Part shown: positions 1 through 64,000 of the stretch, one piece after another
Position numbering within the stretch: position 1 is the first letter of the stretch
Layout: each line of letters starts with the position of its first letter
Assembly: GCA_902812365.1 (NCBI GenBank)
Contig: CADDZC010000009.1
Location: 1 to 64,000 of the forward strand
Reading direction: 5' to 3'
Length of the DNA stretch: 64,000 nucleotides
Origin: Acidobacteriota bacterium
GTDB lineage: Bacteria; Acidobacteriota; Terriglobia; UBA7540
Position numbers and translations under genes: made by a program
Notes under the pieces: model-generated
What the model was told of the DNA's origin: nothing
Databases searched by the model: none
Seen by the model: only the letters and a program-made list of their open reading frames with translations

Positions 1-2135
1 CCCCCGTGGCGAGCGAGCGCCGGTGCCGGGCGGGCCGGTTCATCCGGCCGCGATGCGCGCCGCGCCACGGCGGGCACACCCAGCCGCTCGATGTCCCGCG
101 TGGCCACGACCGGATTTCGGAGCAGGTCCCCCACGAACACCGAGGCCTTTCCGCGCGCGCCGGAAACGGCCGAAACATACAGTCGGTCCCGGGCGCGCGT
201 CATCGCCACATAGAAAAGTCGCCGTTCCTCCTGCAGGTGAATGTTTGCCGGGGGCGGCGAACTCTTGCGCAGCGCGTCCGGAAAGGCGATGACGGCCCGT
301 TGCTCGCGATGCGGAAATCGCTGCGGCGCCACGCTGAGAATCCATACGACGGAGAATTCCAAGCCCTTGGCGGCGTGGACGGTCATCATCTGCACGGCCT
401 CGGCGGACTCCTCGTGCGGCGGCACTTCGAGCGTGCCCCCGGCTTCGACGAAATACCGAAAATACTCCAAAAACTGACCGAGGCGCGAGGCCGGCGGCCC
501 CGTCGCCGCCCCCGGCCGCGGCGCCAAGGTCCCGCTCGCATTTTTCGCCTCCCATTCCTCCAGAAATTTGCGGAAGGCGGCCACCGCGGCGTGGTCGGGA
601 TCGGTGGCCAAGAAGGTCACGCCGAGCCGCTCGAGCAGCCGATCCAGCAACGCCGGCACGGGCAGGCGCGTCGCCGCCGCGCCCAGGTCGCGCAGCAGCC
701 GATCCAACTGCTCCCAGCCGGTCTGGCGGAGGCGGCCGGCGAGGGGTGCCGGTTCGCGGCGCTGGAGAATGGTATAGAGCGACGAGCGGGCTCGGGAGGC
801 TTCCAGCCGGAGGTCGCGGGCCAGCTCCTCGCCGAAGCGCCATCGCGGGGCCAGCAGAACCCGCGTCAGGCTGATGTTGTGATGCGGCGAGTGGATGACG
901 CGGAGATAGGCGACGAGATCCCGCAGGATGGCTGATGAAAGCACCGAGAGGCCGCGAATGTGAAACGGAATGCCGCGCCGCCGGAACTCCTCCACCACGG
1001 GATCGCGATGACGATGGCTCCGGTAAAGCACGGCCATGTCCCCGTAGCGGATTCCTTGCTTCGCCAACCGCTCGACCTCGGCCGCGACCCAAGCGGCTTC
1101 GCTCGCGAAGTCGGGCGATTCCACGAGCAAGACCCGCTCTCCCTCGGCTCGGTGGGCGACCAACGGCGGCTTCGCCTGGTAGCGATCATTGCGCGCAATC
1201 ACCGCCTCCGCCACCCGCAGAATCCGTTTCACCGAGCGGTAGTTCCGGTCCAGGTAGACGGTCGGGTGTCCGGGGAAGGCTTGGTCAAACAGCTTGAACG
1301 CCCCATGGGACGCCCCGCGAAAGCGGTAGATAGCCTGATCGTCGTCGCCGACGGCGGTGAGATTGAAACGAGGGGCCGCCAACCGCTGTAACAGTTCGAT
1401 CTGGGCGAAGTTGGTGTCCTGAAATTCATCCACCAGCAGATAACGATAGCGTTCGCGGAGACGTTCGAGAACGTCCGGCTCGCGCTGCCATAGCCTCAAC
1501 GTCTCGCTAATCAGACTGCCGAAGCTGGAATACCCGGCCGCCTCGATCAGCTCGCGGCTCCGGCGAAAAACCCGGGCCAGTTCCTTCTGCCGGGCGATTT
1601 CATCCTTCTCCAGGTCGAGGGCGGCGGCGGAACGCTTGAGAACATCCTCCTCCAATCGCGCGACGTAAGCTTCGAAGTCCTCCGGGTCGACCAGCTCATC
1701 CTGGCAGCGGGAAAAGAACTCATTGAGATCGTGCAGAAACGCCCCGGGCTCGGACAGCTTCTGGTAGCGATCGAGTCCGAGCTCTGCAATGCGCAGGCGA
1801 AGAAAAATCCAGGTATCGACTTTGTCCAGCAATTGGCGGTCGAAGTGCCGCTGGCGCAGCAGGTGATAGCAGAAGGCGTGAAAGGTGGCAATGTGCGGCT
1901 TTTCTTCGAGAGCGGGGAGCGCCGCGCCGACGCGACGCTTCATCTCCTCCGCCGCTTTGTCGGTGAAGGTCAGCGCCAGGATGCTCCCCGGGGGCACGGT
2001 TCGGCGCGCCACGAGGTGAACGATCCGCTCGGTAATGACCCGCGTCTTGCCGCTGCCTGGCCCGGCGATGACGAGCAGGGGTCCAGCGCCGTGTTCCACA
2101 GCTTGCCGCTGGGCAGGGTTCAGCACGAAGGCCAT
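1..2135 (-). CDS. UvrD/PcrA/Rep-type superfamily 1 DNA helicase (3' end outside window)
   Basis: ATP-driven 3'-5' DNA helicase of the UvrD/PcrA/Rep family, acting in nucleotide excision and mismatch repair or replication restart (family knowledge). The reading frame is open from ATG 2135 to the left window edge, 711 codons, close to the usual 720-750, so only the C-terminal tail is missing. The translation shows the Q-motif region (FVLNPAQRQAV), Walker A GPGSGKT near residue 25, LTFTDKAAEEM, Walker B/motif II LLVDEFQDTN, GDDDQAIYRFRGA, VMTVHAAKGLEF and motif VI FYVAMTRARDR. It is divergent from the alaA-like gene. There is no Shine-Dalgarno, and a -10-like AATAAT ends 6 bases before the ATG, so a leaderless mRNA is likely. 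I cannot assign UvrD versus PcrA versus Rep. Confidence 0.93.
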   Translation of the reverse strand, partial: MAFVLNPAQRQAVEHGAGPLLVIAGPGSGKTRVITERIVHLVARRTVPPGSILALTFTDKAAEEMKRRVGAALPALEEKPHIATFHAFCYHLLRQRHFDRQLLDKVDTWIFLRLRIAELGLDRYQKLSEPGAFLHDLNEFFSRCQDELVDPEDFEAYVARLEEDVLKRSAAALDLEKDEIARQKELARVFRRSRELIEAAGYSSFGSLISETLRLWQREPDVLERLRERYRYLLVDEFQDTNFAQIELLQRLAAPRFNLTAVGDDDQAIYRFRGASHGAFKLFDQAFPGHPTVYLDRNYRSVKRILRVAEAVIARNDRYQAKPPLVAHRAEGERVLLVESPDFASEAAWVAAEVERLAKQGIRYGDMAVLYRSHRHRDPVVEEFRRRGIPFHIRGLSVLSSAILRDLVAYLRVIHSPHHNISLTRVLLAPRWRFGEELARDLRLEASRARSSLYTILQRREPAPLAGRLRQTGWEQLDRLLRDLGAAATRLPVPALLDRLLERLGVTFLATDPDHAAVAAFRKFLEEWEAKNASGTLAPRPGAATGPPASRLGQFLEYFRYFVEAGGTLEVPPHEESAEAVQMMTVHAAKGLEFSVVWILSVAPQRFPHREQRAVIAFPDALRKSSPPPANIHLQEERRLFYVAMTRARDRLYVSAVSGARGKASVFVGDLLRNPVVATRDIERLGVPAVARRASRPDEPARPAPALARHG

Positions 2136-2141
2136 GCTGCC

Positions 2142-2170
2142 ATTATTCTGCGAAGCCGTTGGCCACGCAA
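2142..2170 (-). promoter_or_regulatory. Predicted leaderless promoter of the UvrD-like helicase
   Basis: On the minus strand, TTGCGT (2165-2170) is followed after 17 bases by AATAAT (2142-2147), five of six matches to the -10 consensus. Only 6 bases separate it from the ATG at 2135, so transcription would start at or next to the start codon. The -35 is weak, with three of six matches. Confidence 0.45.
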
Positions 2171-2381
2171 GGCTGGCGGACGCGGCGCGCAGGGCTGCGG
2201 GTTGCCGGCGCCCGGGCCGCTCGGTGTCGCGCGGCTCGGAAGGGTTGACAAGGCCGGTCCAGTGTTGTCTCGGTTAGTAATCATGAATGTTCAGGCTACT
2301 CCCGGTTCGCCGCGCGGACGTTTCGAGTGCACGGGATCGATTCCAGGCTCAGGCTGGGGTTCGCATTCCGGTAGCGTTTAG

Positions 2382-2411
2382 GGGGGCGAAGCCACTATGT
2401 TGTTGAAATCA
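2382..2411 (+). repeat. Solitary copy of the dispersed structured repeat
   Basis: The stretch GGGGGCGAAGCCACTATG followed by TTGTTGAAAT matches the core of the five-copy array at 21106-21340 (consensus GGGGGTCGAAGCC, then ACTAKGTTATTGAAAA). It lies in the spacer upstream of the aminotransferase. No transposase is adjacent. Confidence 0.6.
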
Positions 2412-2508
2412 AACAGGATAGATCATTTCGAGCGGTTTCGGCTCTCTCCAACCCGCCCGCGATCAGCGACCCGGCCCTATCCTTATATCCACCGGCCGGC
2501 AGACGGAA

Positions 2509-2537
2509 TTGATTCTCGGGGGTCTTTTTGTTACAAA
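2509..2537 (+). promoter_or_regulatory. Predicted leaderless promoter of the aminotransferase
   Basis: TTGATT (2509-2514), 17-base spacer, then TACAAA (2532-2537). Only 6 bases (2538-2543) separate the -10 from ATG 2544, and these contain no Shine-Dalgarno. The geometry matches that of the divergent helicase gene. Confidence 0.5.
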
Positions 2538-2543
2538 CAGAGA

Positions 2544-3764
2544 ATGACGGTTCTTCCCCCTCTGGCTCGCGCCCGCGAAATTCTGGCCGCCACGCGGCTC
2601 GAGCACGTCCGTTATGCCATTCGAGACATTGCCGTGCTCGCCGAAGAAGTGGCGCGGCAAGGATATGAAATCCTGCCGCTCAACATCGGAGATCCGTTGC
2701 GATTTGATTTCCGCACCCCGCCCCACTTGCTGGAGGCGGTGGCACGCGCCATGCGGGACGGCAAGAACGGCTATGCGCCGTCGCTCGGGGTTGAGGAGGC
2801 TCTCGAGGCCATTCGTCGCGAGGCGGAGCGGAAGCAGATTCGGAACGTGGCCAGCGTTTTCGTCACCCATGGCGTCAGCGAGGCGGTGGAGTTGTGCTTC
2901 ACCGCCTTGGTGAATGCAGGCGACAGCGTCCTGACGCCGCGGCCCGAATATCCTCTTTATTCCGCTGTCCTGGCCAAGCTCGGCGCGGAGGCGAACGATT
3001 ACGCGCTCGATGAGGCGCGGGGATGGGAACCGGACCTGGATGATCTCGCCCGGCGCATCTCGCCCCGCACGCGTGGGATCGTGGTGATTAACCCCAATAA
3101 CCCGACCGGGGCCGTATATTCGCGGCCAACCCTGGAAGCGATGGCCGAGCTGGCGCGGCGGCACAACCTGGTGATCTTCGCCGACGAGATTTATGACAAG
3201 CTGATGCTGGAAGGCGAGCCTCACGTGTCGATCGCCGCCCTCGCGCCGGACGTTCCGGTGGTAACCTTCGGCGGCTTGTCGAAGGCCTATCTGGCTCCCG
3301 GCTGGCGGATCGGCTGGACGATCGTGAGTGGGGATGGGGCCGCGTTGAAGCCCTATCTCGAAGGCGTGCACAAGCTGCTGCGGTCGCGGCTCAGCGCCAA
3401 TCACCCCGAACAGTACGCCATCCGGCCGGCCCTCGAAGGATCGCAGGAGCATCTGGGCGAGGTGGCGGCCAAATTACGCGCGCGGCGTGATCTGACCGTG
3501 CGGTATTTGAACGCCACGCCGAGTCTCCACTGCGTCGCGCCGCGGGGCGCGTTCTACGCCTTTCCGCGGCTGGACATTCCAGACAGCGACGAGGATTTTG
3601 TGAAGCGCCTGCTCGTGGAAAAACACGTGCTCGTGGTCCATGGCAGCGGGTTCGGGCAGGCCCCCGGCACGCGCCACTTTCGCATCGTCTTTTTGCCCGA
3701 CGAAGCCACGTTAGCGCGCGCTTACGAGGCCATCGCCGAGTTGATCCGCGACCATTATGCCTGA
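2544..3764 (+). CDS. AlaA-type PLP aminotransferase
   Basis: Class I/II pyridoxal-phosphate aminotransferase, most like E. coli AlaA/AlaC (glutamate-pyruvate transaminase, alanine synthesis). The product is 406 residues, the length of AlaA. It shares the family stretches PLNIGDPLRFDF, VFVTHGVSEAVE, PRPEYPLYSAV, GIVVINPNNPTGAVYS, VIFADEIYDKL and the PLP-lysine segment GGLSKAYLAPGWRIGW (Lys about 247). The start was placed at ATG 2544 because homology begins there (RLEHVRYAIRD) and a promoter sits immediately upstream. The longer in-frame start at 2397 would add 49 residues without homology. Exact substrate is inferred from family resemblance. Confidence 0.88.
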   Translation: MTVLPPLARAREILAATRLEHVRYAIRDIAVLAEEVARQGYEILPLNIGDPLRFDFRTPPHLLEAVARAMRDGKNGYAPSLGVEEALEAIRREAERKQIRNVASVFVTHGVSEAVELCFTALVNAGDSVLTPRPEYPLYSAVLAKLGAEANDYALDEARGWEPDLDDLARRISPRTRGIVVINPNNPTGAVYSRPTLEAMAELARRHNLVIFADEIYDKLMLEGEPHVSIAALAPDVPVVTFGGLSKAYLAPGWRIGWTIVSGDGAALKPYLEGVHKLLRSRLSANHPEQYAIRPALEGSQEHLGEVAAKLRARRDLTVRYLNATPSLHCVAPRGAFYAFPRLDIPDSDEDFVKRLLVEKHVLVVHGSGFGQAPGTRHFRIVFLPDEATLARAYEAIAELIRDHYA

Positions 3765-3821
3765 GAAGGCGCGGTCGGCAGCCCGTTGCCGGATAAAGCG
3801 ACGCGCGAGGAGTTCGTCGCC

Positions 3822-3983
3822 ATGCCGTATGAAACACAGCAGTGCGAAGTGGAGCCGGACGTATCCGCCCCGGAATTCCCGGTGCAGTTCTGCCCGGTTT
3901 GTTCATTGTGGCTCGAGCCCCGCCGCTGCAAGATGATCTGCCCGCAATGCGGTTACTTCATGTCGTGCTCGGATTATGAATAG
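3822..3983 (+). CDS. Small zinc-ribbon protein of unknown function
   Basis: A 53-residue protein with two knuckles, CPVC and CPQC, 15 residues apart, followed by GYFMSCSDYE: a predicted one-zinc ribbon. The start is ATG 3822, chosen because GAGGAG (3807-3812) lies 9 bases upstream; an alternative TTG at 3786 lacks this. It sits 57 bases after the aminotransferase on the same strand, so it may be co-transcribed. Function unknown: it could be a nucleic-acid or protein-binding adaptor (inference). Confidence 0.7.
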   Translation: MPYETQQCEVEPDVSAPEFPVQFCPVCSLWLEPRRCKMICPQCGYFMSCSDYE

Positions 3984-4037
3984 GCTGGCAAAGCCTCCTG
4001 GCGGGTGGTTGGAAAGTGGCCGGGTAAAATCCGATTC

Positions 4038-4170
4038 GCCGGCGGCCGGGCACCGTTCGAGCCCCGCGCGGCCGCGGTCGGACAAATCCCGGGCCTGGCG
4101 GTGTCATCTAAATAAAGGTGGAGGAGAGTAAGTTATCCTGGCTGCCGGCGGCGGGGGCACCGTTCGAGCC
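4038..4170 (+). repeat. Imperfect direct repeat flanking the start of the large secreted protein gene
   Basis: A 26-27 base sequence (GCCGGCGGC, then GGGCACCGTTCGAGCC) occurs at 4038-4063 and again at 4144-4170 with a one-base length difference. The second copy lies inside the annotated 5' end of the next gene, the first in the spacer. Confidence 0.6.
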
Positions 4171-6697
4171 GATGGCTGGGTTTCGCGCGAGCGGGGTGCA
4201 AAGACCGATAGCAACAATCGGATGGCCAACCTCAAGGGCTTGGCTGCGGGCGCTCGAGTGGCTGGGCGTGCTGGCGGTGGCGGCGCGGCTAGGGATGGCC
4301 GGGGTGCCGCCGGTCTGCATTGGCAGTGTGCCGCTCGGGAGTTTCAGCCTGACGGTGAAGCCGGCCAGGGGGGGTTCGCCGCTAGCCATCAACGCGGTGA
4401 ACCAAGTCCTGCCGGGAGAGAAGTTCAGATACACGCCGGAGCGCTTGGGCCCCGAAGTTAGCGATAAGGCTCGCATCGCGCTGGTCGTGGTTCCGGCGGC
4501 GACGGAGTCATCGCAGGTGGTCAAAGTACTCGAGGCGCGCCCGGCGCGCAAGCCGGCCGAATGGGACGTGCCGATGCGCGCCTCCGTCGTTGGCTTCGTA
4601 TTTGGTCCTCGCGGGCTCGACGCCAAGAAGGTGAGTCTGCTGGTGGAGAGGGATCCGGAGCTGATTCCGGCGCTGGCCGAATACGCCGAGCAGACGGCGA
4701 CGGTCGAGGCGCTCGTCCAAACGCTCTCCAGTTACGAAGAATCGGGGGGTACGGGCGACCTCAACGCTGCGCTGCAGGGGTTTTCGTCCCAGTATGGGGT
4801 GATGCTGCCGAAGCTGGATCCGAACGCCCCCACCGATCAGCAAGCCGCCACGCTCCTGCGGGCGATTCTTCCTACGCTCTCCGCCTATGATCCGCTGGCC
4901 TCCCAGCGTTCGGCGCTGGTGGCGCAGTCGGCGGGACTTGCGGCCACGGTGGCGGGGCTCTTTTTTGGCACACCGGTGGGCTTGGCGGCGGGCGGTGCGG
5001 CGCTCGTCAACGATATGCGCACCATGATGTTTCCGGACATGGATTTTCGCTCCGGCTTGGTGCAGATGGAGGGTTCAAGCGGGGTTCAACTGTGCGCCAA
5101 ACCGCAGCCTTCGCGGTCGCACGCCCGGCCCGCCTATCTTTGGATGCTCAAGATTCCCGATGTGCCGGCTCCGAAGGTGTCGCTGCCGGGGCCGGCGAAC
5201 GTTCCCATCGGTGTCAAGTCGGTCCTCAAGGTGAAGAGTGCGCGGGAAGCCGATTTGCGGTACCTACCCCGGGCCCGGGAGTGGGAATTGGTTTCTCCGG
5301 CGCACAAGGCGGCGGTGCCGGTGAGCGTGGAGGTGGGCTCGCGGGAGGACGCGATCGCTTTGGATCTGAGTGGGGCCAAAGTGCCGCCGGGTGATTATCG
5401 CTTGGCCGCCAAGTGGGACTGGGAGCCGTTTGAGGTGGCGGGCACGGTGGAGCTTCATTCCTTCTCAAATTTATCGTCGGTCCAGCTGTGTGCGGGCTGC
5501 GGAGACCGTCTGGTGGCAGGCCAGGGTCTGGTCAGCGTGAAGCTGACGGGGGCGGATTTTGAATTCGTCAACCGGCTCACGATTCGCCCGGCGGGCGACG
5601 ACTCCGCCCCACCGCGGCCGATCTCCTTTACGCTGCCCAAAGGCGAGGCGGGCGGCGTCCAAGAGACCCTTGAGGCCCAACTGAATACTTCCGAGTTCGC
5701 GCCGGGCAGGTATCTGTTGGGGCTGACGCAGGCCGACGGCGTGACTCAGAACGTGCCGGTCACCATTCATCCTCCCAATCCCACCATCACCAACCTGCCC
5801 CTGCGCGTCAATGTGGGCGAGACCGAACAGAAGATTCGCCTGCAAGGGACGGGGCTGGATCGGATCACGAGCCTCACCAGCCAGGGGGCCACCTGGGAAT
5901 TGGCCGCAGTTTCCGCCGGCAGCCATGATCTTTCGGAACGCGAGGCGACGATCCGGTTGCAGCCGGGCGTCAAGGTGGGGCAGGAGCTGGGCGCCGTCAT
6001 GTCGGTCAGCGGCCTCCAACAACCAATCAGCATTCCCCAGGCTCTGCGCGTGGCGCCGCCGCTGCCGAAGATTGTGAGCGTAAAGACCTCTTTGGCCGAG
6101 GAGCCAGATGTGGCGCTGCGGAGCGGCGAAATCCCGGCGGGCGCACCGATGAGCTTCGCGTTGCGGGCCGAAAATCTCGGCACTCATCCGGTTGTGCAGT
6201 TGGCGTGTGGCGATGCGGCCGAGACCAAGCAGGAACTTACCCTGCATCCCGGCGACCGGCAGGGGACGGCGCAGTTGGACTTTGCGGGTGAGAACGTGCT
6301 CTTCTTGTCGCTCGACCCGGGCAGTGTGGGCGACTCGGGTTGCCGGCTCGAGGCGGTCGTGACCACCTCTGAAGCGGGCAGCTCCGGCCCCTATCGGCTC
6401 GGGCGCATTGTCCGCCTGCCGCGCATCTTTAAGTTCATTCTGACGAATGAACGACTGGGCGGAACGCTTTACGCCGGCACGCTGACGGGCCGCAATCTCC
6501 AGATGATTGAGAAGACCGGTTGGAACGCGGTCAGAGGGTTTCCCGTGCAGGGCATTCCCACTCCCGTGCCCGGCAGCGACGCCGGCGAGCAAACCTTAAA
6601 GATCGCGCTGCCGTGGCCTCCGCCCAGCCCTCAGGCCCCGCTCTACGTCTGGCTGCGGGGCGAAAATCAAGGGCGGCAGACGAGAGCGGCGTATTAG
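4118..6697 (+). CDS. Large secreted protein of unknown function with Ig-like/IPT-like repeats
   Basis: An 859-residue protein I do not recognise. The N-terminus has a hydrophobic segment (about residues 42-65) that could be a signal peptide or anchor, so it is probably exported. The middle contains a small-residue-rich stretch (AQSAGLAATVAGLFFGTPVGLAAGG, in part) and the C-terminal half consists of beta-rich segments such as KVPPGDYRLAAKWDW, LRVNVGETEQKIRLQGTGL and VAPPLPKIVSV that resemble IPT/TIG or Ig-like surface domains. A VQLC-A-GCGD cysteine pair lies near residue 455. Start GTG 4118 is weak; ATG 4172 (18 codons later) is equally possible. It converges with the E2 gene. Confidence 0.75.
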   Translation: MEESKLSWLPAAGAPFEPMAGFRASGVQRPIATIGWPTSRAWLRALEWLGVLAVAARLGMAGVPPVCIGSVPLGSFSLTVKPARGGSPLAINAVNQVLPGEKFRYTPERLGPEVSDKARIALVVVPAATESSQVVKVLEARPARKPAEWDVPMRASVVGFVFGPRGLDAKKVSLLVERDPELIPALAEYAEQTATVEALVQTLSSYEESGGTGDLNAALQGFSSQYGVMLPKLDPNAPTDQQAATLLRAILPTLSAYDPLASQRSALVAQSAGLAATVAGLFFGTPVGLAAGGAALVNDMRTMMFPDMDFRSGLVQMEGSSGVQLCAKPQPSRSHARPAYLWMLKIPDVPAPKVSLPGPANVPIGVKSVLKVKSAREADLRYLPRAREWELVSPAHKAAVPVSVEVGSREDAIALDLSGAKVPPGDYRLAAKWDWEPFEVAGTVELHSFSNLSSVQLCAGCGDRLVAGQGLVSVKLTGADFEFVNRLTIRPAGDDSAPPRPISFTLPKGEAGGVQETLEAQLNTSEFAPGRYLLGLTQADGVTQNVPVTIHPPNPTITNLPLRVNVGETEQKIRLQGTGLDRITSLTSQGATWELAAVSAGSHDLSEREATIRLQPGVKVGQELGAVMSVSGLQQPISIPQALRVAPPLPKIVSVKTSLAEEPDVALRSGEIPAGAPMSFALRAENLGTHPVVQLACGDAAETKQELTLHPGDRQGTAQLDFAGENVLFLSLDPGSVGDSGCRLEAVVTTSEAGSSGPYRLGRIVRLPRIFKFILTNERLGGTLYAGTLTGRNLQMIEKTGWNAVRGFPVQGIPTPVPGSDAGEQTLKIALPWPPPSPQAPLYVWLRGENQGRQTRAAY

Positions 6698-6742
6698 GCG
6701 TTAACGGCCGAGCGGGACCGCCAGCTCGGAAGAAACGGCGAA

Positions 6743-8026
6743 TCAGAGGACGGCCTCCTCCCAATTTTCGAGCACTGATTTGACGCGAGCCAGAAATTGA
6801 TCGGCCACCGCGCCGTCGATGACACGATGGTCGAACGAGAGCGAGAGGTAGACCATGGGGCGAATGGCGATGGCGTCGTGGCGCACCACGGCGCGTTTTT
6901 CGATCGCGCCGACGCCCATAATCGCCACCTGTGGTTGGTTGATAATCGGCGTGCCGAAAAGGCTCCCGAAAATCCCCGGGTTGGTAATGGTAAAGGTGCC
7001 GTCCTGCACATCCTCCACACCCAATCGTTTTGTTCGGGCTCGTTCGGCCAGGTCATGAATCGCGCGCGCGATACCCAAAAAGTTCTTCTCATCGGCGCCT
7101 TTAATAACCGGCACGATCAGCCCGCTTTCGAGGGCCACGGCAATGCCGATGTGGATGGCGCGCTTGTAGACAATGTTGGTGCCGTCCACGGACGAATTCA
7201 AAATCGGGAATTGCTTGAGGGCTTCAACGGCCGCGCGGACGAAAAACGGCGTGTAGGTCAATTTCAGAGCATGGCGGCGCTCAAATTCCGCCGCCTGCTG
7301 GGCGCGGACTTCCGACACCCGGGTCATCTCGACCTCGAACACGGTCGAAACGTGCGCCGAGGTGCGGCGGCTGAGGAGCATGCGCTCGGCAATCTGGCGG
7401 CGCATGGGGGTCATCGGCACGACCTGCGTCGGTCCGCTGAACGGGATCGAGGGAGCCGCCAGGGGAGCCGAGGCGGGCGGGGGCGCGCTCGTGCCCGGCG
7501 AGTGGGCGAGGTAGGCGAGCACGTCTTTTTTGCTGACTCGCCCGCCCAGCCCGGTGCCGGGGACTAGCGCCAGATCGATGTTGTGCTCTTTGGCGAGCCG
7601 GCGGACGAGCGGGGAAGAACGAACCTCGCGGCGGCTCGGAGCGGGCGTGGGTGGCGGAGCCGGCGGCGAAGCGGGTTCGGTCGCTCGGGCGGCTGCAGGC
7701 GAGCCCGGGCTCTCCGGCGGGGAAACGGTGTCGGCGGCGGGCGCAACCGCTGCTGCTGGCTCTGGGCCGGGCGCGGCCGCGCCGCTCCCTTCGGTCTCGA
7801 TCTCCGCCACCACGGTGTTGACTTCCACGGTCTGGTTTTCGCCCACCAGAATCTTCGTCAGCACTCCCGCCGCCGGGGAGGGAATCTCAGCATCGACCTT
7901 ATCCGTGGAAATCTCAAACAGCGGCTCATCGCGCTCGACGCGGTCTCCCACTCTCTTGTACCATTTCGTGACGGTTCCTTCCGCAACGCTTTCCCCCATC
8001 TGGGGCATTACGACTTGCGTAAGCAT
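6743..8026 (-). CDS. 2-oxoacid dehydrogenase E2 (lipoyl acyltransferase)
   Basis: Core E2 subunit of a branched-chain or pyruvate-type 2-oxoacid dehydrogenase complex, transferring acyl groups from the lipoyl arm to CoA. Domains in order: lipoyl domain at residues 1-80 with lipoylated Lys43 in EISTDKVDAEIPSP; a Pro/Ala-rich linker (about 85-135); an E1/E3-binding domain (SSPLVRRLAKEHNIDL, then GRVSKKDVLAYL); and a catalytic domain ending in SFDHRVIDG (His about 400, Asp about 404). The 427-residue length is typical of one-lipoyl E2s. It is the last gene of lipB-E1alpha-E1beta-E2. No E3 gene is in the window. Substrate (branched-chain versus pyruvate) cannot be decided from sequence reading alone. 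Confidence 0.93.
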   Translation of the reverse strand: MLTQVVMPQMGESVAEGTVTKWYKRVGDRVERDEPLFEISTDKVDAEIPSPAAGVLTKILVGENQTVEVNTVVAEIETEGSGAAAPGPEPAAAVAPAADTVSPPESPGSPAAARATEPASPPAPPPTPAPSRREVRSSPLVRRLAKEHNIDLALVPGTGLGGRVSKKDVLAYLAHSPGTSAPPPASAPLAAPSIPFSGPTQVVPMTPMRRQIAERMLLSRRTSAHVSTVFEVEMTRVSEVRAQQAAEFERRHALKLTYTPFFVRAAVEALKQFPILNSSVDGTNIVYKRAIHIGIAVALESGLIVPVIKGADEKNFLGIARAIHDLAERARTKRLGVEDVQDGTFTITNPGIFGSLFGTPIINQPQVAIMGVGAIEKRAVVRHDAIAIRPMVYLSLSFDHRVIDGAVADQFLARVKSVLENWEEAVL

Positions 8027-8128
8027 GGATTACCTCATCGAGTTGGAGAAGGCTCGCGGCATCCGAGATCGGGGGCGAGCGCCATCCAGCCGGCGAGGCC
8101 GGCGTGGCCTGTTTCGGCCTCCGGAGAT

Positions 8129-9103
<975 letters not shown>

Positions 9104-9227
9104 GCTAGATTCCTCGCTTCACGATCAGCCGATGACGGCGCCACGCAGAAGGAGAACGGCGGCGGCTCGAGCCGGGCTGGTCCCCAACCGAGAGCCTCGG
9201 GGCCGCGGTCTCGAGCCGGTCGGCCCC

Positions 9228-10292
9228 TCAGGCGGGAACTCTGCCCGGTCCGCCCCCGGCCCGGCGATCTTTCCAAAAGCAGCGCTCGCCGCAATAGACT
9301 CCTTCCACGGCCTCGGCACCGTCGGGAAACGGGCTGGCCTCGGCAAAAGCCGCGGCGTCATCCACTTCTTTCCGCACCGTCTCGTCGATCTGCGCGAGGC
9401 GCTGCGGGGTGACGAGGCAGCGACTGAGCAGGAGTTTCTCGAGCCGGAGAATCGGATCCTTCTTGGCCTCGCGTTCGAAAAGCTCATTGGGCACGTAATC
9501 GGCAGCGTCGTGGGCCGAGTGCCCGCTCATACGAAAGGTCTTGCACTCGATAAAGCTTGGACCTTCTCCTGCCCGAGCGCGACCGATCGCGGCAGCGGCC
9601 CCGGCGTACACGGCCAGCACGTCATTGCCGTCGATCGTGACTCCCGGCATGCCATACGCGGCTCCGCGCACGGAAAGCCGCCGGACGGCGTACTGCTTCG
9701 ACGCCGGCGTCGAGTAGGCGTAGGCGTTGTTATTGCAGATGAACACCACCGGCAGTTTCATCACGGCCGCCAGGTTCATCGCTTCGTGGACATCGCCTCG
9801 GCTGCTGGTTCCTTCGCCAAAATGCACCAGAACGACGTTCTGCTGGCGGCGCTGTTTGAAGGCCAGCCCGACGCCGCACGCCACCGGGCAGGTGTCGCCG
9901 AGCGGGGAAATAATCGGAATCAGGCCCAGCCGCAGGTTGCCGATGTGGAGGGTGTTCTCGCGGCCGCGGGTGGGACCATTGGCGCGTCCCATCCAGTTGC
10001 AGAAAATCTCCCGGAGCGAGACGCCGCGAATCAGGAAGGCGGCGAAATCGCGGTGGCTGGGCAGCACGACGTCGCCCTCCACCAGTTGAATCGCCGAACC
10101 GACGGCGATCGCTTCCTGGCCGCGTCCCACGTAAACGCCGCCGACGATTTTGCCTTGGCGGTAGAGGACGCGCTCGATCCGGTATTCCGCCTCGCGGGTC
10201 AGCTTCAGGTAATAGAGCATCCGCTCGAGCGTCGAGGGGTCGGGCGCCCGGGGCGCCTGCTTCAAGCGTCGGGCCTTGTTCACAGCGGGCAT
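9228..10292 (-). CDS. 2-oxoacid dehydrogenase E1 component, alpha subunit
   Basis: Alpha subunit (354 residues) of the E1 decarboxylase, carrying the thiamine-diphosphate site. The ThDP/Mg motif begins at HFGEGTSSRGDVHEAMN and ends in VVFICNNNAYA. Also visible are GGVYVGRGQEAIAVG, LPSHRDFAAFLIRG and the loop FRMSGHSAHDAADYVP, where eukaryotic E1s carry phosphorylation sites. The C-terminal 20 residues are low-complexity (RRAGGGPGRVPA). It follows lipB after 63 bases and precedes E1-beta, completing an E1alpha-E1beta-E2 set. Confidence 0.93.
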   Translation of the reverse strand: MPAVNKARRLKQAPRAPDPSTLERMLYYLKLTREAEYRIERVLYRQGKIVGGVYVGRGQEAIAVGSAIQLVEGDVVLPSHRDFAAFLIRGVSLREIFCNWMGRANGPTRGRENTLHIGNLRLGLIPIISPLGDTCPVACGVGLAFKQRRQQNVVLVHFGEGTSSRGDVHEAMNLAAVMKLPVVFICNNNAYAYSTPASKQYAVRRLSVRGAAYGMPGVTIDGNDVLAVYAGAAAAIGRARAGEGPSFIECKTFRMSGHSAHDAADYVPNELFEREAKKDPILRLEKLLLSRCLVTPQRLAQIDETVRKEVDDAAAFAEASPFPDGAEAVEGVYCGERCFWKDRRAGGGPGRVPA

Positions 10293-10355
10293 CGAATCTG
10301 GACCCCAGTGCCCCAGGCGGCGAGCCGGCGGCCGATCGTCGAGCGGCCCTCGACG

Positions 10356-11030
10356 TCATCTTCCGGCGATCAAACTTCCGCTGGCGACCCGTTCCATGAC
10401 CAATCCAAACACCGCTCCGAAGTGTTCGATCACCCGGTCGGCCACTTCCTCCAGCGCGACGCGACGGTTCACCAACCGCTCGAGCGAAGTGACGCCTTTG
10501 CCGCGGAGGCCGCAGGGCACGATCCAATCGAAATAGCGGAGATCGGGATTGACGTTGAAGGCGAATCCGTGAGACGTGACCCAGCGAGAAATGTGGACAC
10601 CCACCGCCACCAGCTTGTCGCGGCCCACCCAGACGCCCGCCGCGCCAGGGCTTCGCCCGGCTCGGATGCCGTAGTCCGCCGCCACGCGCAAGAATACCTC
10701 TTCGAGCGAACGCATGTACCAGATTACATCGCGACGATGTTGAGCAAGGTCGATGATCGGGTAGCCCACCAGTTGACCGGGGCCGTGATACGTCACGTCG
10801 CCGCCGCGATCGGTCTCAAACACCGGGAGCCCGCGTTCGGCCAGGAATTCCTTGGAGACCAGCAGATTCTGGCTCCCGGCGTTCCTTCCGAGCGTGTAGA
10901 CGTGCGGATGTTCGAGCAGCAGGAGCGTATCCGGAATGGCCCGGGCCTTGCGCGCCGCCACCTTCTCTTGCTGCAGGCGCAAGCTGCTGCCGTATTCCAT
11001 CAGTCCGAGTTGATGAACTTCGCAGCGCAT
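10356..11030 (-). CDS. lipB: Octanoyltransferase LipB
   Basis: Transfers octanoyl from acyl carrier protein to the lipoyl domains of E2 and GcvH proteins, the first step of lipoate synthesis. The product is 224 residues. Family signatures: LLLEHPHVYTLGRN, the RGGDVTYHGPGQLVGYPI block, KLVAVGVHISRWVTSHGFAFNV (catalytic Lys and conserved His) and IVPCGLRGKGVTSL with the catalytic Cys. It is the first gene of the minus-strand cluster whose E2 it would octanoylate, a functionally sensible association. No Shine-Dalgarno is evident before ATG 11030. lipA is not in the window. Confidence 0.95.
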   Translation of the reverse strand: MRCEVHQLGLMEYGSSLRLQQEKVAARKARAIPDTLLLLEHPHVYTLGRNAGSQNLLVSKEFLAERGLPVFETDRGGDVTYHGPGQLVGYPIIDLAQHRRDVIWYMRSLEEVFLRVAADYGIRAGRSPGAAGVWVGRDKLVAVGVHISRWVTSHGFAFNVNPDLRYFDWIVPCGLRGKGVTSLERLVNRRVALEEVADRVIEHFGAVFGLVMERVASGSLIAGR

Positions 11031-11300
11031 CAGGAGGGGCCGCGGGCGGAAAGCGGGGCGTGCTTCCCACCGTCCCGTCTCGAAGCCGGGGCGATCGATT
11101 CTTCCCGGGCGGCCGCCGCCCCTGACCGTTTCCCGTGCGGGCGCGCCACCCTCACTGGTGCCCCGAACGGCTTATGTTACCACCCGGAAAACAGGGCCCA
11201 CAAGCGGCTGATCCCTCGGCGGTCGCTCTCGACCACCGAGGTACAATCAGCGGTGGCGCTCGGCGGGAAAAAGGGACGGGCGGAGCCAAGAGGAGGAGGA

Positions 11301-11630
11301 GTGACGGACAAGGTGGTCATCCTAGTGATGGCGGCTAATCTGCGCGAAGCGCGTAAGATCGCTCGGCGGCTGGTGGAATCGCGGCTGGCGGCATGTGTGA
11401 ATCTCACCCCGCCCGTTCAGTCGGTGTATCGATGGCAGGGCAAGATTGAAACCGCCCGCGAATACTTGCTGGTGATCAAGAGCGCGCGCGACCTGTTTGA
11501 GCCTCTCAAGGCCGAGATTCTGAAGCATCATACTTACACCACTCCCGAGATCGTGTGCCTGCCGATCGTCGAGGGTTTCGCCGATTACCTGGCCTGGATC
11601 GATGCCTGCTTGCAGCGTCCCGCGCCGTAA
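11301..11630 (+). CDS. cutA: CutA1 divalent-ion tolerance protein
   Basis: A 109-residue CutA1 trimeric protein of the PII-like ferredoxin-fold superfamily, linked to copper/divalent cation tolerance though its biochemical role is unsettled. The family fingerprint is clear: ARRLVESRLAACVNL, VQSVYRWQGKIE, EYLLVIKS and HTYTTPEIVCLPI. The start is GTG 11301, immediately preceded by the purine-rich AGGAGGAGGA; longer upstream frames lack homology. Divergent from lipB. Confidence 0.92.
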   Translation: MTDKVVILVMAANLREARKIARRLVESRLAACVNLTPPVQSVYRWQGKIETAREYLLVIKSARDLFEPLKAEILKHHTYTTPEIVCLPIVEGFADYLAWIDACLQRPAP

Positions 11631-11708
11631 GCCTTGGCCCCGGCGCAGGCCCCGGGGCCTGGACGCTCGTCGGATGCGGTGACACTGGCGAACGCATGGC
11701 AAATACGC

Positions 11709-11714
11709 TATAAC
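11709..11714 (+). promoter_or_regulatory. Possible -10 element for the DoxX gene
   Basis: TATAAC lies 35 bases before the DoxX start codon, leaving a leader of about 29 bases that includes an AGGAGG ribosome binding site. No good -35 is visible, so this is a tentative call. Confidence 0.3.
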
Positions 11715-11749
11715 CACATCCGTTCCCGTAACTCTTGAGGAGGTGCGTG

Positions 11750-12163
11750 ATGAAACCGGTTGAAAGTTACGCGGCGCTGGTGGGAAGAATCCTGCTGGCC
11801 TTCATTTTCGTGTTCGGAGGGATCGGTAAGGTGGGGAATTGGTCGACGTACAAGGGCATGATGGCGGCGAAGGGCATTCCCTGGGTTTCGGCCGCTCTAG
11901 CGGTGACCATCATTATTGAAATCGTAGGGGGGCTGTCACTGTTTGCTGGGTATAAAGCCCGCTTTTGGAGTTTCATCATGTTTCTTTATCTGATCCCGGT
12001 GTCGCTGGTCATGCACAACTTCTGGGCGTACGCGGGCATGGAGCGCACGGACCAGATGGTTCACTTCCTGAAGAATCTCTCCATTATGGGTGGGTTGCTA
12101 ATGGTGACCGCCTTCGGCGCCGGGCGGTTGAGTCTAGACGGGCGCCGGGCGCAACCCATGTAA
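11750..12163 (+). CDS. DoxX-family membrane protein
   Basis: A 137-residue integral membrane protein with four hydrophobic segments, matching the DoxX/SURF4-like family: GRILLAFIFVFGGIGKV, then AAKGIPWVSAALAVTI, VGGLSLFAGYKARFWSF and a C-terminal NLSIMGGLLMVTAFGAG segment. Members are linked to respiratory or redox-stress functions, but the role is not defined. Start ATG 11750 was chosen for the AGGAGG at 11738-11743; the upstream in-frame TTG overlaps that site. It converges with the next gene, only 13 bases apart. Confidence 0.88.
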   Translation: MKPVESYAALVGRILLAFIFVFGGIGKVGNWSTYKGMMAAKGIPWVSAALAVTIIIEIVGGLSLFAGYKARFWSFIMFLYLIPVSLVMHNFWAYAGMERTDQMVHFLKNLSIMGGLLMVTAFGAGRLSLDGRRAQPM

Positions 12164-12176
12164 GTGCCATCCGGGC

Positions 12177-13319
12177 CTACGTGATGGCCGCCAGAGCTTG
12201 GTCGAGGTCGGCAATCAGGTCGTCCACATCTTCAATGCCGACGGAGAGGCGCACCAGCCCGTCAGTAATACCGAGCTGGCGGCGGCGCTCGGGCGGAACG
12301 CTGGCGTGCGTCATGGACGCGGGGTGCGAGATGAGCGTCTCAACTCCACCCAGACTTTCGGCAAGCGAACACAGCCGGACGGATTTGAGCACCGCCTTGG
12401 CGTTTTCGAGCGACCCGGTTTCAAAGGAAAGCATGCCGCCCGGGCCGCGCATTTGGCGCTGGGCCAGCTCATGCTGGGGATGCGAGCGCAATCCGGGATA
12501 ATGGACCGTCTTGACCCGGGGATGCCGCTCGAGATATTCCGCCACGGCCAAGCCGTTCCGGCTGTGTTGTTCCATGCGCAAGGCGAGCGTCTTGACGCCG
12601 CGGAGCACCAGCCAGCTATCGAAGGGGCCCAGCACGGCACCGGCGGCATTCTGGATGAACCGGAGCCGCTCCGCGAGGGCGGCGTCATTCACGATGACGG
12701 CTCCTCCGACCCCATCGCTGTGGCCATTCAGGTACTTCGTGGTGCTGTGAATCACGATGTCGGCGCCATGATCGAGCGGGCGCTGCAGGTACGGGCTCAT
12801 GAAAGTGTTATCGACGGCCAGAAGAATGCCGTGGGAGCGGGCGATGCGGGCGACGGCGGCGATATCCGTAATCTCCATGACCGGATTGGTGGGCGTCTCA
12901 ATGAAGATCAAGCGCGTGTTCGGGCGCAGGGCGGCTTCCACCCCATCCGGGCGGCACGTATTGACATAGCTGAACGACAGTCCGAAGTCCCCGAGCACCC
13001 GCTCAAAGAGCCGGTAAGTCCCGCCGTACAGATTGTGCCCGGCCACAACGTGGTCGCCCGCCTTGAGCAGCGTCATGACGGCGTTCGCGGCGGCCATTCC
13101 GGAAGCGAACGCGAAGCCGGCGGCGCCTCCTTCCAAGCGGGCCAGGTTGCGTTCGAGCGCCGCGCGCGTCGGGTTGGAGGTGCGAGCATACTCGTAGCCC
13201 TTGTGCTTGCCCAGTTCCTCCTGAACAAAAGTGGAAGTCTGATAAATAGGGACGATAATGGCACCGGTCGCGGGATCCGGTTCCTGCCCTATGTGAATCG
13301 CGTCCGTGGCGAATCCCAT
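12177..13319 (-). CDS. Cystathionine gamma-synthase / gamma-lyase family enzyme
   Basis: PLP-dependent enzyme of the Cys/Met metabolism family (MetB/MetC/CGL/MccB), 380 residues. Visible: ATDAIHIGQEPDPATGAI, SNPTRAALERNLARLEGG, FASGMAAANAV, IFIETPTNPVMEI, DNTFMSPYLQRPL and the PLP-lysine motif HSTTKYLNGHSD (Lys195), ending in HPASMTHASVP and GLVRLSVGIEDVDDL. The family interconverts cysteine and homocysteine via cystathionine. Synthase and lyase activity cannot be separated by reading the sequence. An AGGAGG site precedes ATG 13319. No SAM riboswitch is visible upstream. Confidence 0.9.
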   Translation of the reverse strand: MGFATDAIHIGQEPDPATGAIIVPIYQTSTFVQEELGKHKGYEYARTSNPTRAALERNLARLEGGAAGFAFASGMAAANAVMTLLKAGDHVVAGHNLYGGTYRLFERVLGDFGLSFSYVNTCRPDGVEAALRPNTRLIFIETPTNPVMEITDIAAVARIARSHGILLAVDNTFMSPYLQRPLDHGADIVIHSTTKYLNGHSDGVGGAVIVNDAALAERLRFIQNAAGAVLGPFDSWLVLRGVKTLALRMEQHSRNGLAVAEYLERHPRVKTVHYPGLRSHPQHELAQRQMRGPGGMLSFETGSLENAKAVLKSVRLCSLAESLGGVETLISHPASMTHASVPPERRRQLGITDGLVRLSVGIEDVDDLIADLDQALAAIT

Positions 13320-13555
13320 AAACCCTCCTCGGCGTCAAGGCGAATGATATGGAGCAGATGCTGAGGGTGCGGGAATGTCCGCCGTCCGCCCCCCATACCC
13401 CGATCCTGCCCTTGTCGACCGAACCGTGACCGGACGGCCCGGTTTCCGGTCCTCTTTGAGGATACCAGCCGAAGGAACGGCGGTATGCCATAATTCTTAT
13501 GGACGGTTTTTCAGGGGCCTTCAAGCCATGAAAATTCGGAGCTCGGGAGCGCCCG

Positions 13556-15601
13556 ATGGATTTCAAAGTCGTTTGTGATTATCAACCGCGCGGAGACCAA
13601 CTGACGGCGATCGAGCAGTTGGTGCGCGGCATCGAGGCGGGTGAAAAGCACCAGGTCTTGCTGGGGGTCACCGGTTCCGGCAAGACGTTCACGATGGCGA
13701 AGGTGATCGAAGCGGTCAACCGGCCCACCTTGGTGCTGGCTCACAACAAGACTTTGGCCGCCCAGCTCTACAACGAGTTCAAAGCGTTTTTCCCCGGCAA
13801 CGCGGTCGAGTATTTTGTCAGCTACTACGATTACTACCAGCCGGAAGCTTACGTCCCGGCGACGGATCTCTACATTGAAAAAGAGGCCACCATCAACGAC
13901 GAGATTGACAAACTGCGCCTCTCGGCCACGCGTTCCCTTTTCGAGCGGCGCGACTGCGTGATCGTGGCGAGTGTGAGCTGCATTTACGGCCTGGGCTCTC
14001 CGGAGGCCTATTACGGCATGTTGTTGCTGCTCGAGAAGGGCCAAAAGATTCCGCGGCAGGACGTTCTGCGCCGGCTGGTAGAAATCCAGTACGAGCGCAA
14101 CGACGGCGACTTTCGGCGCGGGACGTTTCGGGTGCGGGGCGACGTCATCGAAGTCCACCCCACTTACGAAGACGCGGCCTACCGCATTGAGATGTGGGGA
14201 GATCAAATCGAATCGCTGAGCCAGATCGATCCCCTCCTCGGCCAAGTCAAGAAGACGTTGACCCGCCTGCCCATCTATCCGCGCACCCATTACGTCATGC
14301 CGGCCGACCAGCGGGAGCAGGCCATCGGGCGCATTCTTGAAGAACTGGAATGGTGGAAGGGCGAACTCGAAAAACAGGGGAAGCTGGTGGAGGCGCAGCG
14401 GCTCGAGCAGCGGACCAAGTTCGACGTGGAAATGATGAAGGAGATGGGTTACTGCCACGGCATCGAGAACTACTCGCGGCACCTTTCCGGCCGGCTACCG
14501 GGCGAACCTCCGCCGACGCTCCTCGATTATCTGCCGGCCGACGCCTTAATGTTTATTGACGAGAGCCACCAGACGGTGCCGCAGCTGCACGGCATGTACC
14601 ACGGCGATCGCTCGCGCAAACAAACCTTGGTGGAATATGGATTTCGCCTGCCCTCGGCGCTCGACAACCGGCCCCTGACCTTTGAAGAGTTCGAGCATCG
14701 CGTAGGTCAAGTTATCTACGTCTCGGCCACCCCGGGGCCGTATGAACTGACGAAATCCGCCGGCGTCGTCGTCGAGCAGATCATCCGGCCGACTGGGCTC
14801 GTCGACCCGGAGATCGAGGTTCGCCCGACCCGCAATCAAGTTGATGATCTACTGGCCGAGATCCGCGCCCGAGCCGAGGCCGGCGAGCGGGTGCTGGTGA
14901 CGACGTTGACCAAGCGCATGGCGGAGGATTTAACTGAATACTATTCCGATCTGGGCGTTCGTTGCCGTTACTTGCACTCCGAGATCGAGACTCTCGAGCG
15001 GGTCAAAATCCTCCGCGACCTGCGGCGCGGCGAGTTTGACGTTTTGATCGGCATCAACCTGCTGCGCGAGGGACTTGATTTGCCGGAAGTCTCGCTCGTG
15101 GCCGTGCTCGACGCCGATAAGGAAGGGTTTTTGCGATCGGGCGGGTCGTTGATCCAGACCGTGGGGCGGGCCGCCCGTCACGTCCGCGGCAAGGCGATCC
15201 TCTACGCCGACACCGTGACGGATTCCATGCGCTACGCCGTGGAGGAGACCAATCGCCGCCGCGCCAAGCAGCTTCGTTACAACGAGGAAAACCACATCAC
15301 GCCGGAAAGCATCGTCAAACCTGTCGATATGGCCTTGGCCAGCATTGCGGAAGCGGATTACGTGGCCGTGCCCTTGGAGGAGATGCCCGAGGAGGGCGTT
15401 TCCGAGGATCAGCTCCAGGAGCTGATTGTCCGCCTCGAGCAACAGATGCGCGAAGCCGCGCGGCAATTTGAGTTTGAAAAGGCCGCCCGACTGCGCGATC
15501 AAGTTCAAGAGTTGAAGGCGAGGGAAGTGGGTGTGGGAACGGCGGAAGGGGGTGAGCGCGGAGCCGGAAAGGGGATCGAAGCGGGAAACGCCCGGGGTTG
15601 A
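13556..15601 (+). CDS. uvrB: Excinuclease ABC subunit B
   Basis: Damage-verifying helicase-like subunit of UvrABC nucleotide excision repair. The product is 681 residues, the usual length. Walker A GVTGSGKT is at 37-44; the beta-hairpin region [12 protein letters not shown] at 90-101 clamps DNA; the DEAD-like box is FIDESHQT (333-340); motif V/VI are [14 protein letters not shown] and [16 protein letters not shown]-terminal UVR motif ([19 protein letters not shown]) binds UvrC. The last 20 residues are a variable Gly/Glu-rich tail. Divergent from the cystathionine enzyme, with a 236-base spacer. Confidence 0.97.
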
Positions 15602-15673
15602 GACCGGCTGCGCGGACGGCAGCCGCCCTCGCCCGATTCGCACCCGCGCGCCTCCAAGGAGCCGACACGGAAT

Positions 15674-16522
15674 ATGCAGCAGGTGGGAATTATTGGCCCC
15701 GGGCGGGTTGGCCAGGCGATGGGTAGGCTGTTGCTGGCGGCGGGTGTCCCGGTACGCCTGGTGGCCGCCCGCCGGCCCGAGGCCGCGCGGCGCGCCGTAC
15801 GCTTCATCGGCGGCGGGAAACCCGTGGCCATCGATTCGCCCGAGCTCGCTGACGCCCGGATCCTTCTGATCGCCACTTCCGATGCCGCCATCGAGCCGGT
15901 GGCGGAGCACCTGGCCCGGCTCCGTCGCGATTGGAGCGGGCGCACGGTTTTGCACACCTGCGGTTCCCTGCCGGCGGCCGGACCGCGCTCCGTGCTGGGC
16001 GCGCTTCATCGGCGTGGCGCGGCGGTCGGATCGCTGCATCCGTTCCAAACCATTCCCAGCCCCGACGCGGGGACGCGGAGCCTGGTCGGCTGCTACTGGG
16101 CTGTGGAAGGTGATCGAGCCGCCGTCCGGCTGGCGTCGCAGTGGGTTAGGTCTCTTCGCGGCGTCGTTTTTCGTCTCCGGCCGGATCGGAAAACGCTCTA
16201 CCACGCCGCGGCCGCCCTAACCTGCCCCACCGTGATCACGCTCATGGACGGCGCGGAGCGGCTGCTGGCGCTCGCCGGCGTGCCGGCGAAAATCGCGCGG
16301 CCCATGCTGGCCCAGTTCGCGGCCCAGACCGCGAAGCACTTTGGGGCCCTGGGTGGCCGCCGAGCCCTTACCGGACCCGCATCCCGCGGCGACTTCGCGA
16401 CCCTGGCCCGCCATCTGGCCGCCCTGCGCCGCCATGCGCCCGACCTTCTCCCGGCCTACCGCGAGCTGCTTCGGAGCACGCTGAAGCTGGCCGGCCGGCG
16501 GGCACCGCGCCGGCTCGGGTGA
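15674..16522 (+). CDS. Rossmann-fold NAD(P)-binding protein with DUF2520 domain
   Basis: A 282-residue protein with an N-terminal Rossmann domain (VGIIGPGRVGQAMGRLLL, dinucleotide-binding GxGxxG) and a C-terminal helical DUF2520-type domain. The middle contains HTCGSLPAAG and SLHPFQTIP, both typical of this family, related in fold to pyrroline-5-carboxylate and ketopantoate reductases. The substrate is unknown. It starts 72 bases after uvrB on the same strand and precedes the porin by 48 bases. In some bacteria such genes adjoin panBC, but that context is absent here. Confidence 0.83.
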   Translation: MQQVGIIGPGRVGQAMGRLLLAAGVPVRLVAARRPEAARRAVRFIGGGKPVAIDSPELADARILLIATSDAAIEPVAEHLARLRRDWSGRTVLHTCGSLPAAGPRSVLGALHRRGAAVGSLHPFQTIPSPDAGTRSLVGCYWAVEGDRAAVRLASQWVRSLRGVVFRLRPDRKTLYHAAAALTCPTVITLMDGAERLLALAGVPAKIARPMLAQFAAQTAKHFGALGGRRALTGPASRGDFATLARHLAALRRHAPDLLPAYRELLRSTLKLAGRRAPRRLG

Positions 16523-16570
16523 CCCCGGTTTCTGGACGGATGGCCCGCGCCCGGGCGGTGTGAATTGACC

Positions 16571-17947
16571 ATGAATCGTCTCAGCCGTTTGATCGCCAGC
16601 ATGCTGCTGGGCGCCGCGGTCGCGGCGGCGCAGCTTCCCGACGCCGGCACGCCGGATGCCGCCGGCGATCAACCCGTCACCGTCTTCGAGCATCCGGAGT
16701 CCAGCCGTTATTGGATTTCCGGCCAGATCAACCTCATCACCCAGGGCCATGGTCCGTTCCCGGCAAAGTACAGCGGCGTCAACAGCCTCGGCCCTCGCGC
16801 CGAATACGCCACCTCGCGCACCCTGACCCTTTACACCGGTCTTGAGCTCAACGCGAGCACCGAAGCCGTCCTCGATATCGAGAGCGCCGGCGGCCACGGC
16901 TTGAGCGGCGGCGCGGGGCTGGCCGGGTTCACCGATCTCGACATCGTGCGCACGCCCAACCTCGGCCAGGCGCCTTACCTGGCCCGCTTCTTCATCCGCA
17001 AGACGATCGCTTTCGGCCGCACCGAGGTCGATTCCGAACGGGGGCCCCTTGAGCTCGCCGCCCGGCTACCAGCGCGGCGGCTCAATCTCACGGTGGGCAA
17101 GTTCAGCCTGGTGGATTTCTTCGACGTCAACCCCGTCGGCAGCGACAGCCACCTGCAGTTCATGAACTGGGCCGTGGACAACAGCGGAGCCTACGACTAC
17201 GCCGCTAACACCCGCGGCTACACCTGGGGAGCGATGACCGAGTACCAGGACCGGACGTGGGCGCTGCGCTTCGCCCTGGCCATGATGCCCAAGGTCGCCA
17301 ATGGCGAGAATCTGGATGCGGATCTGTTGCGCGCCCACGCCGAGAACCTTGAGCTCGAGCTGCGCCGCTCCTGGCTCCCCGGCCGCCACGGCGTTCTCCG
17401 GCTGCTGTCGTTTGTCAACCACGCCGACATGGGGGATTACCGTGCCTCGATCGCCCAGTTCCGCGCCGGTGCGGTGCCCGTGCCGGACATCACCGCCACC
17501 CGCCGCCAGGGTCGCCTCAAGTACGGCTTCGGCGTCAACCTCGAGCAGGATCTGACCGCCCGGGTGCGCGCTTTCGCCCGCTGGGGCTGGAATGACGGCA
17601 AGACCGAATCGTTCGCCTATACGGAAATCGACCGCACCGGGGCCTTCGGCGCCGACTTCGCCGGCCCGCTCGGGCGGCGACCGCTCGACAAGATCGGCGC
17701 CGCCTTCGTGCTCAACGGCCTCTCCGGCGACCACCGCGAATACCTGGCCCTCGGCGGCCACGGTTTTATGCTCGGCGACGGCCATCTCGACTACGGCCGG
17801 GAACTCATCCTCGAGACCTATTACACCGCCCACCTCTGGCGCGGACTCTTCGGCTCCTTCGACCTCCAGCACATCCGCCATCCCGGCTACAATCGCGACC
17901 GCGGTCCGGTGCTGGTGCCGTCCGTCCGCCTGCATGTGGATTTCTAA
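16571..17947 (+). CDS. Carbohydrate-selective porin, OprB-like
   Basis: Predicted outer-membrane beta-barrel porin of 458 residues. A cleavable signal peptide is clear (MNRLSRLIASMLLGAAVAAA, then QLPD). The mature protein has alternating barrel strands, with OprB-type features such as LTLYTGLELNASTEAVLDI, YLARFFIRKTIAFG, RRLNLTVGKFSLVDFFD and NWAVDNSGAYDYAANTRG, and ends in an aromatic residue (RLHVDF), the outer-membrane insertion signature. Start ATG 16571 gives the best signal peptide. The gene converges with the VWA gene, 9 bases apart. Actual substrates are unknown. Confidence 0.82.
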   Translation: MNRLSRLIASMLLGAAVAAAQLPDAGTPDAAGDQPVTVFEHPESSRYWISGQINLITQGHGPFPAKYSGVNSLGPRAEYATSRTLTLYTGLELNASTEAVLDIESAGGHGLSGGAGLAGFTDLDIVRTPNLGQAPYLARFFIRKTIAFGRTEVDSERGPLELAARLPARRLNLTVGKFSLVDFFDVNPVGSDSHLQFMNWAVDNSGAYDYAANTRGYTWGAMTEYQDRTWALRFALAMMPKVANGENLDADLLRAHAENLELELRRSWLPGRHGVLRLLSFVNHADMGDYRASIAQFRAGAVPVPDITATRRQGRLKYGFGVNLEQDLTARVRAFARWGWNDGKTESFAYTEIDRTGAFGADFAGPLGRRPLDKIGAAFVLNGLSGDHREYLALGGHGFMLGDGHLDYGRELILETYYTAHLWRGLFGSFDLQHIRHPGYNRDRGPVLVPSVRLHVDF

Positions 17948-17956
17948 CGGCTCCGC

Positions 17957-19210
17957 TCAGTGAATCCACTTGATCTTTTTCTGCAGGTAGTCCATCAGCA
18001 GGTACTGTCCGAGCGTGTAGGGGGTGGTGAAGTAGGCCTTGCCGCGGCAGATTTCGGTGACCTTCTGAACGAAGTTCACCAACCCGTAGTCCGAGGCCAG
18101 CATGAAGGTGTTGATCAGGATGCCGTGGCGCCGGCACCGCGCCACCTCGTGGAGCGTCTCGGAGACGACCAGCGGATCCAGCCCGAAAGCGTTTTTATAA
18201 ATCCGGCCGTCTTCCAGGGTCAGCGCCGAAGGCTTGCCGTCGGTGATCATGATGATCTGGCGCATGTCTTTCTTTTGGCGCGCTAGGATGCGCTCCGCCA
18301 GCCGCAAGCCTTCGCGCGTGTTGGTGTAGTACGGTCCCACCTTGACCCGCGCCAGTTCTTGGAACGGAATCTCCTCCGCCGAGTCATGGAACAGCACCAT
18401 ATGCAGCGAGTCGCCCGGATACTGGGTGCGAATGAGATGGGTGAGGGCCAGGGCCACCTTCTTGGCGGGGGTGAAGCGATCTTCGCCGTAAAGGATCATG
18501 CTGTGGCTGCAATCGAGCATGAGGACGGTGGCGCACGAGCTCTGATACTCGCACTGCCGCACCTGCAAATCATCGTAGTGGAGCTCGAGCGGCATCGTCC
18601 GCCCGGCCCGCCGGATGGCGGCGAGCAGCGTCGCATTGACGTCCAGGTTCATCGTGTCGCCAAATTCGTAGCGGCGCGTCGAGCCCGACGATTCCACCCC
18701 CGTCGCCATCTCCCGCGTGTCATGGCGCCCGAAGCTCGACTTGCCGAGCGAGCCGAGCAGATCCTTCAAGGTCTTGTAGCCCAAAAAATCGAGCGCCTTG
18801 TCCGTCACTTCGAACCGCACCGGGCCTTCCGGCAGCCTCGCCTGCCCCGGCCCGGCCCGCTCCGCCTCGCCCGCCCGCACCGGCGGCTCCATCGTCACGT
18901 AGCCTTCCTCCGCCAGCCGCTCGATCAGCCGGTCGATGGCCTCCCGCAGGCGCGAGTTCTGGTAGTCCTCGGCGTTTTCCAGCATTTGGGCGAGCGTCTC
19001 ATCGGAGATCATCCCGCGGTCGCGCAGGGCCTCGAGCAGCGCCTGGTGAAGCTGTTCCAGGGTGCGCTCGGAAGCCATCTCGTCGAAGTCGTAATCGGAA
19101 CTGGAAAAACCGCTGTCGAGAAAGAAGTCTTCAAGGAGTTTCAGCAGGTCTTCGGCGCTCAGCTCGCCAAAGGGATCCCCGACGTACTTGGCGTACTTGA
19201 TGAATTTCAT
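17957..19210 (-). CDS. VWA-domain protein partnered with a MoxR-like ATPase
   Basis: A 417-residue cytoplasmic protein. The N-terminal part (about 1-110) is acidic and helical. The C-terminal half is a von Willebrand A domain with an intact MIDAS motif DCSHS (Asp233, Ser235, Ser237), a conserved Thr in [12 protein letters not shown] and the [13 protein letters not shown] strand. It follows the ATPase gene after 26 bases, a gene pair seen in MoxR/ChlI-ChlD-like chaperone systems that remodel or insert cofactors into target proteins (family knowledge). The target here is unknown. Confidence 0.85.
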
Positions 19211-19236
19211 AAATCGCCGCCGGCTCCCGGGCGGCC

Positions 19237-20703
19237 TCAGTTGAGGTTCCGCCGCCGCGGGCCGGCCGCGCTCGGCTCCTCGGCCGACGGCTCGGCCCGG
19301 CGCTCCGCGTGGTAGCCGACTTCCTCATTGCGGCTGATTTTCTTGAGGGCGTACAGCCCTTCCAGGATGAATTCCCCGCCCGCCACCTGCAGCGCAGCAT
19401 CGTCCTTGGGCTTGATTCCGAGCGCCTGGGTCTTCTCGATCAGCCCCTGGATTCTCTTGAACTGGTCGAAAATCTCGGCCGCCGGAGCGCGGTCGGAATA
19501 CTTGAGCGTGCCGCCCAGCTCGAACCACTGGATGAGGTTGTGCATGGAGACGCCGTCGAAATACTTCTTAAACATCCGCGCCGTCGCCAGCCGGATCATC
19601 TCCCGCGCCACCGCGTCGGCCCCTTTCAGTTCGCCCTCGTACTCGAGCTCGAACTTGCCGGTGAGGGAAGGAAGGGCGGCGTAAACATCCGACAGCCGCG
19701 CCACCACTCTCGATTCGCGGTTGCGCAGGGCGCGCTGTTCGGCGTTGGAGACGACATTTTCCAGGCAGGTGATCGGCATCCGCTGGGAGACGCCGGAGCG
19801 TTTGTCAATCTTCTTCTCCTGCCGCGCCTCGAAGGCGATGCTCTCGATGACCTCGCGCACAAACTGCGGAATCACCAGCCGCGAGGCGGCTCCGTCGCGC
19901 TCGGTCCAGGCCTCCTGAGCCGTGATGGCCATGCCGGCTTCCAGCGTGGCCGGGTAGTGGGTGCGAATCTCGGAGCCGATGCGGTCCTTGAGCGGGGTAA
20001 TGATTTTGCCTCGCGCCGTATAGTCCTCGGGGTTGGCCGTGAAGACCAGCGCCACATCGAGCGGCAACCGCACCGGATAGCCCTTAATCTGCACGTCTCC
20101 TTCCTGCATGATGTTAAACAGCCCCACTTGAATCTTTCCCGCCAGGTCGGGCAGTTCGTTGATGGCGAAAATGCCGCGATTGGCGCGCGGCAGCAGCCCG
20201 TAGTGGATCGTCAGCTCGCTCGAGAGCGCGTGCCCGCCCCGCGCCGCCTTGATCGGGTCAAGGTCGCCGATGATGTCGGCGATTGTGACGTCGGGCGTGG
20301 CCAGCTTTTCCACAAAGCGCCGCTCACGCGGCAGGTAATCGATCGGGGCGGCGTCTCCTAGCTCCTCGATCCGCTCGTGGCAGGCCCGGCAGAGCGGCCG
20401 CAGCGGGTCGTCGTTGATCTCGCACCCGGCCAGGAAGGGAATCTCCGGGTCAAGCAGATAAATCAGCGACCGCAAAATCCGGCTCTTGGCCTGCCCGCGC
20501 AGCCCGAGCAGGATGAAATTGTGCCGCGACAGAATGGCGTTGGCAATTTGCGGCGTCACCGTATCCTCAAATCCGATGATGCCGGGGAAGATCGGCTCGC
20601 CGGCTTCCAGCTTTTTCACCAGGTTAGCCCGCAGCTCATCTTTGATGCTGCGCGGCCGGTAACCGGAGGATTTCAATTCCCCAAGGGTTGTGGCTTTCTT
20701 CAT
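19237..20703 (-). CDS. MoxR/ChlI-like AAA+ ATPase
   Basis: A 488-residue AAA+ ATPase of the MoxR/magnesium-chelatase ChlI-like group. Walker A is LLGLRGQAKS (residues 65-74). The Walker B position reads GIFAINELPDL, with Asn where Asp is usual. Sensor 1 is VALVFTANPEDYTARG, and an arginine-finger-like PLKDRIGSEIRTHYP follows. An insert after Walker A holds Cys94, Cys105 and Cys108 (CEINDD, then LCRACHE), a possible zinc site. Start ATG 20703 replaces a longer ORF start, because a promoter ends 6 bases before it. It forms an operon with the VWA protein. Confidence 0.85.
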   Translation of the reverse strand: MKKATTLGELKSSGYRPRSIKDELRANLVKKLEAGEPIFPGIIGFEDTVTPQIANAILSRHNFILLGLRGQAKSRILRSLIYLLDPEIPFLAGCEINDDPLRPLCRACHERIEELGDAAPIDYLPRERRFVEKLATPDVTIADIIGDLDPIKAARGGHALSSELTIHYGLLPRANRGIFAINELPDLAGKIQVGLFNIMQEGDVQIKGYPVRLPLDVALVFTANPEDYTARGKIITPLKDRIGSEIRTHYPATLEAGMAITAQEAWTERDGAASRLVIPQFVREVIESIAFEARQEKKIDKRSGVSQRMPITCLENVVSNAEQRALRNRESRVVARLSDVYAALPSLTGKFELEYEGELKGADAVAREMIRLATARMFKKYFDGVSMHNLIQWFELGGTLKYSDRAPAAEIFDQFKRIQGLIEKTQALGIKPKDDAALQVAGGEFILEGLYALKKISRNEEVGYHAERRAEPSAEEPSAAGPRRRNLN

Positions 20704-20709
20704 GGCTCG

Positions 20710-20738
20710 ATTATAGGCCCGCGCGCGAACAGAACTCA
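20710..20738 (-). promoter_or_regulatory. Predicted leaderless promoter of the MoxR-like ATPase
   Basis: On the minus strand, TTGAGT is followed after 18 bases by a perfect TATAAT (20710-20715). Six bases separate it from the ATG at 20703, without a ribosome binding site. Transcription should begin at the start codon or within a base or two. Confidence 0.6.
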
Positions 20739-20739
20739 A

Positions 20740-21105
20740 TGCGCGTGAAAAATCGGCGTCGCGCGAGCGGGCCGGCGCGATCTTCGGCTGGGCGGCGGGC
20801 GGCCCCTGGCAATCGAAATTTTGGCAGCGCCGGCTTAGAGTCTCAATTGCGATGGGCGGAAGGGGCCTTCATTGGGGAGAATCTCGACACTTTTCAGCCT
20901 CTCAGGGCCGTCCGGCGACTTTTCAACAACATAACTAACTGAAAGTAAATCCTGAAAAATTTTGTCTCTCTATTCCCATCCGTCCCCACCGTCTCACCGG
21001 AACCTGCCAAAATGAAGTCATGCGCGTTGGATGGCCTCTGTTTGGCTCACACTGGAAAAAGAGCGGGATGAGCGGCAAAGCTGGGTTGGCGGGGGCCCCC
21101 CACCC
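20740..21105. other. Non-coding spacer between MoxR-like ATPase and methyltransferase genes
   Basis: I see no gene here. The stretch is more AT-rich than its surroundings around 20920-21060 and leads into the repeat array. The short frames that cross it lack Shine-Dalgarno sites and recognisable motifs. Confidence 0.6.
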
Positions 21106-21345
21106 CAGGGGGTCGAAGCCACTAGGTTATTGAAAACAAGCAACCTAGCGGCTTCGCTCGAAAAACGAAGCCGCTAAGTGATTGAAAATACGTAGAGGGG
21201 GTTCGACAAAGCCACTAGGTTGATGAAAAGAAGAGAGTTAGGCTAAAAACCAGGGGGTCGGAAGGCTCGTAAGTGATTGAAAATACGTAGAGGCTTCCGG
21301 ACGCCCGCGGCGGAAAGCCACTATGTTATTGAAAATACTATAGTT
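21106..21345. repeat. Array of five degenerate palindromic repeats
   Basis: Five diverged copies of a roughly 40-base element with core GAAGCC-ACTAGGTTATTGAAAA occur with cores starting near 21121, 21173, 21214, 21268 and 21320, so about 41-54 bases apart. Copies 2 and 4 share CTAAGTG/GTAAGTG-ATTGAAAATACGTAGAGG. Most are preceded by AGGGGGTCG. A sixth copy lies at 2382-2411. Copy 1 can fold as GAAGCCACTAGGTT paired with AACCTAGCGGCTTC, and its right arm can instead pair with copy 2. These look like REP/BIME-type extragenic elements; no transposase is present. Confidence 0.75.
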
Positions 21346-21500
21346 ATTACAATTTGAGGCCCCCTGCCCGCTGCCAGGCCGGCCGGCCCTCCGATAAGCA
21401 CCACGTGAACGAGAACGGACAACCCGGCAGCGTTTCCGGCGAAACCCGAGGCTACTCTGCCGCTCCCCGGATTCGGTACACTGGCATGGGAGCGGCGGAG

Positions 21501-22292
21501 ATGTCGAAAACCCACCGAGCCGTCGTCGAGAGGCAATTTGGCCGAACAGTGGAAGCCTTCGCGCGGCTGGCGGTGCGGGACACGCCCGAAGTTGTCGCCG
21601 AGAAGGTGCAGTTTATGCGGCCGCAGGCGGGCGATGTGGCGCTCGACGTGGCCTGCGGAGCGGGGACGCTGGTGCTCGAGCTAGCCGCCCGGGTGCGCTG
21701 GGCCTGCGGCCTTGACGTGACGCGCGAAATGCTGGAGCAGGCTCGCCGCTTCCAGGCGGCGCGCGGCCTCGCGAACGTGGGCTTCGAACGGGGCGAAGCC
21801 GGCCAGCTTCCCTATCGCGACCAGGCTTTTGACCTCGTCGTCTGCCAGTGTTCGCTTCATCATATGTCCCATCCCGAGCGGGCCGTAAAAGAGATGATCC
21901 GCGTGCTCCAGCCGGCGGGCCGCCTGACGATCATCGACACGCTCGCCCCCGAGCAGGACGCCAAGTTCGAGTTGTTCAACCGTATCGAGATTGCGCGCGA
22001 TCCCTCCCACGCGGCCACACTTCGCTGGACGACTTTCCGCCGGATGTTCGACGAGTTCGGCCTGGGGGTGGTGGATGAACAAATCCGGCGCCGCGAGCGT
22101 CGCTTCCATCACTGGATGCTGCGCGCCGGTCATGACCGGGGCAGCCGGCGCTATGAGCAGACCCGCCGGCTGCTCGAGGCCTCGATCCCGGGCGATCGGG
22201 CCGGACTGTCGCCCCGCCGCGAGGGCGACGATTTCGTGATCACCCATTACGAGGGGATGTTTTTGCTGCAAAAAAAGCCGGCGGGCCGGTGA
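21501..22292 (+). CDS. Class I SAM-dependent methyltransferase (UbiE/Methyltransf_11-like)
   Basis: A 263-residue small-molecule methyltransferase. SAM-binding motif I is ALDVACGAGTLVLELA, motif II is the acidic GLDVTREMLEQA, and a post-motif reads FDLVVCQCSLHHMSHPERAVKEMIRVLQPAGRLTI (in part), as in UbiE-type enzymes. The substrate is unknown. ATG 21501 is preceded by GGAG 8 bases upstream; ATG 21486 is the alternative. The gene lies directly downstream of the repeat array and converges with the permease gene. Confidence 0.85.
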   Translation: MSKTHRAVVERQFGRTVEAFARLAVRDTPEVVAEKVQFMRPQAGDVALDVACGAGTLVLELAARVRWACGLDVTREMLEQARRFQAARGLANVGFERGEAGQLPYRDQAFDLVVCQCSLHHMSHPERAVKEMIRVLQPAGRLTIIDTLAPEQDAKFELFNRIEIARDPSHAATLRWTTFRRMFDEFGLGVVDEQIRRRERRFHHWMLRAGHDRGSRRYEQTRRLLEASIPGDRAGLSPRREGDDFVITHYEGMFLLQKKPAGR

Positions 22293-22338
22293 ACGGCGGA
22301 AGGCCCGGGCGGTGCGCGGGAGAACCACGGCGCGGCGC

Positions 22339-23748
22339 CTAGGCGCGGGGGCTCGCCGGCTGGAACGGCCACTCGCGGCGGAGGCGCGCCCGCACGGCGT
22401 AGGCGGTGCTTCCGGCGGTCAGCACCGCGAAGGCGAAGATCAGCGACCGGCGCGCGGCGGTTCCGAGCACGTAGAGCCAACCGGCGATCGAGACGATGCC
22501 GGGCAGCGGATAGAGCCACATTCGGAACGGGCGCGCCAGCTGCGGCGCGCGGCGGCGCAGCAGGAAGAACCCGATGGTCTGGGGCAGATACTGAATGAGC
22601 ACGCGGGTGGCGATCAGGCTGCCAATGACGGCGCTGAGATTTCCCAGGCTGAACAGGGCGCCGATCACACCCAGGGTGATCAGCGAGACGTGCGGAAATC
22701 GCCCCGTCGGATGCAGCCGCGCGAAGATTTTGAAGAAGTTGTCGTCGAGCGCAGCGGCATAAGGAATGCGCGAGTAGCCGAGCAGGAGCGAAAACACCGA
22801 CGACAGCGCGATCCAGAGCAACAGCACGGTCATCAGGCTTCCGGCCGCCGCCCCTTCCAGCCGCTCGATGTAAGTGGAAGCGATGAACTGGCTCTTCAGG
22901 ATCTCCGGCCACGGAATGACGCTGAGGAAGCAGGCTGTCATCATCACATAGAGCGTCCCGACCAGGAGAATGGAAAAGAGAATGGCGCGGGGAATGACGC
23001 GGCCGGGATCGCGGATTTCTTCGGCCAGATAACAAACATTGTAATAACCGAAATAGTCATAGAGCGCGTACAGCGTGGCGTGACCCAGCCCGGCCCAGAA
23101 CATCCAGCTCCAGCGGAAGGCGTGGGGAGGAAAGTCGAACAGCCGCGCCGCGCTCAAGTGGGGAAGGCCGGAGATGACGATCCACAAACAGCCGCCCAGC
23201 ACTCCGACGACCAGCACCAAGGACATCTTGCCGATGGCGCCGATGCGCCGATACAGCAGCGCCACCAGGAGCAACGGGAACAGGGCGGCCACGACCCGCA
23301 CGCCGGCCGGCGTCAGGCGCGGCGCCAAGTAATGGAGATAGTTGGCAAAGCCGATGCTGCCGCTGGCCACCGAAAGCGGGGCCGAAAACATGATCTGCCA
23401 GACCATCAGGAACGAAAGCCAGCGCCCGGCGCTCGCCGGCCCGAAGGCCTCGCGCAGATAGTTATAGCTGCCGCCGGCCTTGGGCAGAGCGGCGCCGAGT
23501 TCCGCCCACACCAGGCCGTCGCAAAAGGCGACGACGGCCCCGACCAGCCATCCCAGCATCGCCTGCGGTCCGCCCATCGTGGCCAGGAACAGCGGGATCG
23601 TGATGTAAGGGCCAATGCCCACCATGTCGGTGATGGCCAGCGCGGTCGCCTGCGCCAGTCCCAGTTCCCGGCGCAGCGCGGGCGGAGAGGCGAGAAGAGG
23701 CGATGGGGAACGTTCGCGGGCGGAGCTCCGGCTTTCGGGTTCTGGCAC
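22339..23748 (-). CDS. APC-superfamily amino acid permease
   Basis: A 469-residue inner-membrane transporter with about 12 hydrophobic segments. The N-terminal LGLAQATALAITDMVGIGPYI and the following AELGAALPKAGGSYNYLREAFG are hallmarks of the amino acid-polyamine-organocation family. Substrate unknown. Start is GTG 23748. It is the last gene of a minus-strand cluster rlpA - HIT - permease, 25 bases after the HIT gene, so it is probably co-transcribed. Confidence 0.9.
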   Translation of the reverse strand: MPEPESRSSARERSPSPLLASPPALRRELGLAQATALAITDMVGIGPYITIPLFLATMGGPQAMLGWLVGAVVAFCDGLVWAELGAALPKAGGSYNYLREAFGPASAGRWLSFLMVWQIMFSAPLSVASGSIGFANYLHYLAPRLTPAGVRVVAALFPLLLVALLYRRIGAIGKMSLVLVVGVLGGCLWIVISGLPHLSAARLFDFPPHAFRWSWMFWAGLGHATLYALYDYFGYYNVCYLAEEIRDPGRVIPRAILFSILLVGTLYVMMTACFLSVIPWPEILKSQFIASTYIERLEGAAAGSLMTVLLLWIALSSVFSLLLGYSRIPYAAALDDNFFKIFARLHPTGRFPHVSLITLGVIGALFSLGNLSAVIGSLIATRVLIQYLPQTIGFFLLRRRAPQLARPFRMWLYPLPGIVSIAGWLYVLGTAARRSLIFAFAVLTAGSTAYAVRARLRREWPFQPASPRA

Positions 23749-23773
23749 TGTCGAGCCTCGCGGCGGCGCCCGG

Positions 23774-24115
23774 CTATCCGGGCGGCCAGTGGAAGAGGCG
23801 CCCGCCCAGCAGGTGGACGTGGAGATGAAAGACCGACTGACCGGCTCCCGCGCCGTTGTTGATCACCGTGCGGTATCCGCGGCCCGCCAGTTGCCGCTCC
23901 TGAGCCAGACGGGCGGCGACGGCGAGCAGCCGGCCGAGAAGCGGTTCGTCTTCCGCCGTGGCCTCGCTGAGCGACGGCAGATGCCGGCGGGGAATCACCA
24001 GCAGATGCACTGGGGCCTGAGGGTGCAGGTCCTCGAAGGCCATCACCGTCTCGTCTTCGTAGACGATGCGGGCCGGGGCCTGACCCTTCACGATGCGGCA
24101 AAAGATGCACTCCAT
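23774..24115 (-). CDS. HIT-family (histidine triad) nucleotide-binding protein
   Basis: A 113-residue HINT-type protein that probably hydrolyses purine nucleotide phosphoramidates or related nucleotide conjugates. Signatures: MECIFCRIVKGQ at the N-terminus, VYEDETVMAFEDLHPQAPVH, VIPRRHLPSL and the triad FHLHVHLLGG near the C-terminus. GAGAGG lies 8 bases before ATG 24115. It is positioned 12 bases after rlpA. Confidence 0.93.
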   Translation of the reverse strand: MECIFCRIVKGQAPARIVYEDETVMAFEDLHPQAPVHLLVIPRRHLPSLSEATAEDEPLLGRLLAVAARLAQERQLAGRGYRTVINNGAGAGQSVFHLHVHLLGGRLFHWPPG

Positions 24116-24127
24116 ACGGACAACCTC

Positions 24128-24874
24128 TCAGTTCACCCGCACCAAATACGTATCCAAGGCCAGGCCGGTTTCGCGCAGCCTCGCCGCCAAGTCGCGGGCC
24201 GCCTCCTCCGAGCCGAGGCGGCCCACGCGAACCCGATGGAGCAGTCCGTCGCCGCGGTCCAAGCTCTCGATGACGACCGGGGCAAAATAGGGCTCGATGC
24301 GGAGTCGCAGCCGCTCGGCGTTATCCCGGTTGCGGAACGCCCCCACCTGGACGGCAAAAATGCCCGGCTCGGCGAGAAGCTGGGGGTTGAGAATTTCCAG
24401 CCGCACCAGCGCCGTCCCCCGCGCCAGCATGCCCAGGGATTTTGCCGCGGCGTAGGACAGGTCGATGATGCGGCCTTCCACAAACGGGCCGCGGTCATTG
24501 ATGCGCACCACGGTGGATTGACCGTTCTCAAGATCGTGGACGCGCACCTCGCTCCCGAAAGGCAGCGTCCGGTGGGCGGCGGTCATGGCGTACATGTTGT
24601 AGATTTCACCGCTCGAGGTCGGGCGCCCGTGATACGGGTGGCCGTACCAGGAAGCAATACCCTCTTCCCCTTGCTCGAAGGAAGTGGCGGGCGCGGGAGG
24701 CCGAGCGGCGGGAGGGCCCGGCGGCGGCGGATACGAGCGCGCTGCTCGGCGCTGGCGGTGCCAGCAACCGGCGCTGACCAGCGCGAGCGCCGCGAGCACG
24801 GGAAGAAAGGTTCGACCGGCGGCGGCCGGCGAAGAACGCCGTGCGGGGTGAGAAATGCCGATCGATAACCGCAT
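24128..24874 (-). CDS. rlpA: RlpA-like septal ring lytic transglycosylase with SPOR domain
   Basis: A 248-residue exported lipoprotein. The hydrophobic leader ends in LVSAGC (Cys37), a plausible though imperfect lipobox. A Pro-rich linker follows, then the double-psi beta-barrel RlpA core: [55 protein letters not shown]-terminal SPOR domain ([18 protein letters not shown]) binds denuded septal peptidoglycan. RlpA proteins cleave naked glycans or help daughter-cell separation (family knowledge). Divergent from the rhomboid gene. Confidence 0.9.
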
Positions 24875-25250
24875 TCTTGTGCCGGCTCGGGCCGCTTTCC
24901 CGGAGCCGTCTGCCGCCCTTCAGCTCTCCTCGGCGCGCCGGCGCAGCCGGTGGTCGGCTCGGGGGGATTCATCCGCCGGCCGCGGCCTGCCGAGCCTCTC
25001 GGGGGCGAGCGGAGCGACGCCCTCCGGCTCAGGCCGCTCGTGCCGAATCGTCACGCCATTCCCTTGCCTGGCCGGACAACCCTTGGCCTCCTTCCCGCGT
25101 TCCGCCGACTTCGCGCGCGGTGCCGACTATTCTAATCAACCCCCTTGCCGTGCACAAAGGAAAACCGGGACGGGCAATTCTTTCTTCACACGGCGGGCGT
25201 TATCCCTCATACTTGACGCTCGCCGGTTGGAGGCGGCGAGCCGAACCCCT
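24875..25250. other. Spacer between rlpA and rhomboid genes
   Basis: No convincing gene or structured RNA. The frame of the rhomboid gene stays open upstream, but the added residues are low-complexity Arg/Ser/Pro-rich and start without a binding site. I did not identify a good promoter for either flanking gene. Confidence 0.5.
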
Positions 25251-26183
25251 ATGCTACTTCCGCGCAAGCTTTGGTTCAAATGGCAGCGCGTCAAGACCTT
25301 CTGGCGCCACGCCTGGGGCAGGAAGGAGCAGCCGGCCTACGACGCCTCGCTCCGCATGTGTCCGAACTGCCGCGGCCTCATCGATCGCCGGGTGTCGGTG
25401 TGTCCGCTATGCGGAGCCTTCACTCGCCCGGCGCGCTCCCGCGGCGGCTCAGCGCCCGGCCGCGTGATGGGCGTCATTCCCATTCCGCGAACGGCCACCT
25501 CGGCTCTGGTCGGCGTGAACATCCTGTTGTACGCGGTGTCGTGGTACATGACCCAGAAGGCGGCCGCCGCCGTCCTCAGCGCGGCTCCCGCTTGGGGCGG
25601 CATTGACAATCGTGTGCTGGTGAGCCTGGGCGCCAAGTTCGGCCCGGCCATCTACGCCGGGCAATGGTGGCGATTGGTGACCGCGGTGTTTTTGCACGCC
25701 GGCCTGCTCCACCTCGGCATGAATCTGTGGGTGCTGCTGGACGTGGGACCCATGACCGAGGCGCTGTTTTCCGCCTCCAAGTTCATCGTGGTGTATCTTG
25801 CCAGCGGCGTCGCCGGATTCCTGCTCAGCCTTTGGTGGAGCCCCTTCGTTGTCTCCATCGGCGCCTCCGGAGCCATCATGGGGCTGATCGGCGCGCTGAT
25901 CGGGGCCAGCTTTCATCACGGCACCCTGGGCAAGGAGTTTCGAGGCCGGCTGTGGCGGTGGGTGATTTACATCCTGATCTTCGGGCTGTTCTTCGCCGTC
26001 GACAATGCGGCGCACGTGGGAGGTCTCGTGACCGGCCTGCTGTTCGGATACCTGGTGCCGGAAGGCGAGCCGGAAAGCGGGGCGGCGGAAACGTTGTGGA
26101 GCCTGCTGGGAACGCTGGCGGTGCTCATCATTGCCGGATCGTTTGCGCTGATGGCCCTTCACCTGAGCCGCATCACGGGCTGA
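25251..26183 (+). CDS. Rhomboid-family intramembrane serine protease with N-terminal zinc ribbon
   Basis: A 310-residue membrane protein. A cytosolic N-terminal domain carries two knuckles, CPNC (near residue 38) and CPLC, a predicted zinc ribbon. It is followed by six or so transmembrane segments of the rhomboid fold: a WWRLVTAVFLHAGLLHLGMNLW block, the catalytic serine motif GASGAIMGLIGA and the catalytic histidine segment NAAHVGGLVTGLLFGYL. Rhomboids cleave transmembrane substrates within the membrane. The ATG at 25251 was chosen over a start 132 codons upstream in unlikely sequence. Converges with purE. Confidence 0.87.
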   Translation: MLLPRKLWFKWQRVKTFWRHAWGRKEQPAYDASLRMCPNCRGLIDRRVSVCPLCGAFTRPARSRGGSAPGRVMGVIPIPRTATSALVGVNILLYAVSWYMTQKAAAAVLSAAPAWGGIDNRVLVSLGAKFGPAIYAGQWWRLVTAVFLHAGLLHLGMNLWVLLDVGPMTEALFSASKFIVVYLASGVAGFLLSLWWSPFVVSIGASGAIMGLIGALIGASFHHGTLGKEFRGRLWRWVIYILIFGLFFAVDNAAHVGGLVTGLLFGYLVPEGEPESGAAETLWSLLGTLAVLIIAGSFALMALHLSRITG

Positions 26184-26205
26184 GCCGGGCCCCGCGCCGG
26201 CCAGC

Positions 26206-26721
26206 TCACGAGCGCCATTCGCGCTTCACTTTTTCCGATTTTTCCGCCACCGACCGCGCCAGTTGTTGCTTGTATTCCCGCAGCTTTTCCGCCAGCGCGC
26301 GGTCCGACGTGGCCAGGATTTGCACCGCCAGGACGGCGGCGTTGATCGCGCCCGGCTGGCCGATGGCCGTGCACGCCACCGGAACGCCGCCCGGCATCTG
26401 GACGATCGACAGGAGCGAATCGAAGCCGGCCAAACTGGTTGTCGCCAAGGGGACGCCGATCACCGGCAGAATGGTTTCCGCGGCGATCACGCCCGCCAGA
26501 TGAGCGGCTCCGCCCGCCCCGACGATAAGCACCTTCAGGCCGCGCCCCGCCGCGGTTCGGGCGTACTCGGAGGTGCGCGCGGGCGAGCGGTGCGCGGAGG
26601 TGATCTCCAGCTCGAACGGCACGGCGAACTTCTGGAGCGTCTTGGCCGCTTCGATCATCACCGGCAGGTCGCTGTCGCTGCCCATCAGGATTGCCACTTG
26701 CGGATTCGCCGTCTCAGCCAT
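26206..26721 (-). CDS. purE: N5-carboxyaminoimidazole ribonucleotide mutase PurE
   Basis: Class I PurE (171 residues), converting N5-CAIR to CAIR in de novo purine synthesis. The active-site stretches are visible: VAILMGSDSDLPVM, EITSAHRSPARTSEYAR, VLIVGAGGAAHLAGV and the GGVPVACTAIG-PGAINAA loop. AAGGAA precedes ATG 26721. It lies 108 bases after purD on the same strand, a purDE unit. purK is not in the window. Confidence 0.96.
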   Translation of the reverse strand: MAETANPQVAILMGSDSDLPVMIEAAKTLQKFAVPFELEITSAHRSPARTSEYARTAAGRGLKVLIVGAGGAAHLAGVIAAETILPVIGVPLATTSLAGFDSLLSIVQMPGGVPVACTAIGQPGAINAAVLAVQILATSDRALAEKLREYKQQLARSVAEKSEKVKREWRS

Positions 26722-26829
26722 GCACCGTTTCCTTTCCGTGGGAGCCCATCCGCCCCGCGGGCGCCGATCACCCGCGAGTGCGGCCCTTCGCAGACGAGCG
26801 CGTCACCGGCGCTCGCCACCGCGCCGCCT

Positions 26830-28176
26830 TCAGGTGACGCCCAGCGAGCCGGTGATTCGGGGGTTGGGAACGCGCAACCGGTTGGGCGGGCGGGGCTCGA
26901 GCGGCAGGCGGCGCAATCCCTTGGCGCCGATGTCGGTGCGGTAATGCATGCCGTCGAAGTGAATCTTCCGTACGGCCGCGTATGCGCGCTCGATGGCGGC
27001 CGCCAGGTCTTCGGCGATCGCCGTGACGCCCAGCACGCGGCCGCCGGCCGTGACCAGTTGATGGTTCACGACCCGGGTGCCGGCATGGAAAACCTTGACG
27101 CCCGCCCGCGCTTCGGCTTCCTCGTAGCCCGAGATGACCTGACCGGTCTCGGGAGCGCCCGGATAGCCTTTGGCGGCGAGCACAACGCACACCGCCGGGT
27201 TCGGCGTCCAGTGGGCGTCCACCGCCCCAAGCTGGCCCTGCCGCAGGGCCAGCAACAGATCGACCAAGTCGGACCGCAGGCGCATCAGGATCGCTTGCGC
27301 TTCCGGATCGCCCAGCCGAACATTGTATTCGAGCACCTTCGGGCCTTCCGCGGTCAGCATCAGCCCGCAATAGAGAAATCCTCGATACGGAACGCCTTCC
27401 GCCGCCATGCCGGCCAGGGTCGGCGTAACGATCACCCGCAGGATTTCGCTCCGCAGCCGCTCGGGCAGCATCGCCTCGTCGCTGAAAGCGCCCATGCCGC
27501 CGGTGTTGGGCCCCTGGTCGTTATCGAGCAGGCTTTTGTGGTCCTGAGCCGGAGCCAGCGGCACGACCGCCCGCCCGTCGGTGAGGACCATGAACGAGAG
27601 TTCCTCGCCCTTCAGGCATTCTTCAATCACCACCCGCTCGCCGGCCGCTCCCAGCGTCTTTTGCCGCATGAAGGCGTCCAGCGCCGCCTCGGCTTCCTCT
27701 CGGCGCCGAGCCACAACGACGCCCTTGCCGGCCGCCAGGCCGTCGGCCTTGATGACGACCGGTTCGCGGAAGTCGTCGAGTGCCCGAATGGCCTGGTCAA
27801 ACCTTTCGGCCACGGCGAAGCGGGCGGTGGGAATCCGGTGTCGCCGCATGAACTCCTTGGCGAAAATCTTGCTGCCTTCCAGCCGCGCGGCCAGCTTCGT
27901 GGGGCCGACGATCCACCGCCCCGCCTTTTCGAATTCGTCCACCACCCCGGCCACCAACGGAGCTTCCGGGCCGATCACCGTCAGGTCGGCCCCGAGCGAC
28001 TGCGCCAGCTCGAGCACGGCCGCCGGATTCGACACCTCGACGGGGCGGCACTCGGCCTCCTGGGCAATGCCGGCATTGCCCGGCGCGCCGTAAATCTCCT
28101 CCATGTGCTGGCTCTCCCGCAACTTCCACACCAGCGCGTGCTCGCGGCCGCCGGCGCCGATCACCAAAATCTTCAT
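26830..28176 (-). CDS. purD: Phosphoribosylamine-glycine ligase PurD
   Basis: GAR synthetase (448 residues), ligating glycine to phosphoribosylamine with ATP in purine synthesis. It has the N-terminal [18 protein letters not shown] and YGAPGNAG, an ATP-grasp core ([47 protein letters not shown]) and the C-terminal [12 protein letters not shown] block. A good sigma70 promoter ends 9 bases before the ATG with no Shine-Dalgarno between, predicting a leaderless or nearly leaderless message. Confidence 0.96.
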
Positions 28177-28185
28177 AGGTCGGTT

Positions 28186-28215
28186 ACACTATCGACTTTT
28201 ACGGGCGATTGTCAA
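28186..28215 (-). promoter_or_regulatory. Predicted purDE promoter, close to the start codon
   Basis: On the minus strand, a perfect TTGACA (28210-28215) is followed after 18 bases by TAGTGT (28186-28191), then 9 bases to ATG 28176. The expected transcription start is about 3 bases before the ATG. No PurR-like operator or purine riboswitch is visible. Confidence 0.6.
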
Positions 28216-28316
28216 TCAGCGCCCCCCGCCAGGACGGCCGTCCGTGTCGCGGAGGCCGGTCCGGCGAGCGAACCTTCCGACGGCGAGAGGCGGGTGGCGA
28301 GGCGGGAAATCTTTGT

Positions 28317-28322
28317 TATAAT
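28317..28322 (+). promoter_or_regulatory. Possible -10 element upstream of korAB
   Basis: A perfect TATAAT lies 207 bases before the korA start, within the purD-korA divergent spacer (28177-28529, otherwise without a gene). No recognisable -35 is at the right distance, so the korAB promoter and a long leader remain tentative. Confidence 0.3.
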
Positions 28323-28529
28323 GACCAAGGGAAGAGCGGCAAGTCTTCCATCCGGGCGTGAGTCTGACCTCTGGACTTCTTGGCGGATTCGCCGGCAGCA
28401 TCTCCAGCGTTCCGGAGCTCCTCGGAGCCGCGAAGAGGGCAGTCCGCCGTTGCCCCGGGGGCCGGAACCGGTCCGGCAAAAATGAATGGATAGATCGGGC
28501 TCTACCCAGGGGGATTTCGGACGAACTTC

Positions 28530-30374
28530 ATGGCAACAACCCAACTGGTGGTAACCGAAGGACAAGTTTCTCCTGATCAGCGACGGGTGGTCAACGACCT
28601 CAGCATCCAGGTGGCGACGGTCAACGGCTCAGGAAGCCAAAGCTCCAATTTAGTGCTTCTACGAGCCATTTTTCAAATGGGCGTTCCCGTCTCCGGTAAA
28701 AACCTCTTCCCTTCCAACATCGCGGGCCTTCCGACGTGGTTCACGATTCGCGCCTCCAAGTACGGCTACGTGGGCCGGCGCAAGGAGATCGATTTTCTCG
28801 TGGCCATGAATCCCGAGACCGCCGAAGAAGACGTGGCGTCACTCGAACCGGGGGCCGCCTGCGTGTACGACGAGAAACTCGACCTCCGCCGATTGCGCCG
28901 CGACGTCGCGTTCTACGCCGTCCCGTTTGACAAGTTGGTGGCGCCGATCTGCCCGGACCCCCGCCTCCGCAAGCTGGTTCGTAACATGATTTACGTCGGC
29001 GTGCTGGCCAAGCTGCTCGGCATCGAGATGGAGGAGATCGAGCGTGCGCTGCGCCGGCAGTTTAAGCGAAAGGTGAAGGCGGTGGATTTGAACTTCAAGG
29101 CCGTCGCCGCCGGTTACGAGTTTGCTGACCAGAATCTGGAAAAGGCCGACCGCTTTTACATCGAGCGCATGAACGCCACCGCCGGCAAGGTGCTGATTGA
29201 GGGCAACACGGCGGCGGCCCTGGGATGCCTCTTCGCCGGCGTCACGGTCGTGACGTGGTATCCCATCACGCCTTCGTCCTCGCTGTGCGAAACCCTCATT
29301 GAATACTTGAAACGCTATCGCACCGACCCGCAGACCGGCCAGGCGACGTTCGCGGTCATTCAGGCGGAAGATGAGATGGCCGCCCTCGGTATGGCCATCG
29401 GCGCTGGCTGGGCGGGCGCCCGCGCCATGACGTCGACCTCGGGGCCGGGCATCTCGCTGATGTCGGAATTTGTGGGCCTCGGCTATTACGCGGAAATTCC
29501 CGCCGTGATCTTCGACATCCAGCGGGTTGGACCCTCCACCGGCCTGCCCACCCGCACCGCCCAGGGCGACGTGCTCTCGAATGCCTTCCTGTCGCACGGC
29601 GATACCCAGCATCCGCTCCTGTTTCCGAGTTCGCCGGAGGAGTGTTACACGATGGCGATGGAGGCGTTTGACCTTGCCGAGGAGCTGCAGACGCCGGTGC
29701 TGGTCATGAGCGATCTGGACCTGGGCATGAACACCTGGATGTCCGACCGGTTTGCCTATCCCTCCCGGCCGCTGCGCCGCGGAAAGGTGCTCAGCGCCGA
29801 GGAGCTCGAGCGGCGGGGTGGCTTCCTGCGTTACCGGGACGTCGACGGCGATGGCATCGGCTACCGAACCCTCCCCGGCACGAATCATCCGGCGGCCGGA
29901 TACTTTACCCGCGGAAGCGGACACGACGAGCGGGCCATTTACAGCGAGAGGCCGGATGTCTACGTCCAGAATGTCGACCGCCTGGCGCGAAAATTTGAGA
30001 CCGCGCGGAAGAAGGTTCCGGCGCCGGTGGTCGAGGAGGCCGAAGGCGCCGAGATCGGCATCATCGCCTACGGCACGACCCACTGGGCGGTTGTCGAATG
30101 TCTCGACCAGTTGCGGCAGGAGTATCACTTGCCCGCCAGCTACTGCCGCCTCCGGGCGTACCCGTTCGCGGACGCGGTGTGGGACTTCGTCGCCCGCCAT
30201 CAGCGCCTCTACGTCGTCGAGCAGAACCGCGACGGGCAGCTCTGCAGCCTGCTGAAGCTCGACCGGCGCCTCGCGGACGCCGCCAAATTGCGGAGCGTCC
30301 GCCATTACAACGGCCTGCCGGTCGACGCGCGCAGCATCACCGACGCCATTGTGGCGCAGGAGGGATTGAACTAA
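28530..30374 (+). CDS. korA: 2-oxoacid:acceptor oxidoreductase, fused gamma-alpha subunit
   Basis: A 614-residue KorA-type subunit with the gamma domain fused ahead of alpha. The gamma part (about 20-200) has VATVNGSGSQSSNLVLLRA; the alpha part starts near 220 with LIEGNTAAALGCLFAG, WYPITPSSSLCE, AEDEMAALGMAIGAGWAGA and TSTSGPGISLMSEFVGLGYYAEIP (in part). With KorB it would oxidatively decarboxylate 2-oxoglutarate or a related 2-oxoacid using thiamine diphosphate and ferredoxin. It stops 1 base before korB, so translation is probably coupled. The exact substrate is inferred. Confidence 0.9.
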   Translation: MATTQLVVTEGQVSPDQRRVVNDLSIQVATVNGSGSQSSNLVLLRAIFQMGVPVSGKNLFPSNIAGLPTWFTIRASKYGYVGRRKEIDFLVAMNPETAEEDVASLEPGAACVYDEKLDLRRLRRDVAFYAVPFDKLVAPICPDPRLRKLVRNMIYVGVLAKLLGIEMEEIERALRRQFKRKVKAVDLNFKAVAAGYEFADQNLEKADRFYIERMNATAGKVLIEGNTAAALGCLFAGVTVVTWYPITPSSSLCETLIEYLKRYRTDPQTGQATFAVIQAEDEMAALGMAIGAGWAGARAMTSTSGPGISLMSEFVGLGYYAEIPAVIFDIQRVGPSTGLPTRTAQGDVLSNAFLSHGDTQHPLLFPSSPEECYTMAMEAFDLAEELQTPVLVMSDLDLGMNTWMSDRFAYPSRPLRRGKVLSAEELERRGGFLRYRDVDGDGIGYRTLPGTNHPAAGYFTRGSGHDERAIYSERPDVYVQNVDRLARKFETARKKVPAPVVEEAEGAEIGIIAYGTTHWAVVECLDQLRQEYHLPASYCRLRAYPFADAVWDFVARHQRLYVVEQNRDGQLCSLLKLDRRLADAAKLRSVRHYNGLPVDARSITDAIVAQEGLN

Positions 30375-30375
30375 C

Positions 30376-31416
30376 ATGGCCACCACCCTGCCCCCGCCGC
30401 GGAAACTCAACCGCATCGGCCTCGATCAAGCCGCTTACAAAGGCAACAAAACGACGTTGTGCGCCGGCTGCGGCCACAATGCCATCAGCGAGCGCATCAT
30501 TGAAGCCTTTTATGAGATGGGCGTCGAACCTTACCGCGTCGCCAAGATGTCGGGCATCGGCTGCTCGTCGAAGAGTCCGGCGTATTTTCTCAAAAGCTCC
30601 CACGGCTTCAACGCCGTTCACGGCCGCATGCCTTCGGTCGCCACCGGAGCGCTCGTGGCCAACCGCACGCTGATCATGATCGGCGTGAGCGGCGACGGGG
30701 ACACCGCGTCCATCGGGATCGGGCAGTTTGTTCACCTGATGCGCCGCAATTTGCCCATCATTTACATCATCGAAGATAACGGCTGTTACGGCCTGACGAA
30801 GGGGCAGTTTTCGGCCACGGCCGACGTCGGATCGAAGCTCAAAACCGGGGTGGTCAACGAACTGCCGTCCATCGATACCTGCGCCCTGGCCATCGAGTTG
30901 GGGGCCACCTTTGTGGCGCGCTCGTTTTCGGGCGACAAGAAACAGCTGCTGGCCCTGCTCCAGGCCGCCATCGCCCACCGCGGCACGGTGATGCTCGACG
31001 TCATTTCGCCTTGCGTCACGTTCAACGACCACGACGGCTCGACCAAGAGTTACAGCTACGTGCGCGAGCACGAAGAGATTCTCGAAGACGTCAGCTTTGT
31101 GCCGTTCTTCGAGGATATCACCGTGGACTATGACCCCGGCACGACCACCGACATCGCGCTGCACGACGGTTCCCACCTGCTGCTCAAGAAACTCGGCGTC
31201 GACTACGATCCCACCAGCAAAGCCGAGGCGCTGCGGGTGCTCACCGAATCGCACGAGAAAGGCGAGGTGCTGACGGGTCTTTTTTATGTGGATACCCGCC
31301 GGCCCCATTTCATCGATCTGCTCCATCTCGTCGATGAGCCGCTCGCCACGTTGCCCGAATCCCGCGTTCGCCCGCCGCAAAGCGTGCTGGACGAAGTCAT
31401 GGAAGAGCACCGCTAA
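30376..31416 (+). CDS. korB: 2-oxoacid:acceptor oxidoreductase, beta subunit
   Basis: ThDP-binding beta subunit (346 residues). Iron-sulfur ligands are evident: TLCAGCGHNAI (two Cys), SGIGCSSK and a later ISPCVTFND. The ThDP/Mg motif is GVSGDGDTASIGIGQF ending in EDNGCYGLTKGQ. Together with the preceding gammaalpha subunit this is a complete two-subunit ferredoxin oxidoreductase, as in oxidative or reductive TCA variants. No ferredoxin gene is adjacent. It converges with the SDR gene. Confidence 0.93.
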   Translation: MATTLPPPRKLNRIGLDQAAYKGNKTTLCAGCGHNAISERIIEAFYEMGVEPYRVAKMSGIGCSSKSPAYFLKSSHGFNAVHGRMPSVATGALVANRTLIMIGVSGDGDTASIGIGQFVHLMRRNLPIIYIIEDNGCYGLTKGQFSATADVGSKLKTGVVNELPSIDTCALAIELGATFVARSFSGDKKQLLALLQAAIAHRGTVMLDVISPCVTFNDHDGSTKSYSYVREHEEILEDVSFVPFFEDITVDYDPGTTTDIALHDGSHLLLKKLGVDYDPTSKAEALRVLTESHEKGEVLTGLFYVDTRRPHFIDLLHLVDEPLATLPESRVRPPQSVLDEVMEEHR

Positions 31417-31451
31417 GCCTCACCGCGAACCCCCCGGACCGCTCCCACCTC

Positions 31452-32216
31452 TTATTGCGCCATGAGCCCGCCATCGACCACCAGGGCGTGTCCGGTCACG
31501 AAGGACGAGGCTTCCGAGAAAAGCCACACCACCGCCGCCGCGACCTCTTCCGGCGTTCCGAGGCGTCCCACCGGCTCCACCTTCCGGATCCAGGGCTCGA
31601 AATCGGGGTGATCCCGCGCGTAAGCCTCGGTCATGGGAGTGGCGACAAAGCCTGGGCAGACGGCGTTAATCCGGATTCCCATCCGGGCATACTCGAGCGC
31701 CGCCGTCTTGGTGAGTTGAATCACGCCGCCTTTGGCCGCGCTGTAGGCCGGCTGGCCCCGCAGGCCCACCAGCCCCGCCACCGACGCGTTATTGACAATC
31801 ACTCCTCCGCCTTGCCGCAGCATCTGGGCGAGCTCGTATTTCATGCACAGCCAGACGCCCTTCAGGTTGACGCCGATCGTGCGATCCCAGTTCTCTTCGC
31901 TGCACTCCGCCGTGCGGGCCGTTTCGCCGCTGGTTCCGGCGTTGTTGAAGGCACCATCCAGCCGCCCGTAGGCCGCCACTGCCTTGGCGACGAGAGCCTC
32001 CACCTCGGCGGCGCGGGTGACGTCGGCGGGGACGAACATCGCCTCGCCGTGAGCTTGGCGGATGAGGTTTGCCGTCTCCTCGCCTTCCGCCCGGCGACGG
32101 CCGCTGATCGCCACTTTGGCGCCTTCTCGCGCCAAGGCCAGCGCCGCGGCGCGCCCGATCCCCGAGCCTCCGCCCGTCACCAACACCGCCCTTTGCGCCA
32201 GCAACCCGCTCGACAC
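31452..32216 (-). CDS. Short-chain dehydrogenase/reductase
   Basis: Classical SDR oxidoreductase, 254 residues. NAD(P) motif TGGGSGIGRAAALALA, NNAG (FNNAGTSGET), catalytic Ser (NNASVAGLVG), YSAAKGG (Tyr-x-x-x-Lys) and the C-terminal VCPGFVATPMTEA and GHALVVDGGLMAQ are all present. Substrate unknown. The start is GTG 32216, with GGAGGGG 4 bases upstream; a longer ORF reaching 32540 runs antiparallel-frame through rlmD and is not real. It begins 10 bases after the rlmD stop, so the two are probably co-transcribed. Confidence 0.9.
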   Translation of the reverse strand: MSSGLLAQRAVLVTGGGSGIGRAAALALAREGAKVAISGRRRAEGEETANLIRQAHGEAMFVPADVTRAAEVEALVAKAVAAYGRLDGAFNNAGTSGETARTAECSEENWDRTIGVNLKGVWLCMKYELAQMLRQGGGVIVNNASVAGLVGLRGQPAYSAAKGGVIQLTKTAALEYARMGIRINAVCPGFVATPMTEAYARDHPDFEPWIRKVEPVGRLGTPEEVAAAVVWLFSEASSFVTGHALVVDGGLMAQ

Positions 32217-32226
32217 GGAACCCCTC

Positions 32227-33507
32227 CTACGCCGCCTGGCCAGCGCCGCGCGCCAGTTTGACCAGGCTTTCGATGTGGTAGGTCTGCGGAAAGAAATCGA
32301 ACAGCTCGACCCCTTCAATTCCATACCCCCCTCCGGCCAGCTCACCCAGATCCCGAGCCAGGGTCGGCGGGCTGCAGGAGACATAGTGAATTCGGCGCGG
32401 GCGCAGTTGGATGAGCCGTCGCAGAGCGGCGGCTCCGACTCCGGCTCGCGGCGGATCCAGCACGACCAGGTCGGGCTCCGCCACCGGGGCGCGGCGCAGA
32501 AAATCAAACGCCGTGGCGCAGATCGGAAGGACGTGGTCAAATCCGGCGGCGCGCCGGTTGGAGTCGAGGTCGGAGACCGCCGCCGCGCTGGCCTCGACGG
32601 CGATCACGCGCCGGAAACGGCGCGCCAGCGGCAGCGTGAAAAGCCCGACGCCGGCGAAAAGGTCGAAGGCCAGGTCGCCCTCGGCGTCGGCAGCGGCCGA
32701 TACCAGGTCGCTGACCAGATATCGCGAGGCTTGAAAGAAGGCGCCGGGGCTGACCCGATACCGGAAATCGCCGGCCTGATATCTCAGGGTTTCACCGGCC
32801 AATAGCCGCGGGTCGGAGCCTTCGGCGCGAACGGCGATGGCGGTCACGCCGGCCGGCGCGCGCGAAAGTTCGGCGAGCTCCGCGGCCGCTTCGCGGCTGG
32901 CCCGGTTCAGCGCCACCGTCAGCATGACGCTCTGATCGCGATCGTCGGCCAGCAGGGTGACAGCCCGGAATTCGGCGAGGCGCGGCGACCATTCCGGCCG
33001 GTGCAATTCGGCGAGCACAGCGTTCAGCTGCGGCGAAAGAATCAGGCACCTGTCAATCGGGCAAACCCGGTGTGACGCCGCCTCCAAGAAGCCGAGCGCC
33101 ATCCCGCCGTCCGGCTGCCGCGCCGCTTTCAGTTCCGCCTGGTTACGATACTCCCAGGCAGGGCCGGCGTGAACCGGGATGGGGCCGTCCCAGACAATTT
33201 TTCCGATCCGGCGCAACGTCTCGCGAAGGATTTCACGCTTGATCATTCCCTGATTTTCGGCGTCCAAGTGCTGGTAGTGGCAGCCACCGCACCGCCCGAA
33301 GTACGGGCAAGGCGGGTCTATCCGTTGCGGCGCCGGCTCGACCACCTCCAGCAGGCGCGCGTGGATGACGCCCTTGGCTCGCCGCACCGGCTCGACCCGC
33401 ACCCGTTCGCCCGGCAGGGCGCGGGGCACGAGCACCGGATGCCCCTCGTGATAGCCGAGCGCAGCGCCTCCGTAGACGAGTTTCTGCGGGATCAATTCAA
33501 ACGGCAT
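32227..33507 (-). CDS. rlmD: 23S rRNA (uracil-5-)-methyltransferase, RlmD/TrmA family
   Basis: RNA m5U methyltransferase, 426 residues. Four iron-sulfur ligands match RlmD spacing: Cys67, Cys73, Cys76 in CPYFGRCGGCHYQH and Cys149 in RVCPIDRC. The SAM domain shows FFQASRYL, AFDLFAGVGLFTLPLA, VVLDPPRAG and the catalytic-cysteine motif YVSCSPPTLARD. An N-terminal TRAM-like beta domain is suggested by residues 1-55. The family includes RlmC, RlmD, RlmCD and TrmA; the target uridine (U1939 or U747 in 23S rRNA numbering) is not decidable here. Confidence 0.9.
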   Translation of the reverse strand: MPFELIPQKLVYGGAALGYHEGHPVLVPRALPGERVRVEPVRRAKGVIHARLLEVVEPAPQRIDPPCPYFGRCGGCHYQHLDAENQGMIKREILRETLRRIGKIVWDGPIPVHAGPAWEYRNQAELKAARQPDGGMALGFLEAASHRVCPIDRCLILSPQLNAVLAELHRPEWSPRLAEFRAVTLLADDRDQSVMLTVALNRASREAAAELAELSRAPAGVTAIAVRAEGSDPRLLAGETLRYQAGDFRYRVSPGAFFQASRYLVSDLVSAAADAEGDLAFDLFAGVGLFTLPLARRFRRVIAVEASAAAVSDLDSNRRAAGFDHVLPICATAFDFLRRAPVAEPDLVVLDPPRAGVGAAALRRLIQLRPRRIHYVSCSPPTLARDLGELAGGGYGIEGVELFDFFPQTYHIESLVKLARGAGQAA

Positions 33508-33573
33508 ATCCCATCCGCGATCGCGCCGCCGCGCGCGCCCGCTCGGTCGCGGCGCGGCGGAGAGGCCGCTCGA

Positions 33574-34284
33574 TTACAGATAGAATAGGCTCAACCTCGG
33601 AATTCGGTAATGCTCATAAAGCCGCTTTTTCACCAACTGCCGCTCAAAGGATTCAATCTGGAGCCCGGTCATCTTTCGCCGGCACGAATCCAGTTCGCGC
33701 TCAACTTCGGCGCGAAGGCGCGCCAGTAGTTCCACGCTGGCGCCGCGGGTAACGGAGGCCGTCATCTTCTCCTCGAGCGCCGACAGACGATTTTCCAACA
33801 GCTCGAGGTCGGCAAGCTGGGCCGGATCTTCCGCCAGGCGCCTCAGCGCCGCCGCACATTCGTCGAGGTCGCTGGCCACCGCCGCGGCCCCGTTTTGGCG
33901 GGCACTAAGGCTCGCCGCCTCGAGCGCCAGGGCGTTTTGTTGCAGATAAGCTCGAATCTCCGCAGGGGTAAAAGGTGTGGCCTCAGAAGCCGCCCCCACC
34001 TTTCGCGCGCCACCCTCGTTGGAAGCCGTCTTCAATTCCTCCGCCACCTCGAGCACGCTTTGTGAGCAATAAGCCAGCCCGTTGATCTTTCGGAACCGCC
34101 CGGGCCGCTTCTGAAACCTCTCAAACGTCCGCTCAATGCCCCTCAGCACGGCTTCGAGCGGAATGCCGGCTTCTTTCCACGACTCGACGAGCGCCCAATC
34201 GAGCGGAGAGAGCAACGTCGGCGTTCCGCGGTGCCGGCTAAAGCAGTCTTCGACATCGGTAAAGTAGTTGAAGTATTGTCCCAC
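33574..34284 (-). CDS. Conserved-looking coiled-coil protein of unknown function
   Basis: A 236-residue soluble protein. The N-terminal 70 residues form a compact-looking domain: YFNYFTDVEDCFSRHRG, LLSPLDWALVESWKEAGIP, VLRGIERTFERF and INGLAYCSQSVL. Residues about 100-215 are charged and helical with heptad-like Leu/Ala spacing, a predicted coiled coil, ending in the aromatic EHYRIPRLSLFYL. The first domain is faintly reminiscent of DnaD-like helical modules, but I cannot support that. Start GTG 34284 lacks a strong Shine-Dalgarno. It sits between rlmD and coaX on the same strand. Confidence 0.75.
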   Translation of the reverse strand: MGQYFNYFTDVEDCFSRHRGTPTLLSPLDWALVESWKEAGIPLEAVLRGIERTFERFQKRPGRFRKINGLAYCSQSVLEVAEELKTASNEGGARKVGAASEATPFTPAEIRAYLQQNALALEAASLSARQNGAAAVASDLDECAAALRRLAEDPAQLADLELLENRLSALEEKMTASVTRGASVELLARLRAEVERELDSCRRKMTGLQIESFERQLVKKRLYEHYRIPRLSLFYL

Positions 34285-34383
34285 GTTTGACTCGCCGGGC
34301 TGCGCCGGCCCGACCCGCCGCGCTTTCCGGTCCGAAAGCGCGTCATGGATTCGTGACCTCAGCCCTCCCGGCCCCGCGGCGGC

Positions 34384-35190
34384 TCATCGGGAGCTTCGGG
34401 CTCCCGCCGTCGGACCGGCGCCGGCCGCGTTGCGCTCGTAAATGATTCTCAGGCCTTCGAGCGTCAGGGTGGCGTCCACCGGGGGCTTGTATTTCGATGC
34501 TCCCGCCACCAGTGCCGCCTGCCCGCCGGTGGCGATCACCCGGGTCTTTCCGCCCATCACCTCCAGCAGGCGATCGAGGATGCCGTCGACGAGACCCACC
34601 GCCCCGTAAAAGAGCCCAGACTGCATGCTCGAAACCGTGCTGGTGCCGATCACGCGTTGCGGCTGGCGGATTTCGACCCGCGGCAGGCGCGCGGCGCGCT
34701 CGAAAAGCGCCTCGGCGCTGATGCCAAGGCCCGGCGCGATGACCCCTCCCAAATATTCGCCGCGCTCGGAAACGCAATCGAACGTGATCGCGGTGCCGAA
34801 GTCGACGATCACGCACGGCCCGCCGTATTTCTCCCAGGCAGCTACACTGTTGGCGATACGATCGGCGCCCACTTCAAGCGGATTATCATAATGAATGGCC
34901 ATGCCGGTGCGGATGCCGGGCTCGAGAAACAGCGCTGGCAGATGAAAGTATTTCTGCGCCATTTCGCCGAGCAGCGAGTTGAGCGGAGGCACGACGCTGG
35001 CAATCATGATCCCGGAAATTTTGTTGGCCTGAATGCCGTCCAGGGTAAACAGATTCCGAATGAGGATGCCGTATTCGTCGGCTGTCTGTTCGGCGTTGGT
35101 CGTCAGCCGCCAGTGGGCCCGAAGCTCCCGGCCGGCGAAAACCCCCAGCACCGTGTTGGTATTTCCGACGTCGACGACCAGCAACATCAT
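34384..35190 (-). CDS. coaX: Type III pantothenate kinase
   Basis: Phosphorylates pantothenate as the first step of coenzyme A synthesis, using the CoaX (ASKHA) fold. The product is 268 residues. Visible: LLVVDVGNTNTVLGVF (phosphate 1), TTNAEQTADEYG, SVVPPLNSLL, NPLEVGADRIAN, VIVDFGTAITFDCV with GEYLGGVIAPGLGIS and VIATGGQAALVA. It follows birA by 65 bases on the same strand, a common birA-coaX pairing. Confidence 0.96.
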   Translation of the reverse strand: MMLLVVDVGNTNTVLGVFAGRELRAHWRLTTNAEQTADEYGILIRNLFTLDGIQANKISGIMIASVVPPLNSLLGEMAQKYFHLPALFLEPGIRTGMAIHYDNPLEVGADRIANSVAAWEKYGGPCVIVDFGTAITFDCVSERGEYLGGVIAPGLGISAEALFERAARLPRVEIRQPQRVIGTSTVSSMQSGLFYGAVGLVDGILDRLLEVMGGKTRVIATGGQAALVAGASKYKPPVDATLTLEGLRIIYERNAAGAGPTAGARSSR

Positions 35191-35255
35191 CGCTCGCCCC
35201 TGGCGGGCCTGGCCGAAACGAGGTCGCGCCTGCCGGCCGCCGCCAGCTCACCGAT

Positions 35256-36245
35256 TTATTTTACTTCGACGATTTCCCCGGCCACGAGCGACTCCTCGCG
35301 CCCGTCGTCCCGCCGCACGCGAAGCGCCCCGCTCGGTTCCAGCCCCAGGGTGACGGCACAAAACTCCCCCTCGCCGCTCACCACGCGGATTCGCTTCCCG
35401 CACGCGTAGCTGGAAACCGCGGCCCACCGCTCGGCAATCACGCCGCTGCCCTGTTGGAGCAAAAGCTGATAGTACGTCTCCAGGTGCTTCAACAAGCTGA
35501 TCAGGATCGGCAACCTGGCCTGGAGCTTGCCGGTTTCCAGGTAAATCGAGGTCGCGATGGTTCTCAGTTTGGGCGGCAGTTGACGGTGATTGACGTTAAT
35601 GCCGATCCCGATCACCACAGCGTGAAGACAATCCACTTCAGCGTTCATTTCGGTGAGGATGCCGCACAGCTTGCGCCCCGCCACGAGCAAGTCATTGGGC
35701 CAGCGGATATCGGCGTCCAGGCCGGTTGAGGATTCGACCGCGTCATGCGCCGCCACGGCGGCCATCAGAGTCAGCGCCGGGGCCGCTGATGGCGGCAGCG
35801 GAGGACGAAGAAGAATCGAAGAGTAGATTCCACTCGACCGCTCCGAATGCCACGCTCGGCCAAAACGTCCGCGTCCGGCCGTCTGTTCTTCGGCCAGCAC
35901 CACCGTCCCGTGCGGCGCTCCCTGAGATGCCAGCTCGAAGGCGTCATCGTTGGTCGAGCCGGTCTTCAGGTAATGGACCACCTTGTGGCCGATGTGACCT
36001 TGGCTAAACTCGGGCTCGATGAGGCTGGGCGCCAAAATATCCGGCAGTTTGCCCAACTGGTAGCCAGCCGCCGGATGACCCTTGATGTCAACGCCCATCT
36101 GGCGCAATTTTTCCACCCAGGACCACACGGCCGAGCGAGTAACTCCAATTTCTTCAGCTACTTTCGGTCCTGGAACCACCACGGTGGCGTTCTTGACCAG
36201 TAGGTGAATCAGCTTGTCAATCCGTTGATCAGTGGCGCGTGGCAT
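35256..36245 (-). CDS. birA: Bifunctional biotin ligase / biotin repressor BirA
   Basis: Biotin-[acetyl-CoA-carboxylase] ligase, 329 residues, with an N-terminal winged-helix domain (residues about 5-65: VAEEIGVTRSAVWSWVEKLRQMG in part) like repressor-type BirA. The catalytic domain has STNDDAFELA, the biotinyl-AMP loop GRGRFGRAWHS (124-134), RWPNDLLVAGRKLCGIL with the active-site lysine, and VVIGIGINVNH. A C-terminal SH3-like cap follows. The 164-base spacer to valS (36246-36409) is AT-rich around 36320-36350, with a loose TTGAAA/TAGAAT pair. I found no biotin operator inverted repeat in the window. Confidence 0.94.
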   Translation of the reverse strand: MPRATDQRIDKLIHLLVKNATVVVPGPKVAEEIGVTRSAVWSWVEKLRQMGVDIKGHPAAGYQLGKLPDILAPSLIEPEFSQGHIGHKVVHYLKTGSTNDDAFELASQGAPHGTVVLAEEQTAGRGRFGRAWHSERSSGIYSSILLRPPLPPSAAPALTLMAAVAAHDAVESSTGLDADIRWPNDLLVAGRKLCGILTEMNAEVDCLHAVVIGIGINVNHRQLPPKLRTIATSIYLETGKLQARLPILISLLKHLETYYQLLLQQGSGVIAERWAAVSSYACGKRIRVVSGEGEFCAVTLGLEPSGALRVRRDDGREESLVAGEIVEVK

Positions 36246-36409
36246 ACGCTGGTCTCAAAAGGAAGCCAGTTTTCGGCTGGCCCGCCGAATGGGGTCACCA
36301 CGACCTGGGCTGCTCGCGATATTCTATCTTATTCATGTCAAATGATTTCAATCCGTTTCCCCGGGGCTCAAAATCCCAGCTGCGGGCGCTACCGGCCGGC
36401 TTTGGCCGA

Positions 36410-39184
<2,775 letters not shown>

Positions 39185-39226
39185 TTCCGGTTTCTCCTTG
39201 GGTGACGGTGACTGGCAGCCTGGAGT

Positions 39227-39248
39227 GCGCCGCCCCGCAAGGCGGCGC
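39227..39248 (-). other. Hairpin in the valS mRNA leader
   Basis: GCGCCGCC pairs perfectly with GGCGGCGC around a six-base loop, about 12 bases after the predicted transcript start. The leader is only about 77 bases, too short for a T-box. Any regulatory role is speculative. Confidence 0.4.
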
Positions 39249-39267
39249 TGCGGCTTGAATTCAACTC

Positions 39268-39297
39268 ACTATAGCCTCTGGCGGACGGGGGCGTCAA
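39268..39297 (-). promoter_or_regulatory. Predicted valS promoter
   Basis: On the minus strand, TTGACG (39292-39297), 18-base spacer, TATAGT (39268-39273): five of six matches at each hexamer. This gives a leader of about 77 bases before GTG 39184. Confidence 0.6.
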
Positions 39298-39407
39298 ATC
39301 GGGACGATTCGGCATTTGCGGGCCGCACACCTCCAATGCCCCGGAGGAGCACGGCCAGCAGCCCGCACCCCCTCGCCCCGGCCGTCGGCCGGCGATGGCC
39401 ATCGCCC

Positions 39408-39932
39408 TCAGCCCGAAGCGGAGCCGCCTGGGCCCTCGGAAACTTCCCGCAGCCGCCCAGTCTCGACATCGAACAGGAAGCCTCGGACCGGAATCGACTT
39501 GGGAATCCAGGGGTGGGATCGGAGTTTGGCCATCTGCTCCCGCAGGTTGGCCTCGAGATCGCGGAAGGAGTAGAAGCGCGCCGGGGCCACGGCGGCGGCC
39601 CCGGTTTGCTTCCACAGCCTGGCCCGCAGATCGTCATCCCTGAACGCCAGCATGCCGCAATCGGTATGGTGAACCAGCATGAACTCGCGGGTGCCGAGCA
39701 GGTGATGGGAGATAATCAGCGAGCGCAGGGCATCATCATCCACAATGCCGCCGGCGTTGCGGATCACGTGGGCATCGCCTTCCTTCAATCCGAGCATCCG
39801 GGAAATCACCAAGCGCGCGTCCATGCAGGCGACCACGGCCAGCCGCCGGGCAGGCGGTGCCGGCAGCCGGCCGGAGGTGAAGTGGCGCGAGTACTCCCGG
39901 TTGGCTTCTAAGACTTCATCGATAACACTCAT
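39408..39932 (-). CDS. Beta-class carbonic anhydrase
   Basis: A 174-residue beta-carbonic anhydrase interconverting CO2 and bicarbonate. Zinc ligands and catalytic dyad fit the family: ACMDAR (Cys36, Asp38, Arg40) and VHHTDCG (His89, Cys92), with VIRNAGG between. The start at ATG 39932 was chosen because GAGGAGG lies about 11 bases upstream; an ORF start at 40004 adds a non-homologous tail. It overlaps the end of the S41 protease gene by 17 bases, so it is probably translated from the same TPR-S41-CA transcript. Confidence 0.9.
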   Translation of the reverse strand: MSVIDEVLEANREYSRHFTSGRLPAPPARRLAVVACMDARLVISRMLGLKEGDAHVIRNAGGIVDDDALRSLIISHHLLGTREFMLVHHTDCGMLAFRDDDLRARLWKQTGAAAVAPARFYSFRDLEANLREQMAKLRSHPWIPKSIPVRGFLFDVETGRLREVSEGPGGSASG

Positions 39933-41613
39933 CCGTGAGACCTCCTCGCCGGTCGGGCCGGCCCCGGCCGTGGGGAGACGGACGGGGCCCCTTGTGTTCC
40001 GCAAAAGCTTCCGCCGCCGCGCCCCTCAGCAGTTCCGGCACCCGGCCGAACAAGCGGACGGCCTTCTCGACCTGGGGATCGCCGCGGGTTTCCACCTCGT
40101 CGCCTGCCGCCAGGCCGTAAACCAGGTTGAAAATCTCCGTCTTGATCCGAAGCTTCAGGTAATCCTGATCCGGGCCCCAATATTCTTGCGGAGCGCGGAT
40201 TTGGTGCCCGTTCAGGTAGCTGCGGAAATCCTCGAGCACCCGGGCGTCGGGCTGGAAAGACTGGCCGACGGGGCCGTTGAGCGAGAGATACTCGGAGGCG
40301 AAATCGGTAAAGGCGCCCCGCTGGTTGAGGAACGTCGCCCAGGGATCGAGCTGGCGCTCGGGAATCTCGACATCGGGGGTGATGCCGCCGCCGGCTCGAA
40401 GCGGCCGCCCATCGTCGGTGTGAAAAGCGCTGGCCGCGCCGGCCGTGGAAGCCGACGGGTCAATGCCGGCGAGAGCCGTTCCGGGCAAGGGCCGCTGGAT
40501 GGATCGCCCGCTGGGCGTGAAATACTGCGCGGTGGTCAGCGCCAACCCGGTCTGGTCGCTCAGGGGCATCACCGTTTCCACCACGCCTTTGCCAAAAGTC
40601 GGCTCGCCGGCAATCACGGCGCGGTCATGCTCCTCGAGCGCAGCCGCCAGCACCTCAGCGGCGCTCGCCGTGTTGCCGTTCACCAACACGATCATGGGCA
40701 TATCGAAGTGATAGGGAGCGGCGAACGTCTTATAAGTCTGTTCCGCCTTCGACCGGCCGCGCACGCTGAGGACGAGCTCGCCCGGCCGGAGGAACAGGCT
40801 GGCCACCGCCAAGGCCGCGTCGACCATGCCGCCGTGATTGTCCCGCAGATCGAGAAGGAGCCCGCGGAGAGGCTCGGGGGCCGCGGCGGGGGCGGAGTTC
40901 TCCGGGCGGGCCTCTCCCGTAGCCTTCCCTTCCATCTTCTCCAAGGCGGTGACGACTTCTTGCGGCGTTTTGGATTCAAATCCCGAAACGTGCAGGTAGG
41001 CGATGCCGGGTGACCACAGGAAAGCTTTGTCGACGGTCGGCAGGGCGACTTCGGCGGGCTTCAAATGGAGGTCCTGGGCGACGACTTTGCCCGGATGAAT
41101 CACGCCCAGCGTCACCGGCTTCGAGCGCGATTGCTGCAAGAGCTGAACCAGGGAATTGAAATCCAGATCGGCCACGCGGGTGCCGTTGACGGCCACGATC
41201 TCGTCGCCGGGTCCGAGGCCGGCGCGCCACGAAGGGGATCCTTCCGCCGTCTGCAGTACCAGCACCTTGCCGGGGGTAACGTAAAGAATAGAGCCGAATC
41301 CCAGAGCCTCGCCCCGCGCCTGCTGCTGGAGCATGGCGAACTGAGCGCGGTCAAAAAAAGCGGAAAAGGGGTCGAGCGCCGCCAGCATGCCGCGCACCGC
41401 CCCGTCGAGGATCACCCGGTCCGGGTCCAGCGGATCCACGTAATGCTCGGCCAGGGCGCCGTAAAGGCGAGCCACTTTCAGGGCGGCTTGGGTGGCGGGG
41501 TCGGCGGGCGCCTCCGCGGCTCCGGCCGTCCAGGCGCAAGCAGCCAGAATCGCCGCCAGCATCACACCGCTGGCGAACCGGAGGCAGAATCTCGGAGGCG
41601 CGTGTGATTTCAT
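39916..41613 (-). CDS. S41-family C-terminal processing protease
   Basis: Periplasmic or exported serine protease of the CtpA/Prc family, 565 residues from ATG 41613. A signal peptide is evident (ASGVMLAAILAACAWTAGA). A tail-binding N-terminal domain precedes a PDZ domain (SPSWRAGLGPGDEIVAVNG) and the catalytic core, with GLLLDLRDNHGGMVDAAL, the nucleophile Ser in NGNTASAAEV (about residue 317) and the general base Lys in PTFGKGVVET. The ORF extends to GTG 41658 but the shorter start gives a better signal peptide. Third step of a minus-strand unit TPR - S41 - carbonic anhydrase. Confidence 0.9.
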   Translation of the reverse strand: MKSHAPPRFCLRFASGVMLAAILAACAWTAGAAEAPADPATQAALKVARLYGALAEHYVDPLDPDRVILDGAVRGMLAALDPFSAFFDRAQFAMLQQQARGEALGFGSILYVTPGKVLVLQTAEGSPSWRAGLGPGDEIVAVNGTRVADLDFNSLVQLLQQSRSKPVTLGVIHPGKVVAQDLHLKPAEVALPTVDKAFLWSPGIAYLHVSGFESKTPQEVVTALEKMEGKATGEARPENSAPAAAPEPLRGLLLDLRDNHGGMVDAALAVASLFLRPGELVLSVRGRSKAEQTYKTFAAPYHFDMPMIVLVNGNTASAAEVLAAALEEHDRAVIAGEPTFGKGVVETVMPLSDQTGLALTTAQYFTPSGRSIQRPLPGTALAGIDPSASTAGAASAFHTDDGRPLRAGGGITPDVEIPERQLDPWATFLNQRGAFTDFASEYLSLNGPVGQSFQPDARVLEDFRSYLNGHQIRAPQEYWGPDQDYLKLRIKTEIFNLVYGLAAGDEVETRGDPQVEKAVRLFGRVPELLRGAAAEAFAEHKGPRPSPHGRGRPDRRGGLTDECYR

Positions 41614-41676
41614 CAGATTCAAAGGGTTGGATAGGCTCGGCGCGCTTGACGGTTGCACCGGGAACGCCCGCGCGGC

Positions 41677-42822
41677 TCAGCGCTCATCGGCCGGGCGCAG
41701 CGTCTCGGTCAGCCCGAATTCGCGATTGGCGTCAGCCGTGCGGCCGAGCTCCTTATAGGCTGTCCCCAGGATGTAGTGAGCCAGGTAGTTTTTGGGGTCC
41801 ATTTTCAGGGCCTTTTCCAGAAATTCGGCGGCGAGCGCCGGATCCCCTTTCTTCATTTCCACCTTACCCAGAAGGATATAAGGGCCGGTGAAATTCTCGT
41901 TGAGCCAGATCGCCTGTTTGAGAGCGCGCTCGGCTTCGTTCCACTTTTCAAGGCGCGTGTAGGCGTCGCCCAGCCGCCAGTAGGCTAGCCACAACAGCGG
42001 GTCGATGGCCAGCTCCTGCCGGAACTCATCGAGCGCGGGTTGGATTTGGGATTTAAAAAGATAGATTTCGCCGAGCAGGAAGTGTGCCATGGGAAGACGA
42101 GGATTCATGGCCAGCGCCTGCCGCAGTTCCGGGATGGCTTGGTCTTCAAATTCTTGCCGCACCATCATTTGACCGAGCACCAGGTGGGCTTGGGCGCTGT
42201 CGGGCGGAACCGAAAACATTTTGGCAAACGCCGCGCGCGCCTGATCGTATTGATACGACTGAAGAAAGCTGACGCCCAGCAAGTACGACGCGGTGACGTC
42301 GGGCTGGGGGAGCCACGCCTGCACCTTTTCGAGCAGGGGGACGGCCTGTTGAAGGCGGCCCGTCAAATAGTAAGCGAGGCCCAGGAGCTGGGTCGATTCG
42401 GCATCTTGAGGATTCTGCTTCAGCGCCGCATCGAGATGCGCCACCGCAGCCGGGTAGTCCCGCTTCTGGTAATAGGCCTTCCCTAAGGCCGCTTCCACGC
42501 CGGCGGGTTCCGGCGACTCTAGCGCGAGAGGTTTCAGCACGGCGATGGCCTGGTCAAACTTGCCGCCATCCATCAGTTTTTGAGCCTGGGTCAGGCCGGA
42601 AGACGGCGGGGCGGGGCTGGAAGCGGTTTGCGCCTGAGCCCGAAACGCCAGCGCCAACAGCAAAGCGAAGGTTCCTATTCCCAATAAACCCAGCGCCCGG
42701 CCAACGCTGAACGTGCCCGGCAAGGTATGCGGCCCGCCGGCCGCCGGCCGGGTGTTCCGGGAAACGAGGGGGACTCCTCTGCCCGGCGTCTGCCGCCCAT
42801 CGAGCTTCCCCCGCTGCCTCAT
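41677..42822 (-). CDS. Exported tetratricopeptide-repeat protein
   Basis: A 381-residue TPR protein. After a hydrophobic export segment (LGLLGIGTFALLLALAF) come about eight TPR units from residue about 75, for example AALGKAYYQKRDYPAAVAHLDAALKQNP (in part), AHFLLGEIYLFKSQIQPALDEF and AHYILGTAYKELGRTADANREF. It is probably a periplasmic scaffold (inference). Start ATG 42822 is fixed by a promoter whose -10 and -35 lie at 42840-42868, overlapping the longer ORF start. Upstream of the S41 protease by 63 bases. Confidence 0.87.
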   Translation of the reverse strand: MRQRGKLDGRQTPGRGVPLVSRNTRPAAGGPHTLPGTFSVGRALGLLGIGTFALLLALAFRAQAQTASSPAPPSSGLTQAQKLMDGGKFDQAIAVLKPLALESPEPAGVEAALGKAYYQKRDYPAAVAHLDAALKQNPQDAESTQLLGLAYYLTGRLQQAVPLLEKVQAWLPQPDVTASYLLGVSFLQSYQYDQARAAFAKMFSVPPDSAQAHLVLGQMMVRQEFEDQAIPELRQALAMNPRLPMAHFLLGEIYLFKSQIQPALDEFRQELAIDPLLWLAYWRLGDAYTRLEKWNEAERALKQAIWLNENFTGPYILLGKVEMKKGDPALAAEFLEKALKMDPKNYLAHYILGTAYKELGRTADANREFGLTETLRPADER

Positions 42823-42839
42823 AACCCTCGCCGAGAAGA

Positions 42840-42868
42840 AGCATAGAGCGACCGCGCACACGGGTCAA
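42840..42868 (-). promoter_or_regulatory. Predicted promoter of the TPR-S41-carbonic anhydrase unit
   Basis: On the minus strand, TTGACC (42863-42868), 17-base spacer, TATGCT (42840-42845). The expected start is about 10 bases before ATG 42822, leaving room for the GAGGG ribosome binding site. Confidence 0.55.
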
Positions 42869-43005
42869 GCTCGGGGCCGCGCCGAGGAACCGGAATGGCT
42901 CGGCGAGCGGGCTTTAAGAGCCGCGCGCGGGGTGCTGATTCAGGCTCGTTTCGGAGGCGGGCGCGCTCGCCGGGTCGCGGGAGGGCTGAGCGGGTGGCGG
43001 AGAGG

Positions 43006-43037
43006 CGGCAGGGGCGGCCTGAAGGCCGCCCCTGCCG
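43006..43037 (-). terminator. Perfect 14-bp hairpin downstream of the TonB-dependent receptor gene
   Basis: CGGCAGGGGCGGCC pairs perfectly with its complement around a TGAA/TTCA tetraloop, starting 13 bases after the receptor stop codon. No U-run follows on either strand, so it may be a processing barrier or a Rho-assisted or L-shaped terminator rather than a classical intrinsic one. Confidence 0.55.
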
Positions 43038-43050
43038 AGCAGTTTCCGGG

Positions 43051-46000
43051 TTAGAAGTCGAAGCGCAGGCCGAACTGCCAGACCCGCATTCCCGCTCCGG
43101 CGGCGAGTCCGAAGATTTCGCCGGCGGTCGAGCAGTCAACGCAGCCGTCGGGCTGCCCGAGGTTGACATGATTCACGGCATTGTAGGACTCGGCGCGGAA
43201 CTGGCCTTTCAGCTTCTCGGTGATTTGAAAGTTCTTGAACAGGGAAAGGTCGGTGTCAAAGAACCGAGGCCCGCGCAACGAGTCGATGCCGACGTTGCCG
43301 AACTGCCCCACTTGCGGCCTTCCCCACGGGCCGATGGTCTGGCCGTTCGCCAAGGTCTTTCCTCCCGTCGTCACGTACCAGTATCCGGCCGTGTGATCGG
43401 GAGGCCCTGACCGCGGGCCCGCGCCGACGCTGCCGACCAGGTTGGGCATGCACGGCCCGGTGTCGCGGTCCTGGCCGCACTCGCTGTAACTCGGCGTAAA
43501 GGGCAGGCCGCTCATCCACGTCCAAGTTCCATTGAGCTCCCAGCCGCCAATCAGGTAGTCGGCCGCCTTCGAAGCGTTGGCGCCCCACCTCCGTCCCCGT
43601 CCAAACGGCAAGTCATAGATGTGGCTGAGCACGAAAACGTGGTTGCGCTGGAAATCGGAAGGTCCGCCCACCAGCTTCGGGTCGTAAATGTAATAGCCGT
43701 CGCCGTCATACTGGAAGGCGTGGGCGAAGGTGTAATGGGCGAGGAGGGAATAGCCGTTGGAGAATCGCTTTTCCACCTTGGCCTGTAACGACTCGTAGTG
43801 GTTGCTCGCGTCGTTGCCGTAATACTGCAGGCCCTGCGTCCATCCGTAGCGAGGATAATAGGGGCGCCGCAGATTCGTCGGCACGCCTTGCGCGAATCCG
43901 ACGATGGTTGGGGTGTTGATGTCATAGTTCGGGCCGTCGCCGTTGAAGACGTGGGTGCCTTTGTTGGCGACGTAGGCGATCTCGCCCGTCAAACTGTTAC
44001 TGAAGGCATGCTGCAGGCTGACGTTCCAGGCGTCCACCGTCAACATCCGCATGGCCGGCGGGTGCATGTGCGGGCTGATGCCGTCCGGCAGCAGCGGGTT
44101 GCCGGTCACACCCAGGCACTCCGTTCCCTGAATCTTTGCCGCCGTCTTCAGGGTAATCGGGTTGCAGTTGTTCTGAAGGATGGTGGCCGGATTCAACGGC
44201 GTGGGGCCCACGGCCAGTGAAAAGACGTCGGCGTAATTGGCCGCGGGGTTGATCTGCTGCTGGGCGAGCACCGGCAAGTTCTGCGTGACGGTATGGCCGA
44301 AGATGGAGCCGAACGTCCCGATATCGAAGCTGCGGCCGTAACCCATGCGCAGCACCGTGGTCGGCTTGATCTGGTAGGCGATCCCCAGGCGCGGCGCGAA
44401 ATTCGTCAAGCTGTTGCGCACGTTGCCGTTGGTGCCGATGCCGTTTTCACCGGCAATCCACACTTCGCCGGTCCCCGGCTGCACCCATCCGCCCTTGTCT
44501 TTGCCGTTGACGGTTTGCGGGAAGTAGATCTCCCAGCGCAGACCGTAATTCACGGTCAACTTGGGGGTCACGCGCCAGGTATCCTGACCGTAAAAGAACC
44601 AGCGCTTCTGGCGCTCGGCAGCGTCGGTGACGTTGCTGACGTAGCGCCCAAAAGAAGTGACGTCGCCTAGCAAAAAGCTGGCCAGACCCAGCCCGGGAGC
44701 GTTCGCTCCCGAAGGGCCTTCGGTGAAGGAATTGCTGAAGTGTAATTCGCCCGCCCGGTGCGAGTCGCTCGGTACGCGCAGGTTCATCGCATAACGGATG
44801 TCAGCTCCGAACTTCAGCGTATGGTTGCCCCGAATGTTCGTCCAGTTGTTCACGAACTGGAATTGCTGCTCCTGTTCGTTCAACGGACAGTTACACTGGT
44901 TGACGCCCAAAGCGTAACCAAAATCGAAGCCGGCGGTTCCGTCGATAAAGAAGGCCGGCATGCCGGAGGTGAAGTAGTTATCCAGGTTGAGGCCGGGAAT
45001 GCCGGCGTCCTTCGCCGGGCTGGTACCCAGTCCATTGGGGTTCACGAACACACGGTAGCGCATGAACCCAAAGCGGAAGTCCGTCAGCAGATTGGGGTTC
45101 AAGGTGTAATCAAAGCCCTGCGCAATACTCTGATTCCGGACATCGGAAGACCCGGCGAAGCCGCCCACCGACGGATCGACATTGAAGGCCGGACCTCCTG
45201 CCAGCGTGCCAAACAGCCCCGGACCTTGCCGCGCATAACGCTGGAAGCTGTACCGGCCAAACAGGTGCAGTTTTTCGGTCTGGTACTGGTCAACCCTGAC
45301 GTCGAACCCGTCGCTGTTAAAGATCTGATTGCCGGAACCCACGAAGTTGGGGGCCGTCGGGTCGGTCGTGCTCAGGTTGGGCGGAGGGATAAACTTGAGC
45401 ATGGCCAGGGCTTGAGCCGACAGCATGGCGGTGGGAATCACGTTGGGCTGAGTTCCATTGCCCATAAACTGCTGGCGGTTGCAACTCTGGGCTGTGCACG
45501 GAATGAGGTTGCCGCTACTGTCGAACGGATTGTAGATGTTAATCGGCGCCGAATTGGGAATTTTCAGAAAATCGCTCAAGTCGCCGCCGCGCTCTGCCAG
45601 CGTCGGGACGCGCGCTTCGCCGGAGCCTCCCAGCTTGCGGCGCGTCCCCTGATAGTCGCCGAAGATGAAGGTCTTATCCTTCTTGATCGGGCCACCCAGC
45701 GAGCCTCCAAACTGATTCCAGAGGCTGCTGGGAACGTTCGATGAGGCTTGCAGAAACGGGTCGCGGGCACTGGTCACGTTGTTGCGCCGGAACTCGAAGA
45801 GGCTTCCGTGCAGTTCGTTGGTCCCGGACTTCGTTTGGCTGGTCACCACGCCGGCCGTAGCCTCGCCGAATTCGGCGTCATAGTCCTGGGTCGTGACCTT
45901 CGCTTCCGTCACGGAGTCCAAGTTGGGATTGATGACAATGATTCCCAGGATCGGGTCCTGGTTGTCCGTCCCGTCCAACTGGTAGGAGGTGCCGCTAAAG

Positions 46001-46569
46001 TGCTGGCCATTGACCATGATTTGAATCGCGCCTTGCGGGTTTTCGCTGGCGGCATGCTGCCAGCCCAGGCGCTGCGTACCCGGTGTCAGCAGCTCAAATT
46101 GGGTGAAGTTGCGGTTGAAAATGGGCAAGTCCTCGACCTGTTGTTCGGTGAACTGCGTAGAAACATCGGTCCGTTCCGTCTTGAGCAAAGGGACGGCGGC
46201 CGTCACGTTCACCGTCTGGGTCACGGATCCCACTTGCATGACGGCGTTGACCTGAGTCGCCGCGTCGACGCTCACCTGCACGTTGTGCTGAATGAACGTT
46301 TGAAAGCCTTGCGCGTCGATCTTGACATCGTAGGTGCCCACAATCAGGTGCGTCTGCTCGTAATTGCCCGAGGCGTTCGTGGTGGTGGTAAAGCTGACGC
46401 CCTGAGCCGTATTGGTAATGGTCACCGTGGCCCCCGGCACCGCCGCCCCCGTCGCATCCGTCACGGTTCCGATGATGCTTCCATAAACCGCCTGAGCAAG
46501 CAGTCGCTGCGCCGGATACACCAGCGCCCACAAGAGTGCGACCGCGAGAAACCATCTTGTTCTTCGCAT
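43051..46569 (-). CDS. Oar-like TonB-dependent outer-membrane receptor
   Basis: A 1,172-residue outer-membrane protein. A signal peptide (RWFLAVALLWALVYPAQRLLA in part) is followed by a carboxypeptidase-regulatory-like beta domain (GSIIGTVTDATGAAVPGATVTITN, about 30-115, in part), a plug domain with VEDLPIFNRNF and YQLDGTDNQDP, and a large barrel ending in VWQFGLRFDF, a terminal Phe typical of outer-membrane proteins. This architecture is the Oar/Acidobacteria-type receptor, used for uptake of large substrates or for adhesion; the ligand is unknown. GGGAGGA lies 5 bases before ATG 46569. Neighbours give no substrate clue. Confidence 0.92.
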   Translation of the reverse strand: MRRTRWFLAVALLWALVYPAQRLLAQAVYGSIIGTVTDATGAAVPGATVTITNTAQGVSFTTTTNASGNYEQTHLIVGTYDVKIDAQGFQTFIQHNVQVSVDAATQVNAVMQVGSVTQTVNVTAAVPLLKTERTDVSTQFTEQQVEDLPIFNRNFTQFELLTPGTQRLGWQHAASENPQGAIQIMVNGQHFSGTSYQLDGTDNQDPILGIIVINPNLDSVTEAKVTTQDYDAEFGEATAGVVTSQTKSGTNELHGSLFEFRRNNVTSARDPFLQASSNVPSSLWNQFGGSLGGPIKKDKTFIFGDYQGTRRKLGGSGEARVPTLAERGGDLSDFLKIPNSAPINIYNPFDSSGNLIPCTAQSCNRQQFMGNGTQPNVIPTAMLSAQALAMLKFIPPPNLSTTDPTAPNFVGSGNQIFNSDGFDVRVDQYQTEKLHLFGRYSFQRYARQGPGLFGTLAGGPAFNVDPSVGGFAGSSDVRNQSIAQGFDYTLNPNLLTDFRFGFMRYRVFVNPNGLGTSPAKDAGIPGLNLDNYFTSGMPAFFIDGTAGFDFGYALGVNQCNCPLNEQEQQFQFVNNWTNIRGNHTLKFGADIRYAMNLRVPSDSHRAGELHFSNSFTEGPSGANAPGLGLASFLLGDVTSFGRYVSNVTDAAERQKRWFFYGQDTWRVTPKLTVNYGLRWEIYFPQTVNGKDKGGWVQPGTGEVWIAGENGIGTNGNVRNSLTNFAPRLGIAYQIKPTTVLRMGYGRSFDIGTFGSIFGHTVTQNLPVLAQQQINPAANYADVFSLAVGPTPLNPATILQNNCNPITLKTAAKIQGTECLGVTGNPLLPDGISPHMHPPAMRMLTVDAWNVSLQHAFSNSLTGEIAYVANKGTHVFNGDGPNYDINTPTIVGFAQGVPTNLRRPYYPRYGWTQGLQYYGNDASNHYESLQAKVEKRFSNGYSLLAHYTFAHAFQYDGDGYYIYDPKLVGGPSDFQRNHVFVLSHIYDLPFGRGRRWGANASKAADYLIGGWELNGTWTWMSGLPFTPSYSECGQDRDTGPCMPNLVGSVGAGPRSGPPDHTAGYWYVTTGGKTLANGQTIGPWGRPQVGQFGNVGIDSLRGPRFFDTDLSLFKNFQITEKLKGQFRAESYNAVNHVNLGQPDGCVDCSTAGEIFGLAAGAGMRVWQFGLRFDF

Positions 46570-46912
46570 GCTGTCCTCCCTAGATTTCCGTGCTGTGGCC
46601 CTCACCGACTCCGGCCCCCGGGCGAGCGCTAGTCACAACGCCACCCGCAATCCAACCCGTGCGAACCCGGGACCGCCCCGGCGCCGGGACCGATCGTCAC
46701 GGGTGAAAACCAACGCGTGACGGTTCCGCTGCGCGCTCGGAGGCACCCCCGCGCTTCGCACCAGCCAAAAGTTCTAGGTTACTGGAAAGACCCCACCTGA
46801 CGCAGAGTAGTACGATCTAACAAGAATATGGTGACTGTCAAGACCAAAATTACCGAGCCTGAGCCGGCCGTTCAGCTTGACAGCCTTCGTTTCTGCCCGC
46901 CTTCAAGCCGCG
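46570..46912. other. Upstream region of the TonB-dependent receptor gene
   Basis: No gene is visible. On the minus strand a perfect TTGACA lies at 46836-46841, followed by AT-rich sequence with only a poor -10 (TAGATC, spacer 16); if used it would give a leader of about 240 bases. The stretch 46780-46860 is AT-rich relative to its surroundings. Confidence 0.4.
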
Positions 46913-47710
46913 CTAAGACCCGCGCGCCAGAAGACTTCTCCACCGCTCCCAGGCCTCGCCGCGCGCCCGTCGGTTCGCCTCGCTCGCATCAGGAGCTTCG
47001 CCGGCCCGCATAAAGCCGTGCCCGGCGCCGGCGTACGTCACCGGCTCGTACGTCTTGCCGAGCGCCTTCATGGCGGCCACGGTGTCAGGGATGATGGCGT
47101 CGATGCGGGTATCGTTGCCGCCATAGAACCCGTAAATCGGCGCCCGGATGTGCGCCATCGCCTCCTTCGGGGGGGCGGACCATAGAACACGAACGCCGCC
47201 GCCAGATCCGGCCGCTCGGTGGTGAACCGAAAGCTTTGCCCCCCCGCCCCACCAACAAAAACCCGCCACCATCAACCGGCCGTTGGCGGCAGGAAGCTTC
47301 AGCGCGTAATCCGCCACGGCGTTCAGGTCGGCGGTAATCTGCGCCGGATCCAAGTGGCTGACCGCCTCCACGGCCCCGCCCGGCGGGAAGTCGGTGCTGC
47401 GGCCGCCGTGCGGGCCCATGCCCGATAGCAGGTCGGGGGCAACGGCGATATAGCCGGCCGCCGCCACTTGATCCGCCACGTCCTGCACCCAATCGGTCAT
47501 ACCGAAGATTTCGTGAATGACCAGCACCACGGCCGACCTCGTCGGCCTCTCCGGGTAGACGACAAAGGTCTCAAGGGCCCGGCCGTCGTGCTGGACGCTA
47601 ACCCATTGCCGATGGCGCGGAGACTGTTCCACCTTGACCCGCGCCCAGTCCTGGGCGGAAACCGCCGGCACCCAGCCCAGCAGGATCGCGATCAGCGCCC
47701 TTGACACCAT
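46913..47710 (-). CDS. Dienelactone hydrolase family protein with two compensating frameshifts
   Basis: Exported alpha/beta hydrolase of the dienelactone hydrolase family, 265 residues from ATG 47710 (GGGAGGAA 5 bases upstream, signal peptide SRALIAILLGWVPAVSAQ). Nucleophile Cys152 is in AGFCWWGGG, with Asp200 in FYGGNDTRI and His231 in AGAGHGFM, a complete Cys-Asp-His triad. Residues about 157-179 do not fit the family. Another frame over the same bases reads QSFRFTTERPDLAAAFVFYG, which does fit. The frame leaves at a 7-base C/G run (47239-47245) and returns at another (47169-47175). Either a sequencing or assembly error, or a real double frameshift. Confidence 0.8.
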   Translation of the reverse strand: MVSRALIAILLGWVPAVSAQDWARVKVEQSPRHRQWVSVQHDGRALETFVVYPERPTRSAVVLVIHEIFGMTDWVQDVADQVAAAGYIAVAPDLLSGMGPHGGRSTDFPPGGAVEAVSHLDPAQITADLNAVADYALKLPAANGRLMVAGFCWWGGGAKLSVHHRAAGSGGGVRVLWSAPPKEAMAHIRAPIYGFYGGNDTRIDAIIPDTVAAMKALGKTYEPVTYAGAGHGFMRAGEAPDASEANRRARGEAWERWRSLLARGS

Positions 47711-47780
47711 TGGATTCCTCCCGCCCCTGCGCCACCCTACTATACCCGCGCTGGAGAGGCCAGGGAAGCGCCGCTCGAAC

Positions 47781-48473
47781 CTAGGAAGGAAACAGCTCCG
47801 GGAACATCCGGCGATAAATGGACATGCCGAGCGCCGCGTGCATGCCGAGCTCGTCCAGGGCGCGGATTTCATCCTCGGTCGTGATCCCGCCGGCGGCCGT
47901 GATCGGCAACCGGGTTACGGCGCGCAAGGAGCGGAACCAATCGAGGCGCGTCCCCTGCAGGCGGCCTTCCGCGTCGATACAGGTGCAGAGAAATTCGGAG
48001 CAGTAGGGCTCAAGCTGGGGCAGCGCTTCGCCGGAGGTCAGCGGCAGGATTTGGCTCCAGCCTCGAATGGCGACGCAATCATTCCAGCAATCCACCGCGA
48101 TCATCAGCCTCTCGCGCGGCAGAGCCCGAGCCAGGGCGCGAAGAAACGCATGGTTGACGCCTTGCGGCGTAAATGCCGCGCTGCCCACGATCACCTTGGA
48201 GGCGCCGTCGTTGGCCACTTCGACGGCCCGCTCGACGCTGCGAATGCCCCCTCCCACCCGGCAGCGCTTGCGGCCGCACAACTGCCGGATAATATCCGCC
48301 TGCCCGGCGCGGCCCATGGCCGCGTCCAAATCGATTACCTGCAGCTCGGGATACGCGGCGAATTTCTCGAGCACCGCGAGCGCGTCCGGCAACTCCAGAG
48401 CCTTGCGATTCTCATTGCCTTGGATGAGCTGCACGACCTTCCGGCCGAGCAGATCGATGCACGGTATCATCAT
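47781..48473 (-). CDS. hisA: HisA isomerase (phosphoribosylformimino-AICAR ribotide isomerase)
   Basis: TIM-barrel isomerase of histidine synthesis, 230 residues, slightly shorter than the usual 240-245. The N-terminal MMIPCIDLLGRKVVQLIQG holds the first catalytic Asp; LQVIDLDAAMG, CRVGGGIRSVERAVEV, SKVIVGSAAF and IAVDCWND (second Asp region) follow, then TCIDAEGRLQGTRLDWFRSL and ITAAGGITTEDEIRAL. It is a divergent HisA. It is the last gene of the his operon, 12 bases after hisF. HisA rather than HisF is supported by the separate, clear HisF next door. Confidence 0.88.
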   Translation of the reverse strand: MMIPCIDLLGRKVVQLIQGNENRKALELPDALAVLEKFAAYPELQVIDLDAAMGRAGQADIIRQLCGRKRCRVGGGIRSVERAVEVANDGASKVIVGSAAFTPQGVNHAFLRALARALPRERLMIAVDCWNDCVAIRGWSQILPLTSGEALPQLEPYCSEFLCTCIDAEGRLQGTRLDWFRSLRAVTRLPITAAGGITTEDEIRALDELGMHAALGMSIYRRMFPELFPS

Positions 48474-48485
48474 GGCGGCACCGCG

Positions 48486-49289
48486 TTAACCCGCGACGAT
48501 TCTCACCGGCACGCCGTGGGTCTGTAAATATTGCTTGAGAGTCCCTAGGGTCTGCCCTTCGTAATGGAAGATCGAGGCGGCCAGGGCGGCGTCGGCCGCG
48601 CCCCGCTCGAAGACCTCCACAAAATGCGCCGGATTCCCCGCTCCTCCCGAGGCGATCACGGGAATCTGCACGGCGCGCGAGACGGCCGCCGTCAGCTCGC
48701 AATCAAAACCGGCCTCGGTGCCGTCGGCGTCCATCGACGTCAGCAGAATCTCGCCGGCTCCCAGCTCTTCCACGCGCCGCGCCCAGGCGACCGCGTCCCA
48801 TCCCGTCTCCCGCGTCCCCCCATAGGTCATCACCTGCCAGGCCGTTCGCCCGATCTCCGCCCCTTCCCGCCCTTGGGCCAGCGGTCCCGTTCGCCGCGCA
48901 TCGATAGCCACCACAATGGCTTGCCGGCCGAAAGCGGCCGCCAGTTCGCTGACCAGGGCCGGCGATTCCACGGCTGCCGTGTTCACCGACACCTTGTCGG
49001 CTCCGGCGGCGAGCAGGCGGCGCGCATCGTCCACCGTGCGAACTCCGCCGCCGACCGTCAGGGGAATGAAGAGCCGGCGCGCCACACACCGGACGGTCTC
49101 CATCAGCGTGGCGCGCCCCTGCCGGGAAGCCGAAATATCCAGCATCACGAGCTCATCGGCTCCCTCGCGGTTGTACAGGTCGGCGAGTTCGCCCGGATCG
49201 CCCGCATCGCGCAGACCCTCGAACCGCACGCCCTTGACGACGCGCCCGTCCTGACAATCCAGGCACGGAATGATCCGTTTCGCCAGCAT
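48486..49289 (-). CDS. hisF: Imidazole glycerol phosphate synthase, cyclase subunit
   Basis: HisF, 267 residues, the TIM-barrel cyclase that uses ammonia from HisH to make IGP and AICAR. Typical: [22 protein letters not shown] (Asp11), [52 protein letters not shown] (second Asp), [13 protein letters not shown] and [13 protein letters not shown]. Start ATG 49289 was taken because homology begins there; the longer frame to 49616 overlaps hisH. It follows hisH by 29 bases. Confidence 0.96.
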
Positions 49290-49318
49290 CCTTCCCCATC
49301 CTCGATCCAGCCCCGCCT

Positions 49319-49912
49319 TCAGGAGGCCAGAAAGTTCTGCAGCACCCTCAACCCCACCTCTCCCGACTTTTCGGGATGAAACTGCACGGCCCACAGCGCC
49401 CCCCGCTCGACGGCCGCCGCGTACGGCCCGCCGTAGTCGGTCAGCGCCGCCGTTTCGGCGGTGACGGGCGCGTAGTAGGAGTGGCAGTAGTAGACGAAGC
49501 TGCCGTTCGCCACGCCCTCCAACAGCCGGCTCCCTCCCCGAATCTCCAGTTGGTTCCAGCCCACCTGCGGCACCTTCCCCGGGCCGGTAAACCGCCTTAC
49601 CGTACCCGCAAGCCACCCCAGCCCCGCCACCGCCGGAGCCTCCTCGCTGGATTCATAGAGCGCCTGCAGGCCCAAACAGATCCCCAAGTACGGGGTGCCG
49701 CGCCCGAGCGCCTCCCGGAGCGGCTCGATCATCCCGCGCCGGCCCAGTTCCCCCATCATGGCCCCAAAATGTCCCTGCCCGGGCAGAATGATCTTGTCGG
49801 CGCCGGCCAGGAGCTTGGCGCTGCCGGCAATCTCGGCCGGGTAGCCCAAATAGGCGATGGCCTTGAGCACCGAACCCACATTGCCGGCACCGTAGTCGAT
49901 GACGACGGTCAC
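49319..49912 (-). CDS. hisH: Imidazole glycerol phosphate synthase, glutaminase subunit
   Basis: HisH, 197 residues, class I glutamine amidotransferase. Catalytic triad: Cys79 in [11 protein letters not shown], His179 and Glu181 in [10 protein letters not shown]. The N-terminal [16 protein letters not shown] and the oxyanion strand region [11 protein letters not shown] fit the family. It overlaps the hisB stop by 4 bases, so translation is probably coupled. Confidence 0.96.
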
Positions 49913-50502
49913 AGGAGCCCCTTGGTACTGGGGAGTTGGCGTTTCAGCCGCGCGTCCCGCGAGCAGGCATACCGCAGCGCCCGCGCAAACGCCTTGAAGA
50001 TCGCCTCCACCTGGTGGTGGCTCGAACGCCCGTATAACACCCGCAGGTGGAGGTTCGCTCCGGCGTGGGAAGCGAACCCCTGGAAGAAATCCTCGAGCAG
50101 CTCCGCCTCCAGGTCTCCTACCCGGCGGGCCTTGAGCCGGGTCTCGATCACCAGGTGGGGGCGCCCGCTCAAATCCACGGCCACCACGGCCAGCGTCTCA
50201 TCCATCGGCATCACGAAGTAGCCGGCGCGGTTGATGCCCCGCTTGTCTCCGAGGGCCTGGCGCACCGCCTCGCCCAGCACGATGCCGACGTCCTCGACCG
50301 TGTGGTGCTGATCCACGTCCAAGTCGCCGCGCGCTTCCAGTTCCAGATCAAAGGCGCCGTGGCGGGTGAACAGTTCAAGCATATGGTCGAGGAATCGGAT
50401 GCCGGTCGAGATCTGATACCGGCCCCGGCCATCCAGACTCAGCCGGAGGCGGATGTCCGTTTCCGCCGTCCGCCGGTGCACCTGGGCTTCGCGAGCTCTC
50501 AT
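49909..50502 (-). CDS. hisB: Imidazoleglycerol-phosphate dehydratase
   Basis: Single-domain HisB dehydratase, 197 residues. Metal-binding motifs: [33 protein letters not shown] and the C-terminal [33 protein letters not shown] (in part). It lacks the histidinol-phosphatase domain of the enterobacterial fused HisB, so that step needs a separate enzyme outside this window. The start ATG 50502 overlaps the hisC stop as ATGA; the longer ORF to 50544 lies inside hisC. Confidence 0.96.
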
Positions 50503-51629
50503 ACCCAAACCGCCGGCGGCGAGTGCCGGATCAAATCCATCCACGCCGCCCGACCCTTCCCCGGTTCCATAACCGGCAGCAGCGGCTTCCAGGCGCGCGC
50601 CAGGCGCCGCATCTGGGCCTCGGTGCCGACGGTCACCCGGAGATAACCGCGCAGCCGCCGATCGTGGCTCCAGTCGCGCACCAGGATGCCTTGCGCGCGC
50701 AGCCGGCGGGCGATCTCCGGGCCGCGCGCTCCGACCCGCACCAGGACAAAGTTGGCGGCGCTCGGCGCATAGGCCAGTCCCATCTCGGTCAGCGTGCGGC
50801 AGAACGCCTCGCGGTTCGCGCGCACCTGCCGGGCGTACTGGCGCACTTCCTTGTCATGCCGGATCGCTTCCACCGCGCAGGCGGCGGCGACCGAGTTGAC
50901 CGCATACACCGCGTGCGCCCGGCGCAGCCAGCCCGCCAAACGAGCGTTGGCAAACAGAAAGCCCAGGCGCAAACCCGCCAGTCCGAAAGCCTTCGAGAAG
51001 GTGCGGGACACCACCAGGTTCGGGTAGCGCCGAATCCAGGGCAGGATCGTCTGGCCCGAAAAATCGAAATAAGCCTCATCCACCAGCACCAGCGTATCCG
51101 GCGCCGCCAGCAGCAGGGCGCGCAAATCGGACTTGGGGATCAAGGTTCCGGTCGGATTATTGGGATTCGCCAGCGCCATCCAGCGCGGCCGCCGGCCGAG
51201 AACGGCCCTCATCTTCCCGACGTCCAGGCGCAGCCCCGCGTCGTAATCATAGCGCACCACGGCCGTCCGCCCTCCGGCCACGGCGTGGAAAAACTGGTAG
51301 ATGGCAAAGGTCGGCGTGGGCGTCACCAGCACGTCCCCGGGCTCGACGAAGACGTCGCAGATCAGCTTGATCGCATCGTCGACTCCGTTGGTGATCAACA
51401 TTTCCTCCGGCGCCACGCCGAAATAGCGGGCCAGAATCCGGCGCGCCCGGCCGTATTCCGGGTAGAGCGAAAACCACTCCGGGCGGAGGGTTCGGCGAAG
51501 AAAGCTGACGATGCCGGCCGGGCACCCGACCGTGTTTTCGTTAAAATCCAGACGGAGTTTTCCGGCCCGCCCTTCCTCGGGCGGGTAGTACTTCGGCAGC
51601 CGTTCGATCAGCGGGCGCGGGCGGAGCAT
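50499..51629 (-). CDS. hisC: Histidinol-phosphate aminotransferase
   Basis: PLP aminotransferase of histidine synthesis, 376 residues. [13 protein letters not shown] at the N-terminus, [40 protein letters not shown] and the PLP-lysine block [17 protein letters not shown] are the HisC signature. The true start is ATG 51629, overlapping the hisD stop as TGATG. A much longer open frame extends upstream to 52592 through hisD in another frame and is a shadow. Confidence 0.95.
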
Positions 51630-52900
51630 CAGCCTTCCTCCGAGCTCAACCGGATTTCGATCGAATGCGCGTGCGCCCTCAAGCCCTCCGCCCGGGCCAG
51701 GGTCACAATCGCCCGGCGCAGCCGTTTGAGCCCCCGCCGCGTCACCCTCTGCACGCTGATGGACTTCACAAAATCGGCGGCGCTCAGCCCACCGTGCAGC
51801 CGCGCGGCTCCTGCGGTGGGGAGGATGTGATTCGGGCCCGAGGCGTAGTCTCCGGCCGCCACGGCGCTGTAATCGCCCAGAAAGATGGAGCCGGCGGCGC
51901 GAACGCGGCCAAGCATCCGGCGGGCGCCGCCGAGCAAGGTGAGATGTTCGGGGGCGAAACGGTTGGCCAGCTCGACGGCGGCGGCAAGATCGCGGGTGAG
52001 AATAACAGCGCCTTGCCGCGAGAGCGATTCGCGCGCCACCGGCAACGCGAGCCGTTCGAGCAGGGCGGCGGCCGCGGAGCGCACCTGCCGCGCCAGCCCG
52101 AGCGAGGGCGTGATGAGGATGGCCAGCGCGTCGGCGTCGTGTTCGGCTTGGGCCACCAGGTCCGCGGCGATCCACCGCGGTTCGCCCTCTTCCCCCACCA
52201 TCACCAGCTCGGTCGGCCCGGCGAGAAAGTCGATTCCGCATTCCCCGGCCACCAACTGTTTCGCCGCCGCCACGTAACGATTGCCCGGGCCGACGATCTT
52301 GTCGGCGCGAGGCACGCTCTCGGTCCCGTAGGCAAAGGCGGCGATGGCCTGCGCGCCTCCCAAGCGGAAGATTTTCCGCACCCCGAGCACATCGGCGGCC
52401 ACCAGCACCGCCGCCGCCGGACGGGGCGAGGTCACTATCACCTCGCTCACCCCAGCGACTTGCGCCGGAATCACGCTCATTAACACCGTGGACGGCAGCG
52501 GAAAACGCCCCCCCGGAACATAGCAGGCCACCCGCTCGAGCGGCCGAACCACGGCGGCCACTTCCACCCCCTCGAGCGTCTGGCCCCGCCACGGGCGGGG
52601 CAACTGCCGCCGGGCCACGGCGCGAATATTGCGGGCTGCCAGCTCGACGGCCGCCACAAAGCCGCGGGGAACCTGCCCGTAGGCGGCGGCAATTTCGCGG
52701 CCGCTGACCGTGAAACCCGACTCTCGCAGGTCCAACCGGTCAAATTTCCGCGCATAGCGGCAGAGCGCCCCGTCGCCCTCGCGCCGAACATCGTCCACAA
52801 TGCGGCGCGCCACCACCAGAGCCTCCCCCAGACGCGCGGCCCGCGCCTCGAGCAGGCGGTCGAGGGCTTTCCGGTCGGTACTGCGAATGATCTCCAGCAT
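51629..52900 (-). CDS. hisD: Histidinol dehydrogenase
   Basis: Zinc enzyme oxidising L-histidinol to histidine in two NAD-dependent steps, 423 residues. Visible: CYVPGGRFPLPSTVLMSVIPA, FRLGGAQAIAAFAYG, DKIVGPGNRYVAAAKQ, DFLAGPTELVMV, AQAEHDADALAILIT, APEHLTL (zinc region), GDYASGPNHILPTAG and a C-terminal EGLRAHAHSIEIRL. It lies 50 bases after hisG. Confidence 0.96.
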   Translation of the reverse strand: MLEIIRSTDRKALDRLLEARAARLGEALVVARRIVDDVRREGDGALCRYARKFDRLDLRESGFTVSGREIAAAYGQVPRGFVAAVELAARNIRAVARRQLPRPWRGQTLEGVEVAAVVRPLERVACYVPGGRFPLPSTVLMSVIPAQVAGVSEVIVTSPRPAAAVLVAADVLGVRKIFRLGGAQAIAAFAYGTESVPRADKIVGPGNRYVAAAKQLVAGECGIDFLAGPTELVMVGEEGEPRWIAADLVAQAEHDADALAILITPSLGLARQVRSAAAALLERLALPVARESLSRQGAVILTRDLAAAVELANRFAPEHLTLLGGARRMLGRVRAAGSIFLGDYSAVAAGDYASGPNHILPTAGAARLHGGLSAADFVKSISVQRVTRRGLKRLRRAIVTLARAEGLRAHAHSIEIRLSSEEG

Positions 52901-52950
52901 GGACGCTCGAAGCGCCGGGCGGCACCGCGAACCGGGCTCGCCGCTTCCCC

Positions 52951-53820
52951 TTACATCACAATCTTGTTCAGCGGATACTCGACGATTCCTTGGGCCTTGG
53001 CCGCCTTGAGGCGCGGAATAATCTCCCGCACCGTCTTTTCATCAATCACCGTGTTGACGGCCACCCAGTCGGATTCACTCAAGTCCGAAATGGTCGGGCG
53101 CTTGAGGGCGGGAAGTACGGCGAGCACCTGGTTCAAGTCTTGGCGCTTCACGTTGAGCATCAGACCCACTTTGCCGGAAGCCTCGATGGCCCCCTGGAGC
53201 AGCATCACCAAGGTTTCCATCTTCCGGCGCTTCGCCGAATCGTTCCAAGCCGCGTGGCTGGCGACGAACTTGGTGTTGGATTCGAGCACGGTTTCGACAA
53301 TCCGCAGGCCGTTGGCGCGCAGCGAAGAGCCGGTCTCGGTCACTTCCACGATCGCGTCGGCCAGCACCGGAGGCTTCACCTCCGTCGCGCCCCAGGAAAA
53401 CTCCACCTTTGCCCGCACCCCGTTCCGAGCCAGATACTGCTCGGTCACCTTCACCAGTTCCGTGGCCACCGTCTTCCCTTCCAGATCCTGGACGCTCTGG
53501 ATGGGGGATTTCTCCGGGGCCGCGAGCACCCATCGCACCTTGTTCATAGTCTGCTTGGAATAGATCAGGTCGGCCACCTCCACCAGATCGGCGCCGCTTT
53601 CGAGAATCCAGTCCTTGCCCGTCAGCCCGCAGTCCAGAATCTCGTCTTCAATGTAACGCGCCATCTCCTGGGCACGAATCAACATGCACTCGATCTCCTC
53701 ATCGTCGATGTGAGGGAAGTAGGAGCGCGGGTTTACGGTGATCTCGTACCCGGCCTTGCGGAACAACTGCAGCGAAGCTTCCTGCAGGCTGCCTTTCGGT
53801 ATCCCCAGCTTAAGTTTCAT
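52951..53820 (-). CDS. hisG: ATP phosphoribosyltransferase, long form HisG
   Basis: First committed enzyme of histidine synthesis, 289 residues, the long form with a C-terminal regulatory domain (about 215-289) that binds histidine; no HisZ is needed. Catalytic part: [35 protein letters not shown] (in part), [18 protein letters not shown], and the PRPP loop segment [25 protein letters not shown] lies 4 bases before ATG 53820. It is the second gene of the operon after hisI, so flux may be controlled by both feedback inhibition and attenuation. Confidence 0.96.
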
Positions 53821-53921
53821 GGCGCCTCCTGTTCGCTCGCAGCCTTCCCCGCTCAGCGGTGCGGACGGCGGTTACTCGGCCGGGTTTTGAGCGGCCGGCC
53901 CGCGGCAGCGGATGGCTGGCG

Positions 53922-54296
53922 TCACTTCTTGTACACTTCGCCGGGATCAAAGCGGCGCGGCGCGACGACTTGCTCGCCCTCGGGGCTGACGCGCCGGAAA
54001 AAACACGATTCATACCCCAGGTGGCAGCAGCCCGGTCCGGCCAACTCGGCCTGGATGAGGAGCGCGTCCTGATCGCAATCCACCCGCACCTCGCGCACCT
54101 TGAGCCGGTGGCCGGAGGTTTCTCCTTTGGTCCACAGCTGCTGCCGGCTGCGGCTGAAAAAGGTCACAAAGCCGGAGCTGAGGGTTCGCTCGTAGGCTTC
54201 CGCGTTCATGTAACCGAGCATCAGCACCTTGCCGGTCTGCTGATCCTGGATAATCGCCGGCACCAGACCGTCTTGGAATTTCAATTCCATGTTCAA
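53922..54296 (-). CDS. hisI: Phosphoribosyl-AMP cyclohydrolase
   Basis: Stand-alone HisI, 124 residues. Signature: [50 protein letters not shown] (in part), [13 protein letters not shown] and zinc-binding cysteines in [16 protein letters not shown]. No HisE (phosphoribosyl-ATP pyrophosphatase) domain is attached. TTG 54296 has AAGGA 6 bases upstream; ATG 54290 is the alternative start. It is the first structural gene behind the histidine attenuator, an unusual first position. Confidence 0.94.
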
Positions 54297-54360
54297 CCAA
54301 TATCCTTTTCCGTCCCGCCGCTCTCCGCTCCTGCGCGCCTGGCAAAGCGTCTGAAAAACT

Positions 54361-54391
54361 AAAAAGCCCGCCGGCCATCGCCAGCGGGCTT
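54361..54391 (-). terminator. his operon attenuator terminator (segments 3 and 4)
   Basis: On the minus strand, AAGCCCGCTGGC pairs with GCCGGCGGGCTT around a GATG tetraloop, a 12-bp stem with one G-T wobble, followed by TTTTTAGTTTTT. The T-run exists only on the minus strand, so it acts on transcripts entering hisI, about 65 bases before its start. Confidence 0.9.
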
Positions 54392-54485
54392 CCTTTCGGT
54401 TGCAACTCGATTTCGGCTTAGGCCCTCGCCCGCTGGCACACCTGGGCAGCGCTCTCGTGATGGGGATGGCCGGAATGTGCCAGCG
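54381..54485 (-). promoter_or_regulatory. his attenuator alternative pairings (segments 1, 2 and 3)
   Basis: Segment 1, CGCTGGCACA (54476-54485), pairs perfectly with TGTGCCAGCG in segment 2 (54428-54440). Segment 2 also contains CCAGCGGGC, the exact complement of GCCCGCTGG in segment 3 (54381-54389). So 1:2 leaves 3:4 free to terminate, while a ribosome stalled over segment 1 lets 2:3 form and blocks the terminator. Confidence 0.88.
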
Positions 54486-54495
54486 CGTAAGCCAT
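54418..54495 (-). CDS. hisL: his operon leader peptide
   Basis: A 25-codon ORF reading [13 protein letters not shown] and ending [12 protein letters not shown]. Four of seven residues at positions 7-13 are His (CAT, CAT, CAT, CAC). It begins about 8 bases after the expected transcript start. Its His codons directly follow segment 1, and its stop codon lies 7 bases beyond segment 2, exactly where a terminating ribosome would mask segment 2. It has no obvious Shine-Dalgarno, so its translation may be from a nearly leaderless 5' end. Confidence 0.88.
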
Positions 54496-54508
54496 AAGCT
54501 GAAGGCTC

Positions 54509-54538
54509 AGTATAGAGCAGCTCCCCCTGGCCTGTCAA
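54509..54538 (-). promoter_or_regulatory. his operon promoter
   Basis: On the minus strand, a perfect TTGACA (54533-54538), 18-base spacer and TATACT (54509-54514), five of six. Transcription would start near 54502, 7-8 bases before the leader peptide ATG. Confidence 0.8.
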
Positions 54539-54539
54539 C

Positions 54540-55020
54540 CCTCATTCGGAACGATGTCAAAGCTTTTTTAAAATGTCCTCTTGCTTACCTCGTTAAGAAT
54601 GTCCCCCTTTTCTGCTTTGGTTTTTTCTCCGTCGTGGGTCGGGCCCAGAGACAGCCACAGGGCTCTTGAGCAAGCGCGATTGTACGGCAAACGGGGCGGG
54701 GGTTCGGATGGAAAGGAATTGCGGCCACACGGTATTCGAAAGCCATAAAACCGCCGGGGCGATTCAAGCCCGTTGTATCGGGCGGAAAGAAGAGCCGCAG
54801 GCCTTGGGGGGTGGGACTGCCGCTCAGGCTCGGCTCGGGCGGCGATGGGCTCGTGTTTCCTATTCATTATGAACCACTTAACTCACTTCCCTGTTTTTGG
54901 GCTTGCGCTTTCCGCCAGGCTTTTGCCATTGTTAGTGGGAAGCTCGGCCCGGGAGCCGATTTCGATCCGCTGCGCCGGGCTTGACGGCTGGGCGGCGCGG
55001 CGTCCGTCGCGGAGAAGGAC
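54540..55020. other. Spacer between the his promoter and dprA
   Basis: No supportable gene. A second TTGACA-like hexamer on the minus strand (54555-54560) has no matching -10. The short plus-strand frame 54666-54872 lacks a binding site and motifs. The dprA promoter could not be placed. Confidence 0.5.
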
Positions 55021-56172
55021 TTGGCGCGGCAGAGCACGGCATACTGGCTGGCGTTGACCTCCATCGACGGGCTGGGAGTGCGAGGTGCTCTCAAGCTCGT
55101 CGAACGTTTTGGCTCGGCGCCGGCGGTTTTTGAAGTGTCACTGGCGGAACTCGAAGGCAGCGGGCTTTCGAGCCCGGTGGCGCGGGCGATCTCGGCTAAA
55201 GTCGGGCTGGAGCGGGCCGAAAAGGAGATTGCCGCGGCGAACCAGGCGGGATGTCGCCTTCTAACCCTGGAGGATCGCGACTACCCGCCCTTGCTCCGGC
55301 AGCTTCCCGATGCTCCCCTGGTGCTCTACGTTCGCGGCCGCGTCGAGGCGCTGAGCCGGCACGGAGTGGCCATCGTCGGAACACGGCGGCCGACGGCCTA
55401 TGGGAGCTCCGTAGCGCACCGATTCGCGCAAGAGCTGGCGCAGCGTAACTTGGTGATTGTGAGCGGGATGGCTCGTGGCATCGATTCGGCGGCGCACCGC
55501 GGGGCGCTCGAGGCGCGAGGCGGCACCGTGGCCGTCCTCGGATCGGGTATCGACGTGATCTATCCGAAAGAAAATCAGTCCTTGGCGGAACGGATTATCG
55601 AGTCCGGAGCCCTCGTCTCCGAGTTCCCGCTAGGGACGGCCCCGGTGCCGGAGAATTTCCCCATCCGCAACCGCCTGATCAGCGGACTGACGCTCGGCAC
55701 AGTGATCGTGGAGGCGGCCGAATACAGCGGATCATTGATAACCGCGCGGCTGGCCGCCGAGCAGAACCGCGAGGTCTACGCCGTGCCCGGCAACATCACG
55801 TCGGCGCAGAGTTTTGGTCCTAACCTATTGATAAAACAAGGGGCTAAGCTTGTCGACCGGTGGTCGGACATCATCGAGGAACTGCCCGCCTCGATTCGCG
55901 CCGAACTCCTGCCCGCCCCCGACCCGGTTGGCGCCAGCTCGAAGGCGGCCCGAGCCCCGCTCCTGGCGCTGGCTGAGAGCCGTCCGAACGGCCTCAGTGA
56001 CGACCAGAGGGCCGTTTATGATGCCTTGCCGGCGGACCGGCCGGCCTTCATAGACTCCATCGCTGCCTCCGTCCGCCTGCCGCCGCCCCGGATCCTGACG
56101 GCGCTTCTGGAACTCGAAATGAGCGGGCTGGTGCGGCAATTGCCGGGGAAGAATTTTGTGCGCAACATGTAG
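55021..56172 (+). CDS. dprA: DNA-processing protein DprA
   Basis: Single-stranded-DNA binding protein that loads RecA during natural transformation, 383 residues. N-terminal helical (SAM-like) domain about 1-70, then the Rossmann-like core: GVAIVGTRRPTAYG, VSGMARGIDSAAHRGAL, GGTVAVLGSGIDVIYP, FPIRNRLISGL and GSLITARLAAEQNREVYAVPGN (in part). A C-terminal winged-helix domain is present (about 320-383). The start is TTG 55021 with GGAGAAGGA just upstream. It precedes topA, a widespread dprA-topA arrangement. Confidence 0.95.
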   Translation: MARQSTAYWLALTSIDGLGVRGALKLVERFGSAPAVFEVSLAELEGSGLSSPVARAISAKVGLERAEKEIAAANQAGCRLLTLEDRDYPPLLRQLPDAPLVLYVRGRVEALSRHGVAIVGTRRPTAYGSSVAHRFAQELAQRNLVIVSGMARGIDSAAHRGALEARGGTVAVLGSGIDVIYPKENQSLAERIIESGALVSEFPLGTAPVPENFPIRNRLISGLTLGTVIVEAAEYSGSLITARLAAEQNREVYAVPGNITSAQSFGPNLLIKQGAKLVDRWSDIIEELPASIRAELLPAPDPVGASSKAARAPLLALAESRPNGLSDDQRAVYDALPADRPAFIDSIAASVRLPPPRILTALLELEMSGLVRQLPGKNFVRNM

Positions 56173-56273
56173 AGCCAGCCGCTAGGAAGTTGGGATGCCG
56201 TGCCGCCAGGCGGCTGGAGTTGAAGCGTGCTCAGTGAACGGGGCATCTAAGGACGGCTGGGAAGGCTGATTGC

Positions 56274-58706
56274 ATGGCTAAATCGCTCGTCATTGTGGAA
56301 TCGCCGGCCAAGGCTAAGACGATCAATAAGTATTTGGGGTCGAACTATCTCGTCAAAGCCTCGATGGGCCACGTGATGGACTTGCCGAAAAAGGACTTAG
56401 GCGTCGACATCCAGAAGCATTTCGCGCCCACCTACATTACCATTCCCGGCAAGCAGAGTGTGATCCAGGAGCTGAAGTCGGCAGCCGCCAAGGCCGACGC
56501 CATCTATCTGGCCGCCGATCCGGACCGCGAGGGCGAGGCGATTTGTGCGCATTTGCGGGAATTGCTGGAATCGAAGAAGAAGAAATTTTACCGCGTCATT
56601 TTTAACGAAATCACGCGGGACGCAGTTCGCCACGCCTTTGAAAATCCAGGGGATATCGACTCTCGCCTGGTTGAAGCCCAGCAGGCGCGGCGGATTCTCG
56701 ACCGGCTCGTCGGCTACCAGGTCAGCCCGCTCCTTTGGGAGAAGGTGAAGCGCGGTATTTCCGCCGGCCGCGTGCAAACCGTCGCCTTGCGCCTGATCGT
56801 GGAGCGGGAACGGGAAATCCAGGCCTTCCAGAGGAAGGAGTACTGGACGATTACCGCCCAGGTCGAGGGGGGGACGCCGCCGCCTTTTGAAGCGCGGCTG
56901 GTGAAACACCAGGGCAAGGACGTCGAAATACCGGACCAGGCGAGCGCCGAGGCCCACGTCGCGGCGATCCGCGCCGAGCCCTTCGTGGTCGAGTCGGTGG
57001 CCACGCGCGAGAAGCGCAGGTATCCCGTACCTCCTTTTATAACCAGTAAGTTACAACAGGAAGCTGTCCGCAAGCTGCGCTTCTCAGCCAAGAAGACCAT
57101 GATGCTCGCGCAGCGGCTCTATGAGGGTGCGGAAGTGGGCGAGGAAGGCGCCGTCGGACTCATCACCTACATGCGCACCGACTCGACGCGCGTGGCCGAA
57201 ACGGCTCTGGCCGCCGCCCGAGCTTACATCCAGAAGAAATTTGGCGCGCCCTACCTGCCCGAAAAGCCGATCCAGTATAAGAGCAAAAAGGACGCTCAGG
57301 ACGCCCACGAAGCGATCCGCCCGACGGATGTGAGCCGCACCCCCGAATCCCTCAAAAAGTACCTGAGTCCCGACGAGTACAAGCTGTACAAGCTGATCTG
57401 GCAGCGCTTTGTGGCCTCGCAGATGACTCCGGCCGTCTTTGATCAGACCACCATCGAAATCCGCGCCGGCGATTACCTGTTCCGGGCCACCGGATCAGTC
57501 GAGAAGTTTAGCGGCTTCCGCGCCGTGTACGAAGAGGGCAAAGACGATCGCACGCCCCAGGAGATCGAAGAGGACGAAGAGCTGAAGCACCGGCTGCCCC
57601 CCGTCCGCTCGGGCGAGCGGCTCACCCTGCATCAGATCACGCCGGAGCAGCACTTCACCGAGCCTCCGCCGCGCTATAACGAGGCGACCCTGGTGAAGGC
57701 GCTCGAAGAGAAAGGCATTGGACGGCCCTCGACCTATGCCAGCATCTTGAGCGTGATCCAGAACCGCGATTACGTCGAGAAGATGCAGGGCCGTTTTTAT
57801 CCGACCGAGCTGGGCATGGTGGTGAACGATCTGCTCGTCAAGAATTTCAGCGACATCTTTGACGTGGCCTATACGGCCCGCATGGAAGATGAACTGGACG
57901 AGGTCGAGGAAGGCAAGCTCACCTGGACGGAGGCCCTAGAAGAGTTCTACGCCAAATTCAAGAAGGATTTAAGGCGCGCCGAACGCGAGATGGCCGACAT
58001 GAAGGGAGAAGGCATCCCCACCGACATCCGGTGTGAAAAGTGCGGCCGCACCATGAACATTCGCTTGGGACGAAACGGCCAGTTTCTGGCCTGCACCGGT
58101 TATCCGGACTGCGACGGCACCGCCGATCTGACCGCCGAGCAGGCGGCGAAATACGGAGTGGCGGCGCCGGGCGGGCCGCCGACCCCCGAAGTCCCGGGGC
58201 AAGTGTGCGAAAAGTGCGGCAAGCCCATGGCCGTCAAGCGCGGCCGTTTTGGATACTTTCTGGCCTGCACCGGCTACCCGGCCTGCCGCAATACGAAGAA
58301 GATCGTGATGAAAGAGGGCGGGGCCACGGCGGTCAGCGATACGCCGCTCGAGGAAAAATGCCCCGACTGCGGGGCCCATCTGGTCCGCAAGCACGGCCGC
58401 TACGGCGAATTTACGGCCTGCAGCAATTATCCGGAGTGCAAGTACGTGAAGCGCCAGACGCTGGGCATGGCCTGCCCGGAAAAGGGCTGCACGGGCGAAA
58501 TCGTCGTGCGCCGCACCAAGCGGGGCAAGACCTTTTACGGTTGCAGCCGCTACCCGCAGTGCAAGTTCACCGCCTGGGACAAGCCCGTCAACTCGCCCTG
58601 CCCGAAGTGCGGCTCGCCGATCTTGCTCGAAAAGGTCTCGAAGATGGGCGAGGCCACGCGCTACTGCCCGAAAGAATCATGCCAGTACGAGCACGCCGTG
58701 GCGTGA
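56274..58706 (+). CDS. topA: DNA topoisomerase I
   Basis: Type IA topoisomerase, 810 residues, relaxing negative supercoils. Toprim domain: KSLVIVESPAKAKTI with catalytic Glu, and LAADPDREGEAI. The active-site tyrosine is Tyr299 in LITYMRTDSTR. RPSTYASILSVIQNRDYVE marks the core end. The C-terminus carries consecutive zinc-ribbon repeats (CEKCGRTM-ACTGYPDC, CEKCGKPM-ACTGYPAC, CPDCGAHL-ACSNYPEC, CPEKGC-GCSRYPQC and a final CPKC-CPKESC), one more than many orthologues. It follows dprA by 101 bases. Confidence 0.97.
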   Translation: MAKSLVIVESPAKAKTINKYLGSNYLVKASMGHVMDLPKKDLGVDIQKHFAPTYITIPGKQSVIQELKSAAAKADAIYLAADPDREGEAICAHLRELLESKKKKFYRVIFNEITRDAVRHAFENPGDIDSRLVEAQQARRILDRLVGYQVSPLLWEKVKRGISAGRVQTVALRLIVEREREIQAFQRKEYWTITAQVEGGTPPPFEARLVKHQGKDVEIPDQASAEAHVAAIRAEPFVVESVATREKRRYPVPPFITSKLQQEAVRKLRFSAKKTMMLAQRLYEGAEVGEEGAVGLITYMRTDSTRVAETALAAARAYIQKKFGAPYLPEKPIQYKSKKDAQDAHEAIRPTDVSRTPESLKKYLSPDEYKLYKLIWQRFVASQMTPAVFDQTTIEIRAGDYLFRATGSVEKFSGFRAVYEEGKDDRTPQEIEEDEELKHRLPPVRSGERLTLHQITPEQHFTEPPPRYNEATLVKALEEKGIGRPSTYASILSVIQNRDYVEKMQGRFYPTELGMVVNDLLVKNFSDIFDVAYTARMEDELDEVEEGKLTWTEALEEFYAKFKKDLRRAEREMADMKGEGIPTDIRCEKCGRTMNIRLGRNGQFLACTGYPDCDGTADLTAEQAAKYGVAAPGGPPTPEVPGQVCEKCGKPMAVKRGRFGYFLACTGYPACRNTKKIVMKEGGATAVSDTPLEEKCPDCGAHLVRKHGRYGEFTACSNYPECKYVKRQTLGMACPEKGCTGEIVVRRTKRGKTFYGCSRYPQCKFTAWDKPVNSPCPKCGSPILLEKVSKMGEATRYCPKESCQYEHAVA

Positions 58707-58761
58707 AAACGGCCGCCCCGCGTCGCCAGCCGGCGGCGGGAAGCCGGCCGCGCCGCCGCGC

Positions 58762-59520
58762 CTAGGGCTTCACCGAGTCGGGCTCGACGTAAACGGTGTG
58801 GCCCCGGCCTCGGAACCCGCCGTCCGGCGCTCGCTCCGCCGCGGCCATCGGGGCGCCGCTTTCGGACCCGAAGGCGCGCCACTCGGTTCGCGCTGCAAAC
58901 GGCCGCACCGTCGGCGGGTTGGCGCCGCTGTCGCCAAAGTAGCGCCAGCCGGGACGGTAGGGATCGAAGCCGCCGCGGCAGGGGACGTCCACGTCGTCGA
59001 GCAGCCGCAGCGTGAGCACCTTCTCGCCCTTCAGTTCCGGGCGAGGACCGCGAGCCGCGAGCGTCGCCAACTTCACCGGCCAGAGCAGGGGCACGGCCCA
59101 CTCCACCGCGTCGCGCTTGGCGTGGCCTTTGCCCAGGATGTGCCCGTTGCGGTCCACGCGGTAGCCGCGCACGCCGATGACGCGGGTGGAGACGCGAGCC
59201 TCCCCGTCGGGAATGACTAGGCGGTCAAACTCGACCTCCATCCAGCCCTTCCCGACCAGCCGGCCCGGGTCCTTGTAGCCTACGAAGTGGCCGGCCAGCT
59301 CCGTGCCGCGCGGAAAGACCAGGCAGCCGAACTGCTGCACCGGATGGGCATAGCAAACGACCGGGTCGCCCACCTGGGCGGTGCGCGACGAAAGATCGGG
59401 CTCGCTGACAGTGCACTGGAGCAGCGTCCCGGCAACGAGCGGAATGTCGCGCGCCGCCGCACCGGCCGCCGGCAAAACCAAGCCTACGGCCAAAATCACC
59501 CCTCGAACCGCCGGATTCAT
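58762..59520 (-). CDS. Secreted protein of unknown function
   Basis: A 252-residue protein with a clear signal peptide (RGVILAVGLVLPAAGAAARD). The mature part has a beta-rich segment, IPLVAGTLLQCTVSEPDLSS, AQVGDPVVCYA, LVFPRGTELAGHFVGYKDPG and EVEFDRLVIPDG, faintly like the VirB10/TrbI-type beta-barrel module. The C-terminus is Gly/Ala/Arg-rich and probably disordered. GGGAGG precedes ATG 59520. Converges with topA and is divergent from mreB. Not a secretion-system context, so I leave the function open. Confidence 0.72.
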   Translation of the reverse strand: MNPAVRGVILAVGLVLPAAGAAARDIPLVAGTLLQCTVSEPDLSSRTAQVGDPVVCYAHPVQQFGCLVFPRGTELAGHFVGYKDPGRLVGKGWMEVEFDRLVIPDGEARVSTRVIGVRGYRVDRNGHILGKGHAKRDAVEWAVPLLWPVKLATLAARGPRPELKGEKVLTLRLLDDVDVPCRGGFDPYRPGWRYFGDSGANPPTVRPFAARTEWRAFGSESGAPMAAAERAPDGGFRGRGHTVYVEPDSVKP

Positions 59521-60993
<1,473 letters not shown>

Positions 60994-61066
60994 TTAATGA
61001 TATGATGGATACCGGCCGCCCGAGACTCCGCCGCCCTTCGGGCCGCCGGCAGACCAGGACCGCGCC

Positions 61067-61984
61067 ATGCTACGGGAACTGAATTCGTCCGAATTTACCC
61101 ATCCGGCCGCCCCCGCCACGCGGGACGCCCCCGAGGTCATGCAGGCGTTTGTGGCCCGCCACGTTCCGGCGATGGTTTTGATGTCGGTCCTCCTGGCCCA
61201 GTTTTTGCTCCTGTCGTTCCAAATCACCCGCAACCACCGTGGGCCGCTGATTAAACTGTGGGCGGTGCGCCTGCTCGATCCGTTTGACCGCTCGCTGCGG
61301 GGCGTCTCGGACGCCACGGCCCGCGCCTGGGAGACGTACCACGGCCTGTGGGGCGCCGAGCGGCAAAATCAGGAGCTGCAAACCCGGCTGGTGGAAGCGC
61401 GGTTCCGCATCCAGCAGCTCTCCGAGCAGGCCGCCGAGGCCGAACGCCTGCGGGCGCTGCTCGATTTCAAGACCCGCGCCGGCTTTTCGACCCAGGCCGC
61501 GGAAGTCATCGCCGCCAGCCCCGGCGACGGCTCCGCCGCCGTCTATATTGACAAAGGCGCCGACGAAGACTTGGCGGCCGACGAGCCGGTCATCACCCCG
61601 CAGGGCGTCGTGGGCAAAATCGTCGCCGTGCTTCCTCATGCCTCGCAGGTGCTGCTGGTGACGGACAGCGCGAGCGGCGTCGGGGCGATGCTCGGAAGCG
61701 ATCATGTGCAGGGAGTGGTGAAAGGAACCGGAGACGGCCTGTGCCGGCTGGATTACATCATGAACGGAGAATCGGTCTCGCCGGGCGAACCGGTGCTCAC
61801 CTCGGGGCTGGATCAGATTTACCCCAAAGGGCTCCTCATCGGCACCGTCGCCCAGGTGCAGGACGGGAACATCTATAAGCGCGTCACGGTGCGGCCCGCC
61901 GCGCCCCTGGACCGCCTGGAGATGGTTTTGGTGGTGACGAGGCCGCCCGCGGCGGCGGGCGAAGCGGCCGACCTGAGGCGTTGA
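61067..61984 (+). CDS. mreC: Rod shape-determining protein MreC
   Basis: Bitopic membrane protein of the elongasome, 305 residues. A single transmembrane helix (about 36-52, AMVLMSVLLAQFLLLSF) is followed by a coiled coil (QNQELQTRLVEARFRIQQLSEQAAEAERLRALLDF in part) and a periplasmic beta-domain (GVVGKIVAVLPHASQVLLVTDS, LTSGLDQIYPKGLLIGTV). The cytoplasmic N-terminus is longer than in E. coli MreC. Its stop codon overlaps the possible TTG start of mreD. Confidence 0.95.
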   Translation: MLRELNSSEFTHPAAPATRDAPEVMQAFVARHVPAMVLMSVLLAQFLLLSFQITRNHRGPLIKLWAVRLLDPFDRSLRGVSDATARAWETYHGLWGAERQNQELQTRLVEARFRIQQLSEQAAEAERLRALLDFKTRAGFSTQAAEVIAASPGDGSAAVYIDKGADEDLAADEPVITPQGVVGKIVAVLPHASQVLLVTDSASGVGAMLGSDHVQGVVKGTGDGLCRLDYIMNGESVSPGEPVLTSGLDQIYPKGLLIGTVAQVQDGNIYKRVTVRPAAPLDRLEMVLVVTRPPAAAGEAADLRR

Positions 61985-62538
61985 GGAATCGCGCCACGCC
62001 CGTTCGCTTCGTGATTCACTCTCCATCTATGCCTTCTCCCGCCGAGCGCCCCATCGCCGTGTATCGCGTCCACGCGGCCGTCCTGTGGAGCTCGGCGTTT
62101 CTCGCCCTGCTGCTTCAGACGTTCCTGCCGGTGGTGATCCCGGTGGCCAAGCTGCTGGACTTTCCGCTGCTCGTCGTCATCTACTTTTCCTTGATGCGGC
62201 GGAACAAGATTTACGGTACGCTTCTCGGGACGCTGATGGGGCTGGCGCAGGACGCGCTGGCGCACGGCTTTTTGGGCATGTTCGGCATCGCCAAGACCCT
62301 GGTCGGCTACCTGGGCGCCTGGGGCAGCGTGCAATTTGACCTGGAACCGTTCCTTCCCCGCTCGCTGTTCGCTGGAGCCCTGATCATCGCGCACGGCGCC
62401 CTCTACGCGGCCCTTCAGCGCCTGCGGGAAACGCCGCCCCCGTTCGTTCCCCTGGACCTGGCGAGCAGCGTGTTGTTGAACGTCGCCATCGCTTTGATGG
62501 TGTTTCCGGCGCTAGATCTTTTCCGGCGGCCGGCCTGA
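61981..62538 (+). CDS. mreD: Rod shape-determining protein MreD
   Basis: Polytopic membrane protein of the elongasome, about 170-185 residues. Hydrophobic segments: LWSSAFLALLLQTFLPVVIPVA, LLVVIYFSLM, GTLMGLAQDALAHGFLGMFGIAKTLVGYLGAW (in part) and the C-terminal LASSVLLNVAIALMVFPALDL. The match to MreD rests on length, topology, the conserved Q-D segment and position after mreC. Start uncertain: TTG 61981 overlaps the mreC stop, while ATG 62029 lacks a clear Shine-Dalgarno. The usual pbp2 and rodA genes do not follow. Confidence 0.85.
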   Translation: MRNRATPVRFVIHSPSMPSPAERPIAVYRVHAAVLWSSAFLALLLQTFLPVVIPVAKLLDFPLLVVIYFSLMRRNKIYGTLLGTLMGLAQDALAHGFLGMFGIAKTLVGYLGAWGSVQFDLEPFLPRSLFAGALIIAHGALYAALQRLRETPPPFVPLDLASSVLLNVAIALMVFPALDLFRRPA

Positions 62539-62566
62539 GCGCCGGCCCCGGCGGCGAGGAGTGTCG

Positions 62567-63481
62567 ATGCCCCCCCACCTTCATTCGCGGTCGGCCCACG
62601 GCGTGGTGACAGTGGCCCTGGCGGCCACGCTCGCGCTGGCGGCGGTCGAGTTGGTGGCGGGCACGGCCGGCCACAGCCTGGCGCTGGTGGGCGACGCCTG
62701 GCACAACCTCTCCGACCTGCCTTCGCTGGCCCTGGCCTGGATCGCGCTCTACCTCGAGCGACGGCCGCCCGATGACCGGAAGACCTACGGGTATCAGCGG
62801 GCCGGGGTGCTGGCGGCGTTTGTCAACGCCCTGGTGCTGGCGGGCATCGCCATCTTCATCTGCGTGGAAGGCTACGAGCGCATTGTGCATCCGGAGCCCG
62901 TGAGGACGCGCCTCATGATGATGGTGGGGGTGCTAGCTCTGGTCATCAATGGCGCGATCTCGTGGGGGCTGGGCCAGGAGCGGGCCGACCTGAACCTGCG
63001 CGCCGTCTTCATCCACAATTTCGGCGACGCACTCTCGAATCTGGGCATCATCGCGGGGGCGTGGATCATCCAGCGCACCGGCCAGCGCTTGGTGGACCCG
63101 CTGGTGGCGTTCCTGATCGCCGGCATGATCTTGTGGTCCAGTTTCGGGGTGCTGGTGGAGTCGTCGAACATTCTGTTGGAGAGCGCGCCGCCCGGCATCA
63201 GCCCGGAACGGGTGGCGGCGGCCATGCTTCGGGTGCCGGGCGTGCGAGAGGTTCACGACGTGCACATCTGGAGCCTGGGGTCGCGCTCGGTGGCGCTGTC
63301 ATGCCACGTGCGGATTCTCGACATGCCGACGTCGGAGAGCGAGCGCATCGGGCACCGCCTCCACGACATCCTCAAAAATGAGTTCGGCATCTCCCACACC
63401 ACGATCCAGTTTGAACATACCCACCCGCCGGGCGATTTCCACCGCTACATGCCGGAACCGGCGCGCAAGGAAAGCCCGTAG
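62567..63481 (+). CDS. Cation diffusion facilitator (CDF) metal transporter
   Basis: A 304-residue inner-membrane metal/proton antiporter of the CDF/ZitB-CzcD family, usually exporting Zn2+, Co2+ or Fe2+. Six transmembrane segments; metal site residues in GDAWHNLSDLPSLALAW (TM2) and HNFGDALSNLGIIAGAWII (TM5). A C-terminal cytoplasmic domain has VPGVREVHDVHIWSLGS and the terminal FEHTHPPGDFH. Start ATG 62567 was chosen for the GAGGAG five bases upstream. It lies 28 bases after mreD and may be carried on the same transcript. Confidence 0.93.
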   Translation: MPPHLHSRSAHGVVTVALAATLALAAVELVAGTAGHSLALVGDAWHNLSDLPSLALAWIALYLERRPPDDRKTYGYQRAGVLAAFVNALVLAGIAIFICVEGYERIVHPEPVRTRLMMMVGVLALVINGAISWGLGQERADLNLRAVFIHNFGDALSNLGIIAGAWIIQRTGQRLVDPLVAFLIAGMILWSSFGVLVESSNILLESAPPGISPERVAAAMLRVPGVREVHDVHIWSLGSRSVALSCHVRILDMPTSESERIGHRLHDILKNEFGISHTTIQFEHTHPPGDFHRYMPEPARKESP

Positions 63482-63556
63482 CCGGAGGCCGGGAGCGCCG
63501 CCTCGAGCCGGCAGATGCCTTGCCGCTGCTCGGACCGGGAGATTAAACTGAATCTG

Positions 63557-64000
63557 ATGAGGAGAGCGAATTTTCTCCGCGGGCCCGCAGCGGCCGCCGT
63601 GATCACGGCGCTGGCGCTCGTTCCGCCGGCGAGCGCTCACGCCCGGCCGGCCGGCAATGAGGTGCCGGACATGACCGGGCAGTACCGGTTCCTGTCTCCC
63701 GATGACACGCTGGCGATTCTGGAAGAGGAGGGTCAACTGAAAGGCTACGTCGACGTGTTCCAGGGGGATGAGGAGTCCGACGACATCCTGAGCTACCCGA
63801 TCACGACGGGCACCCGCGCCGGCAATCACGTGGAGTTCAAGACCGGAAAGATTCACGACCGGTATTACCGCTTCGTGGGAACCGTGGAGCGCGGCCGCGG
63901 CCACAAGGAAGACGACGCCGACTACCTTCGCCTGGTGGGTATTCTCGACATCGTCACCGAGAATCCGGTGAGCGGCCAAGAGTCAGTGGAGCGGCGGCCG
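63557..64000 (+). CDS. Secreted protein of unknown function (truncated by the window end)
   Basis: An open frame from ATG 63557 to the window end, 148 codons so far. The N-terminus is a signal peptide (ANFLRGPAAAAVITALALVP in part, cut near PASAHA). The mature part begins DMTGQYRFLSPDDTLAILEEEG and reads as a small beta-rich domain (GYVDVFQGDEESDDIL, VEFKTGKIHDRYYRFVGTVERG). I recognise no family. It starts 75 bases after the CDF gene on the same strand. Confidence 0.7.
   Translation, partial: MRRANFLRGPAAAAVITALALVPPASAHARPAGNEVPDMTGQYRFLSPDDTLAILEEEGQLKGYVDVFQGDEESDDILSYPITTGTRAGNHVEFKTGKIHDRYYRFVGTVERGRGHKEDDADYLRLVGILDIVTENPVSGQESVERRP

Follow-up and report, generated by a model that had tools for sequence, protein, structure and literature searches.

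A putative ribosome-mediated attenuator of the histidine operon in Acidobacteriota

Described histidine leaders and the element upstream of hisI

Attenuators were reportedly the subject of a broad survey by Lopatovskaya et al. in 2010. In E. coli and Salmonella, as at the locus described here, a short leader with a cluster of His codons and an alternative antiterminator and terminator lie before the his operon (PMC9413887); Rfam describes this proteobacterial His leader as RF00514. Ribosome-mediated his attenuation is known from Proteobacteria and, computationally, from some Firmicutes (PMC9413887, PMC2965389). The Firmicutes candidates (hisS/hisZ of bacilli; Peptostreptococcaceae; Erysipelotrichales) resemble the present element in their His-rich leader, terminator and antiterminator, all recognized by comparative genomics, but they belong to another phylum, concern partly other genes and are scattered in few lineages (PMC2965389, PMC9413887). 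Another ribosome-mediated attenuator leader peptide, trpL of Sinorhizobium meliloti, is encoded by an RNA that begins with its ATG (PMC7298713); it differs from the element described here in that it senses tryptophan, controls trpE(G) and is found in Alphaproteobacteria. In Actinobacteria, no conserved RNA structure was reported upstream of his operons (PMC1262725), and for Acidobacteriota attenuators have been predicted with almost no assigned function (PMC2965389). We found no published case of his attenuation for Acidobacteriota in the open-access literature, of which coverage was incomplete, and in this respect the initial annotation, which was aware of none, still stands.

We analysed a 64,000-nucleotide stretch of DNA from a soil acidobacterium, referred to as the window. 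The element occupies positions 54538-54354 of its minus strand, immediately 5' of a hisI-G-D-C-B-H-F-A operon. It combines a promoter and a His-rich leader of 25 codons with an intrinsic terminator and three helices (1:2, 2:3 and 3:4) that exclude one another. The genes 3' of it encode the histidine pathway, namely hisI, G, D, C, B, H, F and a hisA-like gene. The features are as follows.

54533..54538, minus strand: -35 box TTGACA (from sequence; TTGAC(A) stands at the matching place in nearly all family members)
54509..54514, minus strand: -10 box TATACT (from sequence; 18-nt spacer to the -35 box)
54496..54502, minus strand: predicted 5' UTR of ~7 nt (TCAGCTT) without a Shine-Dalgarno site (placed from the -10 position)
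54418..54495, minus strand: histidine leader peptide hisL, 25 codons, 4 His (sequence and comparison)
54474..54485, minus strand: segment 1, CGCTGGCACATT, partner of segment 2
54428..54442, minus strand: segment 2, GGTGTGCCAGCGGGC, partner of segment 1 or segment 3
54380..54389, minus strand: segment 3, GCCCGCTGGC, antiterminator arm and 5' terminator arm
54366..54375, minus strand: segment 4, GCCGGCGGGC, 3' terminator arm
54354..54365, minus strand: U-tract of the intrinsic terminator, TTTTTAGTTTTT (from sequence)
53922..54290, minus strand: hisI, first structural gene, start at 54290 (NCBIfam NF000768, above cut-off)
52951..53820, minus strand: hisG (TIGR00070)
51629..52900, minus strand: hisD (TIGR00069)
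50499..51629, minus strand: hisC, start overlapping the hisD stop (TIGR01141)
49909..50544, minus strand: hisB (NF002111)
49319..49912, minus strand: hisH (TIGR01855)
48486..49289, minus strand: hisF (TIGR00735)
47781..48473, minus strand: hisA-like gene (best NCBIfam match TIGR00007, E 2e-41, 142 bits, below the cut-off of 229)

The hisL frame runs from an ATG at 54495 to a TAA at 54420-54418, with His at residues 7, 10, 12 and 13. The 1:2 helix joins CGCTGGCACATT (54485-54474) to GGTGTGCCAGCG (54442-54431) in 12 bp, of which 10 are Watson-Crick and 2 are G-U, and the 2:3 helix joins GCCAGCGGGC (54437-54428) to GCCCGCTGGC (54389-54380) in 10 perfect bp. The 3:4 helix, GCCCGCTGGC with GCCGGCGGGC, has a 10-bp GC-rich core that includes one G-U and is extended by A-U pairs, and TTTTTAGTTTTT follows it. 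The initial annotation had described a complete his attenuator oriented into hisI, with a promoter and a 25-codon leader carrying His at these four residues; every one of these elements is present on the minus strand where it had been placed. Its pairings hold as well, and only their lengths required revision, from 10 bp for 1:2, 9 bp for 2:3 and 12 bp for the 3:4 terminator to the values given above.

A single-sequence fold of the element was only mildly unusual against shuffles (z = -2.0), so that comparison across relatives was needed. By that comparison, which supplies the proof, the element is not a product of chance and stands far above it. No second copy was found in the same genome. 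An Rfam scan of the window at default and permissive settings gave no gathering-level match, including to RF00514 and the T-box models; a weak match to sraL (22 bits vs 39) looks like one arising by chance from the terminator. Unlike the E. coli and Salmonella attenuator, the acidobacterial element thus has no match to the RF00514 covariance model. It also precedes a hisI-first rather than a hisG-first operon, and it differs in its near-leaderless start, its often interrupted His codons and its three compact helices.

Conservation, pairing and modelled ribosome geometry in the gp13-like family

HisI was searched in 60 relatives of the window genome. The nearest named genomes are gp13 acidobacteria, which agrees with the earlier assignment to a probable acidobacterium. 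A short leader lies 5' of hisI in 28/28 relatives of the same family or order that were fetched with upstream sequence (typical examples are MRRALAHHHHHSSPVTCQRPPA and MLRALAHHHHHHHFSFGVTCQWANA). The conserved C-terminus of the leader, CQW or CQR, is RNA segment 2 spelled as codons, and the His codons CAT and CAC are used alike. In two leaders (L018 and L029) the His cluster is degenerate, but the frame and pairing segments persist. It had been set beforehand that close relatives without the His run or the pairings would count against an attenuator; no such loss was seen, and both are retained in the family. At one locus (L015:1291-1445), a TAG replaces the conserved TGG after TGT-CAG, and the peptide ends inside segment 2 with the pairings retained.

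We aligned the window and its 28 relatives in 29 rows (alignment A1). A column-stack scan of A1 returned 1:2 (9 columns), 2:3 (12) and 3:4 (10) as the only stacks of at least 9 columns; beyond these there were a single weak stack of 5 columns (61-65 with 154-158) and two stacks in nearly all-gap columns. For 1:2 and 3:4, 95.8% of cells were paired, compared to 30-43% when the segments were slid, and for 2:3 the corresponding values were 96.6% and 32-43%; over the three helices, paired cells amounted to 94-98%. Double (compensatory) changes were seen at 5 pairs in 1:2/3:4 and 2 pairs in 2:3, and 2:3 covariation was barely above shuffles. Their scarcity reflects the need of segments 2 and 3 to fit two partners each. 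Gaps in the leader columns were multiples of three in 26/26 cases (3, 6 or 9 nt), and those after the stop codon were of all lengths. The features under strong conservation are the His frame and the three helices, with a mutually exclusive antiterminator (2:3) and terminator (3:4) in the gp13-like family and weaker counterparts in other families.

In the window, the His codons lie over and just 3' of segment 1, the stop codon comes after segment 2, and segment 2 itself is out of reach of a ribosome stalled at those codons. This layout matches that of a textbook attenuator. For modelling, the ribosome was assumed to cover 18 nt upstream and 12 nt downstream of its A-site codon. In the gp13-like leaders, segment 2 then stays uncovered during a stall on nearly every His codon and is covered once the ribosome is at the stop; this geometry fits 27/28 of these leaders. 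A modelled partial transcript in which the ribosome occupies the second His codon and the polymerase has just passed segment 3 is predicted to fold as 2:3, and one with the ribosome at the stop as 3:4. In simulated stalls, the leader tail paired with arm 3 by a mean of 12-13 pairs, compared to 8-9 for shuffled tails; the test discriminates only moderately, since shuffled tails reach at least 8 pairs with arm 3 in 58-71% of cases.

Distribution of His leaders across Acidobacteriota

A covariance model of A1 detected clear relatives 5' of hisI-hisG in several other families. Many weak matches in other classes did not precede his genes and were left unused. A second, independent survey used HisG and covered the upstream DNA of 120 operons. 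A His cluster was scored where any 8 residues encoded in the 400 nt before hisI included at least 4 His; by this measure, 78/83 surveyed Acidobacteriota operons had one. The controls gave 0/83 on the antisense strand, 14/4150 in dinucleotide shuffles and 0/70 in hisI upstream regions of other phyla. In the HisG survey, His-cluster leaders occurred in families f10 (41/41), f33, f24, f55, f67, f5, f53, f93, f42, f71 and f84, and also before a second operon type with a divergent HisG (f14, f26, f54 and f76 among others). Several of the leader-bearing families fall outside the class of the window. The leader was absent in f29 (4/4), f37 (11/12 genomes), f51, f62 and f70.

A GC-rich hairpin and a T-run followed 113/121 leaders, mostly 20-41 nt past the stop. 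As an ungapped helix, 2:3 beat 95% of shuffles in 70/113 leaders and 1:2 did so in 27/113. Outside the gp13-like family the 1:2 helix is often undetectable, and in families other than this one and f10 the ungapped 2:3 helix frequently spans few pairs. In f10 leaders the stop codon lies ~23 nt beyond segment 2, so that a ribosome at the stop covering segment 2 is not transferable unchanged and the details of the terminating state must differ.

The lineage extension suggested by the initial annotation thus gains support, with a His run and terminator in most of the phylum. Ribosome-mediated his attenuation is a mechanism class already known in its classical form; what is new, judging from these genomes, is probably its phylum-wide occurrence in Acidobacteriota, where, in contrast to the Firmicutes candidates, most surveyed his operons carry the leader. 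This would bring leader-peptide control of histidine synthesis to a large, mostly uncultured soil phylum and would imply transcription-translation coupling in it. The element is also a strong candidate for a new RNA family, and it draws attention to a kind of short gene that is often overlooked by annotation pipelines.

Three observations concern individual genomes. The f29 genomes (L186, L209, L183 and L198) are without a leader 5' of hisI, yet have the same HisG type. L124 (G385) is the sole one of the 12 f37 genomes with a His leader, located 5' of hisI-hisG; with 8% contamination listed for this assembly, the contig may have been binned wrongly. In L036 (JAJUHR010000040.1, labelled Planctomycetota), HisI is 61% identical to that of the window, higher than in other phyla, and a His leader is absent; transfer or mislabelling is possible.

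Proposed mechanism, leader initiation and alternatives

We propose that the element is very probably a ribosome-mediated transcription attenuator of the histidine operon. A leader reading frame with clustered His codons is present, and an intrinsic terminator lies between it and the first structural gene. Sequence and comparison show the parts and how they are conserved, as well as the geometry and the mutual exclusion of the pairings; from these, ribosome stalling and a response to histidine are predicted. RNA polymerase would start a few bases 5' of the leader ATG, and a ribosome would begin translation at the 5' end or close to it, with no Shine-Dalgarno site. When charged tRNA-His is scarce, this ribosome would stall on the clustered His codons and cover segment 1, allowing the 2:3 antiterminator to pair and the polymerase to read into hisI-G-D-C-B-H-F-A. 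With sufficient histidine, the ribosome would reach the stop just past segment 2 and cover that segment, so that the 3:4 terminator forms and the polymerase does not reach hisI. If the leader were not translated, 1:2 and 3:4 would form and transcription would end as well.

Two alternatives dispense with attenuation by a translating ribosome. The leader could be a conserved small His-rich protein, for example a metal-binding one, with its own terminator; its frame is indeed conserved, and a terminator alone would end a small transcript. Throughout the survey, however, the peptide precedes his biosynthesis genes, and its His positions shift while the cluster is retained. The tail codons follow the RNA pairings in the gp13-like family, and segments 2 and 3 pair better than chance, all of which makes a small protein very improbable. 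Slightly less probable still is that a T-box, riboswitch or RNA-binding protein reads the element and the short frame is incidental. The his genes of other phyla are controlled by T-boxes or the HisR repressor (PMC9413887), but no Rfam family reached threshold in the window, and strong conservation falls on the His frame and the three helices.

A further alternative accepts attenuation and concerns only how the leader is translated, namely from a longer transcript with a promoter further upstream, and not leaderless. A second TTGACA at about 54560 would allow this, and the transcription start of the window element is itself predicted from the -10 position. There are 13 nt between the -10 box and the ATG in the window, which makes it near-leaderless, and gaps of 9-16 nt are common in the gp13-like family to which the window belongs. 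Such gaps can be read in favour of a longer transcript; taken with the promoter as placed, they imply a 5' UTR only a few nt long, too short to hold a Shine-Dalgarno site. Across the survey, by contrast, a promoter-like pair (score of at least 8 of 12 within 70 nt upstream of the leader) was found for 104/121 leaders, compared to 8.4% when shuffled. For 72/104 leaders with a recognisable promoter, 8-10 nt separate the end of the -10 box from the start codon, which points to leaderless translation, and Shine-Dalgarno-like matches of at least 5 nt occur in just 6/121. We therefore regard a longer transcript as unlikely, although distinctly less so than the two alternatives above.

As a group, the leaders show the layout expected of leaderless mRNAs, with the -10 box some 10 nt from the start codon and, in most cases, no Shine-Dalgarno site. 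Zheng et al. took a similar -10 spacing as a sign of leaderless genes, for which their estimate averaged 13.3% in three Acidobacteria (PMC3160421). These data suggest that the leader is initiated leaderless from a transcription start close to its ATG. The initial annotation had considered a start so near the 5' end, without a binding site, to be unusual. The predicted arrangement is conserved; it is less unusual than thought, because leaderless genes make up an estimated ~13% in Acidobacteria (PMC3160421) and the S. meliloti trpL RNA likewise starts at its ATG (PMC7298713). More tentatively, and with somewhat less than even confidence, we suggest that the his attenuator is ancestral in Acidobacteriota and leaderless by selection, in that initiation at the 5' end would load the first ribosome as the AUG emerges and so set the timing between ribosome and polymerase. 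If so, the sensor would depend on leaderless initiation across the whole phylum. The leaders may form a natural set of leaderless sensors in which to ask whether leaderless initiation is tuned for coupling.

Leaders for other amino acids were also considered. Among 11 genomes checked at trp and branched-chain genes we found no Trp leader; the Trp-Trp frames that precede trpE in L256 and L258 look like the tail of the preceding gene rather than leaders. A candidate branched-chain leader, MHITDPNQALRNKRVVSHALILVVQVVVLIIGVGVTGLA, lies ~235 nt upstream of ilvB in one f5 genome (L269, G048) and was not seen in the other 10 genomes checked. A hairpin (CCACTGGGCGAGGG...CCCTCGACAGTGG) and a T-rich stretch come after this candidate.
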